Of a DNA stretch of 64,000 bases, positions 1 to 64,000 are shown piece by piece; the first letter of the stretch is position 1; every line of letters begins with the position of its first letter. The notes beneath the pieces were generated by a model, which did no database searches, was not told the origin of the DNA, and saw nothing but the letters and a program-made list of their open reading frames with translations. The DNA is from Allotamlana fucoidanivorans. GTDB lineage: Bacteria > Bacteroidota > Bacteroidia > Flavobacteriales > Flavobacteriaceae. The position numbers and the translations under genes are program-made. The DNA is taken from assembly GCF_006265225.1 (NCBI RefSeq), contig NZ_VDCS01000007.1, forward strand, positions 62,001-126,000. The letters run 5' to 3'.

Positions 1-87
1 GAGTACGTTCCCGTAGAAAGTATGATAAAGGCTACCGAAGTAATCTGTAAGATTGCTGAATTAACCGCAAAAAAAGATTTCATTTAA
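1..87 (+). CDS. C-terminal end of a truncated gene, possibly M20-family peptidase
   Basis: Frame 1 is open from the window edge to a TAA at 85-87 and gives 28 residues beginning EYVPVESMIKATEVICKIAE. The tail (YVPVES followed by an amphipathic helix ending the protein) resembles the C-terminus of M20/M25 zinc peptidases, where such a helix closes the catalytic domain. The fragment is too short to be sure of the family. It reads towards the ecotin gene, with 53 bp between them. Confidence 0.4.
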   Translation, partial: EYVPVESMIKATEVICKIAELTAKKDFI

Positions 88-140
88 CTAGGCTTTGGAA
101 TGAATCTTGAATTCATCTTCTGAATAAAAAATAAAATGGT

Positions 141-647
141 ATGAAGTATAAAATAATGTTCTTTGCCGCAATAATGGCAGTCACCGTAAGTTGTAAATCT
201 CAAAAAAATATGGGTTCAAATACACAACAAAATAATCCGCCTGCAAGTCATGATTTAAGTATGTATCCCAAAGAAACAAATGCGCTAAAAAGACATATTA
301 TTAGTCTGCCCAAAAAAACAGATGAAAGCAACTATAAAGTAGAACTTTACGTTGGAAAAATTATGGAGATTGATTGCAACAAAAGCACTTTAGTAGGAGA
401 ATTTACTGAAGAAACTGTTTTTGGTTGGGGGTATACTTTTTTTAATTTTAAAACAGACGACCACATCATGAGCACCAAAAAAGCTTGTCCTGAAGGAACT
501 AATCATGATGCCTTTGTAAGTGCTTTAGGAAAATTAGTGCGTTACAATAGTAAACTTCCTATTGTCATTTATACCCCAGAAGGATATGAGGTTCGTTACA
601 AAATTTGGTCTAGAAGTGACACCGAAATGGTTGCTGAGCACAGATAA
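141..647 (+). CDS. eco: Ecotin-like serine protease inhibitor, lipoprotein
   Basis: Ecotin is a dimeric periplasmic inhibitor of trypsin-fold serine proteases. The protein (168 aa) starts with a lipoprotein signal whose lipid Cys is residue 18, then a low-complexity linker and an ecotin domain from about residue 40. Recognisable ecotin blocks are MYPKE, VELYVGK, WGYTFFNF, LVRYNSKLPIVIYTPEG and the terminal YKIW. Cys79 and Cys116 match the disulfide that holds the primary reactive loop. In the loop, STKKACP (111-117) aligns with STMMACP of the E. coli protein, so P1 is Lys113 rather than Met. Being lipid-anchored it would sit in a membrane, unlike soluble E. coli ecotin. It stands alone between unrelated genes. 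Confidence 0.9.
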   Translation: MKYKIMFFAAIMAVTVSCKSQKNMGSNTQQNNPPASHDLSMYPKETNALKRHIISLPKKTDESNYKVELYVGKIMEIDCNKSTLVGEFTEETVFGWGYTFFNFKTDDHIMSTKKACPEGTNHDAFVSALGKLVRYNSKLPIVIYTPEGYEVRYKIWSRSDTEMVAEHR

Positions 648-669
648 GAACACCTTGAATTCTTAAAAC

Positions 670-1269
670 ATGAAAAAGGTTCAGTCTTTTGAAACATATA
701 TTGAAAACAATACGCACTTTTATAAAGCATTAGAACTATTGCGTTCAATAATTTTATCAACAGAACTTGAAGAAAACATAAAATGGAATGCTCCAGTATA
801 CACATTACAAAATAAAAATGTACTAAGCCTTGGCGCCTTTAAACACCATTTTGGTATTTGGTTTTTTAATGGTATCTTTTTAAAAGATGAAAAGAACATA
901 CTCAAAAATGCGCAAGATGGCAAGACAAAAGCCATGAGGCAAATGCGTTTTGAGTGCCTAGCGGATATTGATACAGACTTAGTGTCTCAATATATAGATG
1001 AAGCCATTGAAAATCATAAACTAGGCAAAGTATTGAAATCAGATCGATCAAAAAAAATAGTTAGCATTCCTGAGGAGCTCCAAGCAGCATTCAATACAAA
1101 TCTTGAATTAAAGCAACATTTTGAAACACTTTCTAATTCCTGTCAATGTGAGTATTGTGAATATATTGATTCTGCTAAGCGACTCAACACAAAGCAAATC
1201 CGTATACAAAAGATTACAACTATGATATTAGAAGGAAAAGGCCTTTACAATAAATACAAAACCCATTAA
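670..1269 (+). CDS. YdeI-like DUF1801 family protein
   Basis: Protein of 199 aa with no signal peptide. The N-terminal two thirds look like a DUF1801 domain (SRPBCC-like fold; blocks such as IKWNAPVYT and FGIWFFNG), and the C-terminal part carries the short helical segment of YdeI/OmpD-associated proteins (SIPEELQAAF, FETLS, then IDSAKRLNTKQIRIQKI). The molecular function of this family is not settled. It lies 22 bp after ecotin and 34 bp before cysK on the same strand, so co-transcription is possible. Start ATG at 670 is the only convincing one. Confidence 0.75.
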   Translation: MKKVQSFETYIENNTHFYKALELLRSIILSTELEENIKWNAPVYTLQNKNVLSLGAFKHHFGIWFFNGIFLKDEKNILKNAQDGKTKAMRQMRFECLADIDTDLVSQYIDEAIENHKLGKVLKSDRSKKIVSIPEELQAAFNTNLELKQHFETLSNSCQCEYCEYIDSAKRLNTKQIRIQKITTMILEGKGLYNKYKTH

Positions 1270-1303
1270 AAATAATTAGCTATTAACCAATAAAAAAACC
1301 ATT

Positions 1304-2215
1304 ATGAAAATTAACAACATTTTAGAAGACATAGGAAATACGCCTGTGGTTAGATTAAGCAAATTATTTCCAGATGCCAATATTTGGATGAAACTTGAAA
1401 AAAACAATCCAGGTGGTAGCATAAAAGACCGTATTGCATTGGCGATGATTGAAGATGCTGAAAAAAAAGGTGTCTTAAACAAAAGTACCGAAATCATTGA
1501 GCCTACTTCAGGGAATACAGGCATTGGATTAGCCATGGTATGCGCTATAAAAGGTTATAATCTTACACTAGTTATGCCAGAATCTATGTCGGTTGAAAGA
1601 CGTGCTTTAATGGCTGCTTATGGCGCTAACTTAGTGTTAACCCCTAAAGAAGAAGGTTTAGGAGGCGCCATTGCAAAAGCTAATGAATTGGTAGAAAATA
1701 ACAAAAATGCCTGGATGCCATCACAATTTACCAATGAAGCCAATCCTGAAATTCACAGACAATCCACCGCCCAAGAGGTTTTAAATGATTTCCCAGAAGG
1801 TCTTGATTACCTCATTACAGGTGTAGGTACAGGTGGACATATTACAGGAATGGCTGAAGTTTTAAAAGAACAGTTACCAAATTTAAAAGTGTATGCCGTT
1901 GAGCCTAATGATTCTCCTATAATTTCTGGAGGTGAACCTGGTCCGCACCCCTTACAAGGTATTGGTCCTGGATTTTTCCCTGAAGTATTTAATAAAGAGA
2001 TTATAGATGGCGCTATCAGAATAACAAAAGAAGAAGCCTTTGCTGAAGTTCAAAATATTGCAAAAGCAGAAGGTATTTTAGTAGGTATTTCCTCAGGGGC
2101 TTCATTAGCAGCTGTGAGAAAACAACTGGATAATTTTAATGCTGATGATGTGATACTTACCATGAATTATGATACTGGTGAGCGTTATATCTCCATTGAA
2201 GGCTTACTTAGCTAA
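1304..2215 (+). CDS. cysK: Cysteine synthase (O-acetylserine sulfhydrylase)
   Basis: PLP enzyme making cysteine from O-acetylserine and sulfide in the cytoplasm. The 303 aa protein has the PLP lysine at about residue 41 in PGGSIKDR, the substrate-binding loop TSGNTG, the glycine-rich phosphate loop GVGTGGH, and SSGAS near the C-terminus. The segment [11 protein letters not shown] resembles type-A (CysK) enzymes, which read PHKIQGIG; CysM proteins differ there, although the length also fits CysM. A strong bidirectional terminator follows. No sulfate-assimilation neighbours are present. Confidence 0.88.
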
Positions 2216-2224
2216 ACTCTAAAA

Positions 2225-2258
2225 AAAAGGCTTATCAAAATAAAATGATAAGCCTTTT
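2225..2258. terminator. Bidirectional terminator between cysK and yajC
   Basis: A perfect 13-bp stem (AAAAGGCTTATCA / TGATAAGCCTTTT) with an 8-nt loop, A-tract on the left and T-tract on the right, lies between convergent cysK and yajC and can end transcripts from both sides. Confidence 0.88.
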
Positions 2259-2278
2259 CTTTTTTACGTAGTTAAAAA

Positions 2279-2569
2279 CTATTTTGCAGGCGCATTAAGT
2301 TTTTGACTCAGTTCCATTGAAATTGATGATTTATCAAACTTAAGTTTTCCGGCCATCGTTTCTATAACGCAACTGTTATCCTTATCGTTTAACTCAGCAA
2401 TTTTACCATGTAAACCACTTTTGGTAATTACCTTATCACCACGTTTTAATTCTGCCGCAAATTTCTTTTCCTTTTTTGCGCGTTTCATTTGAGGTGCAAT
2501 CATAAAGAAATACACAACTACAAACATTAATACAAATGGTAATAAACTACCAATTCCGCCTTCTCCCAT
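2279..2569 (-). CDS. yajC: Preprotein translocase subunit YajC
   Basis: Small single-span accessory subunit of the SecDF-YajC complex in the inner membrane. The 96 aa protein has a short N-terminus, one hydrophobic helix (about 8-24), the typical FFMIAPQMKRAKKEKKF stretch straight after it, and a cytoplasmic domain with KRGDKVITKSGLHGKI. It is the last gene of the minus-strand run nusB - DUF1573 - yajC, with 20 bp to the gene before it. coaE, which I recall as a common downstream neighbour in flavobacteria, is absent here: cysK sits in its place. Confidence 0.95.
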   Translation of the reverse strand: MGEGGIGSLLPFVLMFVVVYFFMIAPQMKRAKKEKKFAAELKRGDKVITKSGLHGKIAELNDKDNSCVIETMAGKLKFDKSSISMELSQKLNAPAK

Positions 2570-2589
2570 TATTTATATATATTTAACTT

Positions 2590-3060
2590 TTAGCTATTAG
2601 ATTTTACTTTATTAGGATCTGGTTTTACAAATGCAGTGATTTTAACCACTTCCGATCCCTTTTCTGTATTTGCTGTTACTGTAATAGTTTTTGTTATTTT
2701 GTTAGAACCGCTACCATTATACTTTACAGAAAACTGTCCAGATTCACCTGGTGCTAATGGTTCTCTACTCCAATCTTGAGGTACAGTACACCCACAAGAA
2801 CTTTTTATATCAGTAATTACTAAAGGAGCATCACCTGTATTGGTATATTTAAAAACCGTTTCAACAGATTGTCTTGATTCAATTTCTCCAAAATCATGTT
2901 CCTTTTTATCAAACTCGATAACAGGAAACTTAGATGCGGTAGCATCACGCTCAGCCGCAGCAGCAATATTACTCTCCTCAATCTTTTTAGCTGCATTGTC
3001 TTTACAAGATGAAAATGCAATGAAACATAATGTACTTAATCCTAAAATTATTTTTTTCAT
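2590..3060 (-). CDS. DUF1573 domain lipoprotein
   Basis: A 156 aa protein with a lipoprotein signal (lipobox ending in Cys19, FSSCKD), a short charged linker, then one Ig-like DUF1573 domain containing HDFGEIESRQSVETVFKYTNTGD and SSCGCTVP. DUF1573 proteins are abundant in Bacteroidota and are predicted to be envelope-exposed; their role is unknown. The position between nusB and yajC is a conserved flavobacterial arrangement. The 101 bp to nusB upstream could hold its own promoter. Confidence 0.88.
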   Translation of the reverse strand: MKKIILGLSTLCFIAFSSCKDNAAKKIEESNIAAAAERDATASKFPVIEFDKKEHDFGEIESRQSVETVFKYTNTGDAPLVITDIKSSCGCTVPQDWSREPLAPGESGQFSVKYNGSGSNKITKTITVTANTEKGSEVVKITAFVKPDPNKVKSNS

Positions 3061-3161
3061 AATGAACGTTTTTTATTTCGTTTGATGCGTAAAAATAGTA
3101 ATTATTTAAACGATGCGAAACTTTTGTTTTTCTTTCTAGATGACCTCTTTATATAATAAAG

Positions 3162-4109
3162 TTACATCAACCCTCTACCTACTTTTTTAAGAGTTCCGTC
3201 ATCTTCATATTCTTTAACAAGTTTATCTAAAATACCATTTATAAAAATACTACTCTTCGGGGTAGAATATTCCTTTGAAATTTCTAAATACTCATTGATA
3301 GTAACCTTAACCGGAATGGATGGAAAGTTCTTCAATTCACATATGGCCATTTGCAACAATACATAATCAACATTAGCAATACGCTCGGCATCCCAATTTT
3401 TAGTTTTACCTTCAATTTCTTTATTTAAAGCAGATCTATTTAAAAGTGTTCTTCTGAATAAATCTATAGCAAATTGCTTATCATCAAAATCCTTATACAG
3501 CTTGGGTGTAAAATAACTCTCTTCCGATGATGGTTTTGACTTTCTAAGTAATTTTAAAATAGTAGTATTTACCGTTGGTAAATCATCTAACCAAGTTAAG
3601 TTCTTGTCCTCAATATATTCATACAACTTCTCATTTGGCGCAATAATTTCCTTAAATACATCAACAATAAAAGCCTTGTCTTCTTTAAAATCAGACACTC
3701 TGGTTTTCATGTATTCTGCGTATAAATCACTTGAAGTAATGGCCTTAAAAATGATATCAACATATTCGCTATCTAAATCCCAATCAACCACCCTATGTGT
3801 ATTCAATTGATCTTTTAACCGTGTATTTTCTTTGATTAATTGAAGTAACTGATTATTGACAAACTTTCGGTTTGGGTTTTTGTCTTCAGAAGTTGCTAGG
3901 TGCTTGTTTTGCTTAGTTTGTAAATCGTTTTCAGCGGTTTTCTGAACTTCAATTAGCAATGAAATGAGTAACAAGTATAAATTGTACATATTGTCAATAC
4001 TATAAAGTAAAAACTTCTGATCTTTACTTAAATCGTCGCTTTCACTTCCTTTAAAAGCATATAAAGTCTGCATAACTTTTACTCGAATATGTCTTCTACT
4101 TAACATCAT
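3162..4109 (-). CDS. nusB: Transcription antitermination factor NusB (long form)
   Basis: NusB binds boxA RNA together with ribosomal protein S10 and supports antitermination on rRNA operons. The protein opens with LSRRHIRVKVMQTLYAF, the conserved NusB first helix, and ends with the NusB core (LFRRTLLN, DAERIANVDYVLLQMAICEL, VTINEYLEISKEYSTPKSSIFINGILDK). At 315 aa it is over twice the E. coli length; the extra roughly 150 residues are a charged helical insertion after the first helix, as in other Bacteroidota. Two adjacent ATGs (4109 and 4106) are both possible starts. Confidence 0.92.
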   Translation of the reverse strand: MMLSRRHIRVKVMQTLYAFKGSESDDLSKDQKFLLYSIDNMYNLYLLLISLLIEVQKTAENDLQTKQNKHLATSEDKNPNRKFVNNQLLQLIKENTRLKDQLNTHRVVDWDLDSEYVDIIFKAITSSDLYAEYMKTRVSDFKEDKAFIVDVFKEIIAPNEKLYEYIEDKNLTWLDDLPTVNTTILKLLRKSKPSSEESYFTPKLYKDFDDKQFAIDLFRRTLLNRSALNKEIEGKTKNWDAERIANVDYVLLQMAICELKNFPSIPVKVTINEYLEISKEYSTPKSSIFINGILDKLVKEYEDDGTLKKVGRGLM

Positions 4110-4280
4110 TACAAAGAACTTTTTACAAAAATATGAAGGGTTTCATTGTTTATTTTCGCCGCAAAAATAATACTATATTTAATAATACCGCTGTTAATAT
4201 TCATTAAATTATTGTTTCTTATTAAGCTATCTTTAACAAATAGGTTAAGTATCATACCTATTTAATTATCAATTAAGCCC

Positions 4281-4288
4281 TATATTTG
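4281..4288 (+). promoter_or_regulatory. -7 promoter box for the ABC exporter
   Basis: TATATTTG matches the Bacteroidota -7 consensus TAnnTTTG and lies 23 nt before the ATG at 4312. No convincing -33 TTG is seen. Confidence 0.5.
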
Positions 4289-4311
4289 CTTGACGATACT
4301 GATACGCTTAA

Positions 4312-6078
4312 ATGAAAGAATTACAACATTTAAACAAATACTTCTTTAAATACAAAACCCACCTTGTTTTAGGAGTCATCATAACCATTGTTGCTAGAAT
4401 TTTTTTACTCTTTACACCAAGATATGTAAAGAAAATATTCATTATAATTGAAAATTACATCAAAGATGGCGGTGCTGAAACTACAATAAAATCAGAATTG
4501 ACAGTTGCCATTTTATACATTATTGGGGCTGCTATTATTGGTGGTATACTCACGTTTTTTATGCGCCAAACCATTATCAATGTATCGCGCTATATTGAAT
4601 ATGACCTAAAAAATGAAGTGTATGGGCAATACCAAAAACTATCTTTAAACTTCTACAAAAAAAATAGAACGGGCGATTTAATGAATCGTATAACAGAGGA
4701 TGTGAGTAGAGTACGTATGTATGTAGGGCCAGCCATTATGTATAGTATCAATACCTTCACTTTATTTGTTATTGTGATTATATACATGCTCAATGCCTCA
4801 CCTAAACTTACACTTTTTACGGTTTTACCCTTGCCTATTTTATCGGTCATCATTTATAAACTAAGCAAAGAAATTCATAAACGAAGCACCATTGTTCAAG
4901 AGTATTTGTCAAAACTTTCAACCTTTACCCAAGAATCCTTTAGTGGTATTTCGGTTATAAAGGCTTACGGCATTGAGCCTCAAACATCGGTCAATTTTAA
5001 AGCTTTGGCTCTTGAGAGTAAAGAAAAACAAATAGATTTAACCAAAGTGCAAGCTTGGTTTTTTCCTATGATGATATTGCTTATTGGAGCCAGTAATCTT
5101 TTGGTTATTTACATTGGTGGAATGCAATATATAAATGGTGAAATTGAAAGTATTGGTACCATTGCAGAGTTTATAATTTATGTAAATATGCTCACCTGGC
5201 CTGTCGCTACCGTGGGTTGGGTAACCTCAATTGTACAGCAGGCAGAAGCGTCTCAAAAAAGAATAAATGAATTTTTAAAAATTGAACCTGAGATTAAAAA
5301 TAATTGCGAAACACATTCTGAAATCATTGGAAATATTGCGTTTAAAGAGGTGTATTTCACTTATGACGATACCAATATACAAGCATTAAAAGGGATTAGT
5401 TTTGATATAAAAGAAGGAGAAACGCTAGCCATTTTGGGAAAAACAGGATCTGGAAAATCTACTATTCTCGATTTGATAGGACGGCTTTATGATATTGATA
5501 AAGGCTCCATTCTCATTAATGGCATAGAAATTAGTCAACTTAATTTAACAGATTTAAGAAATAGCATAGGTTATGTGCCTCAAGATGCCTTTCTGTTTTC
5601 TGATTCTATAAAAACAAATATTAAATTTGGTAATCAAAATGCCACAGATGAAGATGTTATTGAAGCCGCAAAACATGCGCAAGTACACAAAAACATCATT
5701 AAGTTTTCAAAAGGATACAACACCATTTTAGGCGAACGTGGTATCACGCTTTCAGGCGGACAAAAGCAACGTGTTTCTATTGCCCGAGCTATTATAAAAA
5801 AGCCAAAAATCCTTTTGTTTGATGATTGCCTATCGGCCGTTGATACAGAAACAGAAGAAAAAATATTGAAAAATTTAAATAAAGTTTCAAAAGGCAGAAC
5901 CGCTATCATTGTAAGCCATAGGGTATCTTCAGCCAAAAACGCTAATAAAATAATTGTTCTTGACGACGGCAAAATTGTTCAAGAAGGCAACCATGACACA
6001 TTGGTCAATATAGAAGGCTACTACAAACATTTATATGAAAAGCAATTGAGTGAAACAGCCTCTAATACAGAACAATGA
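4312..6078 (+). CDS. ABC exporter, fused membrane and ATPase domains
   Basis: Half-transporter of the MdlB/MsbA type, 588 aa. Six membrane helices occupy about residues 18-310, followed by the ATPase domain: Walker A GKTGSGKST at 376-384, Q-loop in YVPQDAF, signature LSGGQ at 480, Walker B ending FDD (504-505), and the H-loop VSHR. The residue after the Walker B Asp is Asp505 instead of the catalytic Glu, as in one half of some heterodimeric exporters such as the YheI type; no second half-transporter is encoded next to it. Substrate unknown (lipid or drug). It is transcribed away from nusB. Confidence 0.88.
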   Translation: MKELQHLNKYFFKYKTHLVLGVIITIVARIFLLFTPRYVKKIFIIIENYIKDGGAETTIKSELTVAILYIIGAAIIGGILTFFMRQTIINVSRYIEYDLKNEVYGQYQKLSLNFYKKNRTGDLMNRITEDVSRVRMYVGPAIMYSINTFTLFVIVIIYMLNASPKLTLFTVLPLPILSVIIYKLSKEIHKRSTIVQEYLSKLSTFTQESFSGISVIKAYGIEPQTSVNFKALALESKEKQIDLTKVQAWFFPMMILLIGASNLLVIYIGGMQYINGEIESIGTIAEFIIYVNMLTWPVATVGWVTSIVQQAEASQKRINEFLKIEPEIKNNCETHSEIIGNIAFKEVYFTYDDTNIQALKGISFDIKEGETLAILGKTGSGKSTILDLIGRLYDIDKGSILINGIEISQLNLTDLRNSIGYVPQDAFLFSDSIKTNIKFGNQNATDEDVIEAAKHAQVHKNIIKFSKGYNTILGERGITLSGGQKQRVSIARAIIKKPKILLFDDCLSAVDTETEEKILKNLNKVSKGRTAIIVSHRVSSAKNANKIIVLDDGKIVQEGNHDTLVNIEGYYKHLYEKQLSETASNTEQ

Positions 6079-6230
6079 GTTAATTAGCACCTTCCTAAAA
6101 AAAAGACTTACTTTTAGAAACACATTTTTCATTATTTATTTTAAAAGAAACATCTTATTTAGTTGGTTGGTAACTGTTTTTTTTAGATTTTTGGTACACT
6201 TAATGAAATTTAAATAATTTTAATTGAACT

Positions 6231-6605
6231 ATGAACAACAACGGTATGATGGAGAAAGAGGAAATTTTTTCTAAGGTATTAAGAGCAGGAAGACGTACTT
6301 ACTTTTTTGATGTAAGAGCAACTAAAGCAGATGATTATTACTTGACAATTACGGAAAGTAAAAAGTTTACAAATGATGATGGATCTTTTCACTACAAAAA
6401 ACATAAAATCTACATTTACAAAGAAGACTTTACAGAATTTAAAGAAATTCTAGCTGAAATGACTGATTATATCATTAGTGAAAAAGGAGACGAAGTTATT
6501 AGTGAGCGTCATCAAAAAGATTTTAAGAAAGAATATAATAACGGCGAAGAAGATGAATTGAAAACTCCTGAAAGCTTTACCGATATTGATTTTGACGATA
6601 TTTAA
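6231..6605 (+). CDS. PUR-like nucleic-acid-binding protein, DUF3276
   Basis: Cytoplasmic protein of 124 aa matching the DUF3276 family of Bacteroidota: EEIFSKVLRAGRRTYFFDVRATK followed by YYLTITESKK and KHKIYIYKEDF. The family has the PUR-alpha fold and is thought to bind single-stranded DNA or RNA. The acidic C-terminal tail (GEEDELKTPESFTDIDFDDI) is also usual. It is a single-gene unit with 152 bp of very AT-rich upstream DNA and a terminator behind it. ATG at 6246 is an alternative start. Confidence 0.85.
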   Translation: MNNNGMMEKEEIFSKVLRAGRRTYFFDVRATKADDYYLTITESKKFTNDDGSFHYKKHKIYIYKEDFTEFKEILAEMTDYIISEKGDEVISERHQKDFKKEYNNGEEDELKTPESFTDIDFDDI

Positions 6606-6624
6606 GATATTCTTGATAAATAAC

Positions 6625-6663
6625 AAAAAAGCCGCTCAATATTAAATATTAAGCGGTTTTTTT
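6625..6663. terminator. Bidirectional terminator, DUF3276 / acyltransferase
   Basis: Imperfect stem (CCGCT with AGCGG, then AATATT with AATATT around a short loop) flanked by A- and T-tracts. It overlaps the stop codon of the convergent acyltransferase gene. Confidence 0.75.
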
Positions 6664-7696
6664 ATGCCTTCACATAACATAATGCCATTAAAATACTAAA
6701 AGTAAGCACTTCAAACGCTAAACTCCAACTGACTACATTACCTAAAATTACGGTCATAAAAATCAACCAAATAGGCGCTACGGTAATGGCTACAGCAAAC
6801 CTAAAGGTAGCCATAAACTCTAATTCTTTAATTTTAGGCTTTACACCATATTTCCACACTAAAACAGGAACACAAAAACAAAGCACAAAGCCTATTTTTA
6901 TAAGTTTCATTAACCAACTGTTTCTAGCATTTGATTGCTTTACTGCACATGATTTAAATCCACTCTCAATACAAGCTCGAACAGCAGAAGGATTTAAAAA
7001 ATCAACCTGCATTACTTCTAGTTGGGTCACTGTTTTTTCATAATCTTGTAGCGGAATATCGGTTGTTAATTTTGAAATCTCCGCTTGAATAGTTTCTTTT
7101 AAGCGCCTTACATCTTCATGACCGCCATCTGAAAAATAATCACGAGCACACACTGGTGTACCGTAATACATGGCACAACGATCAGGAAAGTTTGCTGCAT
7201 CTTGAAAATTTAATCCTATCGGTAGTAATTCTAAATCAATTTCTGGAAACGTTTTTAAGGTTTCAAACACAATTCGCGTAAACCCTTTACTTAAAGGTCT
7301 TACTGTTCTATTCAAATTATGGTTTCCTTCAGGGAATAAAGCAATAACTTCCTTATTGTTTAAAAGCGATGAACAGTAGCTAAATATGGCACTGTTGTTT
7401 GCTAAACTTCCCCAACCATCTCTAATCCTGTAAACAGGAATCATTTGTAAACTTTTTAAAAACTTTGAAACCAAAGTCTTTTTAAATACACCTGCTCGAG
7501 TTAAAAAATACACAAACCTTGTACTTTTAGCTGCAATTAATAAAGCATCCAAAAGAGCATTATGATGATTACTTAATAGCACAACTGGTTTATCTTTATT
7601 CAGCCTATTCGCATTATAAATCTTGATTTCTTTAAAATAAAAGAACAAACCTAGGTTTACATATATCTTAAAGAGATATAACCAAATTATTTTCAT
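6662..7696 (-). CDS. 1-acylglycerol-phosphate acyltransferase-like protein (PlsC family)
   Basis: Acyltransferase acting on phospholipid or ornithine-lipid precursors at the membrane. The catalytic HX4D motif is seen in NHHNALLDALL, and the substrate-binding motif FPEG in LFPEGNHNL. One N-terminal hydrophobic segment and three to four C-terminal membrane helices give 344 aa, longer than the 240-250 aa of plain PlsC. I chose ATG at 7696: a longer frame from TTG 7768 would run into the preceding gene, while ATG 7696 overlaps that gene's TGA as ATGA, indicating translational coupling. Third gene of csaA - BASS transporter - acyltransferase. Confidence 0.85.
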   Translation of the reverse strand: MKIIWLYLFKIYVNLGLFFYFKEIKIYNANRLNKDKPVVLLSNHHNALLDALLIAAKSTRFVYFLTRAGVFKKTLVSKFLKSLQMIPVYRIRDGWGSLANNSAIFSYCSSLLNNKEVIALFPEGNHNLNRTVRPLSKGFTRIVFETLKTFPEIDLELLPIGLNFQDAANFPDRCAMYYGTPVCARDYFSDGGHEDVRRLKETIQAEISKLTTDIPLQDYEKTVTQLEVMQVDFLNPSAVRACIESGFKSCAVKQSNARNSWLMKLIKIGFVLCFCVPVLVWKYGVKPKIKELEFMATFRFAVAITVAPIWLIFMTVILGNVVSWSLAFEVLTFSILMALCYVKA

Positions 7697-8598
7697 ATTG
7701 TTATTATGTTTTGTTTGGACCAATACAAGGCTAGCAACAGCCCTGAAATAATATGCCAAATTCCCCAAAATGCTGCTAAAATAGCCATTCCTCCTAGCCC
7801 ACCAAAGAAAGTAAATATTAAAAGCAATCCTAATCCAGAATTTTGTATTCCAGTTTCAATGGCTATAGTCTTTTGGTTTTTGAAGCTTAATTTAAAAAGC
7901 TTCGCTACCATTAAGCCCAATAAGAAAGCTAAGGCATTGTGCATCACACCAATCCAAACCACATGCCCAACATAACCGTTAAAAACAGCTGTGTTTTTCA
8001 TAAAGGCAATCACAACAATACCTACAAACACTAAGATAGACAAAGGTTTTAAAACGTTAGATAATTTTATGGCAAGCCGTTCATTTTTTATCCTAAATAG
8101 CATCCCCAAAAACAACGGAATACCAAGAATTAAAAAGACCAGTTTTATTAACGCATAAGGATTTAATTCAACCGTTTTTAATAATTGCGATGTTGGCTGA
8201 TACAAGTTACTATAAAACTGAAAGTTGAACGGGGTCATAACAACAGCTAAAAATGTTGCCAAAGCAGTTAAACTCACAGACAGAGCTGAATTACCACGTG
8301 CCAAATGAGTCATGAAATTTGAAATATTACCTCCAGGACAAGCGGCTACCATAAACATACCTAAAGCTATACTTGGTCGGGGTTGTATGCTATATACTAA
8401 AACAAACGTTAGAAGTGGTAATAAAAAAAACTGTGCTAACACCCCAACTAAAACTAACTTTGGTTCTTTTCTTAATTGTACAAAATCATCTTTTGTGATA
8501 CCTAAAGCCACGCCAAACATAACAACAGCCAAAGCTATGTTAAGCACCCAAAGTCCATTAGCATCAAAATTTATTTTTACCTGGTCAAGTTCTTGCAT
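7693..8598 (-). CDS. Bile acid:sodium symporter family (BASS) transporter
   Basis: Integral membrane protein of 301 aa with about nine to ten hydrophobic helices. The stretch MVAACPGGNISNFMTHLARGN carries the PGGxxSN signature of the BASS fold, and ETGIQNSGLG matches the second crossover-helix motif (E-x-G-x-Q-N). These proteins move organic anions with Na+; the substrate here cannot be read from sequence. The gene starts 3 bp after csaA and its stop overlaps the start of the acyltransferase gene, so the three are an operon. Confidence 0.9.
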   Translation of the reverse strand: MQELDQVKINFDANGLWVLNIALAVVMFGVALGITKDDFVQLRKEPKLVLVGVLAQFFLLPLLTFVLVYSIQPRPSIALGMFMVAACPGGNISNFMTHLARGNSALSVSLTALATFLAVVMTPFNFQFYSNLYQPTSQLLKTVELNPYALIKLVFLILGIPLFLGMLFRIKNERLAIKLSNVLKPLSILVFVGIVVIAFMKNTAVFNGYVGHVVWIGVMHNALAFLLGLMVAKLFKLSFKNQKTIAIETGIQNSGLGLLLIFTFFGGLGGMAILAAFWGIWHIISGLLLALYWSKQNIITI

Positions 8599-8601
8599 AG
8601 T

Positions 8602-8937
8602 TTAGCTAACGGCACAACCGTTTTTCACAGCTGCTTCTGGGTTAAGCAATATAACATCTTTACCTTCTATCGCACCTAAAACCAAGCATTCACTCATAAA
8701 ATTAGCTATTTGTTTGCTTGGAAAATTGACTATAGCCACAACTTGTCTGGCTATCAAATTTTCCTTTTGGTAGCGCTTTGTAATTTGTGCTGATGTTTTT
8801 TTAATGCCCAATGAGCCAAAATCGATAATTAATTTATACGCTGGTTTTCTTGCTTCTGGAAAGTCAATGACTTCTATAATGGTTCCTATTCTTAAATCAA
8901 CTTTAGCAAAGTCTTCAAAAGTTATCGTGCTATTCAT
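8602..8937 (-). CDS. csaA: CsaA-type tRNA-binding domain protein
   Basis: A 111 aa OB-fold protein equal to the stand-alone tRNA-binding domain also found at the ends of MetRS and PheRS. It shows the family opening FEDFAKVDLRIGTI and VVAIVNFPSKQIANFMSE, and the closing AIEGKDVILLNPE. CsaA has been described as a secretion-related chaperone, but RNA binding is the shared feature. First gene of a three-gene minus-strand operon; divergent from the thioredoxin-like gene with 47 bp between them. Confidence 0.9.
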   Translation of the reverse strand: MNSTITFEDFAKVDLRIGTIIEVIDFPEARKPAYKLIIDFGSLGIKKTSAQITKRYQKENLIARQVVAIVNFPSKQIANFMSECLVLGAIEGKDVILLNPEAAVKNGCAVS

Positions 8938-8984
8938 TTTTTAAAAATACAAATAATAACGAACTTTGAACAAATAAATATATT

Positions 8985-9542
8985 ATGGCCAGAACACCTT
9001 CAAACATGCTGCCTCTAGGGACTAAAGCGCCCTACTTTAATTTACAAGATACTGTAAGCGGTGATATACTTGACATCAATACTTTAAAAGGGAATCAAGC
9101 TACGGTTGTTATGTTTATCTGTAATCACTGCCCTTTTGTTATTCATGTGAACTCAGAAATTGTTTCCATTGCAAATACCTATAAGGCTAAAGGTGTTGGA
9201 TTTGTGGCTATATCAAGTAATGATGTAACGAACTACCCTCAAGATGCGCCAGAACACATGAAGATTCATGCTAAAAAGGAACACTATCCATTTCCTTATT
9301 TATATGACGAGACACAAGACATAGCCAAAGCGTATGACGCAGCCTGCACGCCTGACTTTTATGTTTTCAACAAACAACTTGAATTAAGCTATAGAGGTCA
9401 GTTAGACGACTCAAGACCTCAAAATGGTATACCTGTAACGGGTGAAGATTTACGACATGCACTAGATTGCTTGATAACAGAAAAAGAAAACACGAAACCA
9501 CAAAAACCGAGTATTGGCTGCAATATTAAATGGAAAGAATAA
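8985..9542 (+). CDS. Thioredoxin-family peroxiredoxin-like protein
   Basis: Redoxin-fold protein of 185 aa without a signal peptide. Features are the N-terminal LPLGTKAPYFNLQD typical of AhpC/TSA proteins, a CNHC redox motif in MFICNHCPFV, and the downstream cis-Pro region ACTPDFYVF. It resembles the thioredoxin family with a CxxCPF active site; it is predicted to act in cytoplasmic thiol redox chemistry, with an unknown substrate. Its last 17 bp overlap the 3' end of the convergent GNAT gene. Confidence 0.85.
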   Translation: MARTPSNMLPLGTKAPYFNLQDTVSGDILDINTLKGNQATVVMFICNHCPFVIHVNSEIVSIANTYKAKGVGFVAISSNDVTNYPQDAPEHMKIHAKKEHYPFPYLYDETQDIAKAYDAACTPDFYVFNKQLELSYRGQLDDSRPQNGIPVTGEDLRHALDCLITEKENTKPQKPSIGCNIKWKE

Positions 9543-10014
9543 GCTGCCAAATCCCTACATTTTGCCATGTTCCAAATTTTTGTCCCACCTCTTTTAAACT
9601 GGCCACCTGAGTAAATCCAAACTTCTCATGAAGTTTAACACTGGAGTCATTAGGAATAGTGAGTACCCCTAAAACAGTGTGCGCATTGGTTTGCCTTATT
9701 GCTTCAAGTAACTCTGTATATAGTTTGGTTCCTATGTGTTTCCCTTGTTCGCCATGTTTTACATATACGGTAGACTCAACAGTATTACTATAAGCAGGTT
9801 TAGGTCTAAATCTGCTAGCATAGGCATACCCCAAAATTTTATCCTTTTCTTCGTAAACAAAAAAGGGATACTCATTATTGATTCTGGTTATTTTTTCTTC
9901 AAAAATATTGAGAGAAAGGGGTTCAATATCAAAAGTTATGGCTGTGTTTAACACGTAATAATTGTATATCTCAAGCAATTGCTGAGTATCTTTAGCTTGT
10001 AATGATCTTATCAT
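9526..10014 (-). CDS. GNAT N-acetyltransferase, phosphinothricin/methionine-sulfone type
   Basis: GNAT acetyltransferase of 162 aa. The acetyl-CoA loop lies in VKHGEQGKHIGTKLY, and the C-terminus KLHEKFGFTQVASLKEVGQKFGTW is typical of the Pat/MnaT/YwnH group, which acetylates the amino group of phosphinothricin, methionine sulfone or similar compounds. The start ATG abuts the stop of the YfiT-like gene (no spacer), so the two are probably co-translated. Its end overlaps the thioredoxin-like gene by 17 bp. Confidence 0.85.
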   Translation of the reverse strand: MIRSLQAKDTQQLLEIYNYYVLNTAITFDIEPLSLNIFEEKITRINNEYPFFVYEEKDKILGYAYASRFRPKPAYSNTVESTVYVKHGEQGKHIGTKLYTELLEAIRQTNAHTVLGVLTIPNDSSVKLHEKFGFTQVASLKEVGQKFGTWQNVGIWQLILSI

Positions 10015-10560
10015 TTATAACCACTTTAGTGTTTTCATGGCTGTTTCAATATGCGCATAATGATGATTGCTATGCCAAGCATAATTACCAATATTATAAC
10101 TTAATACCACTTCTGAATTTGTTTCAGGATGAATAAAACTTTTTTCCAAATCAGATTCAGAAAGTGATTTTAGTAAATAAACAAGCTTATAGTGAATCGC
10201 CTTTAAATGACTTAATGACATTTCAATTGGAGCTGTTTTTGAATCTTCAAGCTCAGCCCAGCGTTCTTCATAATAAGCTTTGATAAGGGGTTTATCTTCT
10301 GTTAGCGCCCATTTGAAGCGGGTATAACTATGGTGATGGCTATCAGAAAGGTGGTGAATAACCTGCCTGATGGTCCAGCCTCCTGGTCTGTAAACCGTAT
10401 CAAGCTGTTCAGAGGTCAACTTATTTACTAGTGTTTCCAGACGATTTGGAAACTGTTCTAATATTGAAATCCAATCTTCAATATGTTGTTTGGTAATTAC
10501 TTGCGGACATTCAAATTGCCCTATTGGAAACCTTAACTTGTTTAATTCTTGTTCTGCCAT
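10015..10560 (-). CDS. YfiT-like DinB-fold putative metal-dependent hydrolase
   Basis: Protein of 181 aa strongly resembling B. subtilis YfiT: FPIGQFECP, then RPGGWTIRQVIHHLSDSHHHSYTRFKWALTE, and YAWHSNHHYAHI near the end. The histidines in HHLSDSHH and HSNHHYAH are the likely metal ligands of the DinB/YfiT four-helix bundle, a fold that includes thiol transferases. Start moved from a TTG at 10575 to ATG 10560 (MAEQELNKL), as homologues have no hydrophobic extension. It is followed immediately by the GNAT gene, and a terminator separates it from the upstream PPIase. Confidence 0.82.
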   Translation of the reverse strand: MAEQELNKLRFPIGQFECPQVITKQHIEDWISILEQFPNRLETLVNKLTSEQLDTVYRPGGWTIRQVIHHLSDSHHHSYTRFKWALTEDKPLIKAYYEERWAELEDSKTAPIEMSLSHLKAIHYKLVYLLKSLSESDLEKSFIHPETNSEVVLSYNIGNYAWHSNHHYAHIETAMKTLKWL

Positions 10561-10580
10561 ACTCAAAAATACCAAAAAAT

Positions 10581-10612
10581 AAAAAAGGTTGCTCTTTACA
10601 GAACAACCTTTT
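10581..10612. terminator. Terminator downstream of the PPIase gene
   Basis: Stem AAAAGGTTG / CAACCTTTT with inner TC/GA pairs lies between the end of the PPIase gene (10633) and the start of the YfiT-like gene. A-tracts and T-tracts allow function on either strand; on the minus strand it would end the PPIase transcript. Confidence 0.75.
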
Positions 10613-10632
10613 AAACATATTTGTAAGGCTTT

Positions 10633-11565
10633 TTATTTTACCTGCATTAATTCAACATCAAAAACCAATGTGGCATTAGGTGGAATAACACCTCCTGCTC
10701 CTGCACTTCCATAAGCTAAATGACTAGGTATTACTAAACGGGCTTTATCTCCAACTTTTAATAATTGGATACCTTCGTCCCAACCTGGAATAACTTGACC
10801 TACTCCTAAAGGAAAATCTATAGGCTGATTACGCTTGTATGACGAATCAAAAACAGTTCCGTCTGCCAACTGCCCTTTGTAATGTACTGAAACTGTTTTG
10901 CCTTTTTCAGCTTTAACGCCATTACCTTCTTGAATGATTTGATAACGCAATCCGCTTTCTGTTTTATTAAATCCAGCTGCTAACTTTTCAAGTTCCGCTT
11001 CAGCAGCTTTTTTTTCTTCAGCAATTCTTTGTGCTCTAGAACCTTCAAATGTTCTGAAGGCTTCAATGGCATTGTAAGCTTCTGCTTCTGCTCCTACTCT
11101 AATAATCTCTAAAGATTCTATTGTATCACCTTGCGCTATGGCATCCACTACATCTTGTCCTGCTTCAACTTTACCAAACACGGTATGTTTATTATCTAAC
11201 CAAGGGGTTTCAACATGCGTGATAAAAAATTGACTTCCATTCGTACCGGGACCTGCATTTGCCATTGATAATACTCCAGGACCATCATGCTTTAATTCTG
11301 GATGAAACTCATCATCAAATTTATAACCAGGATTTCCAGCTCCAGACCCTTGTGGACAGCCTCCTTGAATCATAAAATCTGGAATTACTCTGTGAAATTT
11401 TAAGCCATCATAATAAGGTGTTCCTTGTGGTTTTACCTTGTTTTCTAAGTTCCCTTCTGCTAAGGCTACAAAGTTACCAACCGTTCCTGGTGTTTTTTTG
11501 TACTCTAAAGCCACAAGAATTTCTCCTTTTGTGGTATTAAATTTTGCGTATAAACCGTCTTGCAT
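10633..11565 (-). CDS. Dual-domain peptidyl-prolyl isomerase, cyclophilin-FKBP fusion
   Basis: A 310 aa cytoplasmic protein (no signal peptide). Residues about 1-160 are a cyclophilin: [13 protein letters not shown] carries the catalytic Arg and Phe, followed by [11 protein letters not shown] and [10 protein letters not shown]. After an Ala/Glu-rich helical linker (about 165-200), residues 205-310 form an FKBP domain with [30 protein letters not shown] and [23 protein letters not shown]. Both domains keep their active-site residues, so two prolyl isomerases share one chain, probably for chaperoning nascent or cytosolic proteins. Confidence 0.92.
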
Positions 11566-11815
11566 TGTTCTAATTTTTAAGAAAGTGCAAAGATAGGAAA
11601 CTAAGTGAAAACTATGAGTTTAGACACAATAAGTATTAATTAAATTTACGAGTATGCCCTCTAAATAAAAACCAAATATCATAGTGTTTATGAAAATGGC
11701 TTGCAAAACATGATGCATCTAAGTTGCATTCAAGCCTATTTTAAGAAGCTTAAGGCAATAAAAAAAGCCATAACATATGCTAGGCTTTATTTGTGTTGTG
11801 ATTTAAAAAAATCTT
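11566..11815. other. 250-bp intergenic region between the PPIase and recQ genes
   Basis: Upstream region of the PPIase gene plus the 3' flank of recQ. Apart from a recQ terminator (11758-11791) I see no gene; short ATG frames (for example near 11689) stop within a few codons. Confidence 0.5.
11758..11791 (-). terminator. recQ terminator
   Basis: Read on the minus strand: AAAGCC, a 13-nt spacer centred on CATATG, GGCTTT and a T-run. It lies about 25-60 bp after the recQ stop codon. Confidence 0.65.
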
Positions 11816-14020
11816 TTAATTAGCTACTTCACTGATAAACTTTATTCTGTATAAACGCAGTTCTTCGTCATCATAATCGCCATCAAACTCATCAATAGCA
11901 TCTGAAATGGCATCTGTTTCCGATTCCATAAAATACTCATGAATTTCTTCTTGTTGCTCTTCATCTAAAATATCATCAATCCAGTAATCAATATTCAATT
12001 TTGTTCCCGAATAAACTATGGCTTCCATTTCCTTAATAAACTCATCCATTTCCATACCTTTAGCTGAAGCAATATCATCAAGTGGCAACTTTCTATCTAT
12101 ATTTTGAATGATATAAAGTTTATTGGCCGAATTGCTTCCAGTAGATTTTACCACCAAATCATCTGGCCTAATAATATCATTTTCTTCAACATACTTGGCT
12201 ATTAGAGCTATAAAATCTTTGCCGTATTTTTTTGCCTTGCCGTCTCCAACACCGTGAACATTTGCCAATTCCGCAAGGGTAATGGGATATTTAAGCGCCA
12301 TATCTTCTAACGAAGGATCTTGAAAAATAACAAAAGGGGGGACCCCTAATTTTTTAGCATTCTTTTTACGCAAATCTTTAAGTATGCCCATTAAAACTGT
12401 ATCTGCCACCGCTCCAGCACTTTTTGATGGTGCTATTATAGAACCATCTTCTTGCTCACCTTCAAAGACATGATCTTCAGTCATCATAAAAGATATTGGG
12501 CTATCAATAAACTTTTTCCCCTCTTCTACTATCTTTATAACACCGTAAGTTTCAATATCCTTTTTTAAATACCCTGCAATAAGTACTTGCCTTAAAAGCG
12601 CCATCCAATGCTTTTTGTCTTTATCTTTTCCTTTACCAAAGAAAGGCTGCTCGTTTGTTTTGTGCGAGTTAATTAAGGCATTTTCTTTTCCTATAATAAC
12701 ATTCACCAGGTCTTTAGATTTGTACTTTTCATTAGTATCTCTAATAATTTCCAACAAAACCTTTACATCATCCTTTGCTTCTGTTTGCTTTTTAGGATAT
12801 CTCACGTTATCATCCATATCACCTCCTTCACCTGTGTCATTATCAAATTCCTCTCCAAAATAATGAAGAATAAATTTACGCCTCGATATAGAGGTTTCAG
12901 CAAAAGCAATTACTTCCTGCAATAAAGCATGACCAATTTCCTGCTCTGCCACTGGTTTACCAGACATGAATTTTTCAAGCTTTTCAATGTCTTTGTAACT
13001 ATAAAAGGCCAAACAATGTCCTTCACCTCCATCTCTTCCGGCTCTACCTGTTTCCTGATAATAGCTTTCAATACTTTTAGGAATATCATGATGTATTACA
13101 AAACGAACATCGGGTTTATCTATCCCCATACCAAATGCTATGGTAGCCACAACAACATCAACATCTTCCATAAGGAATTTATCTTGATGGCTGGATCTGG
13201 TTTTGGCATCTAACCCCGCATGATAAGGCACAGCATTAATACCATTTACCTGAAGCACTTGGGCCAATTCCTCTACTCGTTTTCGGCTTAAACAATATAC
13301 AATACCAGATTTGCCTTCATTCTGCTTTATAAAACGAATAATATCAGCATCTACGGCTTTGGTTTTAGGCCTAACTTCATAATACAAATTGGGCCTATTA
13401 AAGGAAGCTTTAAACGTATTGGCTCCTGTAATACCTAAATTCTTAATAATATCTTCCTGAACCTTAGGAGTTGCCGTGGCTGTTAAACCAATAATAGGAA
13501 TGTTATCTCCAATGCGCTTTATAATATGCCTTAAATTTCTGTATTCTGGCCTAAAATCATGCCCCCATTCACTAATGCAATGGGCTTCATCAATGGCCAT
13601 GAATGAAATTTTCACCGAGCGTAAAAATTCAACATTCTCATCTTTAGTTAAAGATTCTGGTGCTACATACAATAACTTTGTAACCCCATTTACAATATCT
13701 TCTTTAACCTGTTTAATTTCGGTTTTGTTTAAGGAAGAATTTAGAACATGGGCTATACCATCTTCTTTTGACACCCCTCTAATCGCGTCTACCTGATTTT
13801 TCATCAAGGCTATCAACGGCGAAACAACAATGGCTGTACCTTCTTGCATTAAAGCTGGCAACTGATAACAGAGCGATTTACCACCGCCCGTTGGCATAAT
13901 CACAAACGTATGATTTCCTGATAAAATACTTTCAACTACGGCTTCTTGAAGACCTTTGAATTTATTAAACCCAAAATATTTCTTCAGAGCAGCGTGCAAG
14001 TCATTTTTTGCTATTAACAT
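11816..14020 (-). CDS. recQ: ATP-dependent DNA helicase RecQ
   Basis: 3'-5' DNA helicase of recombination and fork repair, 734 aa. Motif I is MPTGGGKSLCYQLPA, motif II IDEAHCISEWGHDFRPEYR, then LTATATPKVQEDI, AFGMGIDKPDVR and YYQETGRAGRDG (motif VI). The RQC region lacks a clear CxxC cluster, which I infer to be degenerate. An HRDC domain follows (DLRKKNAKKLGVPPFVIF), and an acidic C-terminal tail. The start is ATG 14020; a TTG three bases earlier gives one more residue. It is divergent from the kdsD operon across about 195 bp. Confidence 0.95.
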   Translation of the reverse strand: MLIAKNDLHAALKKYFGFNKFKGLQEAVVESILSGNHTFVIMPTGGGKSLCYQLPALMQEGTAIVVSPLIALMKNQVDAIRGVSKEDGIAHVLNSSLNKTEIKQVKEDIVNGVTKLLYVAPESLTKDENVEFLRSVKISFMAIDEAHCISEWGHDFRPEYRNLRHIIKRIGDNIPIIGLTATATPKVQEDIIKNLGITGANTFKASFNRPNLYYEVRPKTKAVDADIIRFIKQNEGKSGIVYCLSRKRVEELAQVLQVNGINAVPYHAGLDAKTRSSHQDKFLMEDVDVVVATIAFGMGIDKPDVRFVIHHDIPKSIESYYQETGRAGRDGGEGHCLAFYSYKDIEKLEKFMSGKPVAEQEIGHALLQEVIAFAETSISRRKFILHYFGEEFDNDTGEGGDMDDNVRYPKKQTEAKDDVKVLLEIIRDTNEKYKSKDLVNVIIGKENALINSHKTNEQPFFGKGKDKDKKHWMALLRQVLIAGYLKKDIETYGVIKIVEEGKKFIDSPISFMMTEDHVFEGEQEDGSIIAPSKSAGAVADTVLMGILKDLRKKNAKKLGVPPFVIFQDPSLEDMALKYPITLAELANVHGVGDGKAKKYGKDFIALIAKYVEENDIIRPDDLVVKSTGSNSANKLYIIQNIDRKLPLDDIASAKGMEMDEFIKEMEAIVYSGTKLNIDYWIDDILDEEQQEEIHEYFMESETDAISDAIDEFDGDYDDEELRLYRIKFISEVAN

Positions 14021-14215
14021 CAATTCAAAATAATTAATTACTTCTTTTCTTCAAACACATTAAAAAGCAAGAGTTAATTTAATAATGTAATTGAAGAACC
14101 CTCATTTATTTTTTCGTTAGTTTTGTAACGAATTTTCAAGCTCTAGTTCATATTAGAACCGAATGTGATTAAAGATAATAAAATCTTTAAACATGAACCC
14201 AAAAAAAATTAAGTT

Positions 14216-15181
14216 TTGAAAGACAATAGTGTAATAATTAACAAAGCGAAAGAAACCATTAAAATGGAGAGTGATGCCATTTTAAACCTATCTAATTTAA
14301 TATCAAATGATTTCACTAAAGCAGTTGAACTTATTTATAAATCAAAAGGACGCGTTGTTATTACTGGTATTGGGAAGAGTGCTATAATTGCTTCAAAAAT
14401 TGTAGCCACCTTAAATTCTACTGGAACACCTTCAGTTTTTATGCATGCCGCCGACGCTATTCACGGTGATTTAGGTTTAATTCTTAAAGATGATATTGTT
14501 ATTTGTATTTCAAAAAGTGGGAATACGCCAGAAATTAAAGTTTTGGCACCATTAATAAAAAGAGCAAATAACAAAATGATTGCCATGACTGGAAATCCAG
14601 ATTCATTCCTTGGTCAGCAAGCAGATTTCATTCTAAATACATTTGTAGAAAAAGAAGCCTGCCCAAATAATTTAGCACCAACTACAAGTACAACCGCTCA
14701 GTTGGTTATGGGTGATGCTTTAGCCGTTTGTTTGTTAGATTTGCGTGGGTTTTCAAGCAAGGATTTTGCAAAATACCATCCTGGAGGCGCTTTGGGCAAG
14801 AAATTATACCTAAGAGTACAAGACATTTCATCTGTAAACACTAAACCCCAAGTAACTCCAGAAACAAGCATAAAAAATGTCATTATTGAGATTTCTGAAA
14901 AAATGCTAGGTGTTACTGCTGTGGTTGAAGACAACAAAATCATTGGCATAATCACTGATGGAGATTTAAGACGTATGCTAAGTAACTCAGACAATTTAAC
15001 AGGGCTTACAGCAGGTGATATTATGAGCAAAAAACCTAGAACTATTGAAGCTAGCGCTATGGCTATTGATGCCTTAGATGTTATGGAAGACCATAGCATT
15101 TCTCAATTATTGGTAGAACATAATGGTGAATATGCAGGCGTTGTTCATTTACATGATTTAATAAAAGAAGGCATTATATAA
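14216..15181 (+). CDS. kdsD: Arabinose-5-phosphate isomerase (KpsF/GutQ family)
   Basis: Converts ribulose-5-phosphate to arabinose-5-phosphate, the first step to Kdo for LPS. The 321 aa protein has a SIS domain (VVITGIGKSAIIASKI, SKSGNTPE, TSTTAQL) followed by two CBS domains (about 200-320). No ATG lies near the N-terminus expected for the family; TTG 14216 is the best start, with ATG at codon 18 as an alternative. A tiny frame, MNPKKIKF, runs from ATG 14193 and its TGA overlaps the TTG. The stop overlaps the tatC ATG by one base. lptB in the same operon fits an LPS role. Confidence 0.9.
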   Translation: MKDNSVIINKAKETIKMESDAILNLSNLISNDFTKAVELIYKSKGRVVITGIGKSAIIASKIVATLNSTGTPSVFMHAADAIHGDLGLILKDDIVICISKSGNTPEIKVLAPLIKRANNKMIAMTGNPDSFLGQQADFILNTFVEKEACPNNLAPTTSTTAQLVMGDALAVCLLDLRGFSSKDFAKYHPGGALGKKLYLRVQDISSVNTKPQVTPETSIKNVIIEISEKMLGVTAVVEDNKIIGIITDGDLRRMLSNSDNLTGLTAGDIMSKKPRTIEASAMAIDALDVMEDHSISQLLVEHNGEYAGVVHLHDLIKEGII

Positions 15182-16005
15182 TGGCAAAAAAGAATATAAA
15201 CGAGATGTCTTTTTTAGATCATCTTGAAGATTTACGTTGGCATTTAATTAGAATTTGTTTATCTATTGTTATTGTTGCCACTTTAGCTTTTATTTTTAGT
15301 AGATTTATTTTTGATGCCATAATATTTGCACCACTAAGCATGGATTTCCCAACGTATGATATGCTATGCAAAACGGCCAACTTTATCAATATTGACACCA
15401 CATTTTGTAATGATGAGATTCCGTTAATATTACAAAACAGAACGATGGCAGGTCAGTTCTCTGCTGATATTTGGACGGCTATTTTGGGTGGATTCATTAT
15501 TTCCTTTCCTTATGTTATTTATCAACTATGGCTATTTGTTAGTCCAGGATTGCATGATAATGAACGTAGGCATTCTCGTGGTTTTATTATTATTAGTTCC
15601 TTGTTATTTTTCCTAGGCGTGTTATTTGGTTACTATATCATTACGCCTTTATCTATAAATTTCTTAGCAAATTATAGCATTTCAGAATTGGTTGACAATC
15701 AAATTGACATTAGTTCATACATCGCCTTGGTAAGAGCTTCCTCACTGGCATCAGGACTCATTTTCGAGCTTCCTATAATCATATATTTTTTAACAAAAAT
15801 AGGCTTAGTTACGCCTGAATTCCTTAAAAAATATAGAAAATACGCATTGGTTATTGTCCTTATATTTTCAGCCATTATTACACCACCAGACATTGCTAGT
15901 CAGGTTATTGTAGCTATTCCTGTATTAATATTATACCAAGTAAGTATTTACATTTCTAAAATAGTGGTTAGAAATCAAAAACGAAAAGAAGCTAAAAATG
16001 TCTGA
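15181..16005 (+). CDS. tatC: Sec-independent protein translocase TatC
   Basis: Receptor subunit of the twin-arginine translocase in the inner membrane. The 274 aa protein starts with MSFLDHLEDLRWHLIRI, the TatC N-terminal signature that contacts the RR motif, and has six membrane helices. FVSPGLHDNERR is the conserved first cytoplasmic loop region, and ITPPDIASQVIVAIPVLILYQ covers the end of the domain. A second Tat gene, tatA, is found separately at 47.4-47.7 kb. TatC overlaps both neighbours (1 bp and 8 bp), so the four-gene run is one operon. Confidence 0.96.
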   Translation: MAKKNINEMSFLDHLEDLRWHLIRICLSIVIVATLAFIFSRFIFDAIIFAPLSMDFPTYDMLCKTANFINIDTTFCNDEIPLILQNRTMAGQFSADIWTAILGGFIISFPYVIYQLWLFVSPGLHDNERRHSRGFIIISSLLFFLGVLFGYYIITPLSINFLANYSISELVDNQIDISSYIALVRASSLASGLIFELPIIIYFLTKIGLVTPEFLKKYRKYALVIVLIFSAIITPPDIASQVIVAIPVLILYQVSIYISKIVVRNQKRKEAKNV

Positions 16006-16342
16006 TATTGTTAATGAATTTAATGCGTATCGCTCAAGAATGAATGACAAAATTCTTGCTGATAATAACAAAATAATAAAGCGCATTTTTAACCTGGATA
16101 CCAATGCATACGCCAAAGGCGCCTTAGATGTAAAAACAAAAGAACTTTTAGGTTTGGTGGCTTCTGCGGTATTAAGATGCGATGATTGTATTAAATATCA
16201 TTTAGAAACCTGTTATAAAGAAGGTTTAAAAAAAGAAGAAGTTATTGAAGCGTTAAGCATCGCTACTTTGGTAGGAGGCACCATTGTGATTCCTCATTTA
16301 AGACGAGCCTATGAGTTTTGGGATGCCCTAGAAGCCCAATAA
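15998..16342 (+). CDS. Carboxymuconolactone decarboxylase family (AhpD-like) protein
   Basis: All-helical protein of 114 aa with an AhpD-like redox motif: two cysteines separated by DD, then a His four positions on (RCDDCIKYHLETC). Helix EEVIEALSIATLVGGTIVIPHLRRA is typical of the CMD family. It is more likely a thiol peroxidase-type or disulfide protein than a true decarboxylase. The gene sits between tatC and lptB in the kdsD operon, an arrangement common in flavobacteria; its role there is unknown. Confidence 0.88.
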   Translation: MSDIVNEFNAYRSRMNDKILADNNKIIKRIFNLDTNAYAKGALDVKTKELLGLVASAVLRCDDCIKYHLETCYKEGLKKEEVIEALSIATLVGGTIVIPHLRRAYEFWDALEAQ

Positions 16343-16369
16343 TTGTTTAAATTTTACGTTATTGCAGTT

Positions 16370-17110
16370 ATGATATTAAAAGCAGAAAATTTAATGAAGT
16401 CCTACAACGGACGAAAAGTAGTAAAAGATGTTTCCTTAGAGGTTAACCAAGGGGAAATTGTAGGTCTTTTAGGCCCAAATGGTGCAGGAAAAACCACATC
16501 GTTCTACATGATTGTAGGCTTAATTAAACCAAATGGCGGACATATTTTTTTAGATAATACTGAAATCACTAAATACCCCATGTATAAACGGGCTCAAAAC
16601 GGAATTGGATACTTAGCTCAAGAAGCGTCTGTTTTTAGAAAATTAAGTATTGAGGATAATATTTTAAGTGTTTTACAACTTACCAAGCTTAGTAAAAAAG
16701 AACAAGAACTTAAAATGGAATCACTTATTGAAGAATTTGGGCTAGGCCATATTAGAAAAAACCGAGGCGATTTACTGTCTGGTGGTGAACGCAGACGTAC
16801 TGAAATTGCACGTGCCCTAGCTACAGATCCCAGCTTCATTTTACTTGACGAACCCTTTGCTGGTGTTGACCCCGTTGCTGTTGAAGATATTCAGCGTATT
16901 GTAGCGCAGTTAACAAAAAAGAACATAGGTATTCTTATCACAGATCATAACGTACAAGAAACGCTAGCTATTACAGACCGTACTTATTTAATGTTTGAAG
17001 GAAGTATTCTTAAAGCGGGTAAACCTGAAGAATTGGCCGATGACGAAATGGTACGAAAAGTGTATTTAGGTCAGAATTTTGAACTTCGTAAAAAGAAGAT
17101 TAGAGATTAA
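16370..17110 (+). CDS. lptB: LPS export ABC transporter ATPase LptB
   Basis: ATPase of the LptB2FG complex that extracts LPS from the inner membrane. Start set to ATG 16370 ([17 protein letters not shown]), because the longer TTG frame at 16343 adds nine residues absent from LptB. The 246 aa protein has Walker [15 protein letters not shown]-loop [13 protein letters not shown], signature LSGGERRR, Walker [14 protein letters not shown] and switch TDHNV. The LptB-specific [10 protein letters not shown] and DITDH-like C-terminal parts support this subfamily. Last gene of the kdsD operon. Confidence 0.95.
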
Positions 17111-17345
17111 ACTAATTATTTCCTTCTTATTTATTGAGTAACGCACCGTATTGTCTTTTATACTACTGCGTTATATCTAATCAATTTATATCATTTTCCA
17201 TCTTCCATTTAAATGCTTTAATGATTAATCATTACAAGTACATATTCTTATGTCCCAAGAATTTTGAACTTTTATTCATAAAAACAATTATTTATCAAAT
17301 ATTTTTATATATATTTATGATATCATTTTAATATCATTTTAAATC
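17111..17345. other. 235-bp intergenic region before the SPFH operon
   Basis: Very AT-rich. A 65-codon frame from TTG 17134 has no resemblance to a protein I know and an odd composition rich in Phe, Ile and Tyr, so I do not call it. The region ends in the tandem 11-bp repeat at 17320-17341. Confidence 0.45.
17320..17341 (+). repeat. Tandem 11-bp repeat before the SPFH gene
   Basis: ATATCATTTTA occurs twice head-to-tail (17320-17330 and 17331-17341), with a partial third copy (AATCAT) running into the ATG at 17346. It may be an operator; the operon ends with a ribbon-helix-helix gene. Confidence 0.5.
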
Positions 17346-18203
17346 ATGAAAGAAGAAAAACTTATAATGCCAGCCAACGGTTATCTTATGTTAATTGTTT
17401 TTACCCTTATGTTAATTGGTGGTATAGCACTCATTCAAGTAGGAACAGGATTTGCAGCTATCCCAATCGTTCTTGCTCTAATTACTTCTATAGGTTTTAT
17501 TATGGTACAACCAAACAACTCAAGAGTGTTTTTACTTTTTGGAAAATACGTAGGCACCATTAAAAAAAATGGTTTTTATTGGGTAAACCCGTTTTATACA
17601 AAAAAGAAAATTTCGCTACGCGCCAGAAACTTTGATAGTGAACGCCTCAAAGTAAATGACAAACTAGGAAACCCAGTTATGATAAGCACCATTTTAGTTT
17701 GGCGCGTAAAAGACACGTTTAAAGCGGCCTTTGATGTTGATAATTACGAGGATTTTGTACGGGTACAAACTGACGCTGCGGTACGTAAGCTAGCGAGTAT
17801 GTATCCTTACGATAATTTTGCAGATGAAGGCTATACCGAAGATATTACTCTAAGATCTAGTGTTAATGAGGTTAGTGAAACTCTTGAAAAAGAAATTGAT
17901 GAGCGTTTATCAATTGCAGGAATAGAAGTTTTAGAAGCTAGAATTGGGTATTTAGCCTATGCTCAAGAAATTGCTAATGCTATGCTAAAAAGACAACAAG
18001 CTACAGCCATAGTAGCTGCAAGACATAAAATTGTAGAAGGCGCAGTAAGCATGGTTGAAATGGCTTTAGAAGAATTAAACAAAAAAGACATTGTTGATTT
18101 AGATGAAGAACGAAAAGCCGCAATGGTGAGCAACCTTATGGTTGTTCTTTGTGGAGATAAAGATGCCTCTCCTGTGTTGAATACAGGAACATTACACCAA
18201 TAA
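17346..18203 (+). CDS. SPFH domain (stomatin/prohibitin-like) membrane protein
   Basis: Protein of 285 aa with two hydrophobic N-terminal segments (about 13-35 and 38-55) and then an SPFH domain: NNSRVFLLFGKYVGTIKKNGFYWVNPFY, SLRARNFDSERLKVNDKLGNPVMISTILVWRV and the helical stretch with RVQTDAAVRKLASMYPYDNF. SPFH proteins form large membrane-bound oligomers that organise microdomains and regulate proteases. It heads a tight three-gene operon: the next gene starts 2 bp after the stop, and the third is a small DNA-binding protein. No NfeD partner is present. Confidence 0.9.
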   Translation: MKEEKLIMPANGYLMLIVFTLMLIGGIALIQVGTGFAAIPIVLALITSIGFIMVQPNNSRVFLLFGKYVGTIKKNGFYWVNPFYTKKKISLRARNFDSERLKVNDKLGNPVMISTILVWRVKDTFKAAFDVDNYEDFVRVQTDAAVRKLASMYPYDNFADEGYTEDITLRSSVNEVSETLEKEIDERLSIAGIEVLEARIGYLAYAQEIANAMLKRQQATAIVAARHKIVEGAVSMVEMALEELNKKDIVDLDEERKAAMVSNLMVVLCGDKDASPVLNTGTLHQ

Positions 18204-18205
18204 CA

Positions 18206-18694
18206 ATGAGAATTTTTAAAGAAGAACAGCGTTTTACACAGAGTTGGCTTCTCATTGTAATTGGCTTATCTATAATGATTCCTCTTATTTTTTTGACTAA
18301 TGGTTTGATAGCAAAACAAATATCTTTATTAAACTATCTTCTAATCTCTTCTTTTATAATTCTATGCTGTAGTTTTATTTTTATCTTTAAACTAAACACT
18401 CGAATTGATGAAATTGGTATACATTACCAATTTTTTCCAATACACAGAAATTTAAAAACCATTTATTGGAAAGATATTTTTAGCGCAAAAACAAGAAAGT
18501 ACAATGCAATAAAGGAATATGGCGGATGGGGCTTAAGAGGCGGAAGCCTTCTTGGAGGCAAAAACATTGCCATTAATGTAAAAGGCAATATTGGTTTACA
18601 ATTGACACTTAAAAACAAAAAAAGGATTCTTATCGGGACTCAAAAAAAAAGTGAGATAGACCGTGTAATTTCAAGATATTTGAATCAAAATTAA
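18206..18694 (+). CDS. Two-helix membrane protein with PH-like domain, function unknown
   Basis: I do not recognise a named family. The 162 aa protein has two membrane helices (about 14-34 and 42-62), then a soluble C-terminal half with RIDEIGIHYQFFP, a W-K-D-I strand and IKEYGGWGLRGG, followed by LQLTLKNKKRILIGTQK. This pattern resembles the bacterial PH-domain fold found in small membrane proteins. It lies 2 bp after the SPFH gene and 3 bp before the RHH gene, so a joint function is likely, but is an inference. Confidence 0.75.
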   Translation: MRIFKEEQRFTQSWLLIVIGLSIMIPLIFLTNGLIAKQISLLNYLLISSFIILCCSFIFIFKLNTRIDEIGIHYQFFPIHRNLKTIYWKDIFSAKTRKYNAIKEYGGWGLRGGSLLGGKNIAINVKGNIGLQLTLKNKKRILIGTQKKSEIDRVISRYLNQN

Positions 18695-18697
18695 AAA

Positions 18698-18868
18698 ATG
18701 GCTAAAAAGAAAGCATTTGCATTACGTATTAATGAAGACATGCTGAAGGCTATTGAAAAATGGGCTGCGGATGAATTCCGAAGTACCAATGGTCAAATTG
18801 AATGGATGCTTAATGAAAGTTTAAAAAAAGCTAAGCGTATACCCTTCAAAAAAAACACCGACGAATAA
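18698..18868 (+). CDS. Arc-type ribbon-helix-helix protein
   Basis: Short gene of 56 codons. The product begins MAKKKAFALRINEDMLKAIE: a basic tail, the beta strand AFALRI, helix 1 (EDMLKAIEKWAADEF), the RSTNGQIEWMLNESL turn and helix 2, and a Lys-rich end. This is the RHH fold of Arc/MetJ-like DNA-binding proteins. Arc-like proteins with R-S-x-N-G-x-I at the turn are small regulators that dimerise on operator half-sites. Third gene of the SPFH operon, 3 bp after the previous stop; it may autoregulate through the tandem repeat at 17320-17341 (inference). Confidence 0.85.
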   Translation: MAKKKAFALRINEDMLKAIEKWAADEFRSTNGQIEWMLNESLKKAKRIPFKKNTDE

Positions 18869-18904
18869 ATCTACTTTTTAAACCTTCCGGAAAATTAGGA
18901 ATCA

Positions 18905-20239
18905 TTAAAACAATTTTTCTAAATGAAAGCTATAATTCAATATTCGCCCGTCACGTTCAATTTTTAGTTTTATTTTTTTTCCGTCTTCAGCATAAAACTT
19001 TTCAATAATTTGCTGTAACGAATACTGGTATGTGCTTTTCCCGTTAATACTTAACAACAGATCATTAATTTGTAAGCCTGCTCGTTGGGCAGGAGAATTT
19101 TCACGTAACTCTACAATAACGTAAGCTGGCTTTAAGACAATTTTATAATCTAAATTTCTGTCTAATCTAAAACTATTTTGAGAATCTTCTTGAATTAAAT
19201 TCTCTTTTTTTCTAGCACTTTTATCTACTTCCTGCACCAGCCTTGAACCTTGATGAGCCAATTCTATTCCACTTCTGTTATAACTAAACTTATCTCTAAA
19301 ATATTTATTCTTCCTAAGCGTTATTTTTGCATTTTGGTAGTCAAATGTTATATTAAATCGTTTTAAAATATTACCAGCCAAACTCCCGTCTCGATCCTTA
19401 ATTTTCTGAGCATGAAACACAGACTCGGCATCAGGATAAGACACATTAACATCTTTTAGCTTAAACTTCTTTAAAGACAAAGCCTCTAGTTTCGCTCTTT
19501 TTCCATAAACACTCCCTGTTAAGCCATGCCCCAAAAAATCATAAAAAAAATCACTTTCCTTCTTTACCTCAATGGTATCATTTTCAAACAACCATAAGGC
19601 ATCACTACTTCCCGAATCAATTAATAACTTAACAACAACATTCTGCCGATTTGTATTAACCAAAGCATTGATATAAGGTTTATTGTTATGAAATTCAAGA
19701 TTTAAAGTTTCACAGTCGCGGCAAGATTTATACGTAAAAACCTCAGGATCTGTAAGCTTTATAGTTTGGGTGGAATAATTGATTTGAACAATTAAATCTT
19801 TAAGCAAATCAAAACCAATAATACCATGCACAGGAATGCCTAATCTTGGCGCTAAGTCTAAATTTGTATTAAATATGGCATACAAATCTTGATTTAATTT
19901 TACAGCATCTCCAATTTTAAAAACATTGTTTCTGGAGCGCAATGCTTCCACTGATTGTTCACCTCCTAACCCTCTTAAATAAATAGTCTCTGTGTCTTTT
20001 ATTTCTAAGGTATCAGAAATATTTAAAAAATTAAATATCATGGGTTTAGAAACACCTGTATCGAGTAAAAAAGACAATGTTACGCCATTGACTTCAACAG
20101 GAATAACCACTAAATTATTGATAAGTTTAAACTTAACTCTGTCTGAATTTCGTTTATTTTGAATCACAAATCTATCTTGAGAAAACCCTAAATGACTCAA
20201 ACAAAAAATCATTAAAAAAAAGCAGAGTTTATTTTTCAT
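18905..20239 (-). CDS. Retropepsin-like aspartyl protease with PDZ domain
   Basis: Exported protein of 444 aa with a signal peptide (MKNKLCFFLMIFCLSHLGFSQ). Two retropepsin-like units are visible: VTLSFLLDTGVS (Asp-Thr-Gly) near residue 58 and VVKLLIDSGSSDALW (Asp-Ser-Gly) near residue 205. A PDZ domain forms the last roughly 90 residues (NSPAQRAGLQINDLLLSINGK). The pattern fits the aspartyl protease/PDZ family of Bacteroidota. The start is ATG 20239; the frame extends to a TTG at 20269, but the signal peptide begins at the ATG. Confidence 0.88.
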   Translation of the reverse strand: MKNKLCFFLMIFCLSHLGFSQDRFVIQNKRNSDRVKFKLINNLVVIPVEVNGVTLSFLLDTGVSKPMIFNFLNISDTLEIKDTETIYLRGLGGEQSVEALRSRNNVFKIGDAVKLNQDLYAIFNTNLDLAPRLGIPVHGIIGFDLLKDLIVQINYSTQTIKLTDPEVFTYKSCRDCETLNLEFHNNKPYINALVNTNRQNVVVKLLIDSGSSDALWLFENDTIEVKKESDFFYDFLGHGLTGSVYGKRAKLEALSLKKFKLKDVNVSYPDAESVFHAQKIKDRDGSLAGNILKRFNITFDYQNAKITLRKNKYFRDKFSYNRSGIELAHQGSRLVQEVDKSARKKENLIQEDSQNSFRLDRNLDYKIVLKPAYVIVELRENSPAQRAGLQINDLLLSINGKSTYQYSLQQIIEKFYAEDGKKIKLKIERDGRILNYSFHLEKLF

Positions 20240-20362
20240 GAAGTATTCAGATAGTTCGTTATGTATCAATTTACAAATCTTTATTCTTGTGTGCTGAATT
20301 AGCCCGTTTTTTTAAAAAAACTTTAAGAATATTTTCTCAACTTTGCAGCCTAAATTGAAAAA

Positions 20363-21553
20363 ATGCCAACGATATCAAAAAAAGGCAAATTAATGCCTGC
20401 CTCACCTATTAGAAAGCTTGTTCCTTTTGCGGAACAAGCAATAAAGGCTGGAAAACACATTTATCATTTAAATATAGGCCAACCAGATATAAAAACCCCA
20501 GAGGTTGCCTTGCAAGCCGTTAAAGACAATACTATTGAAATTCTTTCTTATTCACGCTCTGAAGGCTCTGAAGCGTATAGAATAAAATTGGCAAAATATT
20601 ATGCTAAACATGGTATAGATGTATCACATGAAGATATCATTGTAACTACTGGAGCCAGTGAAGCTTTATTATTTCTGTTTAGTAGTATTATGGATCCAGA
20701 AGATGAAGTTATCATCTCTGAACCTTTCTATGCCAATTATATTGCGTTTTCAACCGCTACAGGTGTTAATGTTGTTCCTGCAATTTGTAATATTGATGAC
20801 AATTTTGCGCTACCTTCGGTTGAAACATTTGAAAAATTAATAAGTCCAAAAACCAAGGCTATCTTAATATGCAACCCTGGCAATCCAACTGGTGCTTTGT
20901 ACAGTAAAGAAGAAATTCATCAGCTAGCTGAACTTGCCTTAAAACACGATTTATTTTTAGTTGCTGATGAAGTGTATCGTGAGTTTATTTATGATGGTGA
21001 ATCACATTACTCTATCTTACAGGAAAAAGGTATTGAACAACATGCTGTAATGATAGATTCTGTTTCTAAACGTTACAGCATGTGTGGTGCTAGAGTAGGC
21101 TGTTTGGTTTCTAAGAATACAACCGTTATGCAAACGGTACTAAAATTTGCTCAAGCTAGGTTGAGTCCACCAAGTTATGCTCAAATAGCTAGCGAAGCCG
21201 CTTTAGATACGCCTCAAAGTTACTTTGATAATGTTATAAATGAATATTTAGAACGCAGAAATACCTTAATAGAGGCCCTAAAAAAAATAGATGGTGTAAA
21301 AGTAGCTGTTCCTAAAGGAGCGTTTTATTGTATTGCAGAATTACCTATAAAAAACTCAGATGATTTTGCCCAATGGCTACTAGAATCCTTTGACATTGAC
21401 GGCGAAACTATCATGGTGGCTCCCGCTGGTGGATTTTATTCAACACCAGGCGTTGGGCTAAACCAAATAAGAATTGCCTACGTATTAAATAAAGAAAGCC
21501 TCCTAAAAGCTGTTAACATACTGAAAGAAGCCTTAAAAGTGTATCCTAATTAG
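20363..21553 (+). CDS. PLP-dependent aminotransferase, class I/II
   Basis: Fold-type I aminotransferase of 396 aa. Recognised parts are the N-terminal HIYHLNIGQPDIKTP, the PLP-phosphate region VTTGASEALLF, NPGNPTGALY, VADEVYREF (Asp that pairs with the pyridine N), the lysine in DSVSKRYSMCGARVG, and the C-terminal Arg in LNQIRIAYVL, which binds the substrate carboxylate. It is probably an aspartate or broad-specificity aminotransferase. The stop TAG shares its last base with the GTG start of murB, so the two are translated together. Confidence 0.9.
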   Translation: MPTISKKGKLMPASPIRKLVPFAEQAIKAGKHIYHLNIGQPDIKTPEVALQAVKDNTIEILSYSRSEGSEAYRIKLAKYYAKHGIDVSHEDIIVTTGASEALLFLFSSIMDPEDEVIISEPFYANYIAFSTATGVNVVPAICNIDDNFALPSVETFEKLISPKTKAILICNPGNPTGALYSKEEIHQLAELALKHDLFLVADEVYREFIYDGESHYSILQEKGIEQHAVMIDSVSKRYSMCGARVGCLVSKNTTVMQTVLKFAQARLSPPSYAQIASEAALDTPQSYFDNVINEYLERRNTLIEALKKIDGVKVAVPKGAFYCIAELPIKNSDDFAQWLLESFDIDGETIMVAPAGGFYSTPGVGLNQIRIAYVLNKESLLKAVNILKEALKVYPN

Positions 21554-22566
21554 TGGAAATTAAAACCAACATATCTTTAAAGCCGTTTAATACCTTTGGC
21601 ATTGATGCGCATGCAAAGTATTTTGCAACTGCCAATACACTTACCGAGCTAAAAACCTATGTTACTGCCCAAGAATACCCAAATAAACTTATTTTAGGAG
21701 GAGGCAGTAATATTTTGCTTACCAAAGACTATGACGGATTGGTCATTTTGAACAGATTAAAAGGCATAGAGCTTGTAAATCAAAATGACGATTTTGTTTT
21801 TGTAAATGCACAAGCTGGAGAAAATTGGCATGAGTTTGTACTTTGGTGTATTGCAAACCATTATGGAGGCGTTGAAAATTTATCACTAATCCCTGGAAAT
21901 GTAGGTACGGCGCCTATTCAAAATATTGGCGCTTATGGTGTAGAACTAAAAGATGTTTTTCATTCATGTGAGGCACTTGAAATTAAGACAGGAAAGTTAA
22001 ACCAATTTACAAATACCCACTGTAATTTTGGCTACAGAAATTCCATTTTTAAAAATGAAGCAAAAGGTCAATTTATTATTACAAGTGTCACTTTTAAACT
22101 AACTAGGCAGCATCATAAACTAAGCATCAACTACGGAACAATTATTTCTGAATTAGAAAAACAAGGTATTCAAAACCCAAACATTAAAGATGTTTCTAAC
22201 GCTGTAATAAGCATTAGAAAAAGTAAATTACCCGATCCGAAATTTATTGGAAATAGTGGAAGTTTTTTTAAAAATCCTGTTATTGAACGAACACATTTTG
22301 ATAAGCTAGCCAATAATTTTTCAGATATACCGAGTTATCCTGTTTCAGATAACCTAGTAAAAGTTCCCGCTGGATGGCTTATTGAAAAAGCTGGTTTTAA
22401 AGGAAAACAATTCAATAATTATGGGGTTCACAAAAACCAAGCCCTTGTTCTTGTTAATTATGGCGGGGCGCAAGGTTCAGATATTTTAAAGCTTGCTCTG
22501 TTAATTCAAAAAACAGTAAAACGGCTTTTTAACATTATCATTGAACCTGAAGTTAATATCATATAA
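21553..22566 (+). CDS. murB: UDP-N-acetylmuramate dehydrogenase
   Basis: FAD enzyme reducing UDP-GlcNAc-enolpyruvate to UDP-MurNAc in peptidoglycan synthesis. The 337 aa protein shows the MurB opening SLKPFNTFGID, FAD-binding LILGGGSNILL, SLIPGNVGTAPIQNIGAYG, the catalytic Ser in GNSGSFFKNP and the C-terminal IIEPEVNII with the catalytic Glu. It starts at GTG 21553, one base inside the stop of the aminotransferase; no ATG occurs near the expected N-terminus. The length fits type I MurB. Confidence 0.95.
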   Translation: MEIKTNISLKPFNTFGIDAHAKYFATANTLTELKTYVTAQEYPNKLILGGGSNILLTKDYDGLVILNRLKGIELVNQNDDFVFVNAQAGENWHEFVLWCIANHYGGVENLSLIPGNVGTAPIQNIGAYGVELKDVFHSCEALEIKTGKLNQFTNTHCNFGYRNSIFKNEAKGQFIITSVTFKLTRQHHKLSINYGTIISELEKQGIQNPNIKDVSNAVISIRKSKLPDPKFIGNSGSFFKNPVIERTHFDKLANNFSDIPSYPVSDNLVKVPAGWLIEKAGFKGKQFNNYGVHKNQALVLVNYGGAQGSDILKLALLIQKTVKRLFNIIIEPEVNII

Positions 22567-22634
22567 TCTAAAAAGAAATTTCTACCTTTAGCGTCACGGA
22601 TTTTTATGACCCTGTTCAATAAATATAACTTACT

Positions 22635-23165
22635 TTGATTTCACCAATAGAAAAAGAGATTGTTAACTTGTTACAAAATGGTGACAAGAAAGCAGTTAGC
22701 TTACTTTATGAAAACTATGCAGATGCCCTATACGGTGTTATTCAAAAAATCATTGCTGATGAAGAAACCGCACAGGATGTACTTCAAGAAACATTCGTGA
22801 AAATTTGGCGATATGCCAAAAAATATGATGCAAGCAAAGCCAAACTTTTTACCTGGCTGTACAGAATTGCATACAATACAGCGATAGACAAAGTAAGATC
22901 TTTAAAAAATAAAACGGGAAATGAAGTCCAGATTGAAAATTCACCCGTATATAAAATAACATCCAATGAACTTAATCAGGATGTTTTAGATATAAAAAAG
23001 CATCTAAACACATTAGATGAAAAGTATCAAATAGTGATTAATGCCCTCTTTTTTGAAGGTATGACGCAGCAGGAAGCTAGCGATGAATTAGATATTCCGT
23101 TAGGAACAATAAAATCTAGGTTAAAAATTGGATTGCGTGAATTAAAAAAAATTTACAATCCGTAA
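22635..23165 (+). CDS. ECF-type RNA polymerase sigma factor
   Basis: Sigma-70 family factor of 176 aa with region 2 (VSLLYENYADALYGVIQKI and QDVLQETFVKIW) and region 4 (LDEKYQIVINALFFEGMTQQEASDELDIPLGTIKSRL). The start must be TTG 22635: the next Met is at about residue 125 and an in-frame TAA lies just upstream at 22626-22628. Followed after 12 bp by an anti-sigma gene, so this is a regulated sigma/anti-sigma pair. The -10-type promoters it would recognise are not identified. Confidence 0.92.
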   Translation: MISPIEKEIVNLLQNGDKKAVSLLYENYADALYGVIQKIIADEETAQDVLQETFVKIWRYAKKYDASKAKLFTWLYRIAYNTAIDKVRSLKNKTGNEVQIENSPVYKITSNELNQDVLDIKKHLNTLDEKYQIVINALFFEGMTQQEASDELDIPLGTIKSRLKIGLRELKKIYNP

Positions 23166-23177
23166 AAATATAACGTC

Positions 23178-23966
23178 ATGAATGAAAAAATAAATACATT
23201 TTTAAGTTCTGGCCTTTTAGAAAAATATCTATTAGGTGAAACCAATTCTGTAGAGACAGAAATGGTAGAATCTTACATAGCTAGATATCCAGAAGTTGAA
23301 AATACATACAACACATTACAACACAACTTAGAAATTGTTGCAAAAAGTAATGCTATTGAAGCGCCCAAACATATTTTGAGTGCTGTTTTAAATGAATTAG
23401 ATGACACTCCTGTTATTAGTTTAAAGCCTAAAAACAGGTATAAAAAGTGGTATAAATACAGTATTGCCGCTAGTATTACCGCTTTATTATTTGCAGGAAC
23501 ATCTTATATCTTTTATAATCAAAATCAAAAATTATCAAAAGAAAACCAAGTGGTAGTTGATGAATTGTTTGATTTACGAGGTGACATTGAGCAAAATAAC
23601 AAAATGCTTGACAATGTTATGAGGCAACTTTTAAAGCTTAACAATCCTGAAACTGAAAAGTATATCATAAAAGGTAATGATAGAGCCAAAGATTTAAAAA
23701 CGGTGGCTTACATTAATGCCAAAGAAAAAACATCTATGATAGATGTTGTATCACTTCCAGATTTACCAAATGAGCAATGTTATCAAATTTGGGCAGAGCT
23801 ACAAGGTAAAATGGTCAACTTAGGTATTTTAGATAAAGCCGACAGAAAATTACGCAATATTCCTTACATGGAAGATGCCCTTGCTTTAAGTATTACTATT
23901 GAGCCAAAAGGAGGAAACACCATTGCCTCTGTTGAAAACTCAGTAGCACAAATTAGTTTACAATAA
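23178..23966 (+). CDS. Anti-sigma factor (RskA-like)
   Basis: Membrane protein of 262 aa that should bind the sigma factor encoded 12 bp upstream. It has an N-terminal cytoplasmic part (about 1-90; LEKYLLGETNSVETEMVESYIARYPEVE), one membrane helix (YSIAASITALLFAGTSYIFY, about 97-117), a coiled-coil stretch and a C-terminal RskA-type periplasmic domain ending ALSITIEPKGGN. A zinc motif HxxxCxxC is not seen, so this is a ZAS-less anti-sigma. A strong terminator follows. Confidence 0.9.
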   Translation: MNEKINTFLSSGLLEKYLLGETNSVETEMVESYIARYPEVENTYNTLQHNLEIVAKSNAIEAPKHILSAVLNELDDTPVISLKPKNRYKKWYKYSIAASITALLFAGTSYIFYNQNQKLSKENQVVVDELFDLRGDIEQNNKMLDNVMRQLLKLNNPETEKYIIKGNDRAKDLKTVAYINAKEKTSMIDVVSLPDLPNEQCYQIWAELQGKMVNLGILDKADRKLRNIPYMEDALALSITIEPKGGNTIASVENSVAQISLQ

Positions 23967-23984
23967 TCCATTGAACTAAATTGT

Positions 23985-24017
23985 AAAAAGCCTCATTCAA
24001 ACAAAATGAGGCTTTTT
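23985..24017. terminator. Bidirectional terminator, anti-sigma / aqpZ
   Basis: Perfect 13-bp stem AAAAAGCCTCATT / AATGAGGCTTTTT with a 7-nt loop between convergent genes. Confidence 0.9.
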
Positions 24018-24041
24018 TATTGCGTTTTAGTCTACTTATAT

Positions 24042-24728
24042 TTAAACGTCTTCAAACATTGCTTTATGAATCAAACCTGCTACAACTGCCCCAGCAATAG
24101 GAGCTATCCAAAACAACCATAGCTGTCCCAAATACTCTCCACCTGCAAATAACGCCTGGCTAGTTGACCTAGCTGGATTTACAGAGGTATTCGTGATAGG
24201 AATACTGATTAAATGAATAAGCGTTAATCCCAAACCTATCGCAATAGGAGCAAATCCTTTAGGGGCTTTACCATGAGTACTTCCCAAAATAATTAACAGA
24301 AAAAACATAGTTAATAAAAACTCAGCAATAAAACCAGCTGTCATAGAATAACCATCTGGCGATAAATCGCCATAACCATTGGCAGCAAACCCCCCAATAT
24401 CAACAAAATCAGATTTATTACTTAAAATTAAAAATAAAGTACCCGCAGCAATTATACCTCCAACTAACTGCGCAACAATATAGCCCAACAAATCTTTAGT
24501 ATCAAACTTTCCTCCGGCCCATAACCCAAGCGAAACCGCAGGATTAAAATGTCCACCAGAAATATGGCCAACAGCATAGGCCATGGTTAATACAGTTAAA
24601 CCAAAGGCAAAAGCAACACCAACAAAACCTATTCCTAATTCCGGATAACCTGCCGCAAACACCGCACTACCACAACCTCCAAAAACCAGCCAAAACGTAC
24701 CAAAGAACTCTGCAAATAATTTTTTCAT
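24042..24728 (-). CDS. aqpZ: Aquaporin Z-like water channel
   Basis: MIP-family channel of 228 aa with six membrane helices. The two pore motifs are [11 protein letters not shown] and SVNPARSTS. In the second half-pore, [19 protein letters not shown] provides the His, Thr and Arg expected of the narrow aquaporin filter, rather than the wider glycerol-facilitator set. Water transport is therefore the likely role. It is a single-gene unit, convergent with the anti-sigma gene and divergent from the small Cys-rich gene. Confidence 0.93.
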
Positions 24729-24833
24729 AATAAAACAATGTTAATAGATTAATATTCTAAATGTACAAATAATTCATTATTAAGACACTATACACATAAT
24801 TAGTCACTTAAAATTTTGGTTTCAATCTTCCAT

Positions 24834-24861
24834 TTTGTCTGTTGCAAAAACATTATCTTTG
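24834..24861 (+). promoter_or_regulatory. Promoter of the small Cys-rich gene and GT2
   Basis: TTTG at 24834-24837 and TATCTTTG at 24854-24861 (16 bp apart) match the Bacteroidota -33/-7 pattern. The ATG at 24884 lies 22 nt after the -7 box. Confidence 0.65.
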
Positions 24862-24883
24862 CATAAATTTTTATAACGTTCAC

Positions 24884-25087
24884 ATGAAACTTCTTTTAAT
24901 AACAATTGTTCTGTTAGGATTAGGTATAGCTGGTATAGGCATAAAATTATGGGCTAAGAAAGACGGTAAATTTGCTGGTACTTGTGCAAGTCAAAATCCA
25001 GTACTTAACAAAGAAGGAGAAGCTTGTGGATTTTGTGGCAAAACTCCCGATCAGTTTAGTGAATGTAACGAACCTAAACATTCATAA
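24884..25087 (+). CDS. Small Cys-rich membrane protein, function unknown
   Basis: Protein of 67 aa: one membrane helix or uncleaved signal (MKLLLITIVLLGLGIAGIGI), then a short domain with four cysteines (a Cys, a 13-residue gap, a CGFC pair and a final Cys before the end). The pattern could bind a metal or form disulfides. The start is ATG 24884, not the TTG 24842, since TTG 24842 lies between the -33 and -7 boxes. It is followed 7 bp later by the GT2 gene and so probably co-transcribed. I do not recognise a named family. Confidence 0.75.
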   Translation: MKLLLITIVLLGLGIAGIGIKLWAKKDGKFAGTCASQNPVLNKEGEACGFCGKTPDQFSECNEPKHS

Positions 25088-25094
25088 ATAGTTA

Positions 25095-26213
25095 ATGGAA
25101 ATTCTTGAAATTGTATGCTACGCATTTATAGCTGTAGTTATTATTCAAGCTCTATTTTATGTTGTTGTTTTTTCAAAACTAGCTTTTTATAAAAAGAAAA
25201 AAAAGGCTTTTCAAACTAGTAGTGCTCCCCTATCAGTCATTATTTGTGCAAAAAATGAAGCTGATAACCTAAAAACATTTTTACCTTATATTATTAATCA
25301 AGACTATCCAGAATTTGAAATTGTTTTGATTAATGACGCTTCAAATGATGACACGTTTGAGGTCATGGAACACTTTAGCAGTTTACACGCTAATATTAAA
25401 GTGGTTAATGTAAAAAGTATTGAAGCATTTTGGGGAAACAAAAAATACGCTTTAACTCTAGGAATTAAAGCAGCTAAATACGATCTTTTTATTTTTACCG
25501 ATGCTGACTGTAAACCGCTTTCAAAATATTGGTTACAAGACATGGCTGGTCATTTCAGCTCTGAAAAAACCATTGTTTTAGGCTATAGCCCTTACGCAAA
25601 AATCAAAAATTCCTTTTTAAACAAACTTATTAGGTTTGAAACATTAATGACCGCTGTTCATTACTTCTCTTTTGCTCTTTCTGGTTTGCCATATATGGGC
25701 GTTGGCAGAAACTTAGGCTATACTAAAGACACATTTTTTAAAGCCAACGGATTTATAAATCATATTCAAGTAAAATCTGGAGATGATGACCTTTTTGTAA
25801 ATCAAGTGGCAAATTCTAAAAATACTGCTATTAGTCTTTCAAAAAAGAGTTTTACAGAATCGAAACCTAAAACAAGTTTTAAAAGTTGGTATAAACAGAA
25901 AAGACGTCATGTTTCAACTGCATCTTTTTACAAAACAAATCACAAACTAATTTTAGGCTTATTATACATAACAAATCTGCTTTTTTGGGTTTTATCAATT
26001 CTGCTTTTTGCCTTTAATTTTCAATGGCAATTGGTATTGGCCTTATTTCTATTTAGAATGCTATTACAATATATCTTTATAGGAAAATCTTCAAAAAAAC
26101 TTCTTGAAAAAGATTTGATTCTGCTATTTCCCCTGTTAGAATTTTTTCTTGTTTTTATACAATTAACTATCTTTATCAATAATCTTATTTCAAAACCTAA
26201 CCATTGGAAATAG
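25095..26213 (+). CDS. Family 2 glycosyltransferase, membrane-bound
   Basis: Protein of 372 aa with one N-terminal membrane helix, a GT-A domain and about three C-terminal helices. GT2 motifs are SVIICAKNEADNL, VLINDASNDDTF, the DXD-like FTDADCKP and a downstream QKRRHV resembling the QxxRW motif of processive enzymes. Product and acceptor are unknown (envelope polysaccharide or glycolipid). Its last 10 bp overlap the TTG-initiated sigma factor gene. Confidence 0.88.
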   Translation: MEILEIVCYAFIAVVIIQALFYVVVFSKLAFYKKKKKAFQTSSAPLSVIICAKNEADNLKTFLPYIINQDYPEFEIVLINDASNDDTFEVMEHFSSLHANIKVVNVKSIEAFWGNKKYALTLGIKAAKYDLFIFTDADCKPLSKYWLQDMAGHFSSEKTIVLGYSPYAKIKNSFLNKLIRFETLMTAVHYFSFALSGLPYMGVGRNLGYTKDTFFKANGFINHIQVKSGDDDLFVNQVANSKNTAISLSKKSFTESKPKTSFKSWYKQKRRHVSTASFYKTNHKLILGLLYITNLLFWVLSILLFAFNFQWQLVLALFLFRMLLQYIFIGKSSKKLLEKDLILLFPLLEFFLVFIQLTIFINNLISKPNHWK

Positions 26214-26749
26214 ACCAAGCCATTAAATTGGCAAAGAATAACGACCAGAAAGCTTTTAATTTTTTACTTGATATGTTTTGGGATGATGTTTATGGCTTTC
26301 AGCTAAAACGTACCCAAAATGAAAATGATGCCGAAGACATTACCATTCAAACCTTCTCAAAAGCTTTTGATAAAATTGATACGTTTAATGAAATCTACAC
26401 CTTTAAAACGTGGTTAATTTCTATATCTAAAAACATTCATATTGATTTATTAAGGAAAGAGAAAAACTCCATTACGCAAGTCATTTCAAATGATGACCAA
26501 GAAGTCTTTGAAGTACTAGATGGAGCGCCTTCACCAGAGGACAAGTTAATTACCGAGCAACATCTTGCCAAGTTACTTCGTGATATAAAAAAACTTAAAC
26601 CACATTATCAAGAAATTATAAACCTAAGGTATTTTCAAGAACTTAGTTACAAAGAAATCGCACAAGAACTTGGCGAACCCATGAACAGTGTAAAGGTTAA
26701 ATTGCTAAGAGCTAAAAAACTTTTGGCTGAAATCATTCGAAGAAATTAA
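26204..26749 (+). CDS. ECF-type RNA polymerase sigma factor
   Basis: Sigma factor of 181 aa with region 2 (FNFLLDMFWDDVYGF, NDAEDITIQTFSKAFDKI) and region 4 (LKPHYQEIINLRYFQELSYKEIAQELG). Starts at TTG 26204 inside the 3' end of the GT2 gene; the next ATG at codon 24 would cut into region 2. No anti-sigma gene follows: the Nramp-like gene begins directly after the stop with no spacer. Such lone sigma factors behind a GT2 gene could be controlled by coupling or at a distance. Confidence 0.9.
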   Translation: MEIDQAIKLAKNNDQKAFNFLLDMFWDDVYGFQLKRTQNENDAEDITIQTFSKAFDKIDTFNEIYTFKTWLISISKNIHIDLLRKEKNSITQVISNDDQEVFEVLDGAPSPEDKLITEQHLAKLLRDIKKLKPHYQEIINLRYFQELSYKEIAQELGEPMNSVKVKLLRAKKLLAEIIRRN

Positions 26750-27970
26750 ATGTTCAAACACATAAAAAATCTAGGTCCAGGCTTGCTGTTTGCGGGTGCA
26801 GCTATAGGCGTTTCGCATTTGGTGCAATCTACTCGGGCTGGTGCAGATTTTGGTTTAGGACTTATTTGGGCCTTGCTATTGGTTAACGTGTTTAAATATC
26901 CTTTCTTTCAGTTTGGTCCTAGATATGCCACTGCAACTGGCGAAAGTTTACTTGATGGCTACAGCAAACTTGGTAAAAGTATTTTGATTGTGTATTTTGT
27001 TTTAAATCTTGCTACCATGTTTACCATTCAAGCGGCTGTAACTATAGTCACAGCTGGCTTAGCGTCTTCGTTATTTGGTCATTTTATTAGTCTTGAACTT
27101 TGGACGATAATAATCCTTATAATCTGTTTGGTACTTCTCATTTTTGGAAAATACAAATTACTAGACAGATTGATGAAAATAATCATAGTTACCCTAACTA
27201 TTTCTACCATTGTTACGGTGTCTATGGGCATATCAAATCATGAAAGCTCACTCTCCTTTCAGCAGGTTTTACCTAAAAACAGCATTGAAATTGCCTTTCT
27301 CATTGCTTTTATGGGCTGGATGCCAGCACCACTTGATATAGCCGTTTGGCAGTCCTTGTGGTCTGTTGAGAAAAACAAAGAATCTAAAACATATCACACT
27401 AAAACAGCTCTTTTTGATTTTAATATTGGCTATTTAGGCACTACACTTTTAGGTATTGGCTTTGTACTTCTTGGAGCTTTGGTTATGTTTAATAGTGGTG
27501 AAACCTTTAGTAATTCAGCAAACGTATTTTCTAGTCAGTTAATCAAAATGTACACATTAAATTTAGGAGATTGGGCCTATGTATTTATTGGCATAGCAGC
27601 ATTTACTACCATGTTTAGCACTACCCTTACAACGCTTGATGCATCACCTAGAGCTATGGCAAAAAGTGCTTCACTACTTTTTAAAAATACTAAAAAACTC
27701 AACTATACGTTTTGGATTATGCTCTTAACCATAGGTACCATAGGCATCTTTATGTTTTTAGCTTCTGAAATGGGCTTGTTGATAAAAATAGCAACCATCT
27801 TATCATTTGTAACCGCACCATTTTATGCCATAATTAATTACAAACTAATATCTAGTAAGCACACGCCTAAAAAATGGCAACCTTCAAAAATAATGCATGT
27901 GTATAGTATACTTGGTATCCTTTTTTTAATCGGATTCAGTCTTTGGTATGTTGTTTCAATAGCAATTTAA
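26750..27970 (+). CDS. Nramp-like transporter with non-canonical metal site
   Basis: Membrane protein of 406 aa with about 11 helices and overall Nramp fold; it begins [16 protein letters not shown]. In canonical Nramp the TM1 motif is DPGN and TM6 carries A/M-P-H; here TM1 reads G-V-S-H (20-23) and TM6 reads W-M-P-A-P. The Asp and Asn that bind Mn/Fe are therefore lacking. Substrate is open: Mg2+, another metal or a non-metal. It follows the ECF sigma gene with no spacer, and the lipA promoter is just behind it. Confidence 0.85.
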
Positions 27971-27987
27971 TTTAGCAGAATACTTTG

Positions 27988-27995
27988 TATCTTTG
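27988..27995 (+). promoter_or_regulatory. -7 promoter box for lipA
   Basis: TATCTTTG, 12 nt before ATG 28008 and 18 nt before ATG 28014. The frame extension from TTG 27993 lies inside this box. Confidence 0.6.
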
Positions 27996-28007
27996 CACAC
28001 TCATTTT

Positions 28008-28892
28008 ATGTCTATGAAAACGAATACAGCTTCAAATATTTTGCCCGAACCTAAAGGAAAGCCCAAATGGTTACGTGTTAAACTTCCAACCGGAAAAAAA
28101 TACACCGAGCTACGAGGACTAGTTGACAAATACAAATTAAACACCATTTGTACTTCTGGAAGCTGCCCCAATATGGGAGAGTGCTGGGGAGAAGGCACAG
28201 CCACGTTTATGATTCTAGGTAATATATGCACCCGATCATGTGGGTTTTGCGGAGTAAAAACAGGACGTCCTGAAACAGTAGATTGGGACGAACCAGAAAA
28301 AGTAGCCCGTTCTATAAAATTAATGAATATAAAACATGCTGTTTTAACAAGTGTGGATAGAGATGATTTGAAAGACATGGGCAGTATTATGTGGGCAGAA
28401 ACCGTTAATGCGGTTAGAAGAATGAATCCTGAAACTACTTTAGAAACGCTCATTCCTGATTTTCAAGGTATAGAACAACATATTGACAGAATTATAGAAG
28501 TAGCTCCGGAAGTTGTATCGCATAACATTGAAACCGTAAGACGGTTAACACGAGAAGTTAGAATTCAGGCGCAATACGATAGAAGCTTGGGGGTTTTAAA
28601 ATATTTAAAACATAAAGGACAGCGTAGAACAAAGTCTGGTATCATGCTTGGTTTAGGAGAAACTCGTGAGGAAGTTATTGAAACGCTACACGACCTTAAA
28701 AATAATGATGTTGACGTTGTTACGATTGGTCAATATCTACAACCTAGCAAAAAACACTTACCTGTAAAACAATTTATCAATCCAGATCAATTCAAAGAAT
28801 ATGAAGCTATTGGTTTAGAACTTGGCTTCAGGCATGTTGAAAGTAGTGCTTTGGTAAGATCATCTTACCGTGCTCAAAAACACATTCAATAG
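28008..28892 (+). CDS. lipA: Lipoyl synthase
   Basis: Radical SAM enzyme inserting two sulfurs into octanoyl groups on lipoyl domains. N-terminal auxiliary-cluster cysteines are seen in [12 protein letters not shown], the radical SAM cluster in CTRSCGFC, and the C-terminal serine ligand region in [11 protein letters not shown]. The 294 aa length (from ATG 28008) is normal. A longer frame starts at TTG 27993, inside the promoter; ATG 28014 is another candidate. Gap begins two bases after the stop. Confidence 0.96.
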
Positions 28893-28894
28893 CC

Positions 28895-29911
28895 ATGATA
28901 AGGATTGCTATTAATGGTTTTGGCAGAATAGGCAGGCGGGTATTTAGGCTACTAGCAAAGCAAAATGATATTCAAGTAGTCGCTATAAATGATTTAGCTG
29001 ATGCCAAAACACTAAGTCACCTGTTAAAATATGATAGCGTTCATGGTATTTTTAAGTATGACACATCACATGACGCTGAACACATTATTGTTGATGGACG
29101 AAGCATTCCCCTTTTAAACCAATCGCATCCAGAAGCTATTGATTGGAACCCTTTTAATATTGACTTTGTTATTGAATGTACGGGAAAATTTAAAACCAGA
29201 TCATCATTAAAAAGCCATATATACAATGGAGCTAAAAGGGTAATTTTGAGTGTTCCTCCAGTAGAAGATGATATTAAAACCGTAGTATTAGGTGTTAATG
29301 ACCATATCATTAGCGGTTCAGAATTAATAGTATCAAATGCCTCTTGTACCACCAACAATGCGGCTCCTATGATTGATGTTATGGATAAACTTTGCGGTAT
29401 TGATCAAGCCTATATTACTACCGTGCACTCCTATACTACTGACCAAAGCCTGCATGATGAACCCCATCGTGATTTACGACGATCTAGAGCTGCCGGACAG
29501 TCTATTGTACCTACAACAACTGGAGCTGCAAAAGCCTTGACCAAAATATTTCCTGAACTTTCAAATGCTATTGGGGGTTGTGGTATACGCGTTCCTGTTA
29601 TAAATGGTTCATTAACAGATATTACATTTAATGTAAAGCAAGAAGTAAGTATTTCAGAAATAAACGAAACCTTTAAACATGCTGCCCTTAACAACTATAA
29701 AGGGATTATTGAATACACGTCAGACCCCATTGTTTCTATAGATATTGTTGGAAACACGCACTCCTGTATATTCGATTCTCAAATGACCTCAGTAATAGGA
29801 AAGATGGTTAAAATTATTGGCTGGTATGATAATGAAACGGGATACTCAAGCAGAATTATTGACCTAATACGTAATTTGTCGATAAAAAATTACGTTTTAT
29901 CGATAAAATAA
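28895..29911 (+). CDS. gap: Type I glyceraldehyde-3-phosphate dehydrogenase
   Basis: Glycolytic enzyme of 338 aa. INGFGRIGRRVFR opens the Rossmann fold; the Asp in AINDLAD favours NAD. The catalytic Cys is residue 151 in SNASCTTN, with His in TTVHSYTTDQ, and WYDNETGYSSRI closes the protein. Only 2 bp separate it from lipA, so it is probably transcribed from the lipA promoter. The 3' end encodes a short repeat (LSIKNYVLSIK) created by a DNA palindrome next to the kinase promoter. Confidence 0.95.
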   Translation: MIRIAINGFGRIGRRVFRLLAKQNDIQVVAINDLADAKTLSHLLKYDSVHGIFKYDTSHDAEHIIVDGRSIPLLNQSHPEAIDWNPFNIDFVIECTGKFKTRSSLKSHIYNGAKRVILSVPPVEDDIKTVVLGVNDHIISGSELIVSNASCTTNNAAPMIDVMDKLCGIDQAYITTVHSYTTDQSLHDEPHRDLRRSRAAGQSIVPTTTGAAKALTKIFPELSNAIGGCGIRVPVINGSLTDITFNVKQEVSISEINETFKHAALNNYKGIIEYTSDPIVSIDIVGNTHSCIFDSQMTSVIGKMVKIIGWYDNETGYSSRIIDLIRNLSIKNYVLSIK

Positions 29912-29920
29912 TTATATTTG
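29895..29920 (+). promoter_or_regulatory. Palindrome and -7 box upstream of the hybrid kinase
   Basis: TTTTATCGATAAAA (29895-29908) is a perfect 14-bp palindrome. Five bases later TATATTTG (29913-29920) matches the -7 box, 18 nt before ATG 29939. The palindrome would lie between the -33 and -7 sites and could be an operator. Confidence 0.45.
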
Positions 29921-29938
29921 CTTATAATATTAGGTAAA

Positions 29939-32176
29939 ATGTCCCAATTTAAGTGTTACATATATATTATCATCTTCTTGATAAATTTAGGTGCTGTGTC
30001 TCAAAACTCCATCAATGATGACCCTGAGATCACACAGAACAGCATTAATCACTGGATTGCTCAATCTGAAGTAGAATTAGAAAACTATAATTATTTTAGC
30101 GCTCAAAAAGATTTGGATAAGGCTTTAGCTTTAGCCGAAAAATCAAACAACAAAAAAAGTGCGGGTATTATTTATGCGCTTAAAGGAAAGCTAAAACTAA
30201 TAACGCAAGAAGAAGATAAGGCTATTAAATTGTTAAACAAAGCCATTGAGATTCAACGCATAATTAATGACAACAAAAATCTAGGAAGCTCTTATAAAAT
30301 TTTTGCTGATGTTTATTTTGCTAAAGGAGATTTTTACTCTGCTTTAGATTCTTACAGAGCTGCTAAATCAAAATTTGAAGAAGAGGAACTCAATAGAGAG
30401 TTGGCCGAAACCCTTTTAAGCGAAGGTAAAACTTATATTCAACTAAGAAACTACCACAAGGCAAGAGACCTCATAGAACAATCTATTGCCGTATCAAAAA
30501 AGTACGATTATTATAAAACTGAAAGCGAAGCTTTAGTAAATCATGCTCTAACCTACAGCAAATTAGGAAATCAAGAAAAAGCATTAGCGCTTGCTCTAGA
30601 AGGTCTTAATATTGCAAAAACCAACAATTACACCTCAATTATTAATGAAGCCTACTTACTTCTTAGCGAGCTTTATAATGATACTGGAGCTTATAAAGAC
30701 TCAAGAGATTTCTTAAAAAAGCATATTACACTTTCTGACTCCATTAGAGAATTAACAATAAGTTCTTCAAACAGTCAAGAAACACAATATTTGCTAAATG
30801 AGGAAAAAGAAAAAAATCAGGAAATTGTTGAAAAACTAGAAAAAGCGGAAGATGAACAAAATATGAGTACCTTAATTTCTATATTAAGTGTGGCTTTAAT
30901 TACTATTTTATCTCTTCTTACGCTTTCTCTGTATAAAAACAATAACATTAGACTTAAAACCAATAATATGCTTCACAAAAAAAACAGTGAACTAATTATT
31001 GCTAAAGAAAAAGCTGAACTCGCCTCAAAAACAAAAGCCAACTTCTTATCAACAGTAACTCATGAATTAAGAACGCCGCTTTACGCTGTTACTGGATTAA
31101 GCAACATGCTTTTAGATGAAAACCCAAGACCTGAGCAAGTGCAACATCTTAAGTCTCTTAAATTTTCTGGTGATTACTTACTTACGTTTATAAATGATAT
31201 TCTTCAAATCAATAAAATTGAAGCAAATAAAGTTGACATAGAACCTGAAACTTTCAACTTAAAGAAAAAAATCAATAACATTATTCTTGCCTTGAACAAC
31301 TCGGCTCTTGATAATAATATAAAGATTCACTATGAGTTTGATAAAGAACTCCCAGAAAACTTCATTGCCGATCAATTAAAAATTTCTCAAATACTAATCA
31401 ACCTTATAGGCAACTCCATCAAGTTTACAAAGGATGGTGATATCTGGATTCGGGTTTATAAAATTGAACAACAAGGCAAAACATATATACTTCGTTTTGA
31501 AATAGAAGATAACGGCATTGGTATTAGCCAAGAAAAGCAAGACCATATGTTTGAGAGCTTCTCTCAAGGGTCCATTCAAATCAATAGAAAATATGGCGGA
31601 ACAGGCTTAGGACTATCTATTGTAAAAGGATTAATTGACATTTTAAAAGGAAAAATTTACGTAAAAAGTGAGCTTGACAAAGGAACTACTTTTTATTTTG
31701 AAATACCACTTGAACATACTACCGTTGAAGAAGCTCAAGAAAATGCACCAACATATTTTGATGGCAAATCTGACGATTTAAATCTTACAAATGTTAAAAT
31801 CCTGGTGGTTGAAGACAATAAAATCAACCAAATGATTACTAAAAAGATTTTAACGAAAATGAATCTGAAATGTGATATTGTTGACAATGGAGAAGCAGCT
31901 GTTGAAATGATTAAAGCGAACGCTTACAACATTGTTTTAATGGATATTCATATGCCTGGCATTAGTGGTATAGAAGCCACCAAACAGGTGAGAGAATTTG
32001 ATAAGAAACTTACTATTTTTGCTTTAACAGCAGTAACCATAGAAGATAAAATGCATGAGTTTGAAGAAGCTGGATTTACTGATATTATTCCTAAACCGTT
32101 CAAACAAGAAGAGTTTGAGAAAAAATTATACAATGCCTTAGCTTCAAAAAAAGAAACACCTTCTACTAGCGCTTAA
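29939..32176 (+). CDS. TPR-containing hybrid sensor histidine kinase/response regulator
   Basis: Protein of 745 aa: a signal peptide (MSQFKCYIYIIIFLINLGAVSQ), five to six TPR units in the periplasmic part (about 35-260), a membrane helix (about 300-325), then a HisKA domain with His375 in THELRTPLYAVTG, a HATPase (ILINLIGNSIKFT, GIGISQEKQDHMF, GTGLGLSIVKGL), and a receiver domain with Asp669 in VLMDIHMPG. No Hpt domain is present. The start is ATG 29939, as TTG 29918 lies in the -7 box. Its 3' end overlaps convergent lpxK by 11 bp. Confidence 0.92.
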   Translation: MSQFKCYIYIIIFLINLGAVSQNSINDDPEITQNSINHWIAQSEVELENYNYFSAQKDLDKALALAEKSNNKKSAGIIYALKGKLKLITQEEDKAIKLLNKAIEIQRIINDNKNLGSSYKIFADVYFAKGDFYSALDSYRAAKSKFEEEELNRELAETLLSEGKTYIQLRNYHKARDLIEQSIAVSKKYDYYKTESEALVNHALTYSKLGNQEKALALALEGLNIAKTNNYTSIINEAYLLLSELYNDTGAYKDSRDFLKKHITLSDSIRELTISSSNSQETQYLLNEEKEKNQEIVEKLEKAEDEQNMSTLISILSVALITILSLLTLSLYKNNNIRLKTNNMLHKKNSELIIAKEKAELASKTKANFLSTVTHELRTPLYAVTGLSNMLLDENPRPEQVQHLKSLKFSGDYLLTFINDILQINKIEANKVDIEPETFNLKKKINNIILALNNSALDNNIKIHYEFDKELPENFIADQLKISQILINLIGNSIKFTKDGDIWIRVYKIEQQGKTYILRFEIEDNGIGISQEKQDHMFESFSQGSIQINRKYGGTGLGLSIVKGLIDILKGKIYVKSELDKGTTFYFEIPLEHTTVEEAQENAPTYFDGKSDDLNLTNVKILVVEDNKINQMITKKILTKMNLKCDIVDNGEAAVEMIKANAYNIVLMDIHMPGISGIEATKQVREFDKKLTIFALTAVTIEDKMHEFEEAGFTDIIPKPFKQEEFEKKLYNALASKKETPSTSA

Positions 32177-33167
32177 TCGCCTTTTCAATTAAAGCATTGA
32201 ATTTATTTGGATAATCTAATTTTACTTGAATAGGCAAATAATACAGTTTATCCTTTAAAGTTTCATACTGTTTTAAACGCATAAAATCTTTTTCTGTGGT
32301 TAAAATCATTTCTTTTTGCTCCAGTAATACTATATCGACTTCAGAAAACTCATGGTGATCTTGAAAATTTAAATGATCAAAATTGAACTGTTTTGCCTTT
32401 AAAAATTCAATCAATGACGTTGGATTTGCAATTCCTGTAACCAAAGTAAAACCACTTTTCAAATCGTGTAACGCCATAGATTCACTTACAGAACATATCT
32501 GCTCTGCATATGCTATAGAACTAAAAAACACTGCTTGATGAGCTTCTGGCTTTATTTGTTCAATAATACGTTTCTTTTCTAGAGTATTAAGGTCATGAGG
32601 ACATTTGGTAACAACAATGATTTGAGCCCGTTTGGCTCCACTACGTGGTTCTCTTAAATTTCCAGTAGGCAACAGAATATCTTTAAAATAAGGGGCATTA
32701 TAAGTAGTTAGCAATATATTTAACCCAGCCTTCACTTTTCTATGCTGAAACGCATCATCAAGTAAAATAACATCAGGATCGTGTTCTTGCAACTGCTCAA
32801 TACCGTTTTGCCTGTTTGCATCAACCGCTACCAAAACATCTGACTTAAATTTATTGTAAAACTGAAAAGGTTCATCGCCAATAGAGGCCACAGTGCATGT
32901 TTCATCAGCTAATTGAAAACCTTTCGTTTTTCGTTTATATCCTCTACTTAATGTCGCTATTTTATACTCATGTTTCAGTAACCGAATCAAATACTCAATC
33001 ATAGGTGTTTTTCCTGTTCCTCCCACACTCAAGTTACCAACACATACAACAGGTACACTATATGACTTTGACGGTTTCCAACCAAAATCATACAATGTAT
33101 TTCTTAACCAAGTGACCAAAAAATAAATGGGTACAAATGGTAGCAAGATTTTCCTAATAAAGTTCAT
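32166..33167 (-). CDS. lpxK: Tetraacyldisaccharide 4'-kinase (lipid A)
   Basis: Phosphorylates the 4' position of the lipid A disaccharide at the inner membrane. After a short N-terminal membrane helix the protein has VVCVGNLSVGGTGKTPMIEYL with the Walker A loop, and the LpxK pattern LSRGYKRKTKGF, IGDEPFQFYNKF and LLDDAFQHRKV. The start is ATG 33167 (333 aa); TTG 33242 would add 25 residues not part of LpxK. Convergent with the kinase gene, with an 11-bp overlap. Confidence 0.93.
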   Translation of the reverse strand: MNFIRKILLPFVPIYFLVTWLRNTLYDFGWKPSKSYSVPVVCVGNLSVGGTGKTPMIEYLIRLLKHEYKIATLSRGYKRKTKGFQLADETCTVASIGDEPFQFYNKFKSDVLVAVDANRQNGIEQLQEHDPDVILLDDAFQHRKVKAGLNILLTTYNAPYFKDILLPTGNLREPRSGAKRAQIIVVTKCPHDLNTLEKKRIIEQIKPEAHQAVFFSSIAYAEQICSVSESMALHDLKSGFTLVTGIANPTSLIEFLKAKQFNFDHLNFQDHHEFSEVDIVLLEQKEMILTTEKDFMRLKQYETLKDKLYYLPIQVKLDYPNKFNALIEKAIKR

Positions 33168-33281
33168 GGAAAAGAGATCAATGATTCGCCTAAAAATAAA
33201 GTTCGAAATATAACAATTATTCCACCAACGCTCATATTTCAAATGACAGAATTTAATACCTACGCTTGAAAGTATTTATTT

Positions 33282-33289
33282 TATCTTTG
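33282..33289 (+). promoter_or_regulatory. -7 promoter box for the Nif3-like gene
   Basis: TATCTTTG, 19 nt before the ATG at 33309. Confidence 0.6.
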
Positions 33290-33308
33290 ACTATAAAATA
33301 GATAGCAC

Positions 33309-34403
33309 ATGATTATTCAAGACGTTATAAATCATCTAGAAGAGCTTTCACCACTAAACTATGCTGAAGATTTTGACAATGTAGGACTTCTAGTTGGTGA
33401 CAAAAACACAAAACTAACGGGAGTTTTAGTAACACTTGACACGCTTGAAGCTGTTATAGATGAGGCTATAAATGAGCAATGCAATCTTATTGTGAGTTTT
33501 CATCCTATAATTTTTAAAGGCTTAAAAAAGCTTACTGGAAAAACCTATGTGGAGCGTGTGGTTATGAAAGCTATAAAACACGACATTGCTATTTACAGCA
33601 TGCACACCGCCTTAGATAATGCCTTTCTTGGTGTAAATGATATGATTTGCAGTCAATTAGAACTAGAAAACAAACAAGTTTTAATTCCTCAAAGTCAAAC
33701 CATAAAAAAACTAACCACCTATGTACCTAAAAACGAAGCAGGCACCTTAAGAAAAGCCCTTTTTAAAGCAGGAGCGGGAAGCATAGGAAATTATGATGAT
33801 TGCAGTTTTAATGTAGAAGGTTATGGCACCTTTAAGGGTAATGAAAATTCTAATCCCACAAAAGGAAATCAGGGAGAAATTCACACTGAAGAAGAAACAA
33901 AAATAACTATCACTTTTGCTAAACACTTAGAACATCGTGTTTTGAAAGCGCTTTTCAGCACGCACTCATATGAAGAAGTGGCTTATGAAATCATAACCAT
34001 TGAGAACAAAAATCAGCATATTGGAATGGGCATGGTAGGTTCCTTAAAAACACCCATGGATGAAGCTGGTTTCCTAAACTATTTAAAGTTAAAATTCAGT
34101 ACACCCTGTGTAAAACATTCGGCTTTTTTAAATAAGCCCATACAAAAAGTTGCTGTTTTAGGCGGTTCGGGTAGTTTTGCTATTAACGCCGCTAAAGCCC
34201 ATGGTGCAGACGCTTTTGTGACAGCCGATTTAAAATATCATGACTTTTTCACAGCAGAAAATAGTATTCTTTTAGCTGATGTTGGACATTACGAAAGTGA
34301 GCAATTCACAAAAAATCTTTTAGTAGCGTATCTTACAAAAAAAATTAGTAATTTTGCAATCATTTTATCAAAGACAAATACCAATCCTGTTAAGTATTTT
34401 TAA
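33309..34403 (+). CDS. Nif3-like dinuclear metal centre protein (GTP cyclohydrolase 1 type 2 homologue)
   Basis: Protein of 364 aa with the Nif3/YbgI signature residues: LIVSFHPIIFKGLKKLTG, YSMHTALDN and LADVGHYESEQF supply the His and Glu ligands of the metal pair. A middle insert (about 125-235) resembles the CutA/PII-like domain of the long Nif3 subtype. The function in bacteria is unsettled. Usual partner: the coiled-coil zinc-ribbon gene, which follows here 3 bp later. Confidence 0.9.
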   Translation: MIIQDVINHLEELSPLNYAEDFDNVGLLVGDKNTKLTGVLVTLDTLEAVIDEAINEQCNLIVSFHPIIFKGLKKLTGKTYVERVVMKAIKHDIAIYSMHTALDNAFLGVNDMICSQLELENKQVLIPQSQTIKKLTTYVPKNEAGTLRKALFKAGAGSIGNYDDCSFNVEGYGTFKGNENSNPTKGNQGEIHTEEETKITITFAKHLEHRVLKALFSTHSYEEVAYEIITIENKNQHIGMGMVGSLKTPMDEAGFLNYLKLKFSTPCVKHSAFLNKPIQKVAVLGGSGSFAINAAKAHGADAFVTADLKYHDFFTAENSILLADVGHYESEQFTKNLLVAYLTKKISNFAIILSKTNTNPVKYF

Positions 34404-34406
34404 AGT

Positions 34407-35186
34407 ATGGCTAAAAAGAAAGAAGTAACTGTTGAAGAGCGTTTAAGAGCTTTATACGATTTACAACTCATCGATTCTCGTATAGATGAAATAAGAAATG
34501 TTCGTGGAGAACTTCCTTTAGAGGTTCGTGATTTAGAAGATGAAGTTGCTGGACTTAATATTAGATTAGAAAAACTTGTTGCTAATTTAGAAGTTATAGA
34601 TAACGATATTGCTGGAAAGAAAAATTTAATTGAAGAATCAAAAGCTTTAATTAAAAAGTATGCTGAGCAACAAAAAAATGTTAGAAATAACAGAGAGTAT
34701 AATTCTTTAACAAAAGAAATTGAATTTCAAGAATTAGAAATCCAATTAGCTGAAAAACACATTAAAGAATTTAAAGCTCAAATAGAGCAAAAAAAGCAGG
34801 TTATTGCCGACACTAAAGAACGCTTAAAAGAGCGAGAAAGTCACTTAAAACACAAAAAAGGTGAACTTGACGCCATTTTAGCTGAAACTGAAAAAGAAGA
34901 AGAAGCATTAATTCAAAAATCTAACGATTACAAAGAACAAATTGAAGATCGTTTGGTAGCAGCTTACACCAGAATAAGAAATAATGTAAAAAATGGGTTG
35001 GCGGTTGTGCCTATTGAAAGAGGTGCTTCTGGAGGTTCGTTCTTTACCATACCACCACAAGTGCAGGTTGAAATAGCTTCGCGCAAAAAAGTTATTACAG
35101 ATGAGCATAGTGGCAGAATTTTAGTTGACCCTGTTTTAGCTGAAGAACAAAAAGCAAAAATGGAAAAACTGTTTTCAAAAATATAG
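34407..35186 (+). CDS. CT398-like coiled-coil protein with degenerate zinc ribbon
   Basis: Protein of 259 aa: a long antiparallel coiled coil (about 25-180), with a C-terminal region GASGGSFFTIPPQVQVEI and HSGRILVDPVL that corresponds to the C4 zinc ribbon of this family. The cysteines are all replaced by non-ligands (the protein has no Cys at all), so zinc cannot be bound in the usual way. The family binds RNA or membranes in different lineages. Transcribed with the Nif3-like gene, 3 bp upstream, and closed by a terminator. Confidence 0.88.
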   Translation: MAKKKEVTVEERLRALYDLQLIDSRIDEIRNVRGELPLEVRDLEDEVAGLNIRLEKLVANLEVIDNDIAGKKNLIEESKALIKKYAEQQKNVRNNREYNSLTKEIEFQELEIQLAEKHIKEFKAQIEQKKQVIADTKERLKERESHLKHKKGELDAILAETEKEEEALIQKSNDYKEQIEDRLVAAYTRIRNNVKNGLAVVPIERGASGGSFFTIPPQVQVEIASRKKVITDEHSGRILVDPVLAEEQKAKMEKLFSKI

Positions 35187-35209
35187 TTTATTTTAAACAC
35201 AAAATATTT

Positions 35210-35234
35210 AAAACCTCCTAAATTTGGAGGTTTT
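35210..35234 (+). terminator. Terminator after the coiled-coil gene
   Basis: Stem AAAACCTCC / GGAGGTTTT with a 7-nt loop and a T-run, 24 bp after the stop codon. Confidence 0.85.
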
Positions 35235-35267
35235 TTTATACTCTTAGTTAAGGTATTACCTCAAAAT

Positions 35268-35289
35268 AAAATAAGGTAAGCCTTATTTT
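35268..35289. repeat. Hairpin upstream of msrA
   Basis: Perfect inverted repeat AAAATAAGG / CCTTATTTT with loop TAAG, followed by more T. It is a second terminator or an RNA hairpin. Confidence 0.55.
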
Positions 35290-35380
35290 TAATTTGTGCT
35301 ACTAATGCTACCTACTTAAAAAATATCTCAATACCCCTAAGGCATCAGCATTAATGTTCCAACTAAAATATACATAACAT

Positions 35381-35404
35381 AAAACTATTTTTTTAAATAG
35401 TTTT
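35381..35404. repeat. Second hairpin upstream of msrA
   Basis: Perfect inverted repeat AAAACTATTT / AAATAGTTTT with a TTTT loop, 43 bp before the msrA ATG. AT-only in most positions, so a weak RNA structure at best. Confidence 0.45.
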
Positions 35405-35446
35405 AAGGATTTAATTTTCCATACGTCTATTATATAAACAACTACT

Positions 35447-36103
35447 ATGAAACATTTAATCTCTTTTTTTACATTGGTTCTATTTTGTAGCTGCCAAAAC
35501 AATGCTCAAACTAACAAAACACAAGAGGCAGTAATACAAGCCAACCCTGTTGAAGTTCCTGTGGAACACGGCAAAGCAAAGGCCTATTTTGCCAGCGGGT
35601 GTTTTTGGTGTGTTGAAGTTATTTATGAAAGCGTAAAAGGTGTTGAAGAAAGTATTTCTGGGTATTCTGGCGGACACACTAAAAATCCTACTTACGAAGC
35701 TAGCAACACAGGAAAAACAGGTCATGCTGAAGCTGTTGAAATTATATACGACCCTAAAATAGTGAGTTTTGAAACCCTTGTTGATGTTTATTTTACCTCA
35801 CAAAATATCACACAGGTAAACGGTCAGGGTAATGATAAAGGCTCTCAATACCGCTCCATCATCTTCTATCAAAATGAGGCGCAAAAACAAATTATTCTTA
35901 AAAAGAAAACGGAGTTAGAACAACAATTAAAAATTAAAGTAGCAGCTGAAGTGTATCCATTTCAGAAATTTTGGATTGCTGAAGATTATCATCAAGATTA
36001 TGAAAAAAAGCACCCCAATCATCCTTACATTCAAAATGTATCTATTCCCAGACTAAATAGATTTAAATCAAAAATGCCTCATGTTTTGAAAGACAATCAT
36101 TAA
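35447..36103 (+). CDS. msrA: Peptide-methionine (S)-S-oxide reductase MsrA, lipoprotein
   Basis: Reduces methionine-S-sulfoxide in envelope proteins. The 218 aa protein carries a lipoprotein signal (LFCSCQNN, lipid Cys at about 16), a 20-residue linker and an MsrA domain with the catalytic motif GCFWC (about residues 51-55), GYSGGHTKNPTYE and HAEAVEIIYDP, ending YQDYEKKHPNHPY. In this type the motif carries a Cys where many MsrA have Gly. The resolving Cys usually found near the C-terminus is not seen, so recycling may involve the second Cys of the motif. Confidence 0.93.
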   Translation: MKHLISFFTLVLFCSCQNNAQTNKTQEAVIQANPVEVPVEHGKAKAYFASGCFWCVEVIYESVKGVEESISGYSGGHTKNPTYEASNTGKTGHAEAVEIIYDPKIVSFETLVDVYFTSQNITQVNGQGNDKGSQYRSIIFYQNEAQKQIILKKKTELEQQLKIKVAAEVYPFQKFWIAEDYHQDYEKKHPNHPYIQNVSIPRLNRFKSKMPHVLKDNH

Positions 36104-36175
36104 ACAAACCTGCTACTGCTTGACTTAATTTAGAATTTCGACTAGATTTGTCTGCGTTATAATTGCAAAACATAA

Positions 36176-36979
36176 ATGAATTGCATGTATAAAACAGTAT
36201 TTGAAATTACCAAAATGGATTGTCCTTCTGAAGAGAACCTCATCCGAATGAAATTAGATGATATTGCAAATATTGCACATTTAGACTTTGACATCCCCAA
36301 CCGCAAACTAACCGTTTACCATCATGATTTAACTGATGTAATTGAAACATCTATTCTTGAACTCAACTTGGGAGGAAAGAAAATCTCAACAGTCTTATCA
36401 AATCAGACCTCATTTACAGAAAGTGCAAATCAAAAAAAATTACTTTGGTGGGTGCTTACCATAAACGTCATGTTTTTTATTATTGAAATGATGACTGGAG
36501 TTATTTCAAAGTCAATGGGACTTGTGGCTGATAGTTTAGATATGTTGGCCGATAGTTTTGTCTACGGTATTAGCTTATTGGCTGTTGGTGGCACTATGAT
36601 TAGAAAAAAAAGAATTGCAAAACTTGCTGGTTATTTTCAAATAGTATTAGCGTTGATAGGCTTTCTTGAAGTTGTGAGACGCTTTTTGGGATCAGAGCAA
36701 CTCCCTCAATTTTCAACCATGATTATTGTATCTATTTTAGCGCTTTTTGCCAATGGTTTATGCTTAATTATTTTACAAAAATCAAAAAGCAAAGACGAAG
36801 CTCATATGAAAGCCAGCATGATCTTTACCTCTAATGATATCATTATTAATCTCGGCGTTATTCTTGCAGGCATCTTAGTGAATTGGCTTAATTCAAATAA
36901 GCCCGATTTAATTATAGGTACCATTGTTTTTGTTTTGGTCATTCAAGGAGCCTTTAGAATTTTAAAACTGAGTAAATAA
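36176..36979 (+). CDS. Cation diffusion facilitator-like transporter with HMA-like N-terminus
   Basis: Protein of 267 aa. The first 80 residues look like a heavy-metal-associated fold with FEITKMDCPSEENLIRMKL, where only one Cys is kept. Then come five to six membrane helices with the CDF cation-site residues DSLDMLADSFVY and FTSNDIIINLG. It would export a divalent metal against protons. A TATAATTG box 10 nt before the ATG may be its promoter. Convergent with the methyltransferase gene, with a 6-bp gap. Confidence 0.85.
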   Translation: MNCMYKTVFEITKMDCPSEENLIRMKLDDIANIAHLDFDIPNRKLTVYHHDLTDVIETSILELNLGGKKISTVLSNQTSFTESANQKKLLWWVLTINVMFFIIEMMTGVISKSMGLVADSLDMLADSFVYGISLLAVGGTMIRKKRIAKLAGYFQIVLALIGFLEVVRRFLGSEQLPQFSTMIIVSILALFANGLCLIILQKSKSKDEAHMKASMIFTSNDIIINLGVILAGILVNWLNSNKPDLIIGTIVFVLVIQGAFRILKLSK

Positions 36980-36985
36980 TTCTCT

Positions 36986-37786
36986 TTACGGTTTTGTTGC
37001 TTTTAGTGTAAAAATTAACGGGTATAACTTATCTTTTGTAGCATACATACCCGATGTAGTCTCCACCAAATTTGGCAAAACGTTATAAGGGCTTTCATCA
37101 AATTCGCGCAAATAATCTATATGTAAACCTGCTTCGGTAAGTGCTGAAACCACCTCTCCTAGTCCATGATTCCATCCATACTCTTTACTTACTATATTCG
37201 AACTTTTATCAGCATAAGTTCCCTCATACTCTTCATAAATAACATCTTTCTGCATATAACCAAATCGCATATAGGGCATATCTTCCAAATAATCAAACAT
37301 CCAAACAATAGGATGAAACTCGGCTATAAAAAACGTACCGCCTTGATTTAACCGCTCTGCAATCATCTTACCCCATGGTTTTAAATCTGGCAACCAACCT
37401 ATCACACCATAGCTAGTAAAAACAATATCGAAAGTTTTGTTTATAATTTTAGAAGCATCTAAAACATTACAGCATTCAAACTGTGCATCTAAATGTAGTT
37501 CATCGTTTAATTTTCTGGCCAGCTTGATACCCTCATCACTCAAATCTACACCTGTACACTGGGCTCCCATCCTACTCCAACTCAATGTATCCTGACCAAA
37601 ATGACACTGCAAATGCAACAATGATTTTCCTGACACATTTCCTAAAGCCTCAAGTTCATAACGCTTTAACGAGGAATTCCCTTTTTTAAAACCTTCTAAA
37701 TCATACAACGTACTTTTTGCATGAACAGCAACTTTTTTGTTCCATGTATCCCTATTCGTGTCAAAATAAATTTTATCTAGAGCCAT
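36986..37786 (-). CDS. Class I SAM-dependent methyltransferase
   Basis: Protein of 266 aa with a Rossmann-like methyltransferase core: motif I LLHLQCHFGQDTLSW, GVDLSDEGIKLA and post-I, FDIVFTSYGVIGWLPDL and the C-terminal strands. HLQCHFGQD replaces the usual ExGxGxG, a common variant in this family. The substrate is unknown. ATG 37786 was chosen; a TTG frame begins two codons earlier. Divergent from the lipoprotein gene at 37820. Confidence 0.88.
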   Translation of the reverse strand: MALDKIYFDTNRDTWNKKVAVHAKSTLYDLEGFKKGNSSLKRYELEALGNVSGKSLLHLQCHFGQDTLSWSRMGAQCTGVDLSDEGIKLARKLNDELHLDAQFECCNVLDASKIINKTFDIVFTSYGVIGWLPDLKPWGKMIAERLNQGGTFFIAEFHPIVWMFDYLEDMPYMRFGYMQKDVIYEEYEGTYADKSSNIVSKEYGWNHGLGEVVSALTEAGLHIDYLREFDESPYNVLPNLVETTSGMYATKDKLYPLIFTLKATKP

Positions 37787-37797
37787 ATTCAAAAGGT

Positions 37798-37805
37798 TAT
37801 CTTTG
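37798..37805 (+). promoter_or_regulatory. -7 promoter box of the 37820 lipoprotein gene
   Basis: TATCTTTG, 14 nt before the ATG at 37820, in a 33-bp divergent intergenic region. Confidence 0.6.
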
Positions 37806-37819
37806 CAAAAACTAAATGT

Positions 37820-38467
37820 ATGAAAAACTTTATTTATTGTGTTGGTATTTTAATCTTTAGCTTGTCTTGTCAGGAGACTACCAAAAAAAAATTAACGCCA
37901 ACAACATTAACAGTAGCGGAAAAAATAGCTAAAGCCCATGGTTATGATCACTGGAAACATGTGATTGAGGTTAACTTTACCTTCGCAGGGAAAAGGCAAT
38001 GGCAGTGGCAACCAAAAACCAATAATGTTACCTTGATAACCGAACAAGATACCATCTCTTATAACAGAAATACCTTAGACTCCACAGTTATAAAATTTGA
38101 CAGAGCTTTTATAAATGATAAATTTTGGTTGTTTATTCCTTTTCAACTTGTTTGGGATAAAGGCACCTCTATTTCTGACCCTGAAAAAGTTAAATCGCCC
38201 ATAAAAGGTATTGACTCACACAAAATCACCCTAACCTATGGTAGTCAAGGAGGCTATACACCTGGAGACGCCTATGATATTTATTATGATGAGAACTTTA
38301 TTATAACAGAATGGGCTTTTAGAAAAGGAAATAAACCAACAGCAGGATTAATCAATACTTTTGAAAACTATCATGACTATAACGGATTAAAACTAGCATC
38401 AAGTCATAAAAAATCCTCTGGAGATTGGGATTTACAACTGACCAACATCTCTATTAAATTTCAATAA
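37820..38467 (+). CDS. Lipoprotein, DUF6503-like
   Basis: Protein of 215 aa with a clear lipoprotein signal (IFSLSCQETT, lipid Cys at about 17). The mature part is beta-rich with KIAKAHGYDHWKHVIEVNFTF, WQWQPKTNNVTLI and a repeated Trp/Tyr pattern, resembling DUF6503 proteins of Bacteroidota, which may fold like LolA-type outer-membrane carriers (inference). Function unknown. It is a single-gene unit with a terminator. Confidence 0.7.
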   Translation: MKNFIYCVGILIFSLSCQETTKKKLTPTTLTVAEKIAKAHGYDHWKHVIEVNFTFAGKRQWQWQPKTNNVTLITEQDTISYNRNTLDSTVIKFDRAFINDKFWLFIPFQLVWDKGTSISDPEKVKSPIKGIDSHKITLTYGSQGGYTPGDAYDIYYDENFIITEWAFRKGNKPTAGLINTFENYHDYNGLKLASSHKKSSGDWDLQLTNISIKFQ

Positions 38468-38566
38468 ATTTTATATTTTTTTAACATTTATAAAACATCT
38501 TAAACCTTCAATGGTAACGTAAATAAAGTATAGTTGATTATTCCGCGTTATGCGTCTATATATATC

Positions 38567-38599
38567 AAAGCGCTTGATCCATAGGTTTAAGCGCTTTTT
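38567..38599. terminator. Bidirectional terminator before the CDGSH gene
   Basis: Stem AAAGCGCTT / AAGCGCTTT with a 13-nt loop, between the convergent lipoprotein and CDGSH genes. Confidence 0.8.
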
Positions 38600-38611
38600 C
38601 ATTACTAGAAT

Positions 38612-39031
38612 TTACCCTTTAAAATCTATTTTCACATGTGAACCATCACAATAAGGTTTATTATTGGAACCACCACACCTACAAAATGCCGTTGTTTTAC
38701 TTTTTAAATCTGTGGTTCCGTCCTTATGCACCACTTTCAACGCACCAAATACCAACAAAGGCCCTTTTTCTAACACTTCTACCTTTGTCTTTATGTCAGC
38801 AGATACCTTTTTAACTTCTGCATTCATATAAAAACTCAAGGCTCCAGATGGACATTGATTTACCTGATTTATTAATTCTTGCGTTGTCGCTTTATCAATG
38901 CGTAACCACGGCCTAACTCTAGGTCTAAATACCTGAGGTAGTCCTTTAACACATATGCCTGAATGAATACAAGATTCTGGTTTCCAAACAATAGTTACTT
39001 CCCCATTGGTATATTCTTTTGTTTTAGCCAT
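38612..39031 (-). CDS. Fusion of a mono-cluster ferredoxin-like and a CDGSH iron-sulfur domain
   Basis: Protein of 139 aa with two iron-sulfur sites: an N-terminal Fer4_19-type region (CIHSGICVKGLPQVF and CPSGALSF) and a C-terminal CDGSH site (CRCGGSNNKPYCDGSH), where three Cys and one His bind a 2Fe-2S cluster. Start ATG 39031 is preferred over ATG 39097, since a TATCTTTA box lies just before it and the extra residues look like translated promoter. It is divergent from the kynureninase gene by about 90 bp. Electron transfer or cluster sensing is likely. Confidence 0.9.
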   Translation of the reverse strand: MAKTKEYTNGEVTIVWKPESCIHSGICVKGLPQVFRPRVRPWLRIDKATTQELINQVNQCPSGALSFYMNAEVKKVSADIKTKVEVLEKGPLLVFGALKVVHKDGTTDLKSKTTAFCRCGGSNNKPYCDGSHVKIDFKG

Positions 39032-39120
39032 AACGTTTGTTTTTACTAAAGATACAAAAAAATAAAGCTGAAAGTATTCTATCATGAGCCCCTTCATACC
39101 TTAGCAGATAATTCTTATTT

Positions 39121-40419
39121 TTGTTAGAAACCCAAAAACAAACAACGTTGTCCAACTATAAACTAGGTCTTGATTACGCCTTAGCACTAGACCAAAATGA
39201 CACTTTAAGAGCCTATAGAAATCGCTTTTATATTCCGAAAGACAAAAACGGAAAGGATCTCATTTATATGACAGGAAACTCTCTGGGACTTCAACCAAAG
39301 TCAACAAAAATATTGGTACAGCAAGAATTAGACGATTGGGCTAACTTGGGTGTTGAGGGACATTTTGAGGCTAAAAACCCATGGCTAAACTATCATGAAT
39401 ATTTAACCGATAATATGGCGCAGATTGTTGGTGCCAAACCCATTGAAGTTGTAGTAATGAATACCCTTACTACCAACCTTCACCTCATGATGGTCTCCTT
39501 TTATCAACCCACCAAATCACGGTATAAAATCCTTATTGAAAGCGATGCCTTTCCCTCAGATAAATACGCCGTAGAGTCTCAGTTGCGTCATCATGGGTTT
39601 GATGATAAAGAGGGGCTTGTACTTTGGAAACCCCGAGTGAATGAAGAACTATTACATTGTGATGATTTAGAAACCATACTGAACGAACAAGGCGATGAGA
39701 TTGCTTTGATTCTAATTGGTGCGGTTAATTATTATACAGGGCAGTTTTTTGATTTAAAACGCATCACACAATTGGGTCATAAACATAGCTGTAAAGTAGG
39801 TTTTGATTGTGCTCATGGCGCTGGAAACGTTACTCTAAATTTACATGATTCTGGTGCCGATTTTGCCGTTTGGTGCACTTATAAGTATTTAAACTCTGGC
39901 CCAGGAAGCCTGGCTGGATGCTTTGTTCATGAGCGACATGCCTATAAAAAAGATTTGAACAGATTTACAGGTTGGTGGAGTCATAATAAAGAAACACGTT
40001 TTAAAATGCGGGATGCATTTGATCAGCTACCTGGAGCTGAAGGTTGGCAACTTAGCAATCCGCCTATATTATCGCTTGCCGCCATAAAAGCATCATTAGA
40101 CATATTTGCTGAAGTGGACATGGAACAACTTACTAAAAAATCTGAAAAACTTACGGGTTACTTTGAGTTTCTTTTAAAGACTTTAGGAGAAGACACTATA
40201 AAAATAATAACGCCTAGTGCTCCTAATGAACGTGGATGCCAGTTATCTATTCAGGTAAAAAATGCAGATAAATTGCTACATAACAAGCTTGCCAAAATGG
40301 GTGTTGTTACTGATTGGAGAGAACCTGATGTTATTAGATGTGCTCCTACTCCCTTTTATAATTCCTTTGAAGATGTTTACAAACTGGTAGAAACCCTCAA
40401 AAGTATTTTAGATGAATAA
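39121..40419 (+). CDS. kynU: Kynureninase
   Basis: PLP enzyme splitting kynurenine or 3-hydroxykynurenine into (hydroxy)anthranilate and alanine. The 432 aa frame holds TGNSLGLQPKS, VVVMNTLTTNLHLMM, IGAVNYYTGQFFD, FDCAHGAGN and the PLP lysine in WCTYKYLNSGPGS. No ATG is possible near the N-terminus: TTG 39121 gives the longest form, TTG 39148 (starting SNYKLGLDYAL) fits family N-termini better, and TATTTTTG at 39116-39123 overlaps the first TTG. First gene of the kynurenine operon; the stop overlaps the next start by 8 bp. Confidence 0.94.
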   Translation: MLETQKQTTLSNYKLGLDYALALDQNDTLRAYRNRFYIPKDKNGKDLIYMTGNSLGLQPKSTKILVQQELDDWANLGVEGHFEAKNPWLNYHEYLTDNMAQIVGAKPIEVVVMNTLTTNLHLMMVSFYQPTKSRYKILIESDAFPSDKYAVESQLRHHGFDDKEGLVLWKPRVNEELLHCDDLETILNEQGDEIALILIGAVNYYTGQFFDLKRITQLGHKHSCKVGFDCAHGAGNVTLNLHDSGADFAVWCTYKYLNSGPGSLAGCFVHERHAYKKDLNRFTGWWSHNKETRFKMRDAFDQLPGAEGWQLSNPPILSLAAIKASLDIFAEVDMEQLTKKSEKLTGYFEFLLKTLGEDTIKIITPSAPNERGCQLSIQVKNADKLLHNKLAKMGVVTDWREPDVIRCAPTPFYNSFEDVYKLVETLKSILDE

Positions 40420-41827
40420 ACAACAAAACATACTTATCATTGGAGCCGGACTATGTGGCAGCTTACTTGCTTTAAGGCTCGCCCAAAGAGGTTATAATGT
40501 TTCCATTTATGAAAAACGACCAGATTTGCGTAAGGTAAAAATGAGTGCTGGTCGTTCTATAAATTTGGCATTTTCTAATCGAGGTAATAAAGGCATCAAA
40601 CTGGTTGAGTTAGAAGAAAAAATTAAAGCCCTTTGTATTCCTATGAAAGGCCGCATGATTCATGACGCTCATGGCAATACATTTCAATCAAATTATAGTG
40701 GTAAATCACATGAATTTATCAATTCTATATCAAGACGCGATTTAAATGTTTTACTACTTGACGAAGCCGAAAAACATGAAAACGTAAATATTTATTTCAA
40801 TAAAAAATGTAAATCGGTTAATTTTGAAAAAACCACAGCGCTCTTTAAAGATTATTCCACACAAACAGAGTTTGTTGAAGATGCTGACGTTATTATCGCT
40901 ACAGACGGCGCAGGTTCGGCTATGAGAAAAAGCTACTATTTAGAAAAAAAATTCCTTTTTAGCTTTTCTCAAAATTACCTTAGCCATGGGTATAAAGAAC
41001 TTAGCATATTGCCTAAAACACCAGGCGAATATCAGTTAGAAAAAAATGCGCTTCATATTTGGCCACGCGGTGATTTTATGCTCATTGCCTTACCTAATTT
41101 AGACGGAAGCTTTACCGTAACTCTATTTTTAAGCTATCATGACGGTAAATACAACTTTAATAATCTTGCGGAAGAAAATGATGTTTTAGAGTTTTTTCAA
41201 AACGAATTTCCAGATGCTTTAGCGATTATGCCTAATCTGTTAGGCGATTTTTTTAAGAATCCCACGTCGCCTCTTGGTACTATAAAGTGTACACCATGGC
41301 ATTATAAAGGCAACACCCTTTTAATGGGTGATGCAGCCCATGCTATTGTGCCTTTTTATGGGCAAGGCATGAATGCTTCTTTTGAGGATGTTGTTGAACT
41401 TGACAACATTCTTGATAAAAATTTGAGCACATGGGAAGAGGTTTTTCAAACCTATGAACACCAAAGAAAGCAAGACACCGATGCTATTGCCGATTTAGCA
41501 GTTGATAATTTTCATGAAATGAAAGACCATGTAGCGAACCCTATATTTCAAGAAAAACGTAAATTAGAGATGGCTTTTGAGCAACATTTTCCTGATGCTT
41601 ACGCTTCAAAATATGCCTTGGTCACCTTTAACGAAAACATGGGCTATCATGAGGCTATGCTAAAAGGAAGAGCCCAAGATAAAGCTATTTTAAATTTATT
41701 AAACGATGGTGTTATTGCGTACCCAAACACCGTTAATTTAAAAACGTTAAAACCCATCCTAGAGAAAGTAAAAACAGAAACCAATGCCATTCTTGACGAC
41801 AATAGAATTGCTGGATTAAACTATTAA
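40412..41827 (+). CDS. kmo: Kynurenine 3-monooxygenase
   Basis: FAD enzyme that hydroxylates kynurenine to 3-hydroxykynurenine with NADPH and oxygen. The 471 aa protein has the FAD motif [20 protein letters not shown], the KMO motif [26 protein letters not shown] and the second FAD motif [22 protein letters not shown] 40412 overlaps the last codons of kynU. The C-terminal part (about 380-470) is helical, as in other KMOs. Only 2 bp separate it from the next gene. Confidence 0.95.
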
Positions 41828-41829
41828 CT

Positions 41830-42231
41830 ATGAAACAATCTGTAACACCGAGAGGCGCTTATCCTCATACCAAACGTGTGGGCGACTTTATTTTTGTATC
41901 AGGAACAAGTGCTAGGCAACCAGACAATAGTATTGCTGGGGTTCAAGTTATTGATGAAATGGGAACCAAAAAGTTTGATATTGAAGCGCAAACCAGAGCT
42001 GTTCTAGAAAACATAAATAAGAATTTAACTCAGGTTGGTGTTTCTATTACCGATGTGGTTGATGTAACTACCTTCTTAGTAAGCATGAATGATTTTGCGG
42101 GATATAATAAAGTGTATGCCGAATTTTTTAAAAAAGAAAACGGGCCTACACGAACTACTGTTGCTGTACACCAATTACCACATCCTGATTTACTCATAGA
42201 AATAAAAGTGGTAGCTTACAAAAAAGTATAA
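41830..42231 (+). CDS. RidA-family protein, probable 2-aminomuconate deaminase
   Basis: YjgF/YER057c/UK114 protein of 133 aa. [19 protein letters not shown] and the C-terminal [22 protein letters not shown] are family features; the usual GPY-S opening is altered to [10 protein letters not shown] and the conserved Arg is in PTRTTVAV. In kynurenine clusters such proteins deaminate 2-aminomuconate to 4-oxalocrotonate; that assignment here rests on context. Its TAA overlaps the ATG of the next gene by one base. Confidence 0.88.
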
Positions 42232-43670
42232 TGAAGATTCAAAACTACATTAACGGCACATACCAAAACCCAAATTCTCAAGATTGGCTAGAGAATTTTA
42301 ATCCGGCCAGTGGCGAAGTGTATGGCTTTATACCTAATTCAAATGAAGTTGATGTAGAACACGCTTTTCTTGCTGCAAAATCAGCTTTTCCTAGTTGGTC
42401 ACAAACTTCTTTAGAAGAAAGAAGCCGCATACTCATAAACATTTCAGAATTACTTGAAGCGCATTTAGAGCGTTTTGCAGAAGCAGAGAGTATAGATAAC
42501 GGCAAACCGCTAACTGTAGCTAAAACTATAGATATTCCCAGAGCAGCAAGTAATTTTCGTTTTTTCGGGCATGCCATCACCCAATTTGCAAGTGAAAGCC
42601 ATGAAACAAAAGGATTTTCGGCTATAAACTATACCCTAAGACAACCCATAGGTGTGGTTGGCTGTATTTCTCCTTGGAACCTCCCCCTTTATCTGTTTAC
42701 ATGGAAAATTGCGCCAGCCATTGCAGCGGGCAACTGTGTTATAGCCAAACCAAGTGAAGTAACCCCAATGACAGCTTACATGCTTGGAACGCTTTGTACT
42801 GAAGCGGGTTTACCGCCTGGTGTACTAAATATTATACACGGTTCTGGCGAAAAAACAGGACAAGCCATTGTAAAACATCCTAATATAAAAGCCATTTCGT
42901 TTACTGGCGGAACAAAAACAGGGGCTACCATAGCTAAAATAGCGGCTCCTATGTTTAAAAAATTATCTTTCGAACTGGGTGGAAAAAACCCCAATATCAT
43001 ATTCGCTGATTGTGATTATGATACCATGCTTGAAACCACGGTAAAATCATCTTTTTCTAATCAAGGACAAATATGTTTGTGTGGCAGTCGTATTTTTGTG
43101 GAACAGTCCATTTATACTAAATTTAAATCAGATTTCATACAAAGTGTCAAACAACTTAAAGTTGGACACCCCATGGAAACTGATACTGATATAGGCGCCT
43201 TAGTTTCGCAAACACATTTAGAAAAAGTTTTAAACTATATGAGCATAGCGCGTTCTGAAGGACATAATATACTGTGTGGTGGACATCAAGTTCTTGTGAA
43301 AAATCATGAAAATGGTTATTATTTAGAACCTACGGTGATTGAAGTTAACACGAACAACTGCCAACTTAACCAAGAAGAAATATTTGGTCCTGTTGTAACC
43401 ATTATGCCTTTTGAAACTGAAGAAGAAGTTTTAAACATGGCCAATGCATCAAATTACGGCTTATCGGCCACTATTTGGACTAACAATTTAAAACGAACCA
43501 TGCATTTTACAGAACACCTACAAGCTGGAATTATATGGGTAAACACATGGATGCTCAGAGATTTAAGAACACCTTTTGGAGGCACAAAATCTTCTGGTTT
43601 AGGACGTGAAGGTGGTTTTGAGGCTTTACGTTTTTTTACAGAACCTAAAAATGTTTGTATTAAGTATTAA
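42231..43670 (+). CDS. Aldehyde dehydrogenase, probable 2-aminomuconic semialdehyde dehydrogenase
   Basis: NAD-dependent dehydrogenase of 479 aa. ISPWNLPLYLFTWKIAPAIAAGN, KPSEVTPMTA, FTGGTKTGATIA, FELGGKNPNII and the catalytic Cys in NQGQICLCGSRIFV are present, plus QEEIFGPVV and FGGTKSSGLGREGG. The position after the RidA gene, and ACMSD downstream, support oxidation of 2-aminomuconate 6-semialdehyde to 2-aminomuconate, as in AMSDH. Hydroxymuconic semialdehyde is the alternative substrate. Confidence 0.9.
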   Translation: MKIQNYINGTYQNPNSQDWLENFNPASGEVYGFIPNSNEVDVEHAFLAAKSAFPSWSQTSLEERSRILINISELLEAHLERFAEAESIDNGKPLTVAKTIDIPRAASNFRFFGHAITQFASESHETKGFSAINYTLRQPIGVVGCISPWNLPLYLFTWKIAPAIAAGNCVIAKPSEVTPMTAYMLGTLCTEAGLPPGVLNIIHGSGEKTGQAIVKHPNIKAISFTGGTKTGATIAKIAAPMFKKLSFELGGKNPNIIFADCDYDTMLETTVKSSFSNQGQICLCGSRIFVEQSIYTKFKSDFIQSVKQLKVGHPMETDTDIGALVSQTHLEKVLNYMSIARSEGHNILCGGHQVLVKNHENGYYLEPTVIEVNTNNCQLNQEEIFGPVVTIMPFETEEEVLNMANASNYGLSATIWTNNLKRTMHFTEHLQAGIIWVNTWMLRDLRTPFGGTKSSGLGREGGFEALRFFTEPKNVCIKY

Positions 43671-43707
43671 ACAATCAAATAATAAAATATACTAACCAAA
43701 AAACTCT

Positions 43708-44490
43708 ATGGATTTAAAAATCAATAATAAAAACGCTCTAGTATGCGGAAGCACAGAAGGCATAGGAAAAGCCGCAGCTATGGCTCTAGCCGCAGAGGGC
43801 GTTAACGTAACCTTAGTGGCTAGAAACAGAGAAAAACTAAAAGCCGTCCTTGCCGAATTACCACAACATAGAAATCATAGCCATATTGTGGCCGATTTTT
43901 CTAACCCAAGAGACCTTCAGGAACAAGTAATAAAATTTATTGAGAATCATCATGGATTTCATATTTTGGTAAATAACACTGGTGGTCCCAGAAGTGGTCA
44001 AATACTTCACGCAAGTCTTGATGAGTTTGACAAAGCGTTTACGCAGCACATAAAATGTAATCATATTTTAGCCCAAGCCACTATTCCGTTTATGAAAGAT
44101 GTTGGATTTGGCAGAATTATTAATGTAATTTCAACATCTGTTAAAGAACCTATACCAGGACTTGGAGTAAGCAATACCATTCGCGGGGCCGTTGCCAGTT
44201 GGAGTAAAACATTAGCTACAGAGATTGGAGCATTTGGTATCACAATAAACAATGTTTTACCAGGCTTTACAGATACAAACCGTTTAGCCGAAATTATTCA
44301 AATAAAGGCAAACGCTGAGGAAACAACGGTTGATGAAATGACCAAAATCATGAAAAACTATGTACCTGCAAAACGCTTTGCACAACCCGAAGAAACCGCT
44401 AGTGTTATTGCTTTTTTAGCTAGTGAACAAGCTGCCTATATAAATGGCGCGAATATTCCTGTTGATGGTGGCCGAACTAAGTCTATGTAA
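43708..44490 (+). CDS. SDR-family protein with altered active site
   Basis: Rossmann protein of 260 aa: ALVCGSTEGIGKAAAMALAAEG (cofactor-binding), LVNNTGGPRSG, INVISTSVKE and the C-terminal YINGANIPVDGG. The catalytic Tyr-xxx-Lys is replaced by S155-N-T-I-R159, while Ser142 is kept. It resembles a divergent SDR subgroup with S-N-x-x-R at this place. It lies last in the upstream kynurenine operon, 37 bp after the dehydrogenase. Its reaction in the pathway is not known; it may not be a classic oxidoreductase. Confidence 0.85.
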   Translation: MDLKINNKNALVCGSTEGIGKAAAMALAAEGVNVTLVARNREKLKAVLAELPQHRNHSHIVADFSNPRDLQEQVIKFIENHHGFHILVNNTGGPRSGQILHASLDEFDKAFTQHIKCNHILAQATIPFMKDVGFGRIINVISTSVKEPIPGLGVSNTIRGAVASWSKTLATEIGAFGITINNVLPGFTDTNRLAEIIQIKANAEETTVDEMTKIMKNYVPAKRFAQPEETASVIAFLASEQAAYINGANIPVDGGRTKSM

Positions 44491-44547
44491 AAATAATCCT
44501 TGAAGCTTTAATAGGATTTGAGGTCTTTGTATATTAGTAGTGAATTC

Positions 44548-44625
44548 GCGTTAAGGATAGAAGCGGCATCCTTTTTTGTTTAAGCAAAAAAGATATAGTG
44601 AATAGCCTGACCCTCGTGGTAACGC
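44548..44625 (+). ncRNA. Structured intergenic RNA, resembles a flavobacterial RNA motif
   Basis: Outer stem GCGTTA (44548-44553) / TAACGC (44620-44625) encloses a hairpin ATCC-TTTTTT-G / C-AAAAAA-GAT (44568-44594) with loop TTTAAG, and the conserved-looking arms AGGATAGAAGCGGC and GAATAGCCTGACCC. The pattern recalls the Flavo-1 RNA candidate family and similar repeated intergenic elements of flavobacteria; I cannot confirm the match. It lies between the SDR gene and the 3-hydroxyanthranilate dioxygenase gene, ending 16 bp before the ATG, so it is also a possible 5' leader element. Confidence 0.55.
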
Positions 44626-44641
44626 CTAAAATAATATTATA

Positions 44642-45175
44642 ATGAGTACGTTAACATCACCCATAAATTTTAAGGCTTGGATTGAAGAAAACAGACATCT
44701 GCTAAAACCACCTGTAGGGAATAAAGTAGTTTGGAAAGACGCCGATTTTATTGTGATGGTTGTTGGTGGCCCGAACAACAGAAAAGACTATCATTACAAT
44801 GAAACACCCGAATTTTTCTATCAAGTTGAGGGAAACATTGTACTGAAAATTATTGATAAAGGAACACCTAAAGATGTACAAATTAAAGAGGGTGATATTT
44901 ACTTACTACCTCCAAAAGTACCGCACTCACCACAACGTGGCCCTAATACCGTTGGGTTAGTTATTGAGTATAAACGCCCAGAAGGCATGAGAGATGCGCT
45001 GTTATGGTTTTGTGAAAACTGTACCACAAAACTCTATGAAGAAGATTTTACTCTGGAAAATATTGAAACCGATATGCCCAAAATATTTGACAAGTATTAC
45101 AGAGATACAACAAAACGAAGCTGTCCAAATTGTGGTACAATTATGCAACCGCCTTCGCAGGTTAAAATAGATTGA
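44642..45175 (+). CDS. nbaC: 3-hydroxyanthranilate 3,4-dioxygenase
   Basis: Cupin iron enzyme opening the ring of 3-hydroxyanthranilate to 2-amino-3-carboxymuconate semialdehyde. The 177 aa protein has the iron ligands in KDYHYNETPEFFYQVEGN (His, Glu) and VPHSPQRGP (His), the substrate-binding Arg in GPNNRKDY, and a C-terminal rubredoxin-like iron site, CENCTTKLY and CPNCGTIM. Bacterial enzymes of this type are as short as this one. It heads the second part of the kynurenine island. Confidence 0.95.
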   Translation: MSTLTSPINFKAWIEENRHLLKPPVGNKVVWKDADFIVMVVGGPNNRKDYHYNETPEFFYQVEGNIVLKIIDKGTPKDVQIKEGDIYLLPPKVPHSPQRGPNTVGLVIEYKRPEGMRDALLWFCENCTTKLYEEDFTLENIETDMPKIFDKYYRDTTKRSCPNCGTIMQPPSQVKID

Positions 45176-45193
45176 TATTTTAATTTTAAAGAT

Positions 45194-45209
45194 TCCTGAC
45201 CTCTCAGGA
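45194..45209 (+). repeat. Short hairpin just before the ACMSD start
   Basis: TCCTGA / TCAGGA, a perfect 6-bp stem with a CCTC tetraloop, ends 7 nt before the ATG at 45217. It could affect translation or be an RNA-processing site. Confidence 0.45.
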
Positions 45210-45216
45210 TATAATC

Positions 45217-46299
45217 ATGAAACGTAAATTAAGGATTAACGGCCATTCTCATTTACTTCCTTATCCAGAGGAAATTCCCGAATTTATGCAAGAAAAAGGC
45301 ATTTTTTGGGTAGATAAAGATAGAAAGTTCATGCTTCAAAAAGACTGGAAACGCCCTGTTACAGATTCCAGTTTTTTCTTAAATGAAAAATTAGAATGGA
45401 TGGCTCGTAATAAAATTGATCATGCGGTTGTTCTCAATCTGTCACAACTTTACGGTAATGGGTTACGCGTTGAAGAAATGAAAAAAGCACTACGATTTCA
45501 AAATGATTTTAATGCCAGAATACAGCACGAACATCCTACTAAATTCACCTGTGGATTTGTAGTGCATCCTGGTTTTTTGAGAAGTGCCTGTTGGGAAATT
45601 GAACGCTGTGTGGAACAACTCGGGTTACAATTACTTTGTTTGCCCACACATTATATGGATTCTATCGGTACCTGGCGGTGTATATTTGATGAAGAAAACG
45701 AACCGCTTTTTGAACTGGCTAACACATACAACTTAGCCGTTGAAATTCACCCGTATGATGGTGAGAAATTTATTAAACTAGAAAACACATCCTGGCGATT
45801 TCACCTCATCTGGATGTTAGCCCAATGTGGTGATGCGTATCACTTTTTAACCTTAAATGGTTATCAAGAAAAATTTCCTAACATGCGCACCTGTTTTGCA
45901 CATGGTGGTCAATTATCACAAATTAATTTAGGAAGACGCATACAAGGATTTGACGGTAGACCTGATTTATTTGAAGGCAAACACCACCCTAGAAAAGCCG
46001 TAGGACACAAAAATATTTTCTTTGACACTTTAGTACATGATACCGGTGGCTTAGAACTGCTTATCAAAAACCAAGGCGCTAAACAGGTTATTATGGGCCT
46101 TGACGACCCGTATCCGTTAGGTGAGATGGAAAGCGAAAAACAATCATCCTATCCCGGTAAAATTTTAGATTTGGCCATAAAAAATAAAATCATCAACCAA
46201 ATAGAATATGAAGCCATCTGGGAAGATAATGTGATAACATGGCTGTGTGGCGACGATGAAAACGCAAAAGAAAAGTTGATAAACAGAATTTTGAACTAA
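45217..46299 (+). CDS. nbaD: 2-amino-3-carboxymuconate-6-semialdehyde decarboxylase (ACMSD family)
   Basis: Zinc amidohydrolase-fold decarboxylase of 360 aa that turns the dioxygenase product into 2-aminomuconate semialdehyde. Metal-site motifs are NGHSHLLP, AVEIHPYD, CFAHGG and GLDDPYPLGEME, in the ACMSD order. The N-terminus is about 20 residues longer than in the pseudomonad enzyme. The start is ATG 45217; the stop TAA overlaps the next ATG by one base. Confidence 0.92.
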   Translation: MKRKLRINGHSHLLPYPEEIPEFMQEKGIFWVDKDRKFMLQKDWKRPVTDSSFFLNEKLEWMARNKIDHAVVLNLSQLYGNGLRVEEMKKALRFQNDFNARIQHEHPTKFTCGFVVHPGFLRSACWEIERCVEQLGLQLLCLPTHYMDSIGTWRCIFDEENEPLFELANTYNLAVEIHPYDGEKFIKLENTSWRFHLIWMLAQCGDAYHFLTLNGYQEKFPNMRTCFAHGGQLSQINLGRRIQGFDGRPDLFEGKHHPRKAVGHKNIFFDTLVHDTGGLELLIKNQGAKQVIMGLDDPYPLGEMESEKQSSYPGKILDLAIKNKIINQIEYEAIWEDNVITWLCGDDENAKEKLINRILN

Positions 46300-46946
46300 T
46301 GCATTTTATACCTGAAGAATTAGATGATTACGTAGTAAATCACTCTGAAAATGAACCAGAGTTACTACAAGAACTCAATAGAGAAACCTATCAAAAAATA
46401 TTACAGCCCAGAATGCTCAGTGGGCATTATCAGGGACGGCTGTTAAGCATGATTTCTAAATTAGTAAACCCTAAAAACGTTCTAGAAATCGGCACCTACA
46501 CAGGGTATTCTGCCTTGTGTTTAGCTGAGGGTATGCAAAGATCGGGTGAATTACACACTATTGACGTGAATGAGGAGCTCTACGATTTTCAAAGAAAATA
46601 CTTTGACAAATCTAATTTTGGCAACCAAATTTTTCAGCATTTAGGAGACGCACTAGACATCATTCCTACACTAAATAAAACCTTTGATTTGGTCTTTATT
46701 GATGCCGACAAAGAAAACTACAGTTATTATTTTAACGTGATTATTGATAAATTAAATATGGGAGGACTCATATTATCTGACAACGTGCTTTGGAGCGGTA
46801 AGGTTTTAGATAAAACCTTTAAAAAAGAAGACACGTCTACACCAGCCCTTATTGCTTATAATAAACTTTTAAAAGAAGACCCTCGTGTTGAAACTGTTGT
46901 TTTACCAATTAGAGACGGATTAACCTTGAGCAGAAAAATAAAATAA
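46299..46946 (+). CDS. O-methyltransferase, class I (CCoAOMT-like)
   Basis: SAM-dependent methyltransferase of 215 aa with motif I VLEIGTYTGYSALCLAEGM, a metal-binding Asp in LVFIDADKENYSYY and ILSDNVLWSG. The family is metal-dependent and methylates catechol-like hydroxyls. The one-base overlap with the ACMSD gene argues for co-translation. 3-Hydroxyanthranilate or 3-hydroxykynurenine are conceivable substrates, but this conserved gene could also be unrelated to the pathway; tatA follows in many flavobacteria, as here (minus strand). Confidence 0.88.
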   Translation: MHFIPEELDDYVVNHSENEPELLQELNRETYQKILQPRMLSGHYQGRLLSMISKLVNPKNVLEIGTYTGYSALCLAEGMQRSGELHTIDVNEELYDFQRKYFDKSNFGNQIFQHLGDALDIIPTLNKTFDLVFIDADKENYSYYFNVIIDKLNMGGLILSDNVLWSGKVLDKTFKKEDTSTPALIAYNKLLKEDPRVETVVLPIRDGLTLSRKIK

Positions 46947-47003
46947 CCGTATAGCTTTTAACAGAGTGGGTATAATTATGTAAACCAATAAATTACCAAG
47001 CTT

Positions 47004-47059
47004 GTGTATCATTTTACCAAAACATTTTAGAATTACCCAGTTTGTTTAAAATGATACAC
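47004..47059. repeat. Inverted repeat with 13-bp arms
   Basis: GTGTATCATTTTA (47004-47016) and TAAAATGATACAC (47047-47059) are exact reverse complements, 30 nt apart. This could be a fold-back RNA, a terminator-like structure without T-tract, or the ends of a small miniature element. Confidence 0.55.
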
Positions 47060-47100
47060 TAACCTGCTTCTCCTTTGGCGATGCCTAGTTAATGGTTTAA

Positions 47101-47346
47101 ATTGATGACTTTAATGAGAGTACAACTAATGAATTGGAGCGCATTAAAACATGCCTAAGAATGCATGTGCCCAATGTTAAATTATGGATAAACAAAGTGA
47201 CTTAACATAATATTCCTATAAACTATAAGGAATATTCTTAGGAAAAGGTAGCTAATTTTTTTGATCCCGATGGAAATTTACGCGCTTTTAAAGACAGTTT
47301 AACTTTTGAAAATCAAATAGAAACTTATGCCAAAGCGCCTCATTGA
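47101..47346 (+). pseudogene. Remnant of a VOC (glyoxalase-type) gene with two in-frame stops
   Basis: A single frame encodes FNESTTNELERIKTCLRMHV, then PNVKLWINKVT, a TAA (47203-47205), HNIPINYKEYS, a TAG (47239-47241), EKVANFFDPDGNLRAFKD and further residues to a TGA at 47344-47346. HVPNVKLW and FFDPDGNL are C-terminal half motifs of VOC/lactoylglutathione-lyase-like proteins. The N-terminal half is missing and an in-frame TAA precedes the segment at 47098. Two stops in the same frame and no frameshift indicate nonsense decay. Confidence 0.75.
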
Positions 47347-47416
47347 ACTTCCTATGTAAACATGTTTTAATTCAGATTAATAAAGGAAAAAGGCTTCAAG
47401 GAAATGTCCTAAAAAC

Positions 47417-47704
47417 CTAAAACTTACGTCTTACAGAACCCGTAAAGTCTTCTAAATCATCTTTAACTTTATCTAACTCCTTTTTTACATCAGAAGTCAC
47501 ACTAGTATCTATGCCATGATTTTCGGCCGTTTTGGTAATTTCATGCTTAATTTCATTAGACGCGTCTTTTAATGTTCTCATACCTTTACCAAGGCCTCTT
47601 GCTATTTCTGGTAATTTATCGGCACCAAAAACCATAACAGCAATAAACATAATGAATGCTATTTCTGCTCCGCTAATAAATAGAAATGTTGCTAATTGTA
47701 TCAC
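47417..47704 (-). CDS. tatA: Sec-independent translocase TatA/TatE
   Basis: Pore-forming subunit of the Tat system, 95 aa: one N-terminal membrane helix (LFISGAEIAFIMFIAVMVFGAD), the amphipathic helix KLPEIARGLGKGMRTLKDASNEI with the conserved FG and P-E residues, and a charged tail. It begins at GTG 47704, as the next Met lies inside the membrane helix. Its partner tatC is 31 kb away in the kdsD operon. A terminator upstream (47740-47767) isolates it from the M1 peptidase gene. Confidence 0.93.
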   Translation of the reverse strand: MIQLATFLFISGAEIAFIMFIAVMVFGADKLPEIARGLGKGMRTLKDASNEIKHEITKTAENHGIDTSVTSDVKKELDKVKDDLEDFTGSVRRKF

Positions 47705-47739
47705 AGCACAAATATAGTGAGTTCATTTCTTAGAATAAA

Positions 47740-47767
47740 AAAAGCCGATTTAAAAAAATCGGCTTTT
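47740..47767. terminator. Terminator between M1 peptidase and tatA
   Basis: Perfect 12-bp stem AAAAGCCGATTT / AAATCGGCTTTT with an AAAA loop; ends the leftward M1 peptidase transcript. Confidence 0.88.
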
Positions 47768-47784
47768 CTGAAAATAATATGATT

Positions 47785-50085
47785 TTAACTTTTAAGTGTT
47801 GATTTGAATTGTTCAAAATCACTAGGTTGTTCTTGCTTAGGCCATGAATTATTTGACGTATCAATATCGGCCGTTTCCTCATTAGGATCTATTATAATTG
47901 AAACAATTTCTTTCTCAGAAGCTACAGCCTTAGTGACTTCACTATCATTAAATCGCCATATCTGTGCTGGATAGGTTTCTGTTTTTGATGTACCATCTGC
48001 ATAGGTATACTTTACAATGATAGGCATGACTAAACCTCCTGGCTTCTCAAAAGTAATGTTATAAAAATACTTTGGTGTTTTCAAATTTTTTCTTTCCTCT
48101 GGAGAGAAATTATCCATAACATACTGTTTTAATGGAATGGAATTTTCCAAAAGAGTGCCATCACGTAAAGACTCTTCATAATCTTCACTGCCCTCCTCTA
48201 CTAAATAAACCAATGGTTTTAAATTCTTTAACGGAAAACCTTGTTTTTCAGCCACGTTTCTTACAAACTTATTGGGTGAGGAGGATACAAAATATCTTTT
48301 CACATCTTTAATACCTATATCAACCCAGTCTGTAGTATAAAACCAACCTCTCCAAAACCAATCTAAATCAAAAGCAGAAGCATCTTCCATCGTTCTAAAG
48401 AAATCTTCTGGTGTGGGGTGTTTAAACTTCCACCGGTTGGCATACTCCTTAAAAGCATAGTCAAAGAGTTCTTTTCCCATAACTGTTTCTCTAAGAATAT
48501 TTAATGCGGTAGCTGGTTTTCCGTAAGCATTATTTCCAAATTGATAGGTATTTAACCCTTTGGTCATGATAGGTGCAATATAATCTTGATTGCCACTCAT
48601 GTAAGGCACTATTAACTTGGCTGGTCCACGATCTGAAGGAAAGTGCTTATCTTGAGGGGATAGCGCCTCTGGATATTTTTGTCCAAAATCTTGCTCGGCA
48701 ATATATTGTAAAAAGGTATTTAAGCCTTCATCCATCCAAGTCCATTGACGCTCATCACTATTTACAATCATAGGAAAGAAATTGTGACCAACTTCATGAA
48801 TAATCACCCCCATCATACCATATTTTACACGATCACTATACGTGCCATCTTCTTTAGGGCGACCATAGTTCCAGCAAATCATTGGGTATTCCATTCCCTG
48901 TTGCTTAGCATGTACTGAAATAGCTTTGTGATACGGGTAATCAAAAGTCATTCTTGAGTAAGACTCTAAAGTACTCGCTACAGCTTTTGTTGACCATGCT
49001 TCCCATAATGGGTTGCCTTCCTTAGGATATAATGAAACCGCCATAACATCTTTTTCAGAAATTTTCACAGCCATCATATCTAAAATGAATTTTCTTGAGG
49101 TTGCAAAGCCAAAATCACGTACGTTCACAGCTTTCAATTTCCAAGTTTTCGTCTCTTGAGAAAAGAGGCCTTCTTTAGCTATAACTTCGTCTTGACTTAC
49201 AATAATAACTGGTTTATCATAAGACGTTTTCGCCTCCTCATAGCGTTGCATCATCTCTTTAGAGTAAACCTCTTTTCTATTTGTTAATTGGCCCGTACCC
49301 TCTAAGATATGATCTGCAGGAACCGTAATATTCACCTCATAATCACCAAACGGTAAGGCAAACTCATCTCTACCCCAAAACTGAGAATTTTGCCAGCCCT
49401 CAACATCACTATATACTGCCATTCTTGGGTAAAACTGAGCAATAACATAGGCTCTATTACCATCTTTTGGAAAATACTCGTATCCAGACCGACCACCTTC
49501 AACGACATGATCATTAACATTGTACCACCACTTAATTGAAAAGGAAAACTTCTCACCATGCTTTAATGGTTTAGGTAATTCTACCCGCATCATCGTTCTA
49601 TGAATAGTATACGGTAATGGTTTTTTATTGGTATCTGTAACTTCCTCAATAGTGAACCCGCGCTCTAATGGCTTATTCATATAATTCTGAACAAAGCTTG
49701 AAGGTTCAGCATATGGTGGAATCGATTCAGATTCAATCAACGGAGATTTAGAATCTTTTGCTCTTTGATTTTGATCAAGTTGCACCCAAAGGTAGGTTAA
49801 TTGATCTGGAGAATTATTGGTATAGGTAATGGTTTCAAAACCCGAAATTTTTGCCTTTTCATCATCCAAGACAATATCCATTTTATAATCGGCCTGCTGC
49901 TGGTAATAAGCTACCCCGGGGGCTCCCGAAGCAGCACGATACATATTTGGTGTAGAAAATTCATCATACAGCTGCCTAAATTTATTCGTATTTGTATGAC
50001 CTGTTTTTACTTGTTCTTTCTCTTGTGCATGCACTGAAAAAGCAGCAATAATCAGTACTAAACAAACGCAAGCAATGTTTCTCAT
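47785..50085 (-). CDS. M1-family metallopeptidase
   Basis: Exported aminopeptidase-like protein, 766 aa, with a signal peptide (MRNIACVCLVLIIAAFSVHA). The zinc site is HEVGH (430-434) and Glu453 (WMDEG), the M1 spacing of 18 residues. The exopeptidase motif reads QGMEYPM in place of GAMEN. The C-terminal part is a beta-rich extension. It is probably periplasmic and may digest peptides taken up across the outer membrane. Last gene of a minus-strand set with the DUF6702-like gene and the two regulatory-domain proteins. Confidence 0.92.
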   Translation of the reverse strand: MRNIACVCLVLIIAAFSVHAQEKEQVKTGHTNTNKFRQLYDEFSTPNMYRAASGAPGVAYYQQQADYKMDIVLDDEKAKISGFETITYTNNSPDQLTYLWVQLDQNQRAKDSKSPLIESESIPPYAEPSSFVQNYMNKPLERGFTIEEVTDTNKKPLPYTIHRTMMRVELPKPLKHGEKFSFSIKWWYNVNDHVVEGGRSGYEYFPKDGNRAYVIAQFYPRMAVYSDVEGWQNSQFWGRDEFALPFGDYEVNITVPADHILEGTGQLTNRKEVYSKEMMQRYEEAKTSYDKPVIIVSQDEVIAKEGLFSQETKTWKLKAVNVRDFGFATSRKFILDMMAVKISEKDVMAVSLYPKEGNPLWEAWSTKAVASTLESYSRMTFDYPYHKAISVHAKQQGMEYPMICWNYGRPKEDGTYSDRVKYGMMGVIIHEVGHNFFPMIVNSDERQWTWMDEGLNTFLQYIAEQDFGQKYPEALSPQDKHFPSDRGPAKLIVPYMSGNQDYIAPIMTKGLNTYQFGNNAYGKPATALNILRETVMGKELFDYAFKEYANRWKFKHPTPEDFFRTMEDASAFDLDWFWRGWFYTTDWVDIGIKDVKRYFVSSSPNKFVRNVAEKQGFPLKNLKPLVYLVEEGSEDYEESLRDGTLLENSIPLKQYVMDNFSPEERKNLKTPKYFYNITFEKPGGLVMPIIVKYTYADGTSKTETYPAQIWRFNDSEVTKAVASEKEIVSIIIDPNEETADIDTSNNSWPKQEQPSDFEQFKSTLKS

Positions 50086-50190
50086 TCCTATTTTATAATT
50101 AAAAATTGTAGTTTATTTCAACCAATAACAACAAAAATTGTTATTCAAATAGGAGCGAAATTATAAAATTATACAGCAAACATAGCTGTT

Positions 50191-50700
50191 TTAATCAAAT
50201 TTTAACACTACCGAATCATTTTGAGAGAGAAGAATGAAGCTCTTTTGTTTATTATTAATGTTGGTTTTAATAATATTCTGCTGGTCTTCAAAAAGATCAA
50301 ATAACACCTTATTGCTTATTTCAAAAGACTTTATTTCTGTTATGCCTTCAATTTCCATATAACATTTTATAACATCGGTATCATAGGCTTTTCCAAGAAA
50401 CTTCACAATATATGGTGTTCCATTTATCTTAATGCTGAGTTTATCCTTCAAGTACCTCCCAATATAACCATCAATACGTTCAGACTCATCGTTGTTATCA
50501 AGTAGTATGATTTTATCATCAAAACGTTCTCTTAAAAGACTCTCAAAATCATCAATAAAAATTCTGGAAATAATTTGCAATGACTGTTTTTCTTTCACAT
50601 ACTCAATTTGTGTCACACTTACATAGTATTTATGTACTCCTGTAAAAGCAAAGATGGGGAACAAAAACACACAAAAAAGAAATTTAGAAATGCTGATCAT
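50191..50700 (-). CDS. DUF6702-like exported protein
   Basis: Protein of 169 aa with a signal-peptide-like start (MISISKFLFCVFLFPIFAFT), then VHKYYVSVTQIEYVKEKQSL, which resembles the DUF6702 family of Bacteroidota; a beta-rich domain follows. Function unknown. In flavobacteria this protein is often next to an M1 peptidase and carboxypeptidase-regulatory-like genes, as here. A -7 box (TACTTTTG) lies only 4 nt before its ATG, which suggests a leaderless message. Confidence 0.75.
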   Translation of the reverse strand: MISISKFLFCVFLFPIFAFTGVHKYYVSVTQIEYVKEKQSLQIISRIFIDDFESLLRERFDDKIILLDNNDESERIDGYIGRYLKDKLSIKINGTPYIVKFLGKAYDTDVIKCYMEIEGITEIKSFEISNKVLFDLFEDQQNIIKTNINNKQKSFILLSQNDSVVLKFD

Positions 50701-50704
50701 ATTG

Positions 50705-50712
50705 CAAAAGTA
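50705..50712 (-). promoter_or_regulatory. -7 promoter box of the DUF6702-like gene
   Basis: On the minus strand TACTTTTG is followed by CAAT and then the ATG at 50700. The spacing is shorter than at other boxes of the window (12-25 nt). Confidence 0.45.
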
Positions 50713-50779
50713 GTTAATTTATAGATTTTTATGACGTTCTAAAAGCAACCCTTGTCTTCAAATATATTTTGAAAATCAA

Positions 50780-51550
50780 TTAATCCTGTAAGGCTGTTCT
50801 ATTTTTTTGATACTGTATATACTTCATTTTCAAAAACGTAAAAATGATTAAATCTGATTTATTCTGACAGCTGTCCATAAAATTCTCATCATCCATACAG
50901 AAATAGAAAAAATCCATTCTTAAATCCGGTTCTAACGGATACGACGTAAAAAATTCATCAGACCATCTTGCTTTTACGCGTTGCATTAAAGTCTCCTTTC
51001 TCTCCATTTTCACTTGGTTTTTCAATCTCTTAGTTCTTCCTGTAATAGCATTGATAATAGGATTTAATGGCACAATACCACCTCCTGTTGTGGCTTCGTG
51101 TAAGCGTCTTTCCCCTATGGTTGCTATTTTTCCTTGATATCCAGGAATACCTACATCATAAAAATTGATTGGAGCTTTACCTTCAGTTGTCTTTATATCT
51201 TGTGTTAAATTACCAGATAGCACCTTACCTACAACAACTTCATCTAACGCATTTACTTGTTCCTCTAAATGTACTTTTACGGTTTTACTTAAAATCATTT
51301 TTGGAGTCATAACTAATTCTTTGTCTTTATGTTGAACCGAAGAAAATTGTATGGTATCATTAACTTTTACTGAAATCTCAAACACCCCTATTGTATTTGT
51401 AATGGTAAATACTTGAGCCGTTTTATTAATAACGTGAATGTTTTCAACATTTGATGTACTCTCAACTTTTCCTGAAAGTATCACGCTTTGACTGTGAGTA
51501 GAAAACCAAAACAAACAACCAAAAATAAAAATAGAAAGTAAACGCTTCAA
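50780..51550 (-). CDS. Carboxypeptidase-like regulatory domain protein (paralogue 1)
   Basis: Exported protein of 256 aa: a signal peptide (MKRLLSIFIFGCLFWFSTHSQ), a CarboxypepD_reg-like beta domain (about 25-100; LSGKVESTSNVENIHVINK, then VFEISVKVNDTIQFSS), the NALDEVVVG linker, and an alpha-rich C-terminal half. It resembles the gene just upstream (52440-51640), most clearly at the LDEVVV and SGNLTQDI region. The start is TTG 51550, the only place giving the signal peptide. Function unknown; perhaps outer-membrane related. Confidence 0.82.
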   Translation of the reverse strand: MKRLLSIFIFGCLFWFSTHSQSVILSGKVESTSNVENIHVINKTAQVFTITNTIGVFEISVKVNDTIQFSSVQHKDKELVMTPKMILSKTVKVHLEEQVNALDEVVVGKVLSGNLTQDIKTTEGKAPINFYDVGIPGYQGKIATIGERRLHEATTGGGIVPLNPIINAITGRTKRLKNQVKMERKETLMQRVKARWSDEFFTSYPLEPDLRMDFFYFCMDDENFMDSCQNKSDLIIFTFLKMKYIQYQKNRTALQD

Positions 51551-51639
51551 AAACAGTAGTTGATTAATTGTTTAAAGTAAGTCCTTCAAATCTTAATCTT
51601 TTTGTAAACCGTTTGTAAAGTTATGTTAAAATAAAAGAG

Positions 51640-52440
51640 TTATTTTTTTGTAGATAAAAACACCTTACTCTTTTGATGTAGCAACTCAAGAAACTCCATT
51701 TCGTTACCATAGTTAAGCAACGAAAAATCAAAATCATCTCGTTGCACATACTGTATAAATTCTTGAACCCGATGTTCTGGTATATCAAAGTTGTCAACCA
51801 AAAACTCTGAACCAAAGTAATATTTCACAGACTCAATAGGTACTTCTGGAATTTTCACTTTGTCTTTATCTTTAGCGCCAGACCTGAATAAAGGCAATAG
51901 TAACTGATCAACCACATTGACAATATTCAGACCATTTATCATATGCTGCTGCTGTGAAGCCATTGTTATATTATTCACCTCTGTTTTGTTATCCTTCTCA
52001 AAATTATAATCGCTGCTATGCTTCACACCAAAATACAGAGCATCTAATTTAGGATTAAAAGCTTCGGCTCCTTCAATATCTGTGCCTAAATCACCTGTTA
52101 ATTTCTGATCCAAAACGATGACCTCGTCCAATTTATTAATTTCTTCAATCATAAATAATTTCATACTTCCTGATGCTATGATAGCTTCATTGACTCTAAA
52201 TTCAATGCTTTGATATTGAAGCGCACTCACTTGAATTAAATCGTTTAAAGCCACGGCAATAGTAAACTGACCATTTTCATCAGAAATAGTTCCTTTATTT
52301 GAAGAGGTGTTGAAAATGGTAATACCCGAAATATCATTACCTTCAACAATAATTTTTCCTGCAACATCAATTCTATTAATAGTTTGCGAATAACCCAAAC
52401 TAGTTGTTAAAAAAGCTAAAACAACAATAATATGCTTCAT
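51640..52440 (-). CDS. Carboxypeptidase-like regulatory domain protein (paralogue 2)
   Basis: Exported protein of 266 aa with a signal peptide (MKHIIVVLAFLTTSLGYSQ), a CarboxypepD_reg-like domain (VAGKIIVEGNDISGITIFNTSS, GTISDENGQFTIAV), and NKLDEVIVLDQKLTGDLGTDI at the same position as in its neighbour. The C-terminal part is not similar to known domains I recognise. It is the first gene of the minus-strand set (two paralogues, DUF6702-like, M1 peptidase); gaps of 89, 79 and 105 bp leave room for internal promoters. Confidence 0.82.
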   Translation of the reverse strand: MKHIIVVLAFLTTSLGYSQTINRIDVAGKIIVEGNDISGITIFNTSSNKGTISDENGQFTIAVALNDLIQVSALQYQSIEFRVNEAIIASGSMKLFMIEEINKLDEVIVLDQKLTGDLGTDIEGAEAFNPKLDALYFGVKHSSDYNFEKDNKTEVNNITMASQQQHMINGLNIVNVVDQLLLPLFRSGAKDKDKVKIPEVPIESVKYYFGSEFLVDNFDIPEHRVQEFIQYVQRDDFDFSLLNYGNEMEFLELLHQKSKVFLSTKK

Positions 52441-52522
52441 TTATTTTTTATTTTCAAATTACCACATAATTTTCTATTCCTAAAGTAAAATGTACTAAAA
52501 TTTTTCTAAACAGAAATTTAAC

Positions 52523-52530
52523 TAGTTTTG
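52523..52530 (+). promoter_or_regulatory. -7 promoter box for pepE
   Basis: TAGTTTTG, 18 nt before the ATG at 52549; it overlaps the TTG of the longer frame. Confidence 0.5.
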
Positions 52531-52548
52531 CTGAAATGTCTTATTGAA

Positions 52549-53256
52549 ATGAAAAACATAATAATAGCAAGCACCTCAACCGTTCACGGCAGCGGTTACC
52601 TTGATTATATTGTAAACGACTTAGAACGCTTTTTTGAGAAGGCTCAAACTATTCTTTTTATTCCTTTTGCCCGACCAAGCGGTATAAGTCATGACGCCTA
52701 CACAGAAATAGCCCGTAAGGGATTTCAAAAAATTAATAAACGTGTTATTGGCCTTCATGAATATGAAAATAAAGCAGAAGCTATTAAAACAGCAGATGCT
52801 ATTTTTACGGGGGGCGGAAATACCTTTGTATTAACCTATCAGTTGTATAAAAATAATTTAATTTCCCTATTACAAGAAGCGGTTTATGGTGGCATCCCTT
52901 ATTTAGGCACCAGCGCTGGGAGTAACATTTGTGGATTAACTATAAAAACCACTAATGATATGCCTATTGTATACCCCCCAAGCTTTAATGCATTGGCCCT
53001 TGTACCATTCAATATCAACCCACATTATTTAGATCCAGACACCTCAAGTACACATATGGGAGAAACCAGAGGGACCAGAATAAGAGAATTTCATCACTAT
53101 AACACCCCTCCTGTTGTGGGATTAAGGGAAGGCAGCTGGATACACGTTAAAGGGCAGTCTATTATTTTAAAAGGTGATTTAAGTGCTAGAATATTTGAAT
53201 ATAATAAAGCACCCTATGAAGTCTTTCCAGGTACAGAGTTAAACCATTTAAAATAA
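52549..53256 (+). CDS. pepE: Dipeptidase E (peptidase S51)
   Basis: Cytoplasmic Asp-dipeptidase with a Ser-His-Glu/Asp triad in a class I glutamine-amidotransferase-like fold. The 235 aa protein has FIPFARP, FTGGGNTFVL, the catalytic Ser122 in GTSAGSNI, and the NPHYLDPD stretch with the catalytic His. The start was set to ATG 52549 because the TTG 52528 lies in the -7 box. A terminator and a tRNA gene on the other strand follow. Confidence 0.93.
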   Translation: MKNIIIASTSTVHGSGYLDYIVNDLERFFEKAQTILFIPFARPSGISHDAYTEIARKGFQKINKRVIGLHEYENKAEAIKTADAIFTGGGNTFVLTYQLYKNNLISLLQEAVYGGIPYLGTSAGSNICGLTIKTTNDMPIVYPPSFNALALVPFNINPHYLDPDTSSTHMGETRGTRIREFHHYNTPPVVGLREGSWIHVKGQSIILKGDLSARIFEYNKAPYEVFPGTELNHLK

Positions 53257-53288
53257 AAAAGCTTCACCGTTATTGATGAAGCTTTTTT
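53255..53288. terminator. Terminator between pepE and tRNA-Gly
   Basis: AAAAAAGCTTCA / TGAAGCTTTTTT stem with a 10-nt loop and flanking A/T tracts; it begins at the pepE stop and abuts the tRNA 3' end. Confidence 0.8.
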
Positions 53289-53289
53289 G

Positions 53290-53362
53290 AGCGGGAGACC
53301 GGGTTCGAACCGGCGACATTCAGCTTGGAAGGCTGACGCTCTACCAACTGAGCTACTCCCGC
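53290..53362 (-). tRNA. tRNA-Gly (anticodon TCC)
   Basis: The 73-nt minus-strand sequence folds as a full cloverleaf: acceptor GCGGGAG / CTCCCGC, D-stem GCTC / GAGC, anticodon stem TCAGC / GCTGA around loop CTTCCAA (anticodon TCC, codon GGA), variable ATGTC and T-arm GCCGG-TTCGAAC-CCGGT. The CCA end is not encoded: the next bases give CAA. It is a lone tRNA. Confidence 0.97.
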
Positions 53363-53413
53363 GTTAATCGGTTGCAAATATATATAAACTCACCTATCAT
53401 TTCCAAGAAAAAA

Positions 53414-53839
53414 TTATAACTTTTTTAAAAAATGAAAGCCTAAAATTTCAAAGCCTTCCTTAAAATAAAACTTATGAGACAAAGCATTTGTAACATAAGT
53501 ATTTAGCTCTATAGCTTCTACTCCTTTGGTTTGCACATAATCATAAATCCAGTTAAAAAAACGATGCCCTAACCCCGTACCTCTATAAGCATCATCAATA
53601 TAAACATGATCGGGTTCTACGCTATTACCAGAATAATGCCTTGTACAAAACCAAAGTCCGCAAACCCCAATAATATTATCTTCATCAAAAACCACAGCAC
53701 ATTCATAGTGCTGAGTTACCATATCTAAAAAACGCTTTTGTAAGACCTCCGTTGAAATACGGGCTTCATTTAACTTATAAACCAAGGGCACAACCTCATG
53801 TATGCGCTCTGGTTCAAGAATTTTAAATTTGAATGTCAT
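53414..53839 (-). CDS. GNAT-family acetyltransferase
   Basis: Protein of 141 aa with GNAT structure: beta strand ECAVVFDEDNIIGVCGLWF, the CoA loop in DAYRGTGLGHRFFNWIYD and a C-terminal segment LSHKFYFKEGFEILGFHF. The Rx-x-G-x-G/A loop has the form R-G-T-G-L-G. The substrate is unknown. It is transcribed away from the GNAT gene at 53915, with which it shares a 75-bp divergent region, and downstream of it lies the tRNA. Confidence 0.88.
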   Translation of the reverse strand: MTFKFKILEPERIHEVVPLVYKLNEARISTEVLQKRFLDMVTQHYECAVVFDEDNIIGVCGLWFCTRHYSGNSVEPDHVYIDDAYRGTGLGHRFFNWIYDYVQTKGVEAIELNTYVTNALSHKFYFKEGFEILGFHFLKKL

Positions 53840-53881
53840 ATCATTCTTGCTTTATAAAAGCAATTTATAAATATAAATTAA

Positions 53882-53889
53882 TATGTTTG
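53882..53889 (+). promoter_or_regulatory. -7 promoter box for the GNAT gene at 53915
   Basis: TATGTTTG matches the -7 consensus and lies 25 nt before the proposed ATC start at 53915, within the range seen for other genes here (12-25 nt). Confidence 0.45.
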
Positions 53890-53914
53890 AATGTTCCATT
53901 AAAAAACTGAAGCT

Positions 53915-54364
53915 ATCAAAACTAACAACTATCGCATACACGAGATTTCAGCAGAAGAAACCTTTCAGGTAAGGCAACCTGTTCTTAGACCTAACAGACC
54001 TTTAGATACTTGCAAATTTGATGGCGACTTACTAAATACTACATTTCATTTTGGTTTATATTTAAATGAAGAATTATTAGGCGTTTGTTCTTTTTTCAAC
54101 AATACTTACAGCGGTATTTCTAGCAAAAACCAATACCAGCTAAGAGGAATGGCTGTTCTAAAAACGTTTCAAGGTCAAGGCTTAGGTAAACTAATTTTAC
54201 AATACGGTGAAAACTTTATGAAAGAAAAAGGTGCAGATACTATTTGGTGCAATGCTAGACAACTTGCCGTGCCCTTTTATAAGAAGAATAATTATGCCAT
54301 TATTAGCGAACCTTTTAACATTGAACATATTGGATTGCATTATGTTATGAGTAAATCTTTATGA
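53915..54364 (+). CDS. GNAT-family acetyltransferase with no standard start codon
   Basis: The frame open from 53903 to 54364 encodes a full-length GNAT: RIHEISAEETFQVRQPVLRP, FHFGLYLNEELLGVCSFF, QLRGMAVLKTFQGQGLGKLIL (CoA loop) and AVPFYKKNNYAII. The part before the ATG at 54149, 78 codons, is essential to the fold, yet holds no ATG, GTG or TTG. ATC 53915 is the best candidate start. An in-frame ATG at 53891 is followed after two codons by TAA. A 6-base A-run (53901-53906) next to it could also explain a lost frame from ATG 53883. Either a rare AUC start, slippage or a recent pseudogene. Confidence 0.7.
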   Translation: MKTNNYRIHEISAEETFQVRQPVLRPNRPLDTCKFDGDLLNTTFHFGLYLNEELLGVCSFFNNTYSGISSKNQYQLRGMAVLKTFQGQGLGKLILQYGENFMKEKGADTIWCNARQLAVPFYKKNNYAIISEPFNIEHIGLHYVMSKSL

Positions 54365-54436
54365 GTTTTTTTGAAATGCTAAAAACAAACAATGAAAAAT
54401 CTTTTGTAATTTTAGTAAGCTATTTGCAAAACCATC

Positions 54437-55204
54437 ATGAGAGGAAAAAATTTTAAAGTCAGACTATTAATAGGTGCCGCTATCGCACTGTTTTTTGTTT
54501 TTAAACGCTGTAGTCAACAAGAGGTAAATCCATATACAGGACGTACACAAACCATATCAATGACACCAGACAAGGAAATTGCTATAGGATTACAAAGCGC
54601 ACCTCAAATGACAGAGCAGCATGGCGGTTTGCACCCCAACAATCAATACCAAACTTTAGTTGATAATGTTGGCGCCAAATTAGTAAATAATAGTATTGCC
54701 CGAGAAACTCCTTACCAATATGAATTTCACCTCTTAAATGACCCAAACACAATTAATGCTTTTGCCTTACCAGGTGGGCAAATTTTCATTACCTATGCCC
54801 TATTTTCGAAATTAGAGAATGAAGATCAACTTGCTGGTGTTTTGGGGCATGAAATAGGTCATGTTCTGGGTAGGCATAGTGCAGAACGTATTGCTGAAAG
54901 TGAATACTGGCAAGGCTTAACTACGGCGGGTTCTGTAGGTGCAGATATGGGTGAACTTGTAGCTGGTATAGGTCAAAATACATTATTAACAAACGGACGA
55001 GATGACGAACTTGAAAGTGATGATCTTGGGGTTAAATTCATGATAAAGTCTAATTACAACCCCGAAGAAATGATTGGTGTTATGGAAATTTTAAAAGCTG
55101 CAGCCGGACCAAACCGAGTTCCTGAATTTCAGAGCACGCACCCCGATCCAGACAATAGAATTGAGAGAATACGTGAAGCTATAAAAAAACATCAAACTAA
55201 TTAA
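54437..55204 (+). CDS. M48-family metallopeptidase, membrane-anchored
   Basis: Zinc peptidase of 255 aa with an N-terminal membrane anchor or signal (about 8-24). The zinc motif is HEIGH at 138-142, with Glu191 of ELESD as the third ligand, as in the M48 Loi/BepA-like group. FALPGGQIFITYAL and NPYTGR are also typical. It is expected to act on envelope proteins. A terminator follows the gene. Confidence 0.92.
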   Translation: MRGKNFKVRLLIGAAIALFFVFKRCSQQEVNPYTGRTQTISMTPDKEIAIGLQSAPQMTEQHGGLHPNNQYQTLVDNVGAKLVNNSIARETPYQYEFHLLNDPNTINAFALPGGQIFITYALFSKLENEDQLAGVLGHEIGHVLGRHSAERIAESEYWQGLTTAGSVGADMGELVAGIGQNTLLTNGRDDELESDDLGVKFMIKSNYNPEEMIGVMEILKAAAGPNRVPEFQSTHPDPDNRIERIREAIKKHQTN

Positions 55205-55207
55205 CAC

Positions 55208-55236
55208 AAAAAAGCCCTGACATGTCAAGGCTTTTT
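55208..55236. terminator. Bidirectional terminator, M48 / ankyrin gene
   Basis: AAAAAGCC / GGCTTTTT stem with an inner palindrome TGACATGTCA, between convergent genes. Confidence 0.85.
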
Positions 55237-55273
55237 AAAAATGACTAACTCAAATAATTATTATACGTTTTTC

Positions 55274-55675
55274 TTAACAATTATTTTTTTTCTTAGCAAG
55301 CGCTTCTTCTATGATTATTAAGGCTTCATCTGCACCGTGCAACTTGGCATAGTCTGCCGCAGTTTTCTTTTTTTCTGATCTCACTTTTAAATTAGCTCCT
55401 TCAGCAATTAACAGCTTTAAAATTTCAACTCTGTTAAACTTAGCTGCATACATAGCTGGCGTCATGCCGTTTGATTTTTGGTTAATGTCTGCACCACGGT
55501 CAATTAATTTTTTTACGGTTTCAAAATCACCTTTGGCAATTGAAACACAAAAAGAATTTACTTTAAAAAAAGCCTCAACTTTAAAATCGTTTGAGGCAAC
55601 AGGTGATGAAGTAGCATTTACAGTACTTAAAGAAAAGCATAATGCCACAGCGGAAATGATGATTGTTTTTTTCAT
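55274..55675 (-). CDS. Exported ankyrin-repeat protein
   Basis: Protein of 133 aa with a signal peptide (MKKTIIISAVALCFSLSTVNA) and about two and a half ankyrin repeats: SIAKGDFETVKKLIDRGADI, GMTPAMYAAKFNRVEILKLL and IAEGANLKVRSEKKKTAADYAKLHG. Ankyrin proteins bind other proteins; the partner here is unknown. Single-gene unit with a 250-bp upstream region shared with gpmI. Confidence 0.88.
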   Translation of the reverse strand: MKKTIIISAVALCFSLSTVNATSSPVASNDFKVEAFFKVNSFCVSIAKGDFETVKKLIDRGADINQKSNGMTPAMYAAKFNRVEILKLLIAEGANLKVRSEKKKTAADYAKLHGADEALIIIEEALAKKKNNC

Positions 55676-55893
55676 GATGAAAGATTTTAGTTTGATTAAA
55701 TGATTACGTTTTTTGATATACTAAAGAGACGATAAAAATTTGATTCTGTTACATAAAATATTTTTTATAACAGATTTTTAACGTTTGATTCACAATTTGT
55801 TAACGAAATCGTTTTCTTAAAAAATTATCCTAAAAACCTTTGTTTTTCAGGGTTTTTCAAAGGTTTCGATACCTGTTTTTTATATAACTTCCG

Positions 55894-55901
55894 TATCTTT
55901 G
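55894..55901 (+). promoter_or_regulatory. -7 promoter box for gpmI
   Basis: TATCTTTG, 24 nt before the ATG at 55926. Confidence 0.6.
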
Positions 55902-55925
55902 TTTGCATTAAAATTTTAACAAAAA

Positions 55926-57443
55926 ATGAATAAAAAAGTTATCCTAATGATACTTGACGGGTGGGGAAATTCACCTGATCCAAAAGTCTCTGCTATTGAT
56001 CATGCCAATACGCCTTTTATAGATTCTTTATATAAAAAATATCCTTTTGCAACCCTTCGTACAGACGGGTTACACGTTGGACTACCTGAAGGCCAAATGG
56101 GAAACAGTGAAGTGGGGCATATGAATCTTGGAGCTGGCCGTATTGTATACCAAGATTTGGTTAAAGTTAATTTGGCTGTTGAAAACAAAACTTTAAATAA
56201 AGAGAAAGTCTTAGTTGATGCCTTTAACTATGCTAAGGAAAACAATAAAGATATTCATTTTTTAGGTTTACTTAGTGATGGTGGTGTACATTCTCATATC
56301 AACCATCTAAAAGGCCTTGTTGATGCGGCTAATGAGGCTGGAATAGCCAATAGCTATGTGCACGCTTTTACTGATGGTCGTGATGTTGACCCTAAATCTG
56401 GTGCTGGCTTTATTAAACAACTTGAAGATCATATTGAAAACACTAACACTAAAATTGCCTCTATAACTGGTCGCTATTATGCCATGGATAGAGACAAACG
56501 TTGGGAACGCGTTAAGCTAGCTTATGATGCTATGGTTAATGGTATTGGTCAAAAATCAACAAATGCCATTGAAACCATTCAAGAAAGCTACGATAATGAT
56601 ATTACTGATGAGTTTATCAAGCCTATTATTATGACTGATGATTCAGGAAATCCTGTAACAACCATAAAAGAAGGGGATGTAGTTATCTTCTTTAACTTTA
56701 GAACCGATAGAGGACGTGAGCTTACCGAGGCCTTATCTCAAACCGATTTCCATGAACAAAACATGCATAAACTTGATTTGTATTATGTTACCTTAACAAA
56801 TTACAATGACACCTATAAGAATATCAATGTTATTTTCAACAAGGAAAATTTAACCGAAACCTTAGGTGAAGTTTTAGAAAATCATAACAAAAAGCAAATT
56901 AGAATTGCTGAAACAGAAAAGTATCCACATGTCACTTTCTTTTTCTCTGGAGGAAGAGAAGCTGAATTTAAAGGCGAACAACGTATATTAAGAAACTCAC
57001 CTAAAGTTGCTACTTACGATTTAAAACCAGAAATGAGTGCTTATGAGCTTCGTGATGCTTTAGTGCCTGAGCTTGAAAAAGGAGACGTTGATTTTGTATG
57101 TTTAAACTTTGCCAATGGTGACATGGTAGGACATACTGGTGTTATGGAAGCCGCTATTAAAGCCTGTGAAGCTGTAGATACATGTGTTAAAGATGTCGTG
57201 ACCACAGCTCTAGAAAACAACTACACCACATTACTTATTGCAGATCATGGAAACTGTGAAACCATGATTAACCCTGACGGAACCCCTAACACAGCGCACA
57301 CCACTAATCCTGTTCCTGTTATTTTAATTGATAATGAATTGAAAGAAATTAAGGATGGTATTTTAGGAGATATGGCGCCAACCATTTTAAAACTCATGAA
57401 TGTACCACAACCTGAAGCTATGACAAGACACGCGTTAGTGTAG
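55926..57443 (+). CDS. gpmI: 2,3-bisphosphoglycerate-independent phosphoglycerate mutase
   Basis: Glycolytic mutase of 505 aa with two Mn2+ ions. The metal-site opening is LMILDGWG, the phosphorylated Ser61 is in MGNSEVGHMN, and GRYYAMDRDKRWERVK, FFNFRTDRGRELTEAL and LIADHGNCE follow in the family order. Start ATG 55926. No other glycolytic gene adjoins; gap is 26 kb away. A terminator follows. Confidence 0.96.
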   Translation: MNKKVILMILDGWGNSPDPKVSAIDHANTPFIDSLYKKYPFATLRTDGLHVGLPEGQMGNSEVGHMNLGAGRIVYQDLVKVNLAVENKTLNKEKVLVDAFNYAKENNKDIHFLGLLSDGGVHSHINHLKGLVDAANEAGIANSYVHAFTDGRDVDPKSGAGFIKQLEDHIENTNTKIASITGRYYAMDRDKRWERVKLAYDAMVNGIGQKSTNAIETIQESYDNDITDEFIKPIIMTDDSGNPVTTIKEGDVVIFFNFRTDRGRELTEALSQTDFHEQNMHKLDLYYVTLTNYNDTYKNINVIFNKENLTETLGEVLENHNKKQIRIAETEKYPHVTFFFSGGREAEFKGEQRILRNSPKVATYDLKPEMSAYELRDALVPELEKGDVDFVCLNFANGDMVGHTGVMEAAIKACEAVDTCVKDVVTTALENNYTTLLIADHGNCETMINPDGTPNTAHTTNPVPVILIDNELKEIKDGILGDMAPTILKLMNVPQPEAMTRHALV

Positions 57444-57467
57444 TAGTATTCAGTATACATAGTAATG

Positions 57468-57499
57468 AAGCCTTGTTTAAAAAGCAAGGCTTTTTTTTA
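57468..57499 (+). terminator. gpmI terminator
   Basis: Stem AAGCCTTG / CAAGGCTT with a 9-nt loop and a run of T, 25 bp after the gpmI stop. Confidence 0.85.
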
Positions 57500-57571
57500 T
57501 TCCATGATGCTCAAATATCCTAATCCCCAAAAAATATGTATTTTTGTACAAACCCAATTCTATAAGTATTT

Positions 57572-57976
57572 ATGAATTTTAATCTTCAGCTTACCATTGC
57601 AGTCGATTTTGACGGAACTATTGTTGAGGATGCCTATCCTAAAATAGGCAAACCTATGATTTTTGCATTTGAAACTTTAAAAAAACTGCAAGAAGAAGGA
57701 CACCGTTTAATACTATGGACCTATAGATGTGGTGATAAATTAGAAGAGGCTGTCAAATTTTGCGAAGCCAACGGCATACACTTCTATGCCGTTAACAAAA
57801 GTTTTCCTGAAGAAGAATTTGATCCTGCTTTTAGCCGAAAAATAAATGCCGATTTGTTTATTGATGATCGCAATGTTGGAGGGTTTCCTGGTTGGGGCGA
57901 AGTATACCAACTATTGACCGATACTGAGCCTATTATACCACAGAAAAAAGGAGGTCTTTTTGGGTTATTTAAGTAA
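57572..57976 (+). CDS. BT0820-type HAD-like phosphatase
   Basis: Small HAD-superfamily protein of 134 aa. Catalytic motif I is AVDFDGTIVED, followed by LILWTYRCGDKL (motif II-like Thr) and LFIDDRNVGGFPGWGE (acidic motif IV). It resembles the compact capless group to which Bacteroides BT0820 belongs. The substrate cannot be stated from sequence. It ends in a Gly/Phe-rich tail. ATG 57572 was chosen; the gene is a single unit. Confidence 0.85.
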   Translation: MNFNLQLTIAVDFDGTIVEDAYPKIGKPMIFAFETLKKLQEEGHRLILWTYRCGDKLEEAVKFCEANGIHFYAVNKSFPEEEFDPAFSRKINADLFIDDRNVGGFPGWGEVYQLLTDTEPIIPQKKGGLFGLFK

Positions 57977-58066
57977 TAACATCCGTAAGCCCTTTTTTAA
58001 ATTTTTCAATGAATTTTGGGCTGCATACGGTTCATCTTCTCCTATATGAAAATGGTAAAATTTAAG

Positions 58067-58074
58067 TATCTTTG
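58067..58074 (+). promoter_or_regulatory. -7 promoter box for map
   Basis: TATCTTTG, 18 nt before the ATG at 58093; the TTG of the longer frame lies inside it. Confidence 0.6.
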
Positions 58075-58092
58075 CATCCTATTTTTGATGTT

Positions 58093-58911
58093 ATGATAAC
58101 TGTAAAAACACGAGAAGAAATTGAATTAATGCGTAACAGTGCATTAATTGTTTCTAAAACCTTAGGAGAACTAGCCAAAGAAATTAAACCAGGCGTAACC
58201 ACATTGCAATTAGATAAAATTGCCGAAACCTGTATTAGAGATCATGGCGCCGAACCTGGATTTTTAGGCTTATATGATTTTCCTAATACGCTTTGTATGA
58301 GTCCCAATTCGCAAGTAGTTCATGGCATACCTAATGGAGACCCTTTAAAAGAAGGTGATATTATTTCTATAGATTGTGGCGCTCTAAAAGATGGTTTTTA
58401 CGGTGATCATGCCTATACTTTTGCTGTTGGAGAGATTGATCCAGAAACAGAAAAACTGCTTCAAGTAACCAAAGAGTCGTTGTATGTTGGTATTCGCGAG
58501 TTTAAAGCAAATAATCGTGTTGGTGATGTAGGGTACGCCATTCAAAAATACTGTGAAGATCATGGTTATGGTGTAGTAAGAGAACTGGTTGGTCATGGCT
58601 TAGGAAAAAAAATGCATGAAGACCCAGAAATGCCAAACTATGGTAAACGTGGACGCGGCAAAAAATTTATTGAAGGTATGGTGGTAGCCATTGAGCCAAT
58701 GATAAATATGGGCACGCAACGCATAAAACAGCATAGAGACGGTTGGACAATTACAACGTTAGATGGCAAACCTTCTGCTCATTTTGAGCATGATGTTGCT
58801 TTAATTGATGGTAAACCAGAATTACTATCTACATTCGCTTATATTTATGATGCGTTAGGTATTGAGAGTGAGGAAGAAGATGAATTCAGACAAAAAGCTT
58901 TAGTGCTTTAA
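58093..58911 (+). CDS. map: Type I methionine aminopeptidase
   Basis: Removes the N-terminal Met of nascent proteins. The 272 aa protein (start ATG 58093) shows the metal ligands in IDCGALKDGFYGDHAYTF (two Asp), GHGLGKKMHEDPEMPNYG (His), VVAIEPM (Glu) and FEHDVALI (Glu). The length is a little above the usual 250-265. The methyltransferase gene follows after 3 bp, so an operon is likely. Confidence 0.95.
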   Translation: MITVKTREEIELMRNSALIVSKTLGELAKEIKPGVTTLQLDKIAETCIRDHGAEPGFLGLYDFPNTLCMSPNSQVVHGIPNGDPLKEGDIISIDCGALKDGFYGDHAYTFAVGEIDPETEKLLQVTKESLYVGIREFKANNRVGDVGYAIQKYCEDHGYGVVRELVGHGLGKKMHEDPEMPNYGKRGRGKKFIEGMVVAIEPMINMGTQRIKQHRDGWTITTLDGKPSAHFEHDVALIDGKPELLSTFAYIYDALGIESEEEDEFRQKALVL

Positions 58912-58914
58912 TGC

Positions 58915-59679
58915 ATGAAAAAGACTTTTAAGTTTATTCTTAACCTTGTTCCTAGACCTTTATTAATCAGGCTTAGCTATATTATTAGGCCTATTTTAGC
59001 CTTCTTTTTAAAAGGCGACAAATACACTGATCCTATTGACGGCAAAAGTTTTAAAACGTTTTTACCTTATGGATACGGGCAGCAGCGTAACAATGTATTA
59101 TCGCCTTCGACCCTTTCTTTAGAACGTCATAGGTTACTTTGGTTGTACTTAAAAAATGAAACTACTTTCTTTTCTGCCCCTTTGAAAGTGCTACATTTTG
59201 CTCCAGAGCAGGCTTTTTTCAAGCGGTTTAAAAACATGTTGAATTTAGATTATACGACTACCGATTTAAATTCGCCTTTGGCTGATGTAAAAGCTGATAT
59301 TTGCAACCTACCGTTTGAAGATAACACCTTCGATTTTATTTTATGTAATCACGTTCTTGAACACATACCAAATGACACTAAGGCGATGGAGGAATTATAT
59401 CGTGTATTAAGAAAGGGCGGTACTGGTATTTTTCAAATCCCTCAGGATCTAAATCGAGCTACAACTTTTGAAGACAACACGATTACAGATCCTAAAGAAC
59501 GTGCTAAAATTTTTGGACAATACGACCATGTTCGTATTTACGGCCGTGACTATTTTGATAAATTAAGACGTATAGGTTTTAAAGTAGATGAAGTAGATTA
59601 CACTAAGCAACTGCCAGATGCTGAAATTGCAACTTATTGTTTAGCTAAAGGAGAAATAATTCCTGTTGTTTATAAGTAA
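58915..59679 (+). CDS. Class I SAM-dependent methyltransferase
   Basis: Protein of 254 aa. The N-terminal 80 residues include a hydrophobic segment (about 8-35; LVPRPLLIRLSYIIRPILAFF), then a methyltransferase 11-type core: VLHFAPEQAFFKRFK (motif I), TTDLNSPLADVKADICNLPF, FDFILCNHVLEHIPND and YRVLRKGGTGIFQIP. The substrate is unknown; it may act at the membrane. It lies directly after map. Confidence 0.88.
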   Translation: MKKTFKFILNLVPRPLLIRLSYIIRPILAFFLKGDKYTDPIDGKSFKTFLPYGYGQQRNNVLSPSTLSLERHRLLWLYLKNETTFFSAPLKVLHFAPEQAFFKRFKNMLNLDYTTTDLNSPLADVKADICNLPFEDNTFDFILCNHVLEHIPNDTKAMEELYRVLRKGGTGIFQIPQDLNRATTFEDNTITDPKERAKIFGQYDHVRIYGRDYFDKLRRIGFKVDEVDYTKQLPDAEIATYCLAKGEIIPVVYK

Positions 59680-59686
59680 AAAAAGA

Positions 59687-60052
59687 ATGTCTGAACAAAT
59701 AGTTATTTCAACAGGTGCATTATTTGGGTTACTCGCTGTGATTTTCGGAGCCTTCGGTGCACACGCTTTAAAGCAAACCTTATCTGAAAATCAATTGAAA
59801 AGTTTTGACGTTGGTGTTAGATATCAAATGTACCACGCTATTGTTTTATTAATTTTAGGATATAGTTCAATAGATACCGCTCATGTTGTTTATTGGTGTT
59901 TTACTTTGGGTATTATTTTATTCTCATTCAGTATCTACGTCCTTGTTTTGTTTGATGCTAAAGGTCGAAAATTAAAATTTTTAGGCCCTGTTACACCTAT
60001 TGGCGGACTGCTTCTAGTGTTGGGTTGGTTATTAATATGCTTCCAATTTTAA
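59687..60052 (+). CDS. DUF423 membrane protein
   Basis: Integral membrane protein of 121 aa with four helices, with the DUF423 features GAFGAHALKQTL at the first loop, RYQMYHAIVLL and PIGGLLLVLGWLLI. Function unknown; some relatives are annotated as YwdK-like. The start ATG 59687 is used; a TTG at 59666 would overlap the previous gene by 14 bp. Convergent with apbE, 7 bp apart. Confidence 0.9.
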   Translation: MSEQIVISTGALFGLLAVIFGAFGAHALKQTLSENQLKSFDVGVRYQMYHAIVLLILGYSSIDTAHVVYWCFTLGIILFSFSIYVLVLFDAKGRKLKFLGPVTPIGGLLLVLGWLLICFQF

Positions 60053-60059
60053 TAGTAAA

Positions 60060-61061
60060 TTATGAAGCTTCAGGAAACCCATTAAGCGCCAAGGTTTCAA
60101 TATCCTTTTGCTCATTTTCAAAAATTAAAAACACCTTAAGTTCGGGGTGTCGCTCTAAAAAGAGCTTGATTTTTTCAATTCCCATAGCTTTAAAAGCCGT
60201 AGCATAAGCATCAGCCACCATACATGTTTCGGCTATTACAGAAATACTTAGCAAATTTGTTTTACTAGGATAACCTGTTTGTGTATCAATAATATGTGCA
60301 TATCTGTTTCCATTCTCATCTACCTTAAACTTTCTGTATGTTCCTGAGGTTGCCATAGCCTCATCTTGTAGCGCTATAGCCATTAAAATAGATTGTTTTC
60401 CATCAAAATTAGGATTTTCTACCCCTACCTTCCATGGCATATTCTTTTCAGCATTTATGCCTTTCACTCGAATTTCTCCTCCAATTTCTACTAAATAATT
60501 GTCTATATCCTGCAATTCTAGAAACGCTCCAATGACATCCACACCGTATCCTTTGGCTATAGCATTAAAATCAATAAAAGTAGCCTTGGGTTTAACAATG
60601 CCGCTATCTACTATTTTAACTTTGCCAAAGCCCACAGAATGCATTAAGCTATCTATTTTCAAACTGTCAAGATTAACAATTTTACCTTCAGGGCCAAAAT
60701 CCCAGGCATTTACAACAGCACCAATAGTAGGATCAAAAACACCATTAGTTTCAGAATAAATAATTTTAGAAGCTTCAAATACATGCCTAAAATGTGCATC
60801 TACCTTAACCGCTTCATTTCTATTCACCTTTGAAATATCAGAGTTTTGCTGGTAAGTTGACATACTTTTATTTATAACATAAAACAGGCTATCAATTTGA
60901 TGGCTAAAATCTGTGCTTGAATCATATATGATAGAATAACCTGTTCCAAAAACACCCCCAGATAGTTTGGTGTTTTTTACCTGTTTTTCACATGAAAACA
61001 GTATTACAACAAACAATATACCAAATATATGTTTACCTACATATGCGTTAATAAGCCTCAT
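60060..61061 (-). CDS. apbE: FAD:protein FMN transferase (ApbE), lipoprotein
   Basis: Attaches FMN covalently to Thr of Nqr subunits B and C. The 333 aa protein has a lipoprotein signal (VVILFSCEKQ), the FAD-binding GTGYSIIY, FDPTIGAVVNAWDFG, DFNAIAKGYGVDVIG and the metal site in AETCMVADAYATAF. nqrF, which lies 1.6 kb away on the same strand, supports a role in maturation of the Na+-translocating NADH:quinone reductase. The gene starts 9 bp after the 61448 gene. Confidence 0.94.
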   Translation of the reverse strand: MRLINAYVGKHIFGILFVVILFSCEKQVKNTKLSGGVFGTGYSIIYDSSTDFSHQIDSLFYVINKSMSTYQQNSDISKVNRNEAVKVDAHFRHVFEASKIIYSETNGVFDPTIGAVVNAWDFGPEGKIVNLDSLKIDSLMHSVGFGKVKIVDSGIVKPKATFIDFNAIAKGYGVDVIGAFLELQDIDNYLVEIGGEIRVKGINAEKNMPWKVGVENPNFDGKQSILMAIALQDEAMATSGTYRKFKVDENGNRYAHIIDTQTGYPSKTNLLSISVIAETCMVADAYATAFKAMGIEKIKLFLERHPELKVFLIFENEQKDIETLALNGFPEAS

Positions 61062-61070
61062 TATTTTAGA

Positions 61071-61448
61071 TTAGTTTAAATTTGTTTCTAAAACCTGAAT
61101 TCCATTATACTCTAACAAATAATCCTGATTCAAATAAATGGGTTCCTTTTCACCTGCTAAACTACCAATGCCAACGCCTGCATACAAAACAATGGCTTCC
61201 TTTTCTCTAGCGTGTTTTTTAAAAGATTCCATCCAAACTACATCATAATTATTGGGGTTATCAGGCAAAATCACAGCACGGACTATAACAAAGTAGTATT
61301 GATTGTTCTTATCTATACAAACAAACTGTGGATGTTTTTTTAGTTTACTATTTACGGCTATAAACTCAAAACCACGCTTCTCAAGATCCTTTCCAACGTG
61401 ATTCATGGCTAAATTATGTAGTTCTTGTGCTGTAAGGGGTTGACTCAT
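61071..61448 (-). CDS. Uncharacterised protein of the nqr/apbE neighbourhood
   Basis: Cytoplasmic protein of 125 aa with alternating alpha/beta (LTAQELHNLAMNHVGKDLEK, YYFVIVRAVILPDNP, AIVLYAGVGIGSL, LNQDYLLEYNGIQVLE). It is not like a named domain I know. Small proteins placed here in flavobacteria are often labelled NqrF-like by context only; it lacks an iron-sulfur or flavin motif. A TATTTTTG box lies only 4 nt before the ATG, which suggests a leaderless start. apbE follows 9 bp later. Confidence 0.7.
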   Translation of the reverse strand: MSQPLTAQELHNLAMNHVGKDLEKRGFEFIAVNSKLKKHPQFVCIDKNNQYYFVIVRAVILPDNPNNYDVVWMESFKKHAREKEAIVLYAGVGIGSLAGEKEPIYLNQDYLLEYNGIQVLETNLN

Positions 61449-61452
61449 ATTG

Positions 61453-61460
61453 CAAAAATA
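61453..61460 (-). promoter_or_regulatory. -7 promoter box of the 61448 gene and apbE
   Basis: On the minus strand TATTTTTG is followed by CAAT and the ATG at 61448. Confidence 0.45.
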
Positions 61461-61509
61461 ACATTATAATTCGTATAAATTTTGTAAATTATAGTCAAAA
61501 CAAAATTCC

Positions 61510-61953
61510 ATGAAAGCAAAATCACGATTTGAAGTGGCCATCAAAAAGCTTTATATAGCTTTTCATGATAATACCTTAAACCCCGAATGTTGCAAGCAAT
61601 GTGCGGTAGGTAACATTTTGGACAATACCGATAGTTGGAAACATTTATCTGACCATCATGGCTCTTTAAAATTAAATTATATTGGACGCGTACACCAAAA
61701 TTTGGGACGAAAATTTAATGGTTACACGCCAAAAGAATTGATACAAATAGAAGTTATTTTCTTGGCCGCTTGTGGTTATGACCTGCCTATAAACCATCAA
61801 AATAAAAAACCTAAATATCCTAAAAATAAGGATGTATTATTTAAAGGACTTAGTGCTGTGATTAAATACCTTTGTAAATTGGAAGGTAAACGTAACATCA
61901 TGGATTACACAGCATTACTCAAACAAAAACACTACCCTTTTTCTATCAATTAA
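61510..61953 (+). CDS. Uncharacterised protein with a Cys pair
   Basis: Cytoplasmic protein of 147 aa. It opens with a helix (MKAKSRFEVAIKKLYIAFHD), then NPECCKQCAVGNIL with three cysteines (CCxxC), a middle section with GYTPKELIQIEVIFLAACGYDLP, and a Lys-rich tail. The CCKQCAVGNI motif could hold a metal or iron-sulfur cluster. I do not know the family. It is divergent from the 61448 gene and precedes the cytochrome gene. Confidence 0.7.
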   Translation: MKAKSRFEVAIKKLYIAFHDNTLNPECCKQCAVGNILDNTDSWKHLSDHHGSLKLNYIGRVHQNLGRKFNGYTPKELIQIEVIFLAACGYDLPINHQNKKPKYPKNKDVLFKGLSAVIKYLCKLEGKRNIMDYTALLKQKHYPFSIN

Positions 61954-62003
61954 CTTCTTCTTATTTTTTCAAGTGTAATTTTAACCAATAAACCAACCAA
62001 CTA

Positions 62004-62579
62004 ATGAAAAAACAAAGAATTTTGGCTTTTATGTTTGCTTTTGGCTTGCTATTCAGTGCTTGCCAATCAAAAAAAGAAGAACAAAAAGCCTATCAACCTG
62101 TTAGTGCAAGCGCAATTAATCCTGAAAAAAGAGGTAAATATCTTGTTGACACCAATGGATGCCATGACTGCCACTCACCAAAAAAGTTTACAGAAAGAGG
62201 TATGGAAGTAGATACTACTAGAATTTTATCTGGTCATCCTGCTAATGAAGCATTACCGCCATTTGATCCAGAAACTGCAAAATCATATATCCTTTTCTCT
62301 ATAGGACTTACGTCGGCAACTGGTCCATGGGGTACTTCTTTTGCGGCTAATTTAACCCCGGATGCTACGGGTATTGGGACATGGTCTGAAGAGCAGTTCT
62401 TAACCTGTATTAAAAAGGGACTTTACAAAGGTTTAGAAAACAGCAGGCCTTTATTACCTCCAATGCCGTGGGAACATTATAAAAATTTTACTAACGATGA
62501 CTTAAAAGCCATCTTTGCATACCTCAAGAGTATCCCTGCTGTTGAAAATGCTGTTCCTAATAATATACCACCTCAATGA
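62004..62579 (+). CDS. Monohaem c-type cytochrome lipoprotein
   Basis: Envelope protein of 191 aa with a lipoprotein signal (LLFSACQSKK, lipid Cys at about 20) and one haem-binding motif CHDCH (53-57). Met154 in PPMPWEH is a likely axial ligand, and DLKAIFAYLKSIPAV is the C-terminal cytochrome helix. It would carry electrons in the periplasm, between a dehydrogenase and an oxidase or another acceptor. The ATG is 62004. Confidence 0.92.
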   Translation: MKKQRILAFMFAFGLLFSACQSKKEEQKAYQPVSASAINPEKRGKYLVDTNGCHDCHSPKKFTERGMEVDTTRILSGHPANEALPPFDPETAKSYILFSIGLTSATGPWGTSFAANLTPDATGIGTWSEEQFLTCIKKGLYKGLENSRPLLPPMPWEHYKNFTNDDLKAIFAYLKSIPAVENAVPNNIPPQ

Positions 62580-62580
62580 T

Positions 62581-62617
62581 AAAAAAATCCCAACTAATTA
62601 TTAGCTGGGATTTTTTT
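62581..62617. terminator. Bidirectional terminator, cytochrome / nqrF
   Basis: Stem AAAAAAATCCCA / TGGGATTTTTTT with inner CTAAT / ATTAG, between the convergent cytochrome and nqrF genes. Confidence 0.9.
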
Positions 62618-62642
62618 GTATCTCATAAAATTTCAAAGGGGA

Positions 62643-63962
62643 TTATCCTCCAAAGTCATCAAATCGGATATTTTCATCTGGTAAACCAAAATCTTCACCC
62701 ATTTTTTGAACAGCTTTGTTCATTAATGGTGGTCCACAGAAATATAACTCGATATCCTCGGGCGCATCATGCTTGCTTAGATAGTTGTCAATTACACAGT
62801 TGTGAATAAATCCAACAAAACCATCACCTTCTGTATCGTTAATGTCTTTCTTCACTTTCCAGTTATCCTCTGGTAAAGGCTCAGATAGTGCTAAATAAAA
62901 TTTAAAGTTAGGGAAACTATCTTCTAATTGTTTAAAGTGATCTAAATAGAATAACTCACGTTTAGAACGTCCTCCATACCAATAGGTCACTGTTCTTCCT
63001 GTTTTTAATGTTTTGAACAGATGGTATAAGTGTGAACGCATTGGTGCCATACCAGCCCCACCTCCTACGTATAACATTTCGGCATCACTCTCGTTAATGA
63101 AGAACTCACCGTAAGGTCCAGAAATGGTTACTTTATCGCCTTGTTTTCTTGAAAAAATATAAGAAGAAGCAACCCCTGGATTAACGTCCATCCAATCGTT
63201 TTTAGCACGATCCCATGGTGGTGTAGCAATACGCACGTTAAGCATAATGTCACGTCCTTCAGCTGGGTAAGAAGCCATAGAGTAGGCTCGCTCAACAGTC
63301 TCATCGTTTTTCATTACTAATGGCCATAAACCAAACTTATCCCACTCGTCCTGAAACTTATCTGGCGTTTCATGTTCTTCAGGGTGTGCCGTAATATCTA
63401 TATCTGAATATTTTACTTCACATGGTGGAATTTCAATTTGAATATAACCACCCGCCTTATAGTTCATATCTTCTGGAATACGCACCACAAATTCTTTAAT
63501 AAAAGAAGCCACGTTATAATTTCTAACTACTTCAGCTTCCCATTTCTTGATTCCAAAAACTTCTTCAGGAATAGAAATATCCATGTCTTGTTTAACTTTT
63601 ACCTGACAAGCTAAACGCGCTCCATGTTGTAATTCTTTACGTGTAAAGTGCGGCGTTTCTGTTGGAAGCGCTTCACCACCTCCTGAATTTACGTGACACT
63701 CACATTGAATACATGTACCACCACCACCACAAGCTGATGGTAAAAATATTTTTTGACTTCCTAACGTTGAAAGCAAACTTCCTCCTGAAGCCACTTCAAT
63801 CTCTTTCTCACCATTAATAGTAATTTTAACTGGCCCTGACGGTGATAATTTTTGCTTAACAAATAAAAGTAAGGCAACCAATAATAGCGTTACTACTAAA
63901 AACGCTATTACCGTTACTACGACCATTCCTGTTGTACTTGCTGCTAATATCATATTATTCAT
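62643..63962 (-). CDS. nqrF: Na+-translocating NADH:quinone reductase subunit F
   Basis: NADH-binding entry subunit of the Na+ pump, 439 aa. One N-terminal membrane helix (about 10-32), a 2Fe-2S ferredoxin domain with the cysteines in SACGGGGTCIQCECHV and RLACQVKV, an FAD domain with ERAYSMASYPAEG, and NADH-binding GGGAGMAPMRSHLYHLF; the C-terminus FDDFGG is typical. Two starts are possible, ATG 63962 and ATG 63953 (MILAAST). The first overlaps the preceding gene by 8 bp. Confidence 0.97.
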   Translation of the reverse strand: MNNMILAASTTGMVVVTVIAFLVVTLLLVALLLFVKQKLSPSGPVKITINGEKEIEVASGGSLLSTLGSQKIFLPSACGGGGTCIQCECHVNSGGGEALPTETPHFTRKELQHGARLACQVKVKQDMDISIPEEVFGIKKWEAEVVRNYNVASFIKEFVVRIPEDMNYKAGGYIQIEIPPCEVKYSDIDITAHPEEHETPDKFQDEWDKFGLWPLVMKNDETVERAYSMASYPAEGRDIMLNVRIATPPWDRAKNDWMDVNPGVASSYIFSRKQGDKVTISGPYGEFFINESDAEMLYVGGGAGMAPMRSHLYHLFKTLKTGRTVTYWYGGRSKRELFYLDHFKQLEDSFPNFKFYLALSEPLPEDNWKVKKDINDTEGDGFVGFIHNCVIDNYLSKHDAPEDIELYFCGPPLMNKAVQKMGEDFGLPDENIRFDDFGG

Positions 63963-64000
63963 TTACTTTTATGTTGTTAGCCATCTCTTTTTCGTTATCG
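63955..64000 (-). CDS. C-terminal end of the gene before nqrF, possibly nqrE
   Basis: On the minus strand the frame from the edge gives DNEKEMANNIKVNE and a TAA at 63957-63955, overlapping nqrF's first ATG. In the usual nqrABCDEF order it would be nqrE, but 14 residues are too few to prove it. Confidence 0.4.
   Translation of the reverse strand, partial: DNEKEMANNIKVNE

Follow-up and report, generated by a model that had tools for sequence, protein, structure and literature searches.

Introduction

Between a short-chain dehydrogenase (SDR) gene and nbaC of Allotamlana fucoidanivorans lies a folded segment, and the question that it raises is what it is and whether it serves the pathway in which it sits. 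We analysed a 64,000-nt stretch of contig NZ_VDCS01000007.1, here called the window, whose own numbering is used throughout. The original prediction, made from the letters of the window, took the segment for a structured RNA, perhaps Flavo-1, that is either a stand-alone ncRNA or a 5' leader separating and controlling the two halves of the kynurenine pathway. As far as the accessible parts of the two sources go, Flavo-1 has been catalogued since 2010 (PMC2864571), and a 2022 table assigns it no function (PMC9029176).

Identity of the folded segment

A scan of the 64-kb window with the covariance models of Rfam release 15 matched Flavo-1 over the full model (1-76), with E 8.6e-9 and a score above the gathering score of 42 (Table 1). 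The guess of Flavo-1 was therefore correct, and the folded segment is confirmed as real and as a Flavo-1 element. A sequence check found the outer stem as it had been drawn (GCGTTA, 44548-44553, against TAACGC, 44620-44625), together with the inner hairpin of six T-A pairs (TTTTTT, 44572-44577, opposite AAAAAA, 44586-44591). The position was also as described, with the SDR stop codon ending at 44490 and the nbaC ATG at 44642, 16 nt past 44625. The label 'kynurenine island' fits the flanking gene content as judged by domain matches: SDR and nbaC sit in a run with kynureninase, an FAD monooxygenase, a RidA-like protein, an aldehyde dehydrogenase and an amidohydrolase. The prediction had made its case depend on a covariance match and on further copies in the host and its relatives, and both were found. 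Rfam recognises 16 Flavo-1 copies in the host genome, of which 12 exceed the cut-off, and it recognises Flavo-1 in 31 of 60 relatives at E <= 0.001 (27 over the cut-off).

The folding energy of the window copy as a single sequence is no better than chance (z -0.49 on the + strand, -1.33 on the - strand). A single sequence therefore proves nothing, and the proof is comparative.

The sole other gathering-level Rfam match in the window is a tRNA gene (53290-53362, - strand, 73.7 bits). Matches to Plastid-psbA-1, TtnuCD26, CRISPR-DR4 and DdR1 lay far under their gathering scores and were taken as chance.

Table 1. Features of the element and its neighbours in window coordinates (R1, frame model; A2, alignment of 35 copies)
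Feature	Position	Strand	Evidence or remark
Upstream gene, short-chain dehydrogenase (SDR)	43708..44490	+	PF13561/PF00106
Rfam-matched part, RF01705 Flavo-1	44543..44616	+	53.5 bits
Base preceding P1	44547	+	C here; T in 78% of 69 genome copies
Complete element, three-way-junction frame with Flavo-1 arm	44548..44625	+	R1, 86.2 bits
P1 5' strand GCGTT	44548..44552	+	pairs with 44621-44625, co-varies
P2 arm, Flavo-1 module	44554..44608	+	Rfam alignment; both-side changes in A2
P3 small hairpin ACC-CTCGT-GGT	44610..44620	+	differing stems elsewhere still pair
P1 3' strand AACGC	44621..44625	+	pairing and co-variation
3' flank CTAAA	44626..44630	+	consensus CCAAA, n=69
Downstream gene nbaC, 3-hydroxyanthranilate 3,4-dioxygenase	44642..45175	+	PF06052

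A three-way junction around the Flavo-1 arm

The RF01705 consensus leaves eight outer positions on each side unpaired and the model spans one arm only. What is new here is that the aligned copies show Flavo-1 as a three-armed structure larger than the catalogue model. Among 113 high-scoring Rfam copies (80 places out of about 150), two flank forms occur, 38 of type A, with uAGC beside the arm, and 75 of type B, including the window copy; the split follows a script rule, which called L066 type A although it is frame-like and matches R1, and classed L003 as type B although it is without P1. Type B, with exceptions, has an outer stem P1 and a small hairpin P3 ahead of the P1 3' strand, which together with the arm P2 make a three-way junction.

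In the window copy P2 runs in the order AGGATAG-AAGCGG, the hairpin with six T-A pairs and GTGAATAGCCT, with purine-rich mismatches separating short helices. Its sequence and pairing are the same as those of the Flavo-1 RNA motif, RF01705 (Weinberg et al. 2010, PMC2864571), and in A2 both sides change at P2 pairs 7-92, 8-91, 12-87, 16-83 and 17-82. The RF01705 model differs in its unpaired flanks, whose consensus is like type A (uAGCC..GGAAAwAGC), whereas the window copy has P1 and P3. The size of P3 ranges from 2-3 pairs up to stems of 11-15 pairs with unrelated sequences, for example ACTTTTGC/GCAAAAGT in locus L008 and an 11-bp stem in L080. T44620 has two possible partners, A44553, as the sixth P1 pair first drawn, and A44610 in P3. 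In the 3' flank the consensus bases reach C 86%, C 73%, A 66%, A 85% and A 86% (n=69).

The apical loop of P2 is frequently GAGGNACGA across genomes and loci (L001, L002, L012, L013, L022, L088, L098, L100, L264, L267 and others), though loops are otherwise free.

Co-variation strongly supports the P1 and P3 helices. P1 varies in step on its two strands (GTGTT/AACAC, GGGTT/AACCC, GGCTT/AAGCY, GCGTG/CACGC, GCATT/AATGC, GCGAG/CTCGC and others). In A2, 96.4% of cells pair, both sides change at 12 of 15 pairs and 66 cells are double changes against 13.9 in shuffled alignments; the P1 counts are partly selected, because the 35 copies were chosen by a script requiring P1 pairing. RNAalifold, run on the same P1-selected rows without a given structure, recovers P1, P2 and P3, with changes on both sides at 19 of 22 pairs. 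The 88 R1 matches again change both sides at 12 of 15 pairs; their double changes fill 156 cells, where shuffling gives 38.4 and sliding 8-18. This count comes from one of the A3/A4 alignments, which were fitted to the model; 27 matches at nbaC-linked loci give 38 double-change cells against 7.3.

The control for P1 used type-B copies picked by Rfam, P1 playing no role in their choice. The exact 5-nt complement of P1 lies downstream in 53 of these 75 matches, against a shuffled mean of 24.0 and a maximum of 33 in 1000 shuffles. Where the 5-mer is other than GCGTT (n=36) the complement is present in 17, against 3.7 shuffled with a maximum of 13. The same complement search found no 5-nt P1 in type A copies (2/38 against 1.7). 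G.U outnumbers A.C at paired positions by 26:9, an excess expected if the modelled strand is the folding strand, with the caveat that Rfam selection favours P2 pairs. In the accessible running text on Flavo-1 and RF01705, that is, figures and supplements apart, including the 2010 consensus drawings in an additional file, P1, P3 and other arms go undescribed.

Exchangeable arms in one frame

The same P1/P3 frame encloses other P2 arms at homologous gaps of other genomes, namely arm C (..AGC-aA-GCUAC..GUAGC-GCG..) and arm D (NNNN-UUGUUGGAGCUC..GAGCGAC-N'N'N'N'). These two further arm types escape Rfam at gathering level, and gathering-level matches were absent from 20 loci, of which 16 have a C or D arm. 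The labels F, C and D, the arm types at proC and the degenerate remnants L135, L149 and L150 rest on inspection by eye; L172 is interrupted and was counted among the Flavo-1 arms, and L293 has a Flavo-1 arm by eye against a script class 'D', which went unused. The frame model R1 finds 28 copies in the host genome against the 16 of Rfam, and the extra 12 look like type D by eye. The window copy has the highest score among the 28 (86.2 bits) and was itself one of the 35 copies from which R1 was built. Since R1 scores type-C copies with a large P3 poorly (18-31 bits), its counts are lower bounds.

Turnover at the SDR-nbaC gap and behind proC

For the nbaC-linked loci we took the best 80 of 584 confirmed stretches from GTDB genomes. 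The frame is present in the SDR-nbaC gap of 26 of these best 80 of 584, always on the sense strand and 15-19 nt ahead of the annotated nbaC match start; by eye, 11 of the 26 have Flavo-1 arms, 5 have C and 10 have D. Three further gap elements look degenerate (L135, L149 and L150). No element was recognised in 41 of the best 80 of 584, and 21 of these gaps are no longer than 63 nt. The one-contig genome G094 has a copy (L285) whose neighbouring genes encode 260 and 177 aa; the site is probably the SDR-nbaC one.

Presence at this site is patchy, and the arm turns over while site and orientation stay fixed. The tree of NbaC and SDR was made with FastTree and leaves 30 of its 77 inner branches open, with 8 rows less than half filled. 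On it presence changed at least 15 times, counting 29 carriers with the 3 degenerate elements, and no fewer than 11 changes of arm type are needed for 27 carriers; Aestuariibaculum sediminum, for example, has D and A. marinum has C. P1 mostly follows the arm, C going with GCGTG in 5/5 and D with GCGTT in 9/10 (GCGTG in L138), which suggests replacement of the entire element rather than of the arm alone. Orthologous copies are retained from genus to genus; of their 34 changed pairs, 21 still pair and 13 do not. This hints at constraint in place, though weakly, since conservation of the upstream flanks is nearly as high.

Other sequences in the gap were noted by eye. Ten frame-less gaps (L126, L133, L134, L140, L146, L186, L194, L196, L198 and L204) hold another structured-looking repeat, about CTCAAATNCCCGATTTGAGTTTCTCCC...AGGGGCTTT. 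An TTGTCATTCCTGCGAA-like palindromic repeat occupies the gap of L192, L193 and L201, with related-looking sequences in L145 and L168, and the spacer thus collects several repeat families. In L155 (2376-2485) and L172 (about 2340-2485) the base of P2 is interrupted at one and the same point, after GATT, by insertions that resemble each other and are apparently copies of a further dispersed repeat.

A conserved AT-rich block (TAATTTTAWTGMATTGA-like) stops a few bases before P1 in ten carrier loci by eye (L152, L158, L161, L162, L164, L165, L170, L176, L183 and L195) and could serve nbaC as an internal promoter or operator.

The proC query, run in one other genus, matched 94 of 101 genomes. Among the matches listed, 8 of 30 loci carry the frame behind proC, all antisense to proC; five of the 8 copies score low (18-31 bits), and by eye all three arm types occur. 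At many of the 22 element-free proC loci a plain hairpin of terminator-like appearance is present (by eye).

In the type-C proC copies L317, L319, L325, L335 and L343, P3 contains a long hairpin between A and T tracts, which by eye looks like a two-way intrinsic terminator.

A possible promoter for nbaC

An nbaC 5' leader with its own upstream promoter, which would regulate the second half of the pathway and perhaps do so in some species, is improbable. The element is sense and 15-19 nt ahead of nbaC at every one of the 26 loci, conserved AT-rich blocks adjoin the element on its upstream side in about ten carrier loci, and a TTTGTATATTAGTA block is common to the window, L131, L159, L166 and L174 by eye; these fit a leader, as does a weak E. 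coli-type promoter-like match (9 of 12) at 44508-44535, just ahead of the element. However, the E. coli-type scan gave 6 matches against 5.4 expected, the level of shuffled sequence, with a consensus that is not informative for Bacteroidota. The promoter box consensus used for the search was TAnnTTTG, and the exact box is absent from 44491-44560. In L132, L139 and L148 the gap is short (95-106 nt) and mostly element, with little room for a promoter. Most gaps are without the element, and the same element stands beside unrelated genes.

Copies across genomes and their position

R1 matches occur in at least 140 of 199 Flavobacteriaceae genomes sampled and in at least 29 of 198 genomes sampled across the phylum Bacteroidota; at most 21 candidates were scored per genome in these two samples, so that copy numbers from them are lower bounds. 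In 12 genomes searched more fully with R1 there are 0 to 75 copies each, and three one-contig genomes have 59, 61 and 31. The neighbours are varied. Eight of the 28 host copies were examined for their neighbours, named by us from sequence, and these are unrelated (trmD/rplS, pheS, lipB/lysS, accC, a deaminase and methyltransferases), as are those of 20 copies in two other genomes. Many intergenic copies beside unrelated genes are what a REP-like dispersed repeat would show.

These data bear directly on a role in the pathway. A riboswitch or dedicated nbaC leader would be conserved before nbaC and stand beside genes of related function, and what we found was the frame in 26 of the best 80 of 584 gaps, three interchanging arms, and unrelated genes at the other copies. 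A kynurenine-specific leader is therefore unlikely and was rejected as the main reading. The original prediction stood in its Flavo-1 identity and its further copies; the claim that the segment separates and controls the halves of the pathway is unsupported as a dedicated role.

From 117 contexts, 21 repeated ones and further overlapping ones were taken out, and 94 copies could be classified: 43 antisense and 31 sense, both between co-directional genes, 14 convergent and 6 divergent, with gene starts from simple ORF picking rather than curation. In gaps shorter than 500 nt the 35 antisense copies lie a median of 10 nt past the stop codon and the 27 sense copies a median of 34 nt, and antisense copies are nearer to the stop codon in 27 of 35 (p 0.002). 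Type A copies are antisense in 28/38 and sense in 6/38, a count that includes orthologues, and the 12 extra D-like host copies comprise 9 antisense, 1 sense and 2 divergent.

The main rival to our preferred reading is a generic role at transcript ends. The element would then be a working cis element at transcript ends or operon junctions, acting as RNA or through a bound protein on mRNA 3'-end stability, processing or termination of the upstream gene, and would do so at many loci. We regard this as possible but doubtful. It agrees with the short distance of antisense copies behind stop codons, with the pairing kept in orthologues, and with an orientation that is constant at nbaC (26/26) and proC (8/8) despite arm turnover; the terminator-like hairpins at proC, plain or within P3 of five type-C copies, point the same way. 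On the other hand, sense and antisense numbers are not significantly different in co-directional gaps shorter than 500 nt (27 against 35, p 0.37), and 54 of the best 80 of 584 homologous gaps gave no frame match. The window copy is without a U-tract, and the terminator scan was negative for both strands at 44548-44625.

Mobility and transcription

Copy bursts are clear and are confined to some genomes. Within a genome, P2-loop 5-mers are shared at 0.65 in G003 and at 0.38 in G033, the level between genomes being 0.24; the other four of the six genomes compared, namely the host (G000, 0.17), G014, G017 and G029 (0.17-0.24 in these four), do not exceed it. The host copies thus look old, their P2 loops resembling one another no more than they resemble those of other genomes. 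P3-loop sharing is 0.27 within genomes against 0.07 between them, most of the within-genome pairs coming from G033, and the loops of G365 appear near-identical by eye.

Such bursts in G003 and G033, the imperfect palindrome and the hot-spot gap would suit a transposon end or non-autonomous insertion element recognised as folded single-stranded DNA, in the manner of IS200 or REP-RAYT. The slight leading-strand excess would suit it as well (95 against 65 among the matches listed in four genomes, p 0.02; 10 of 14 matches are listed for G014 and 60 of 61 for G191, with the origin set at dnaA and the terminus assumed at the midpoint). Against this, the bias is not significant in any single genome, and a strong replication-strand bias was not found in the four. 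The Y1 transposase domain PF01797 has no match in G000, G003 and G017 despite their 28, 25 and 43 copies, and a RAYT/Y1 association was rejected for the host genome, where it has 0 matches. The window copy was unmatched in phages and plasmids at BLAST sensitivity. We consider a transposon end very unlikely. Short element-free gaps do exist, with no target-site duplication recognised by eye.

The least probable explanation that we weighed is the other half of the original prediction, a stand-alone small RNA. It has in its favour the type of the Rfam entry ('Gene; sRNA') and the G.U to A.C count, which favours one strand. The host, however, has 28 dispersed copies, no promoter signature rises above chance, 44491-44560 contains no exact TAnnTTTG box, and copies occur in both orientations. 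In the F. psychrophilum transcriptome, Flavo-1 matches lie sense and antisense to transcribed regions and many lie outside them, and the accessible part of that study gives no real functional clue and no consistent sense transcript for Flavo-1 (PMC9723704).

Discussion

Our analysis gives about an even chance to the reading that the window segment is a single copy of an intergenic repeat that is dispersed among Bacteroidota, conserved in structure and most frequent in Flavobacteriaceae, and that this copy stands as a folded spacer in the kynurenine operon. The folded strand is a three-way junction in which P1 closes the element, P2 is an exchangeable long arm, here Flavo-1, and P3 is a small or expanded hairpin. 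Copies would arise through a copying process, and recombination between copies (gene conversion) would overwrite elements, so that the orientation is kept while the arm changes. Constant orientation with changing arms fits such overwriting and fits selection for orientation equally. If SDR and nbaC are co-transcribed, as we assume, the element would be transcribed between them and fold as an RNA spacer. As to its function, we infer that a local effect, if there is any, would be generic and of the REP/BIME kind, acting on the stability of mRNA or on its processing between cistrons, and that the element would not sense a compound of the kynurenine pathway. The clustering of antisense copies behind stop codons need not be expected from neutral tolerance, and this counts against our preferred reading, as do the lack of a Y1 transposase in the host genome, the P2 loops of the four genomes without bursts and, weakly, the pairing kept in orthologues. 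A further view, possible if tentative, is that Flavo-1 is no RNA of its own but an exchangeable arm within a Bacteroidota superfamily of three-way-junction elements, in which the P1/P3 frame takes at least three P2 modules and elements are overwritten at fixed sites with their orientation kept. This may be an active, structure-selected repeat system at transcript ends and operon junctions with a putative cognate protein or copying enzyme.

REP/BIME elements of enterobacteria are dispersed, palindromic and intergenic, lie near 3' ends and in operon gaps in both orientations, and have many copies. The element of this study shares the dispersal, the palindromy, the 3'-end and operon-gap sites, both orientations and the high copy number, but it is longer and three-armed, its helices co-vary, and the host genome holds no RAYT/Y1 partner. 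MITE-like elements are short and non-coding, with genome-specific bursts and patchy presence. The element is likewise short, non-coding, patchy and prone to bursts in some genomes, but it conserves structure rather than ends. Metabolite-sensing or attenuator leaders, such as Bacteroid-trp in the accessible part of the 2010 screen, are also structured RNAs beside a metabolic gene; unlike them, the element accompanies no single gene function in the copies examined and occurs in both orientations across genomes. Literature searches for RAYT, MITE, REP and intergenic repeats of flavobacteria gave no mention of the element among the matches listed; the accessible part of one study includes two Flavobacterium genomes among its REP counts (PMC12306157).

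If RF01705 covers one arm of a larger element and passes over its sister arm types, analyses of the location and expression of Flavo-1 mix or miss copies. No single copy should be read as a regulator of the pathway nearest to it. A corrected full-frame model would make the question of Flavo-1 function testable.
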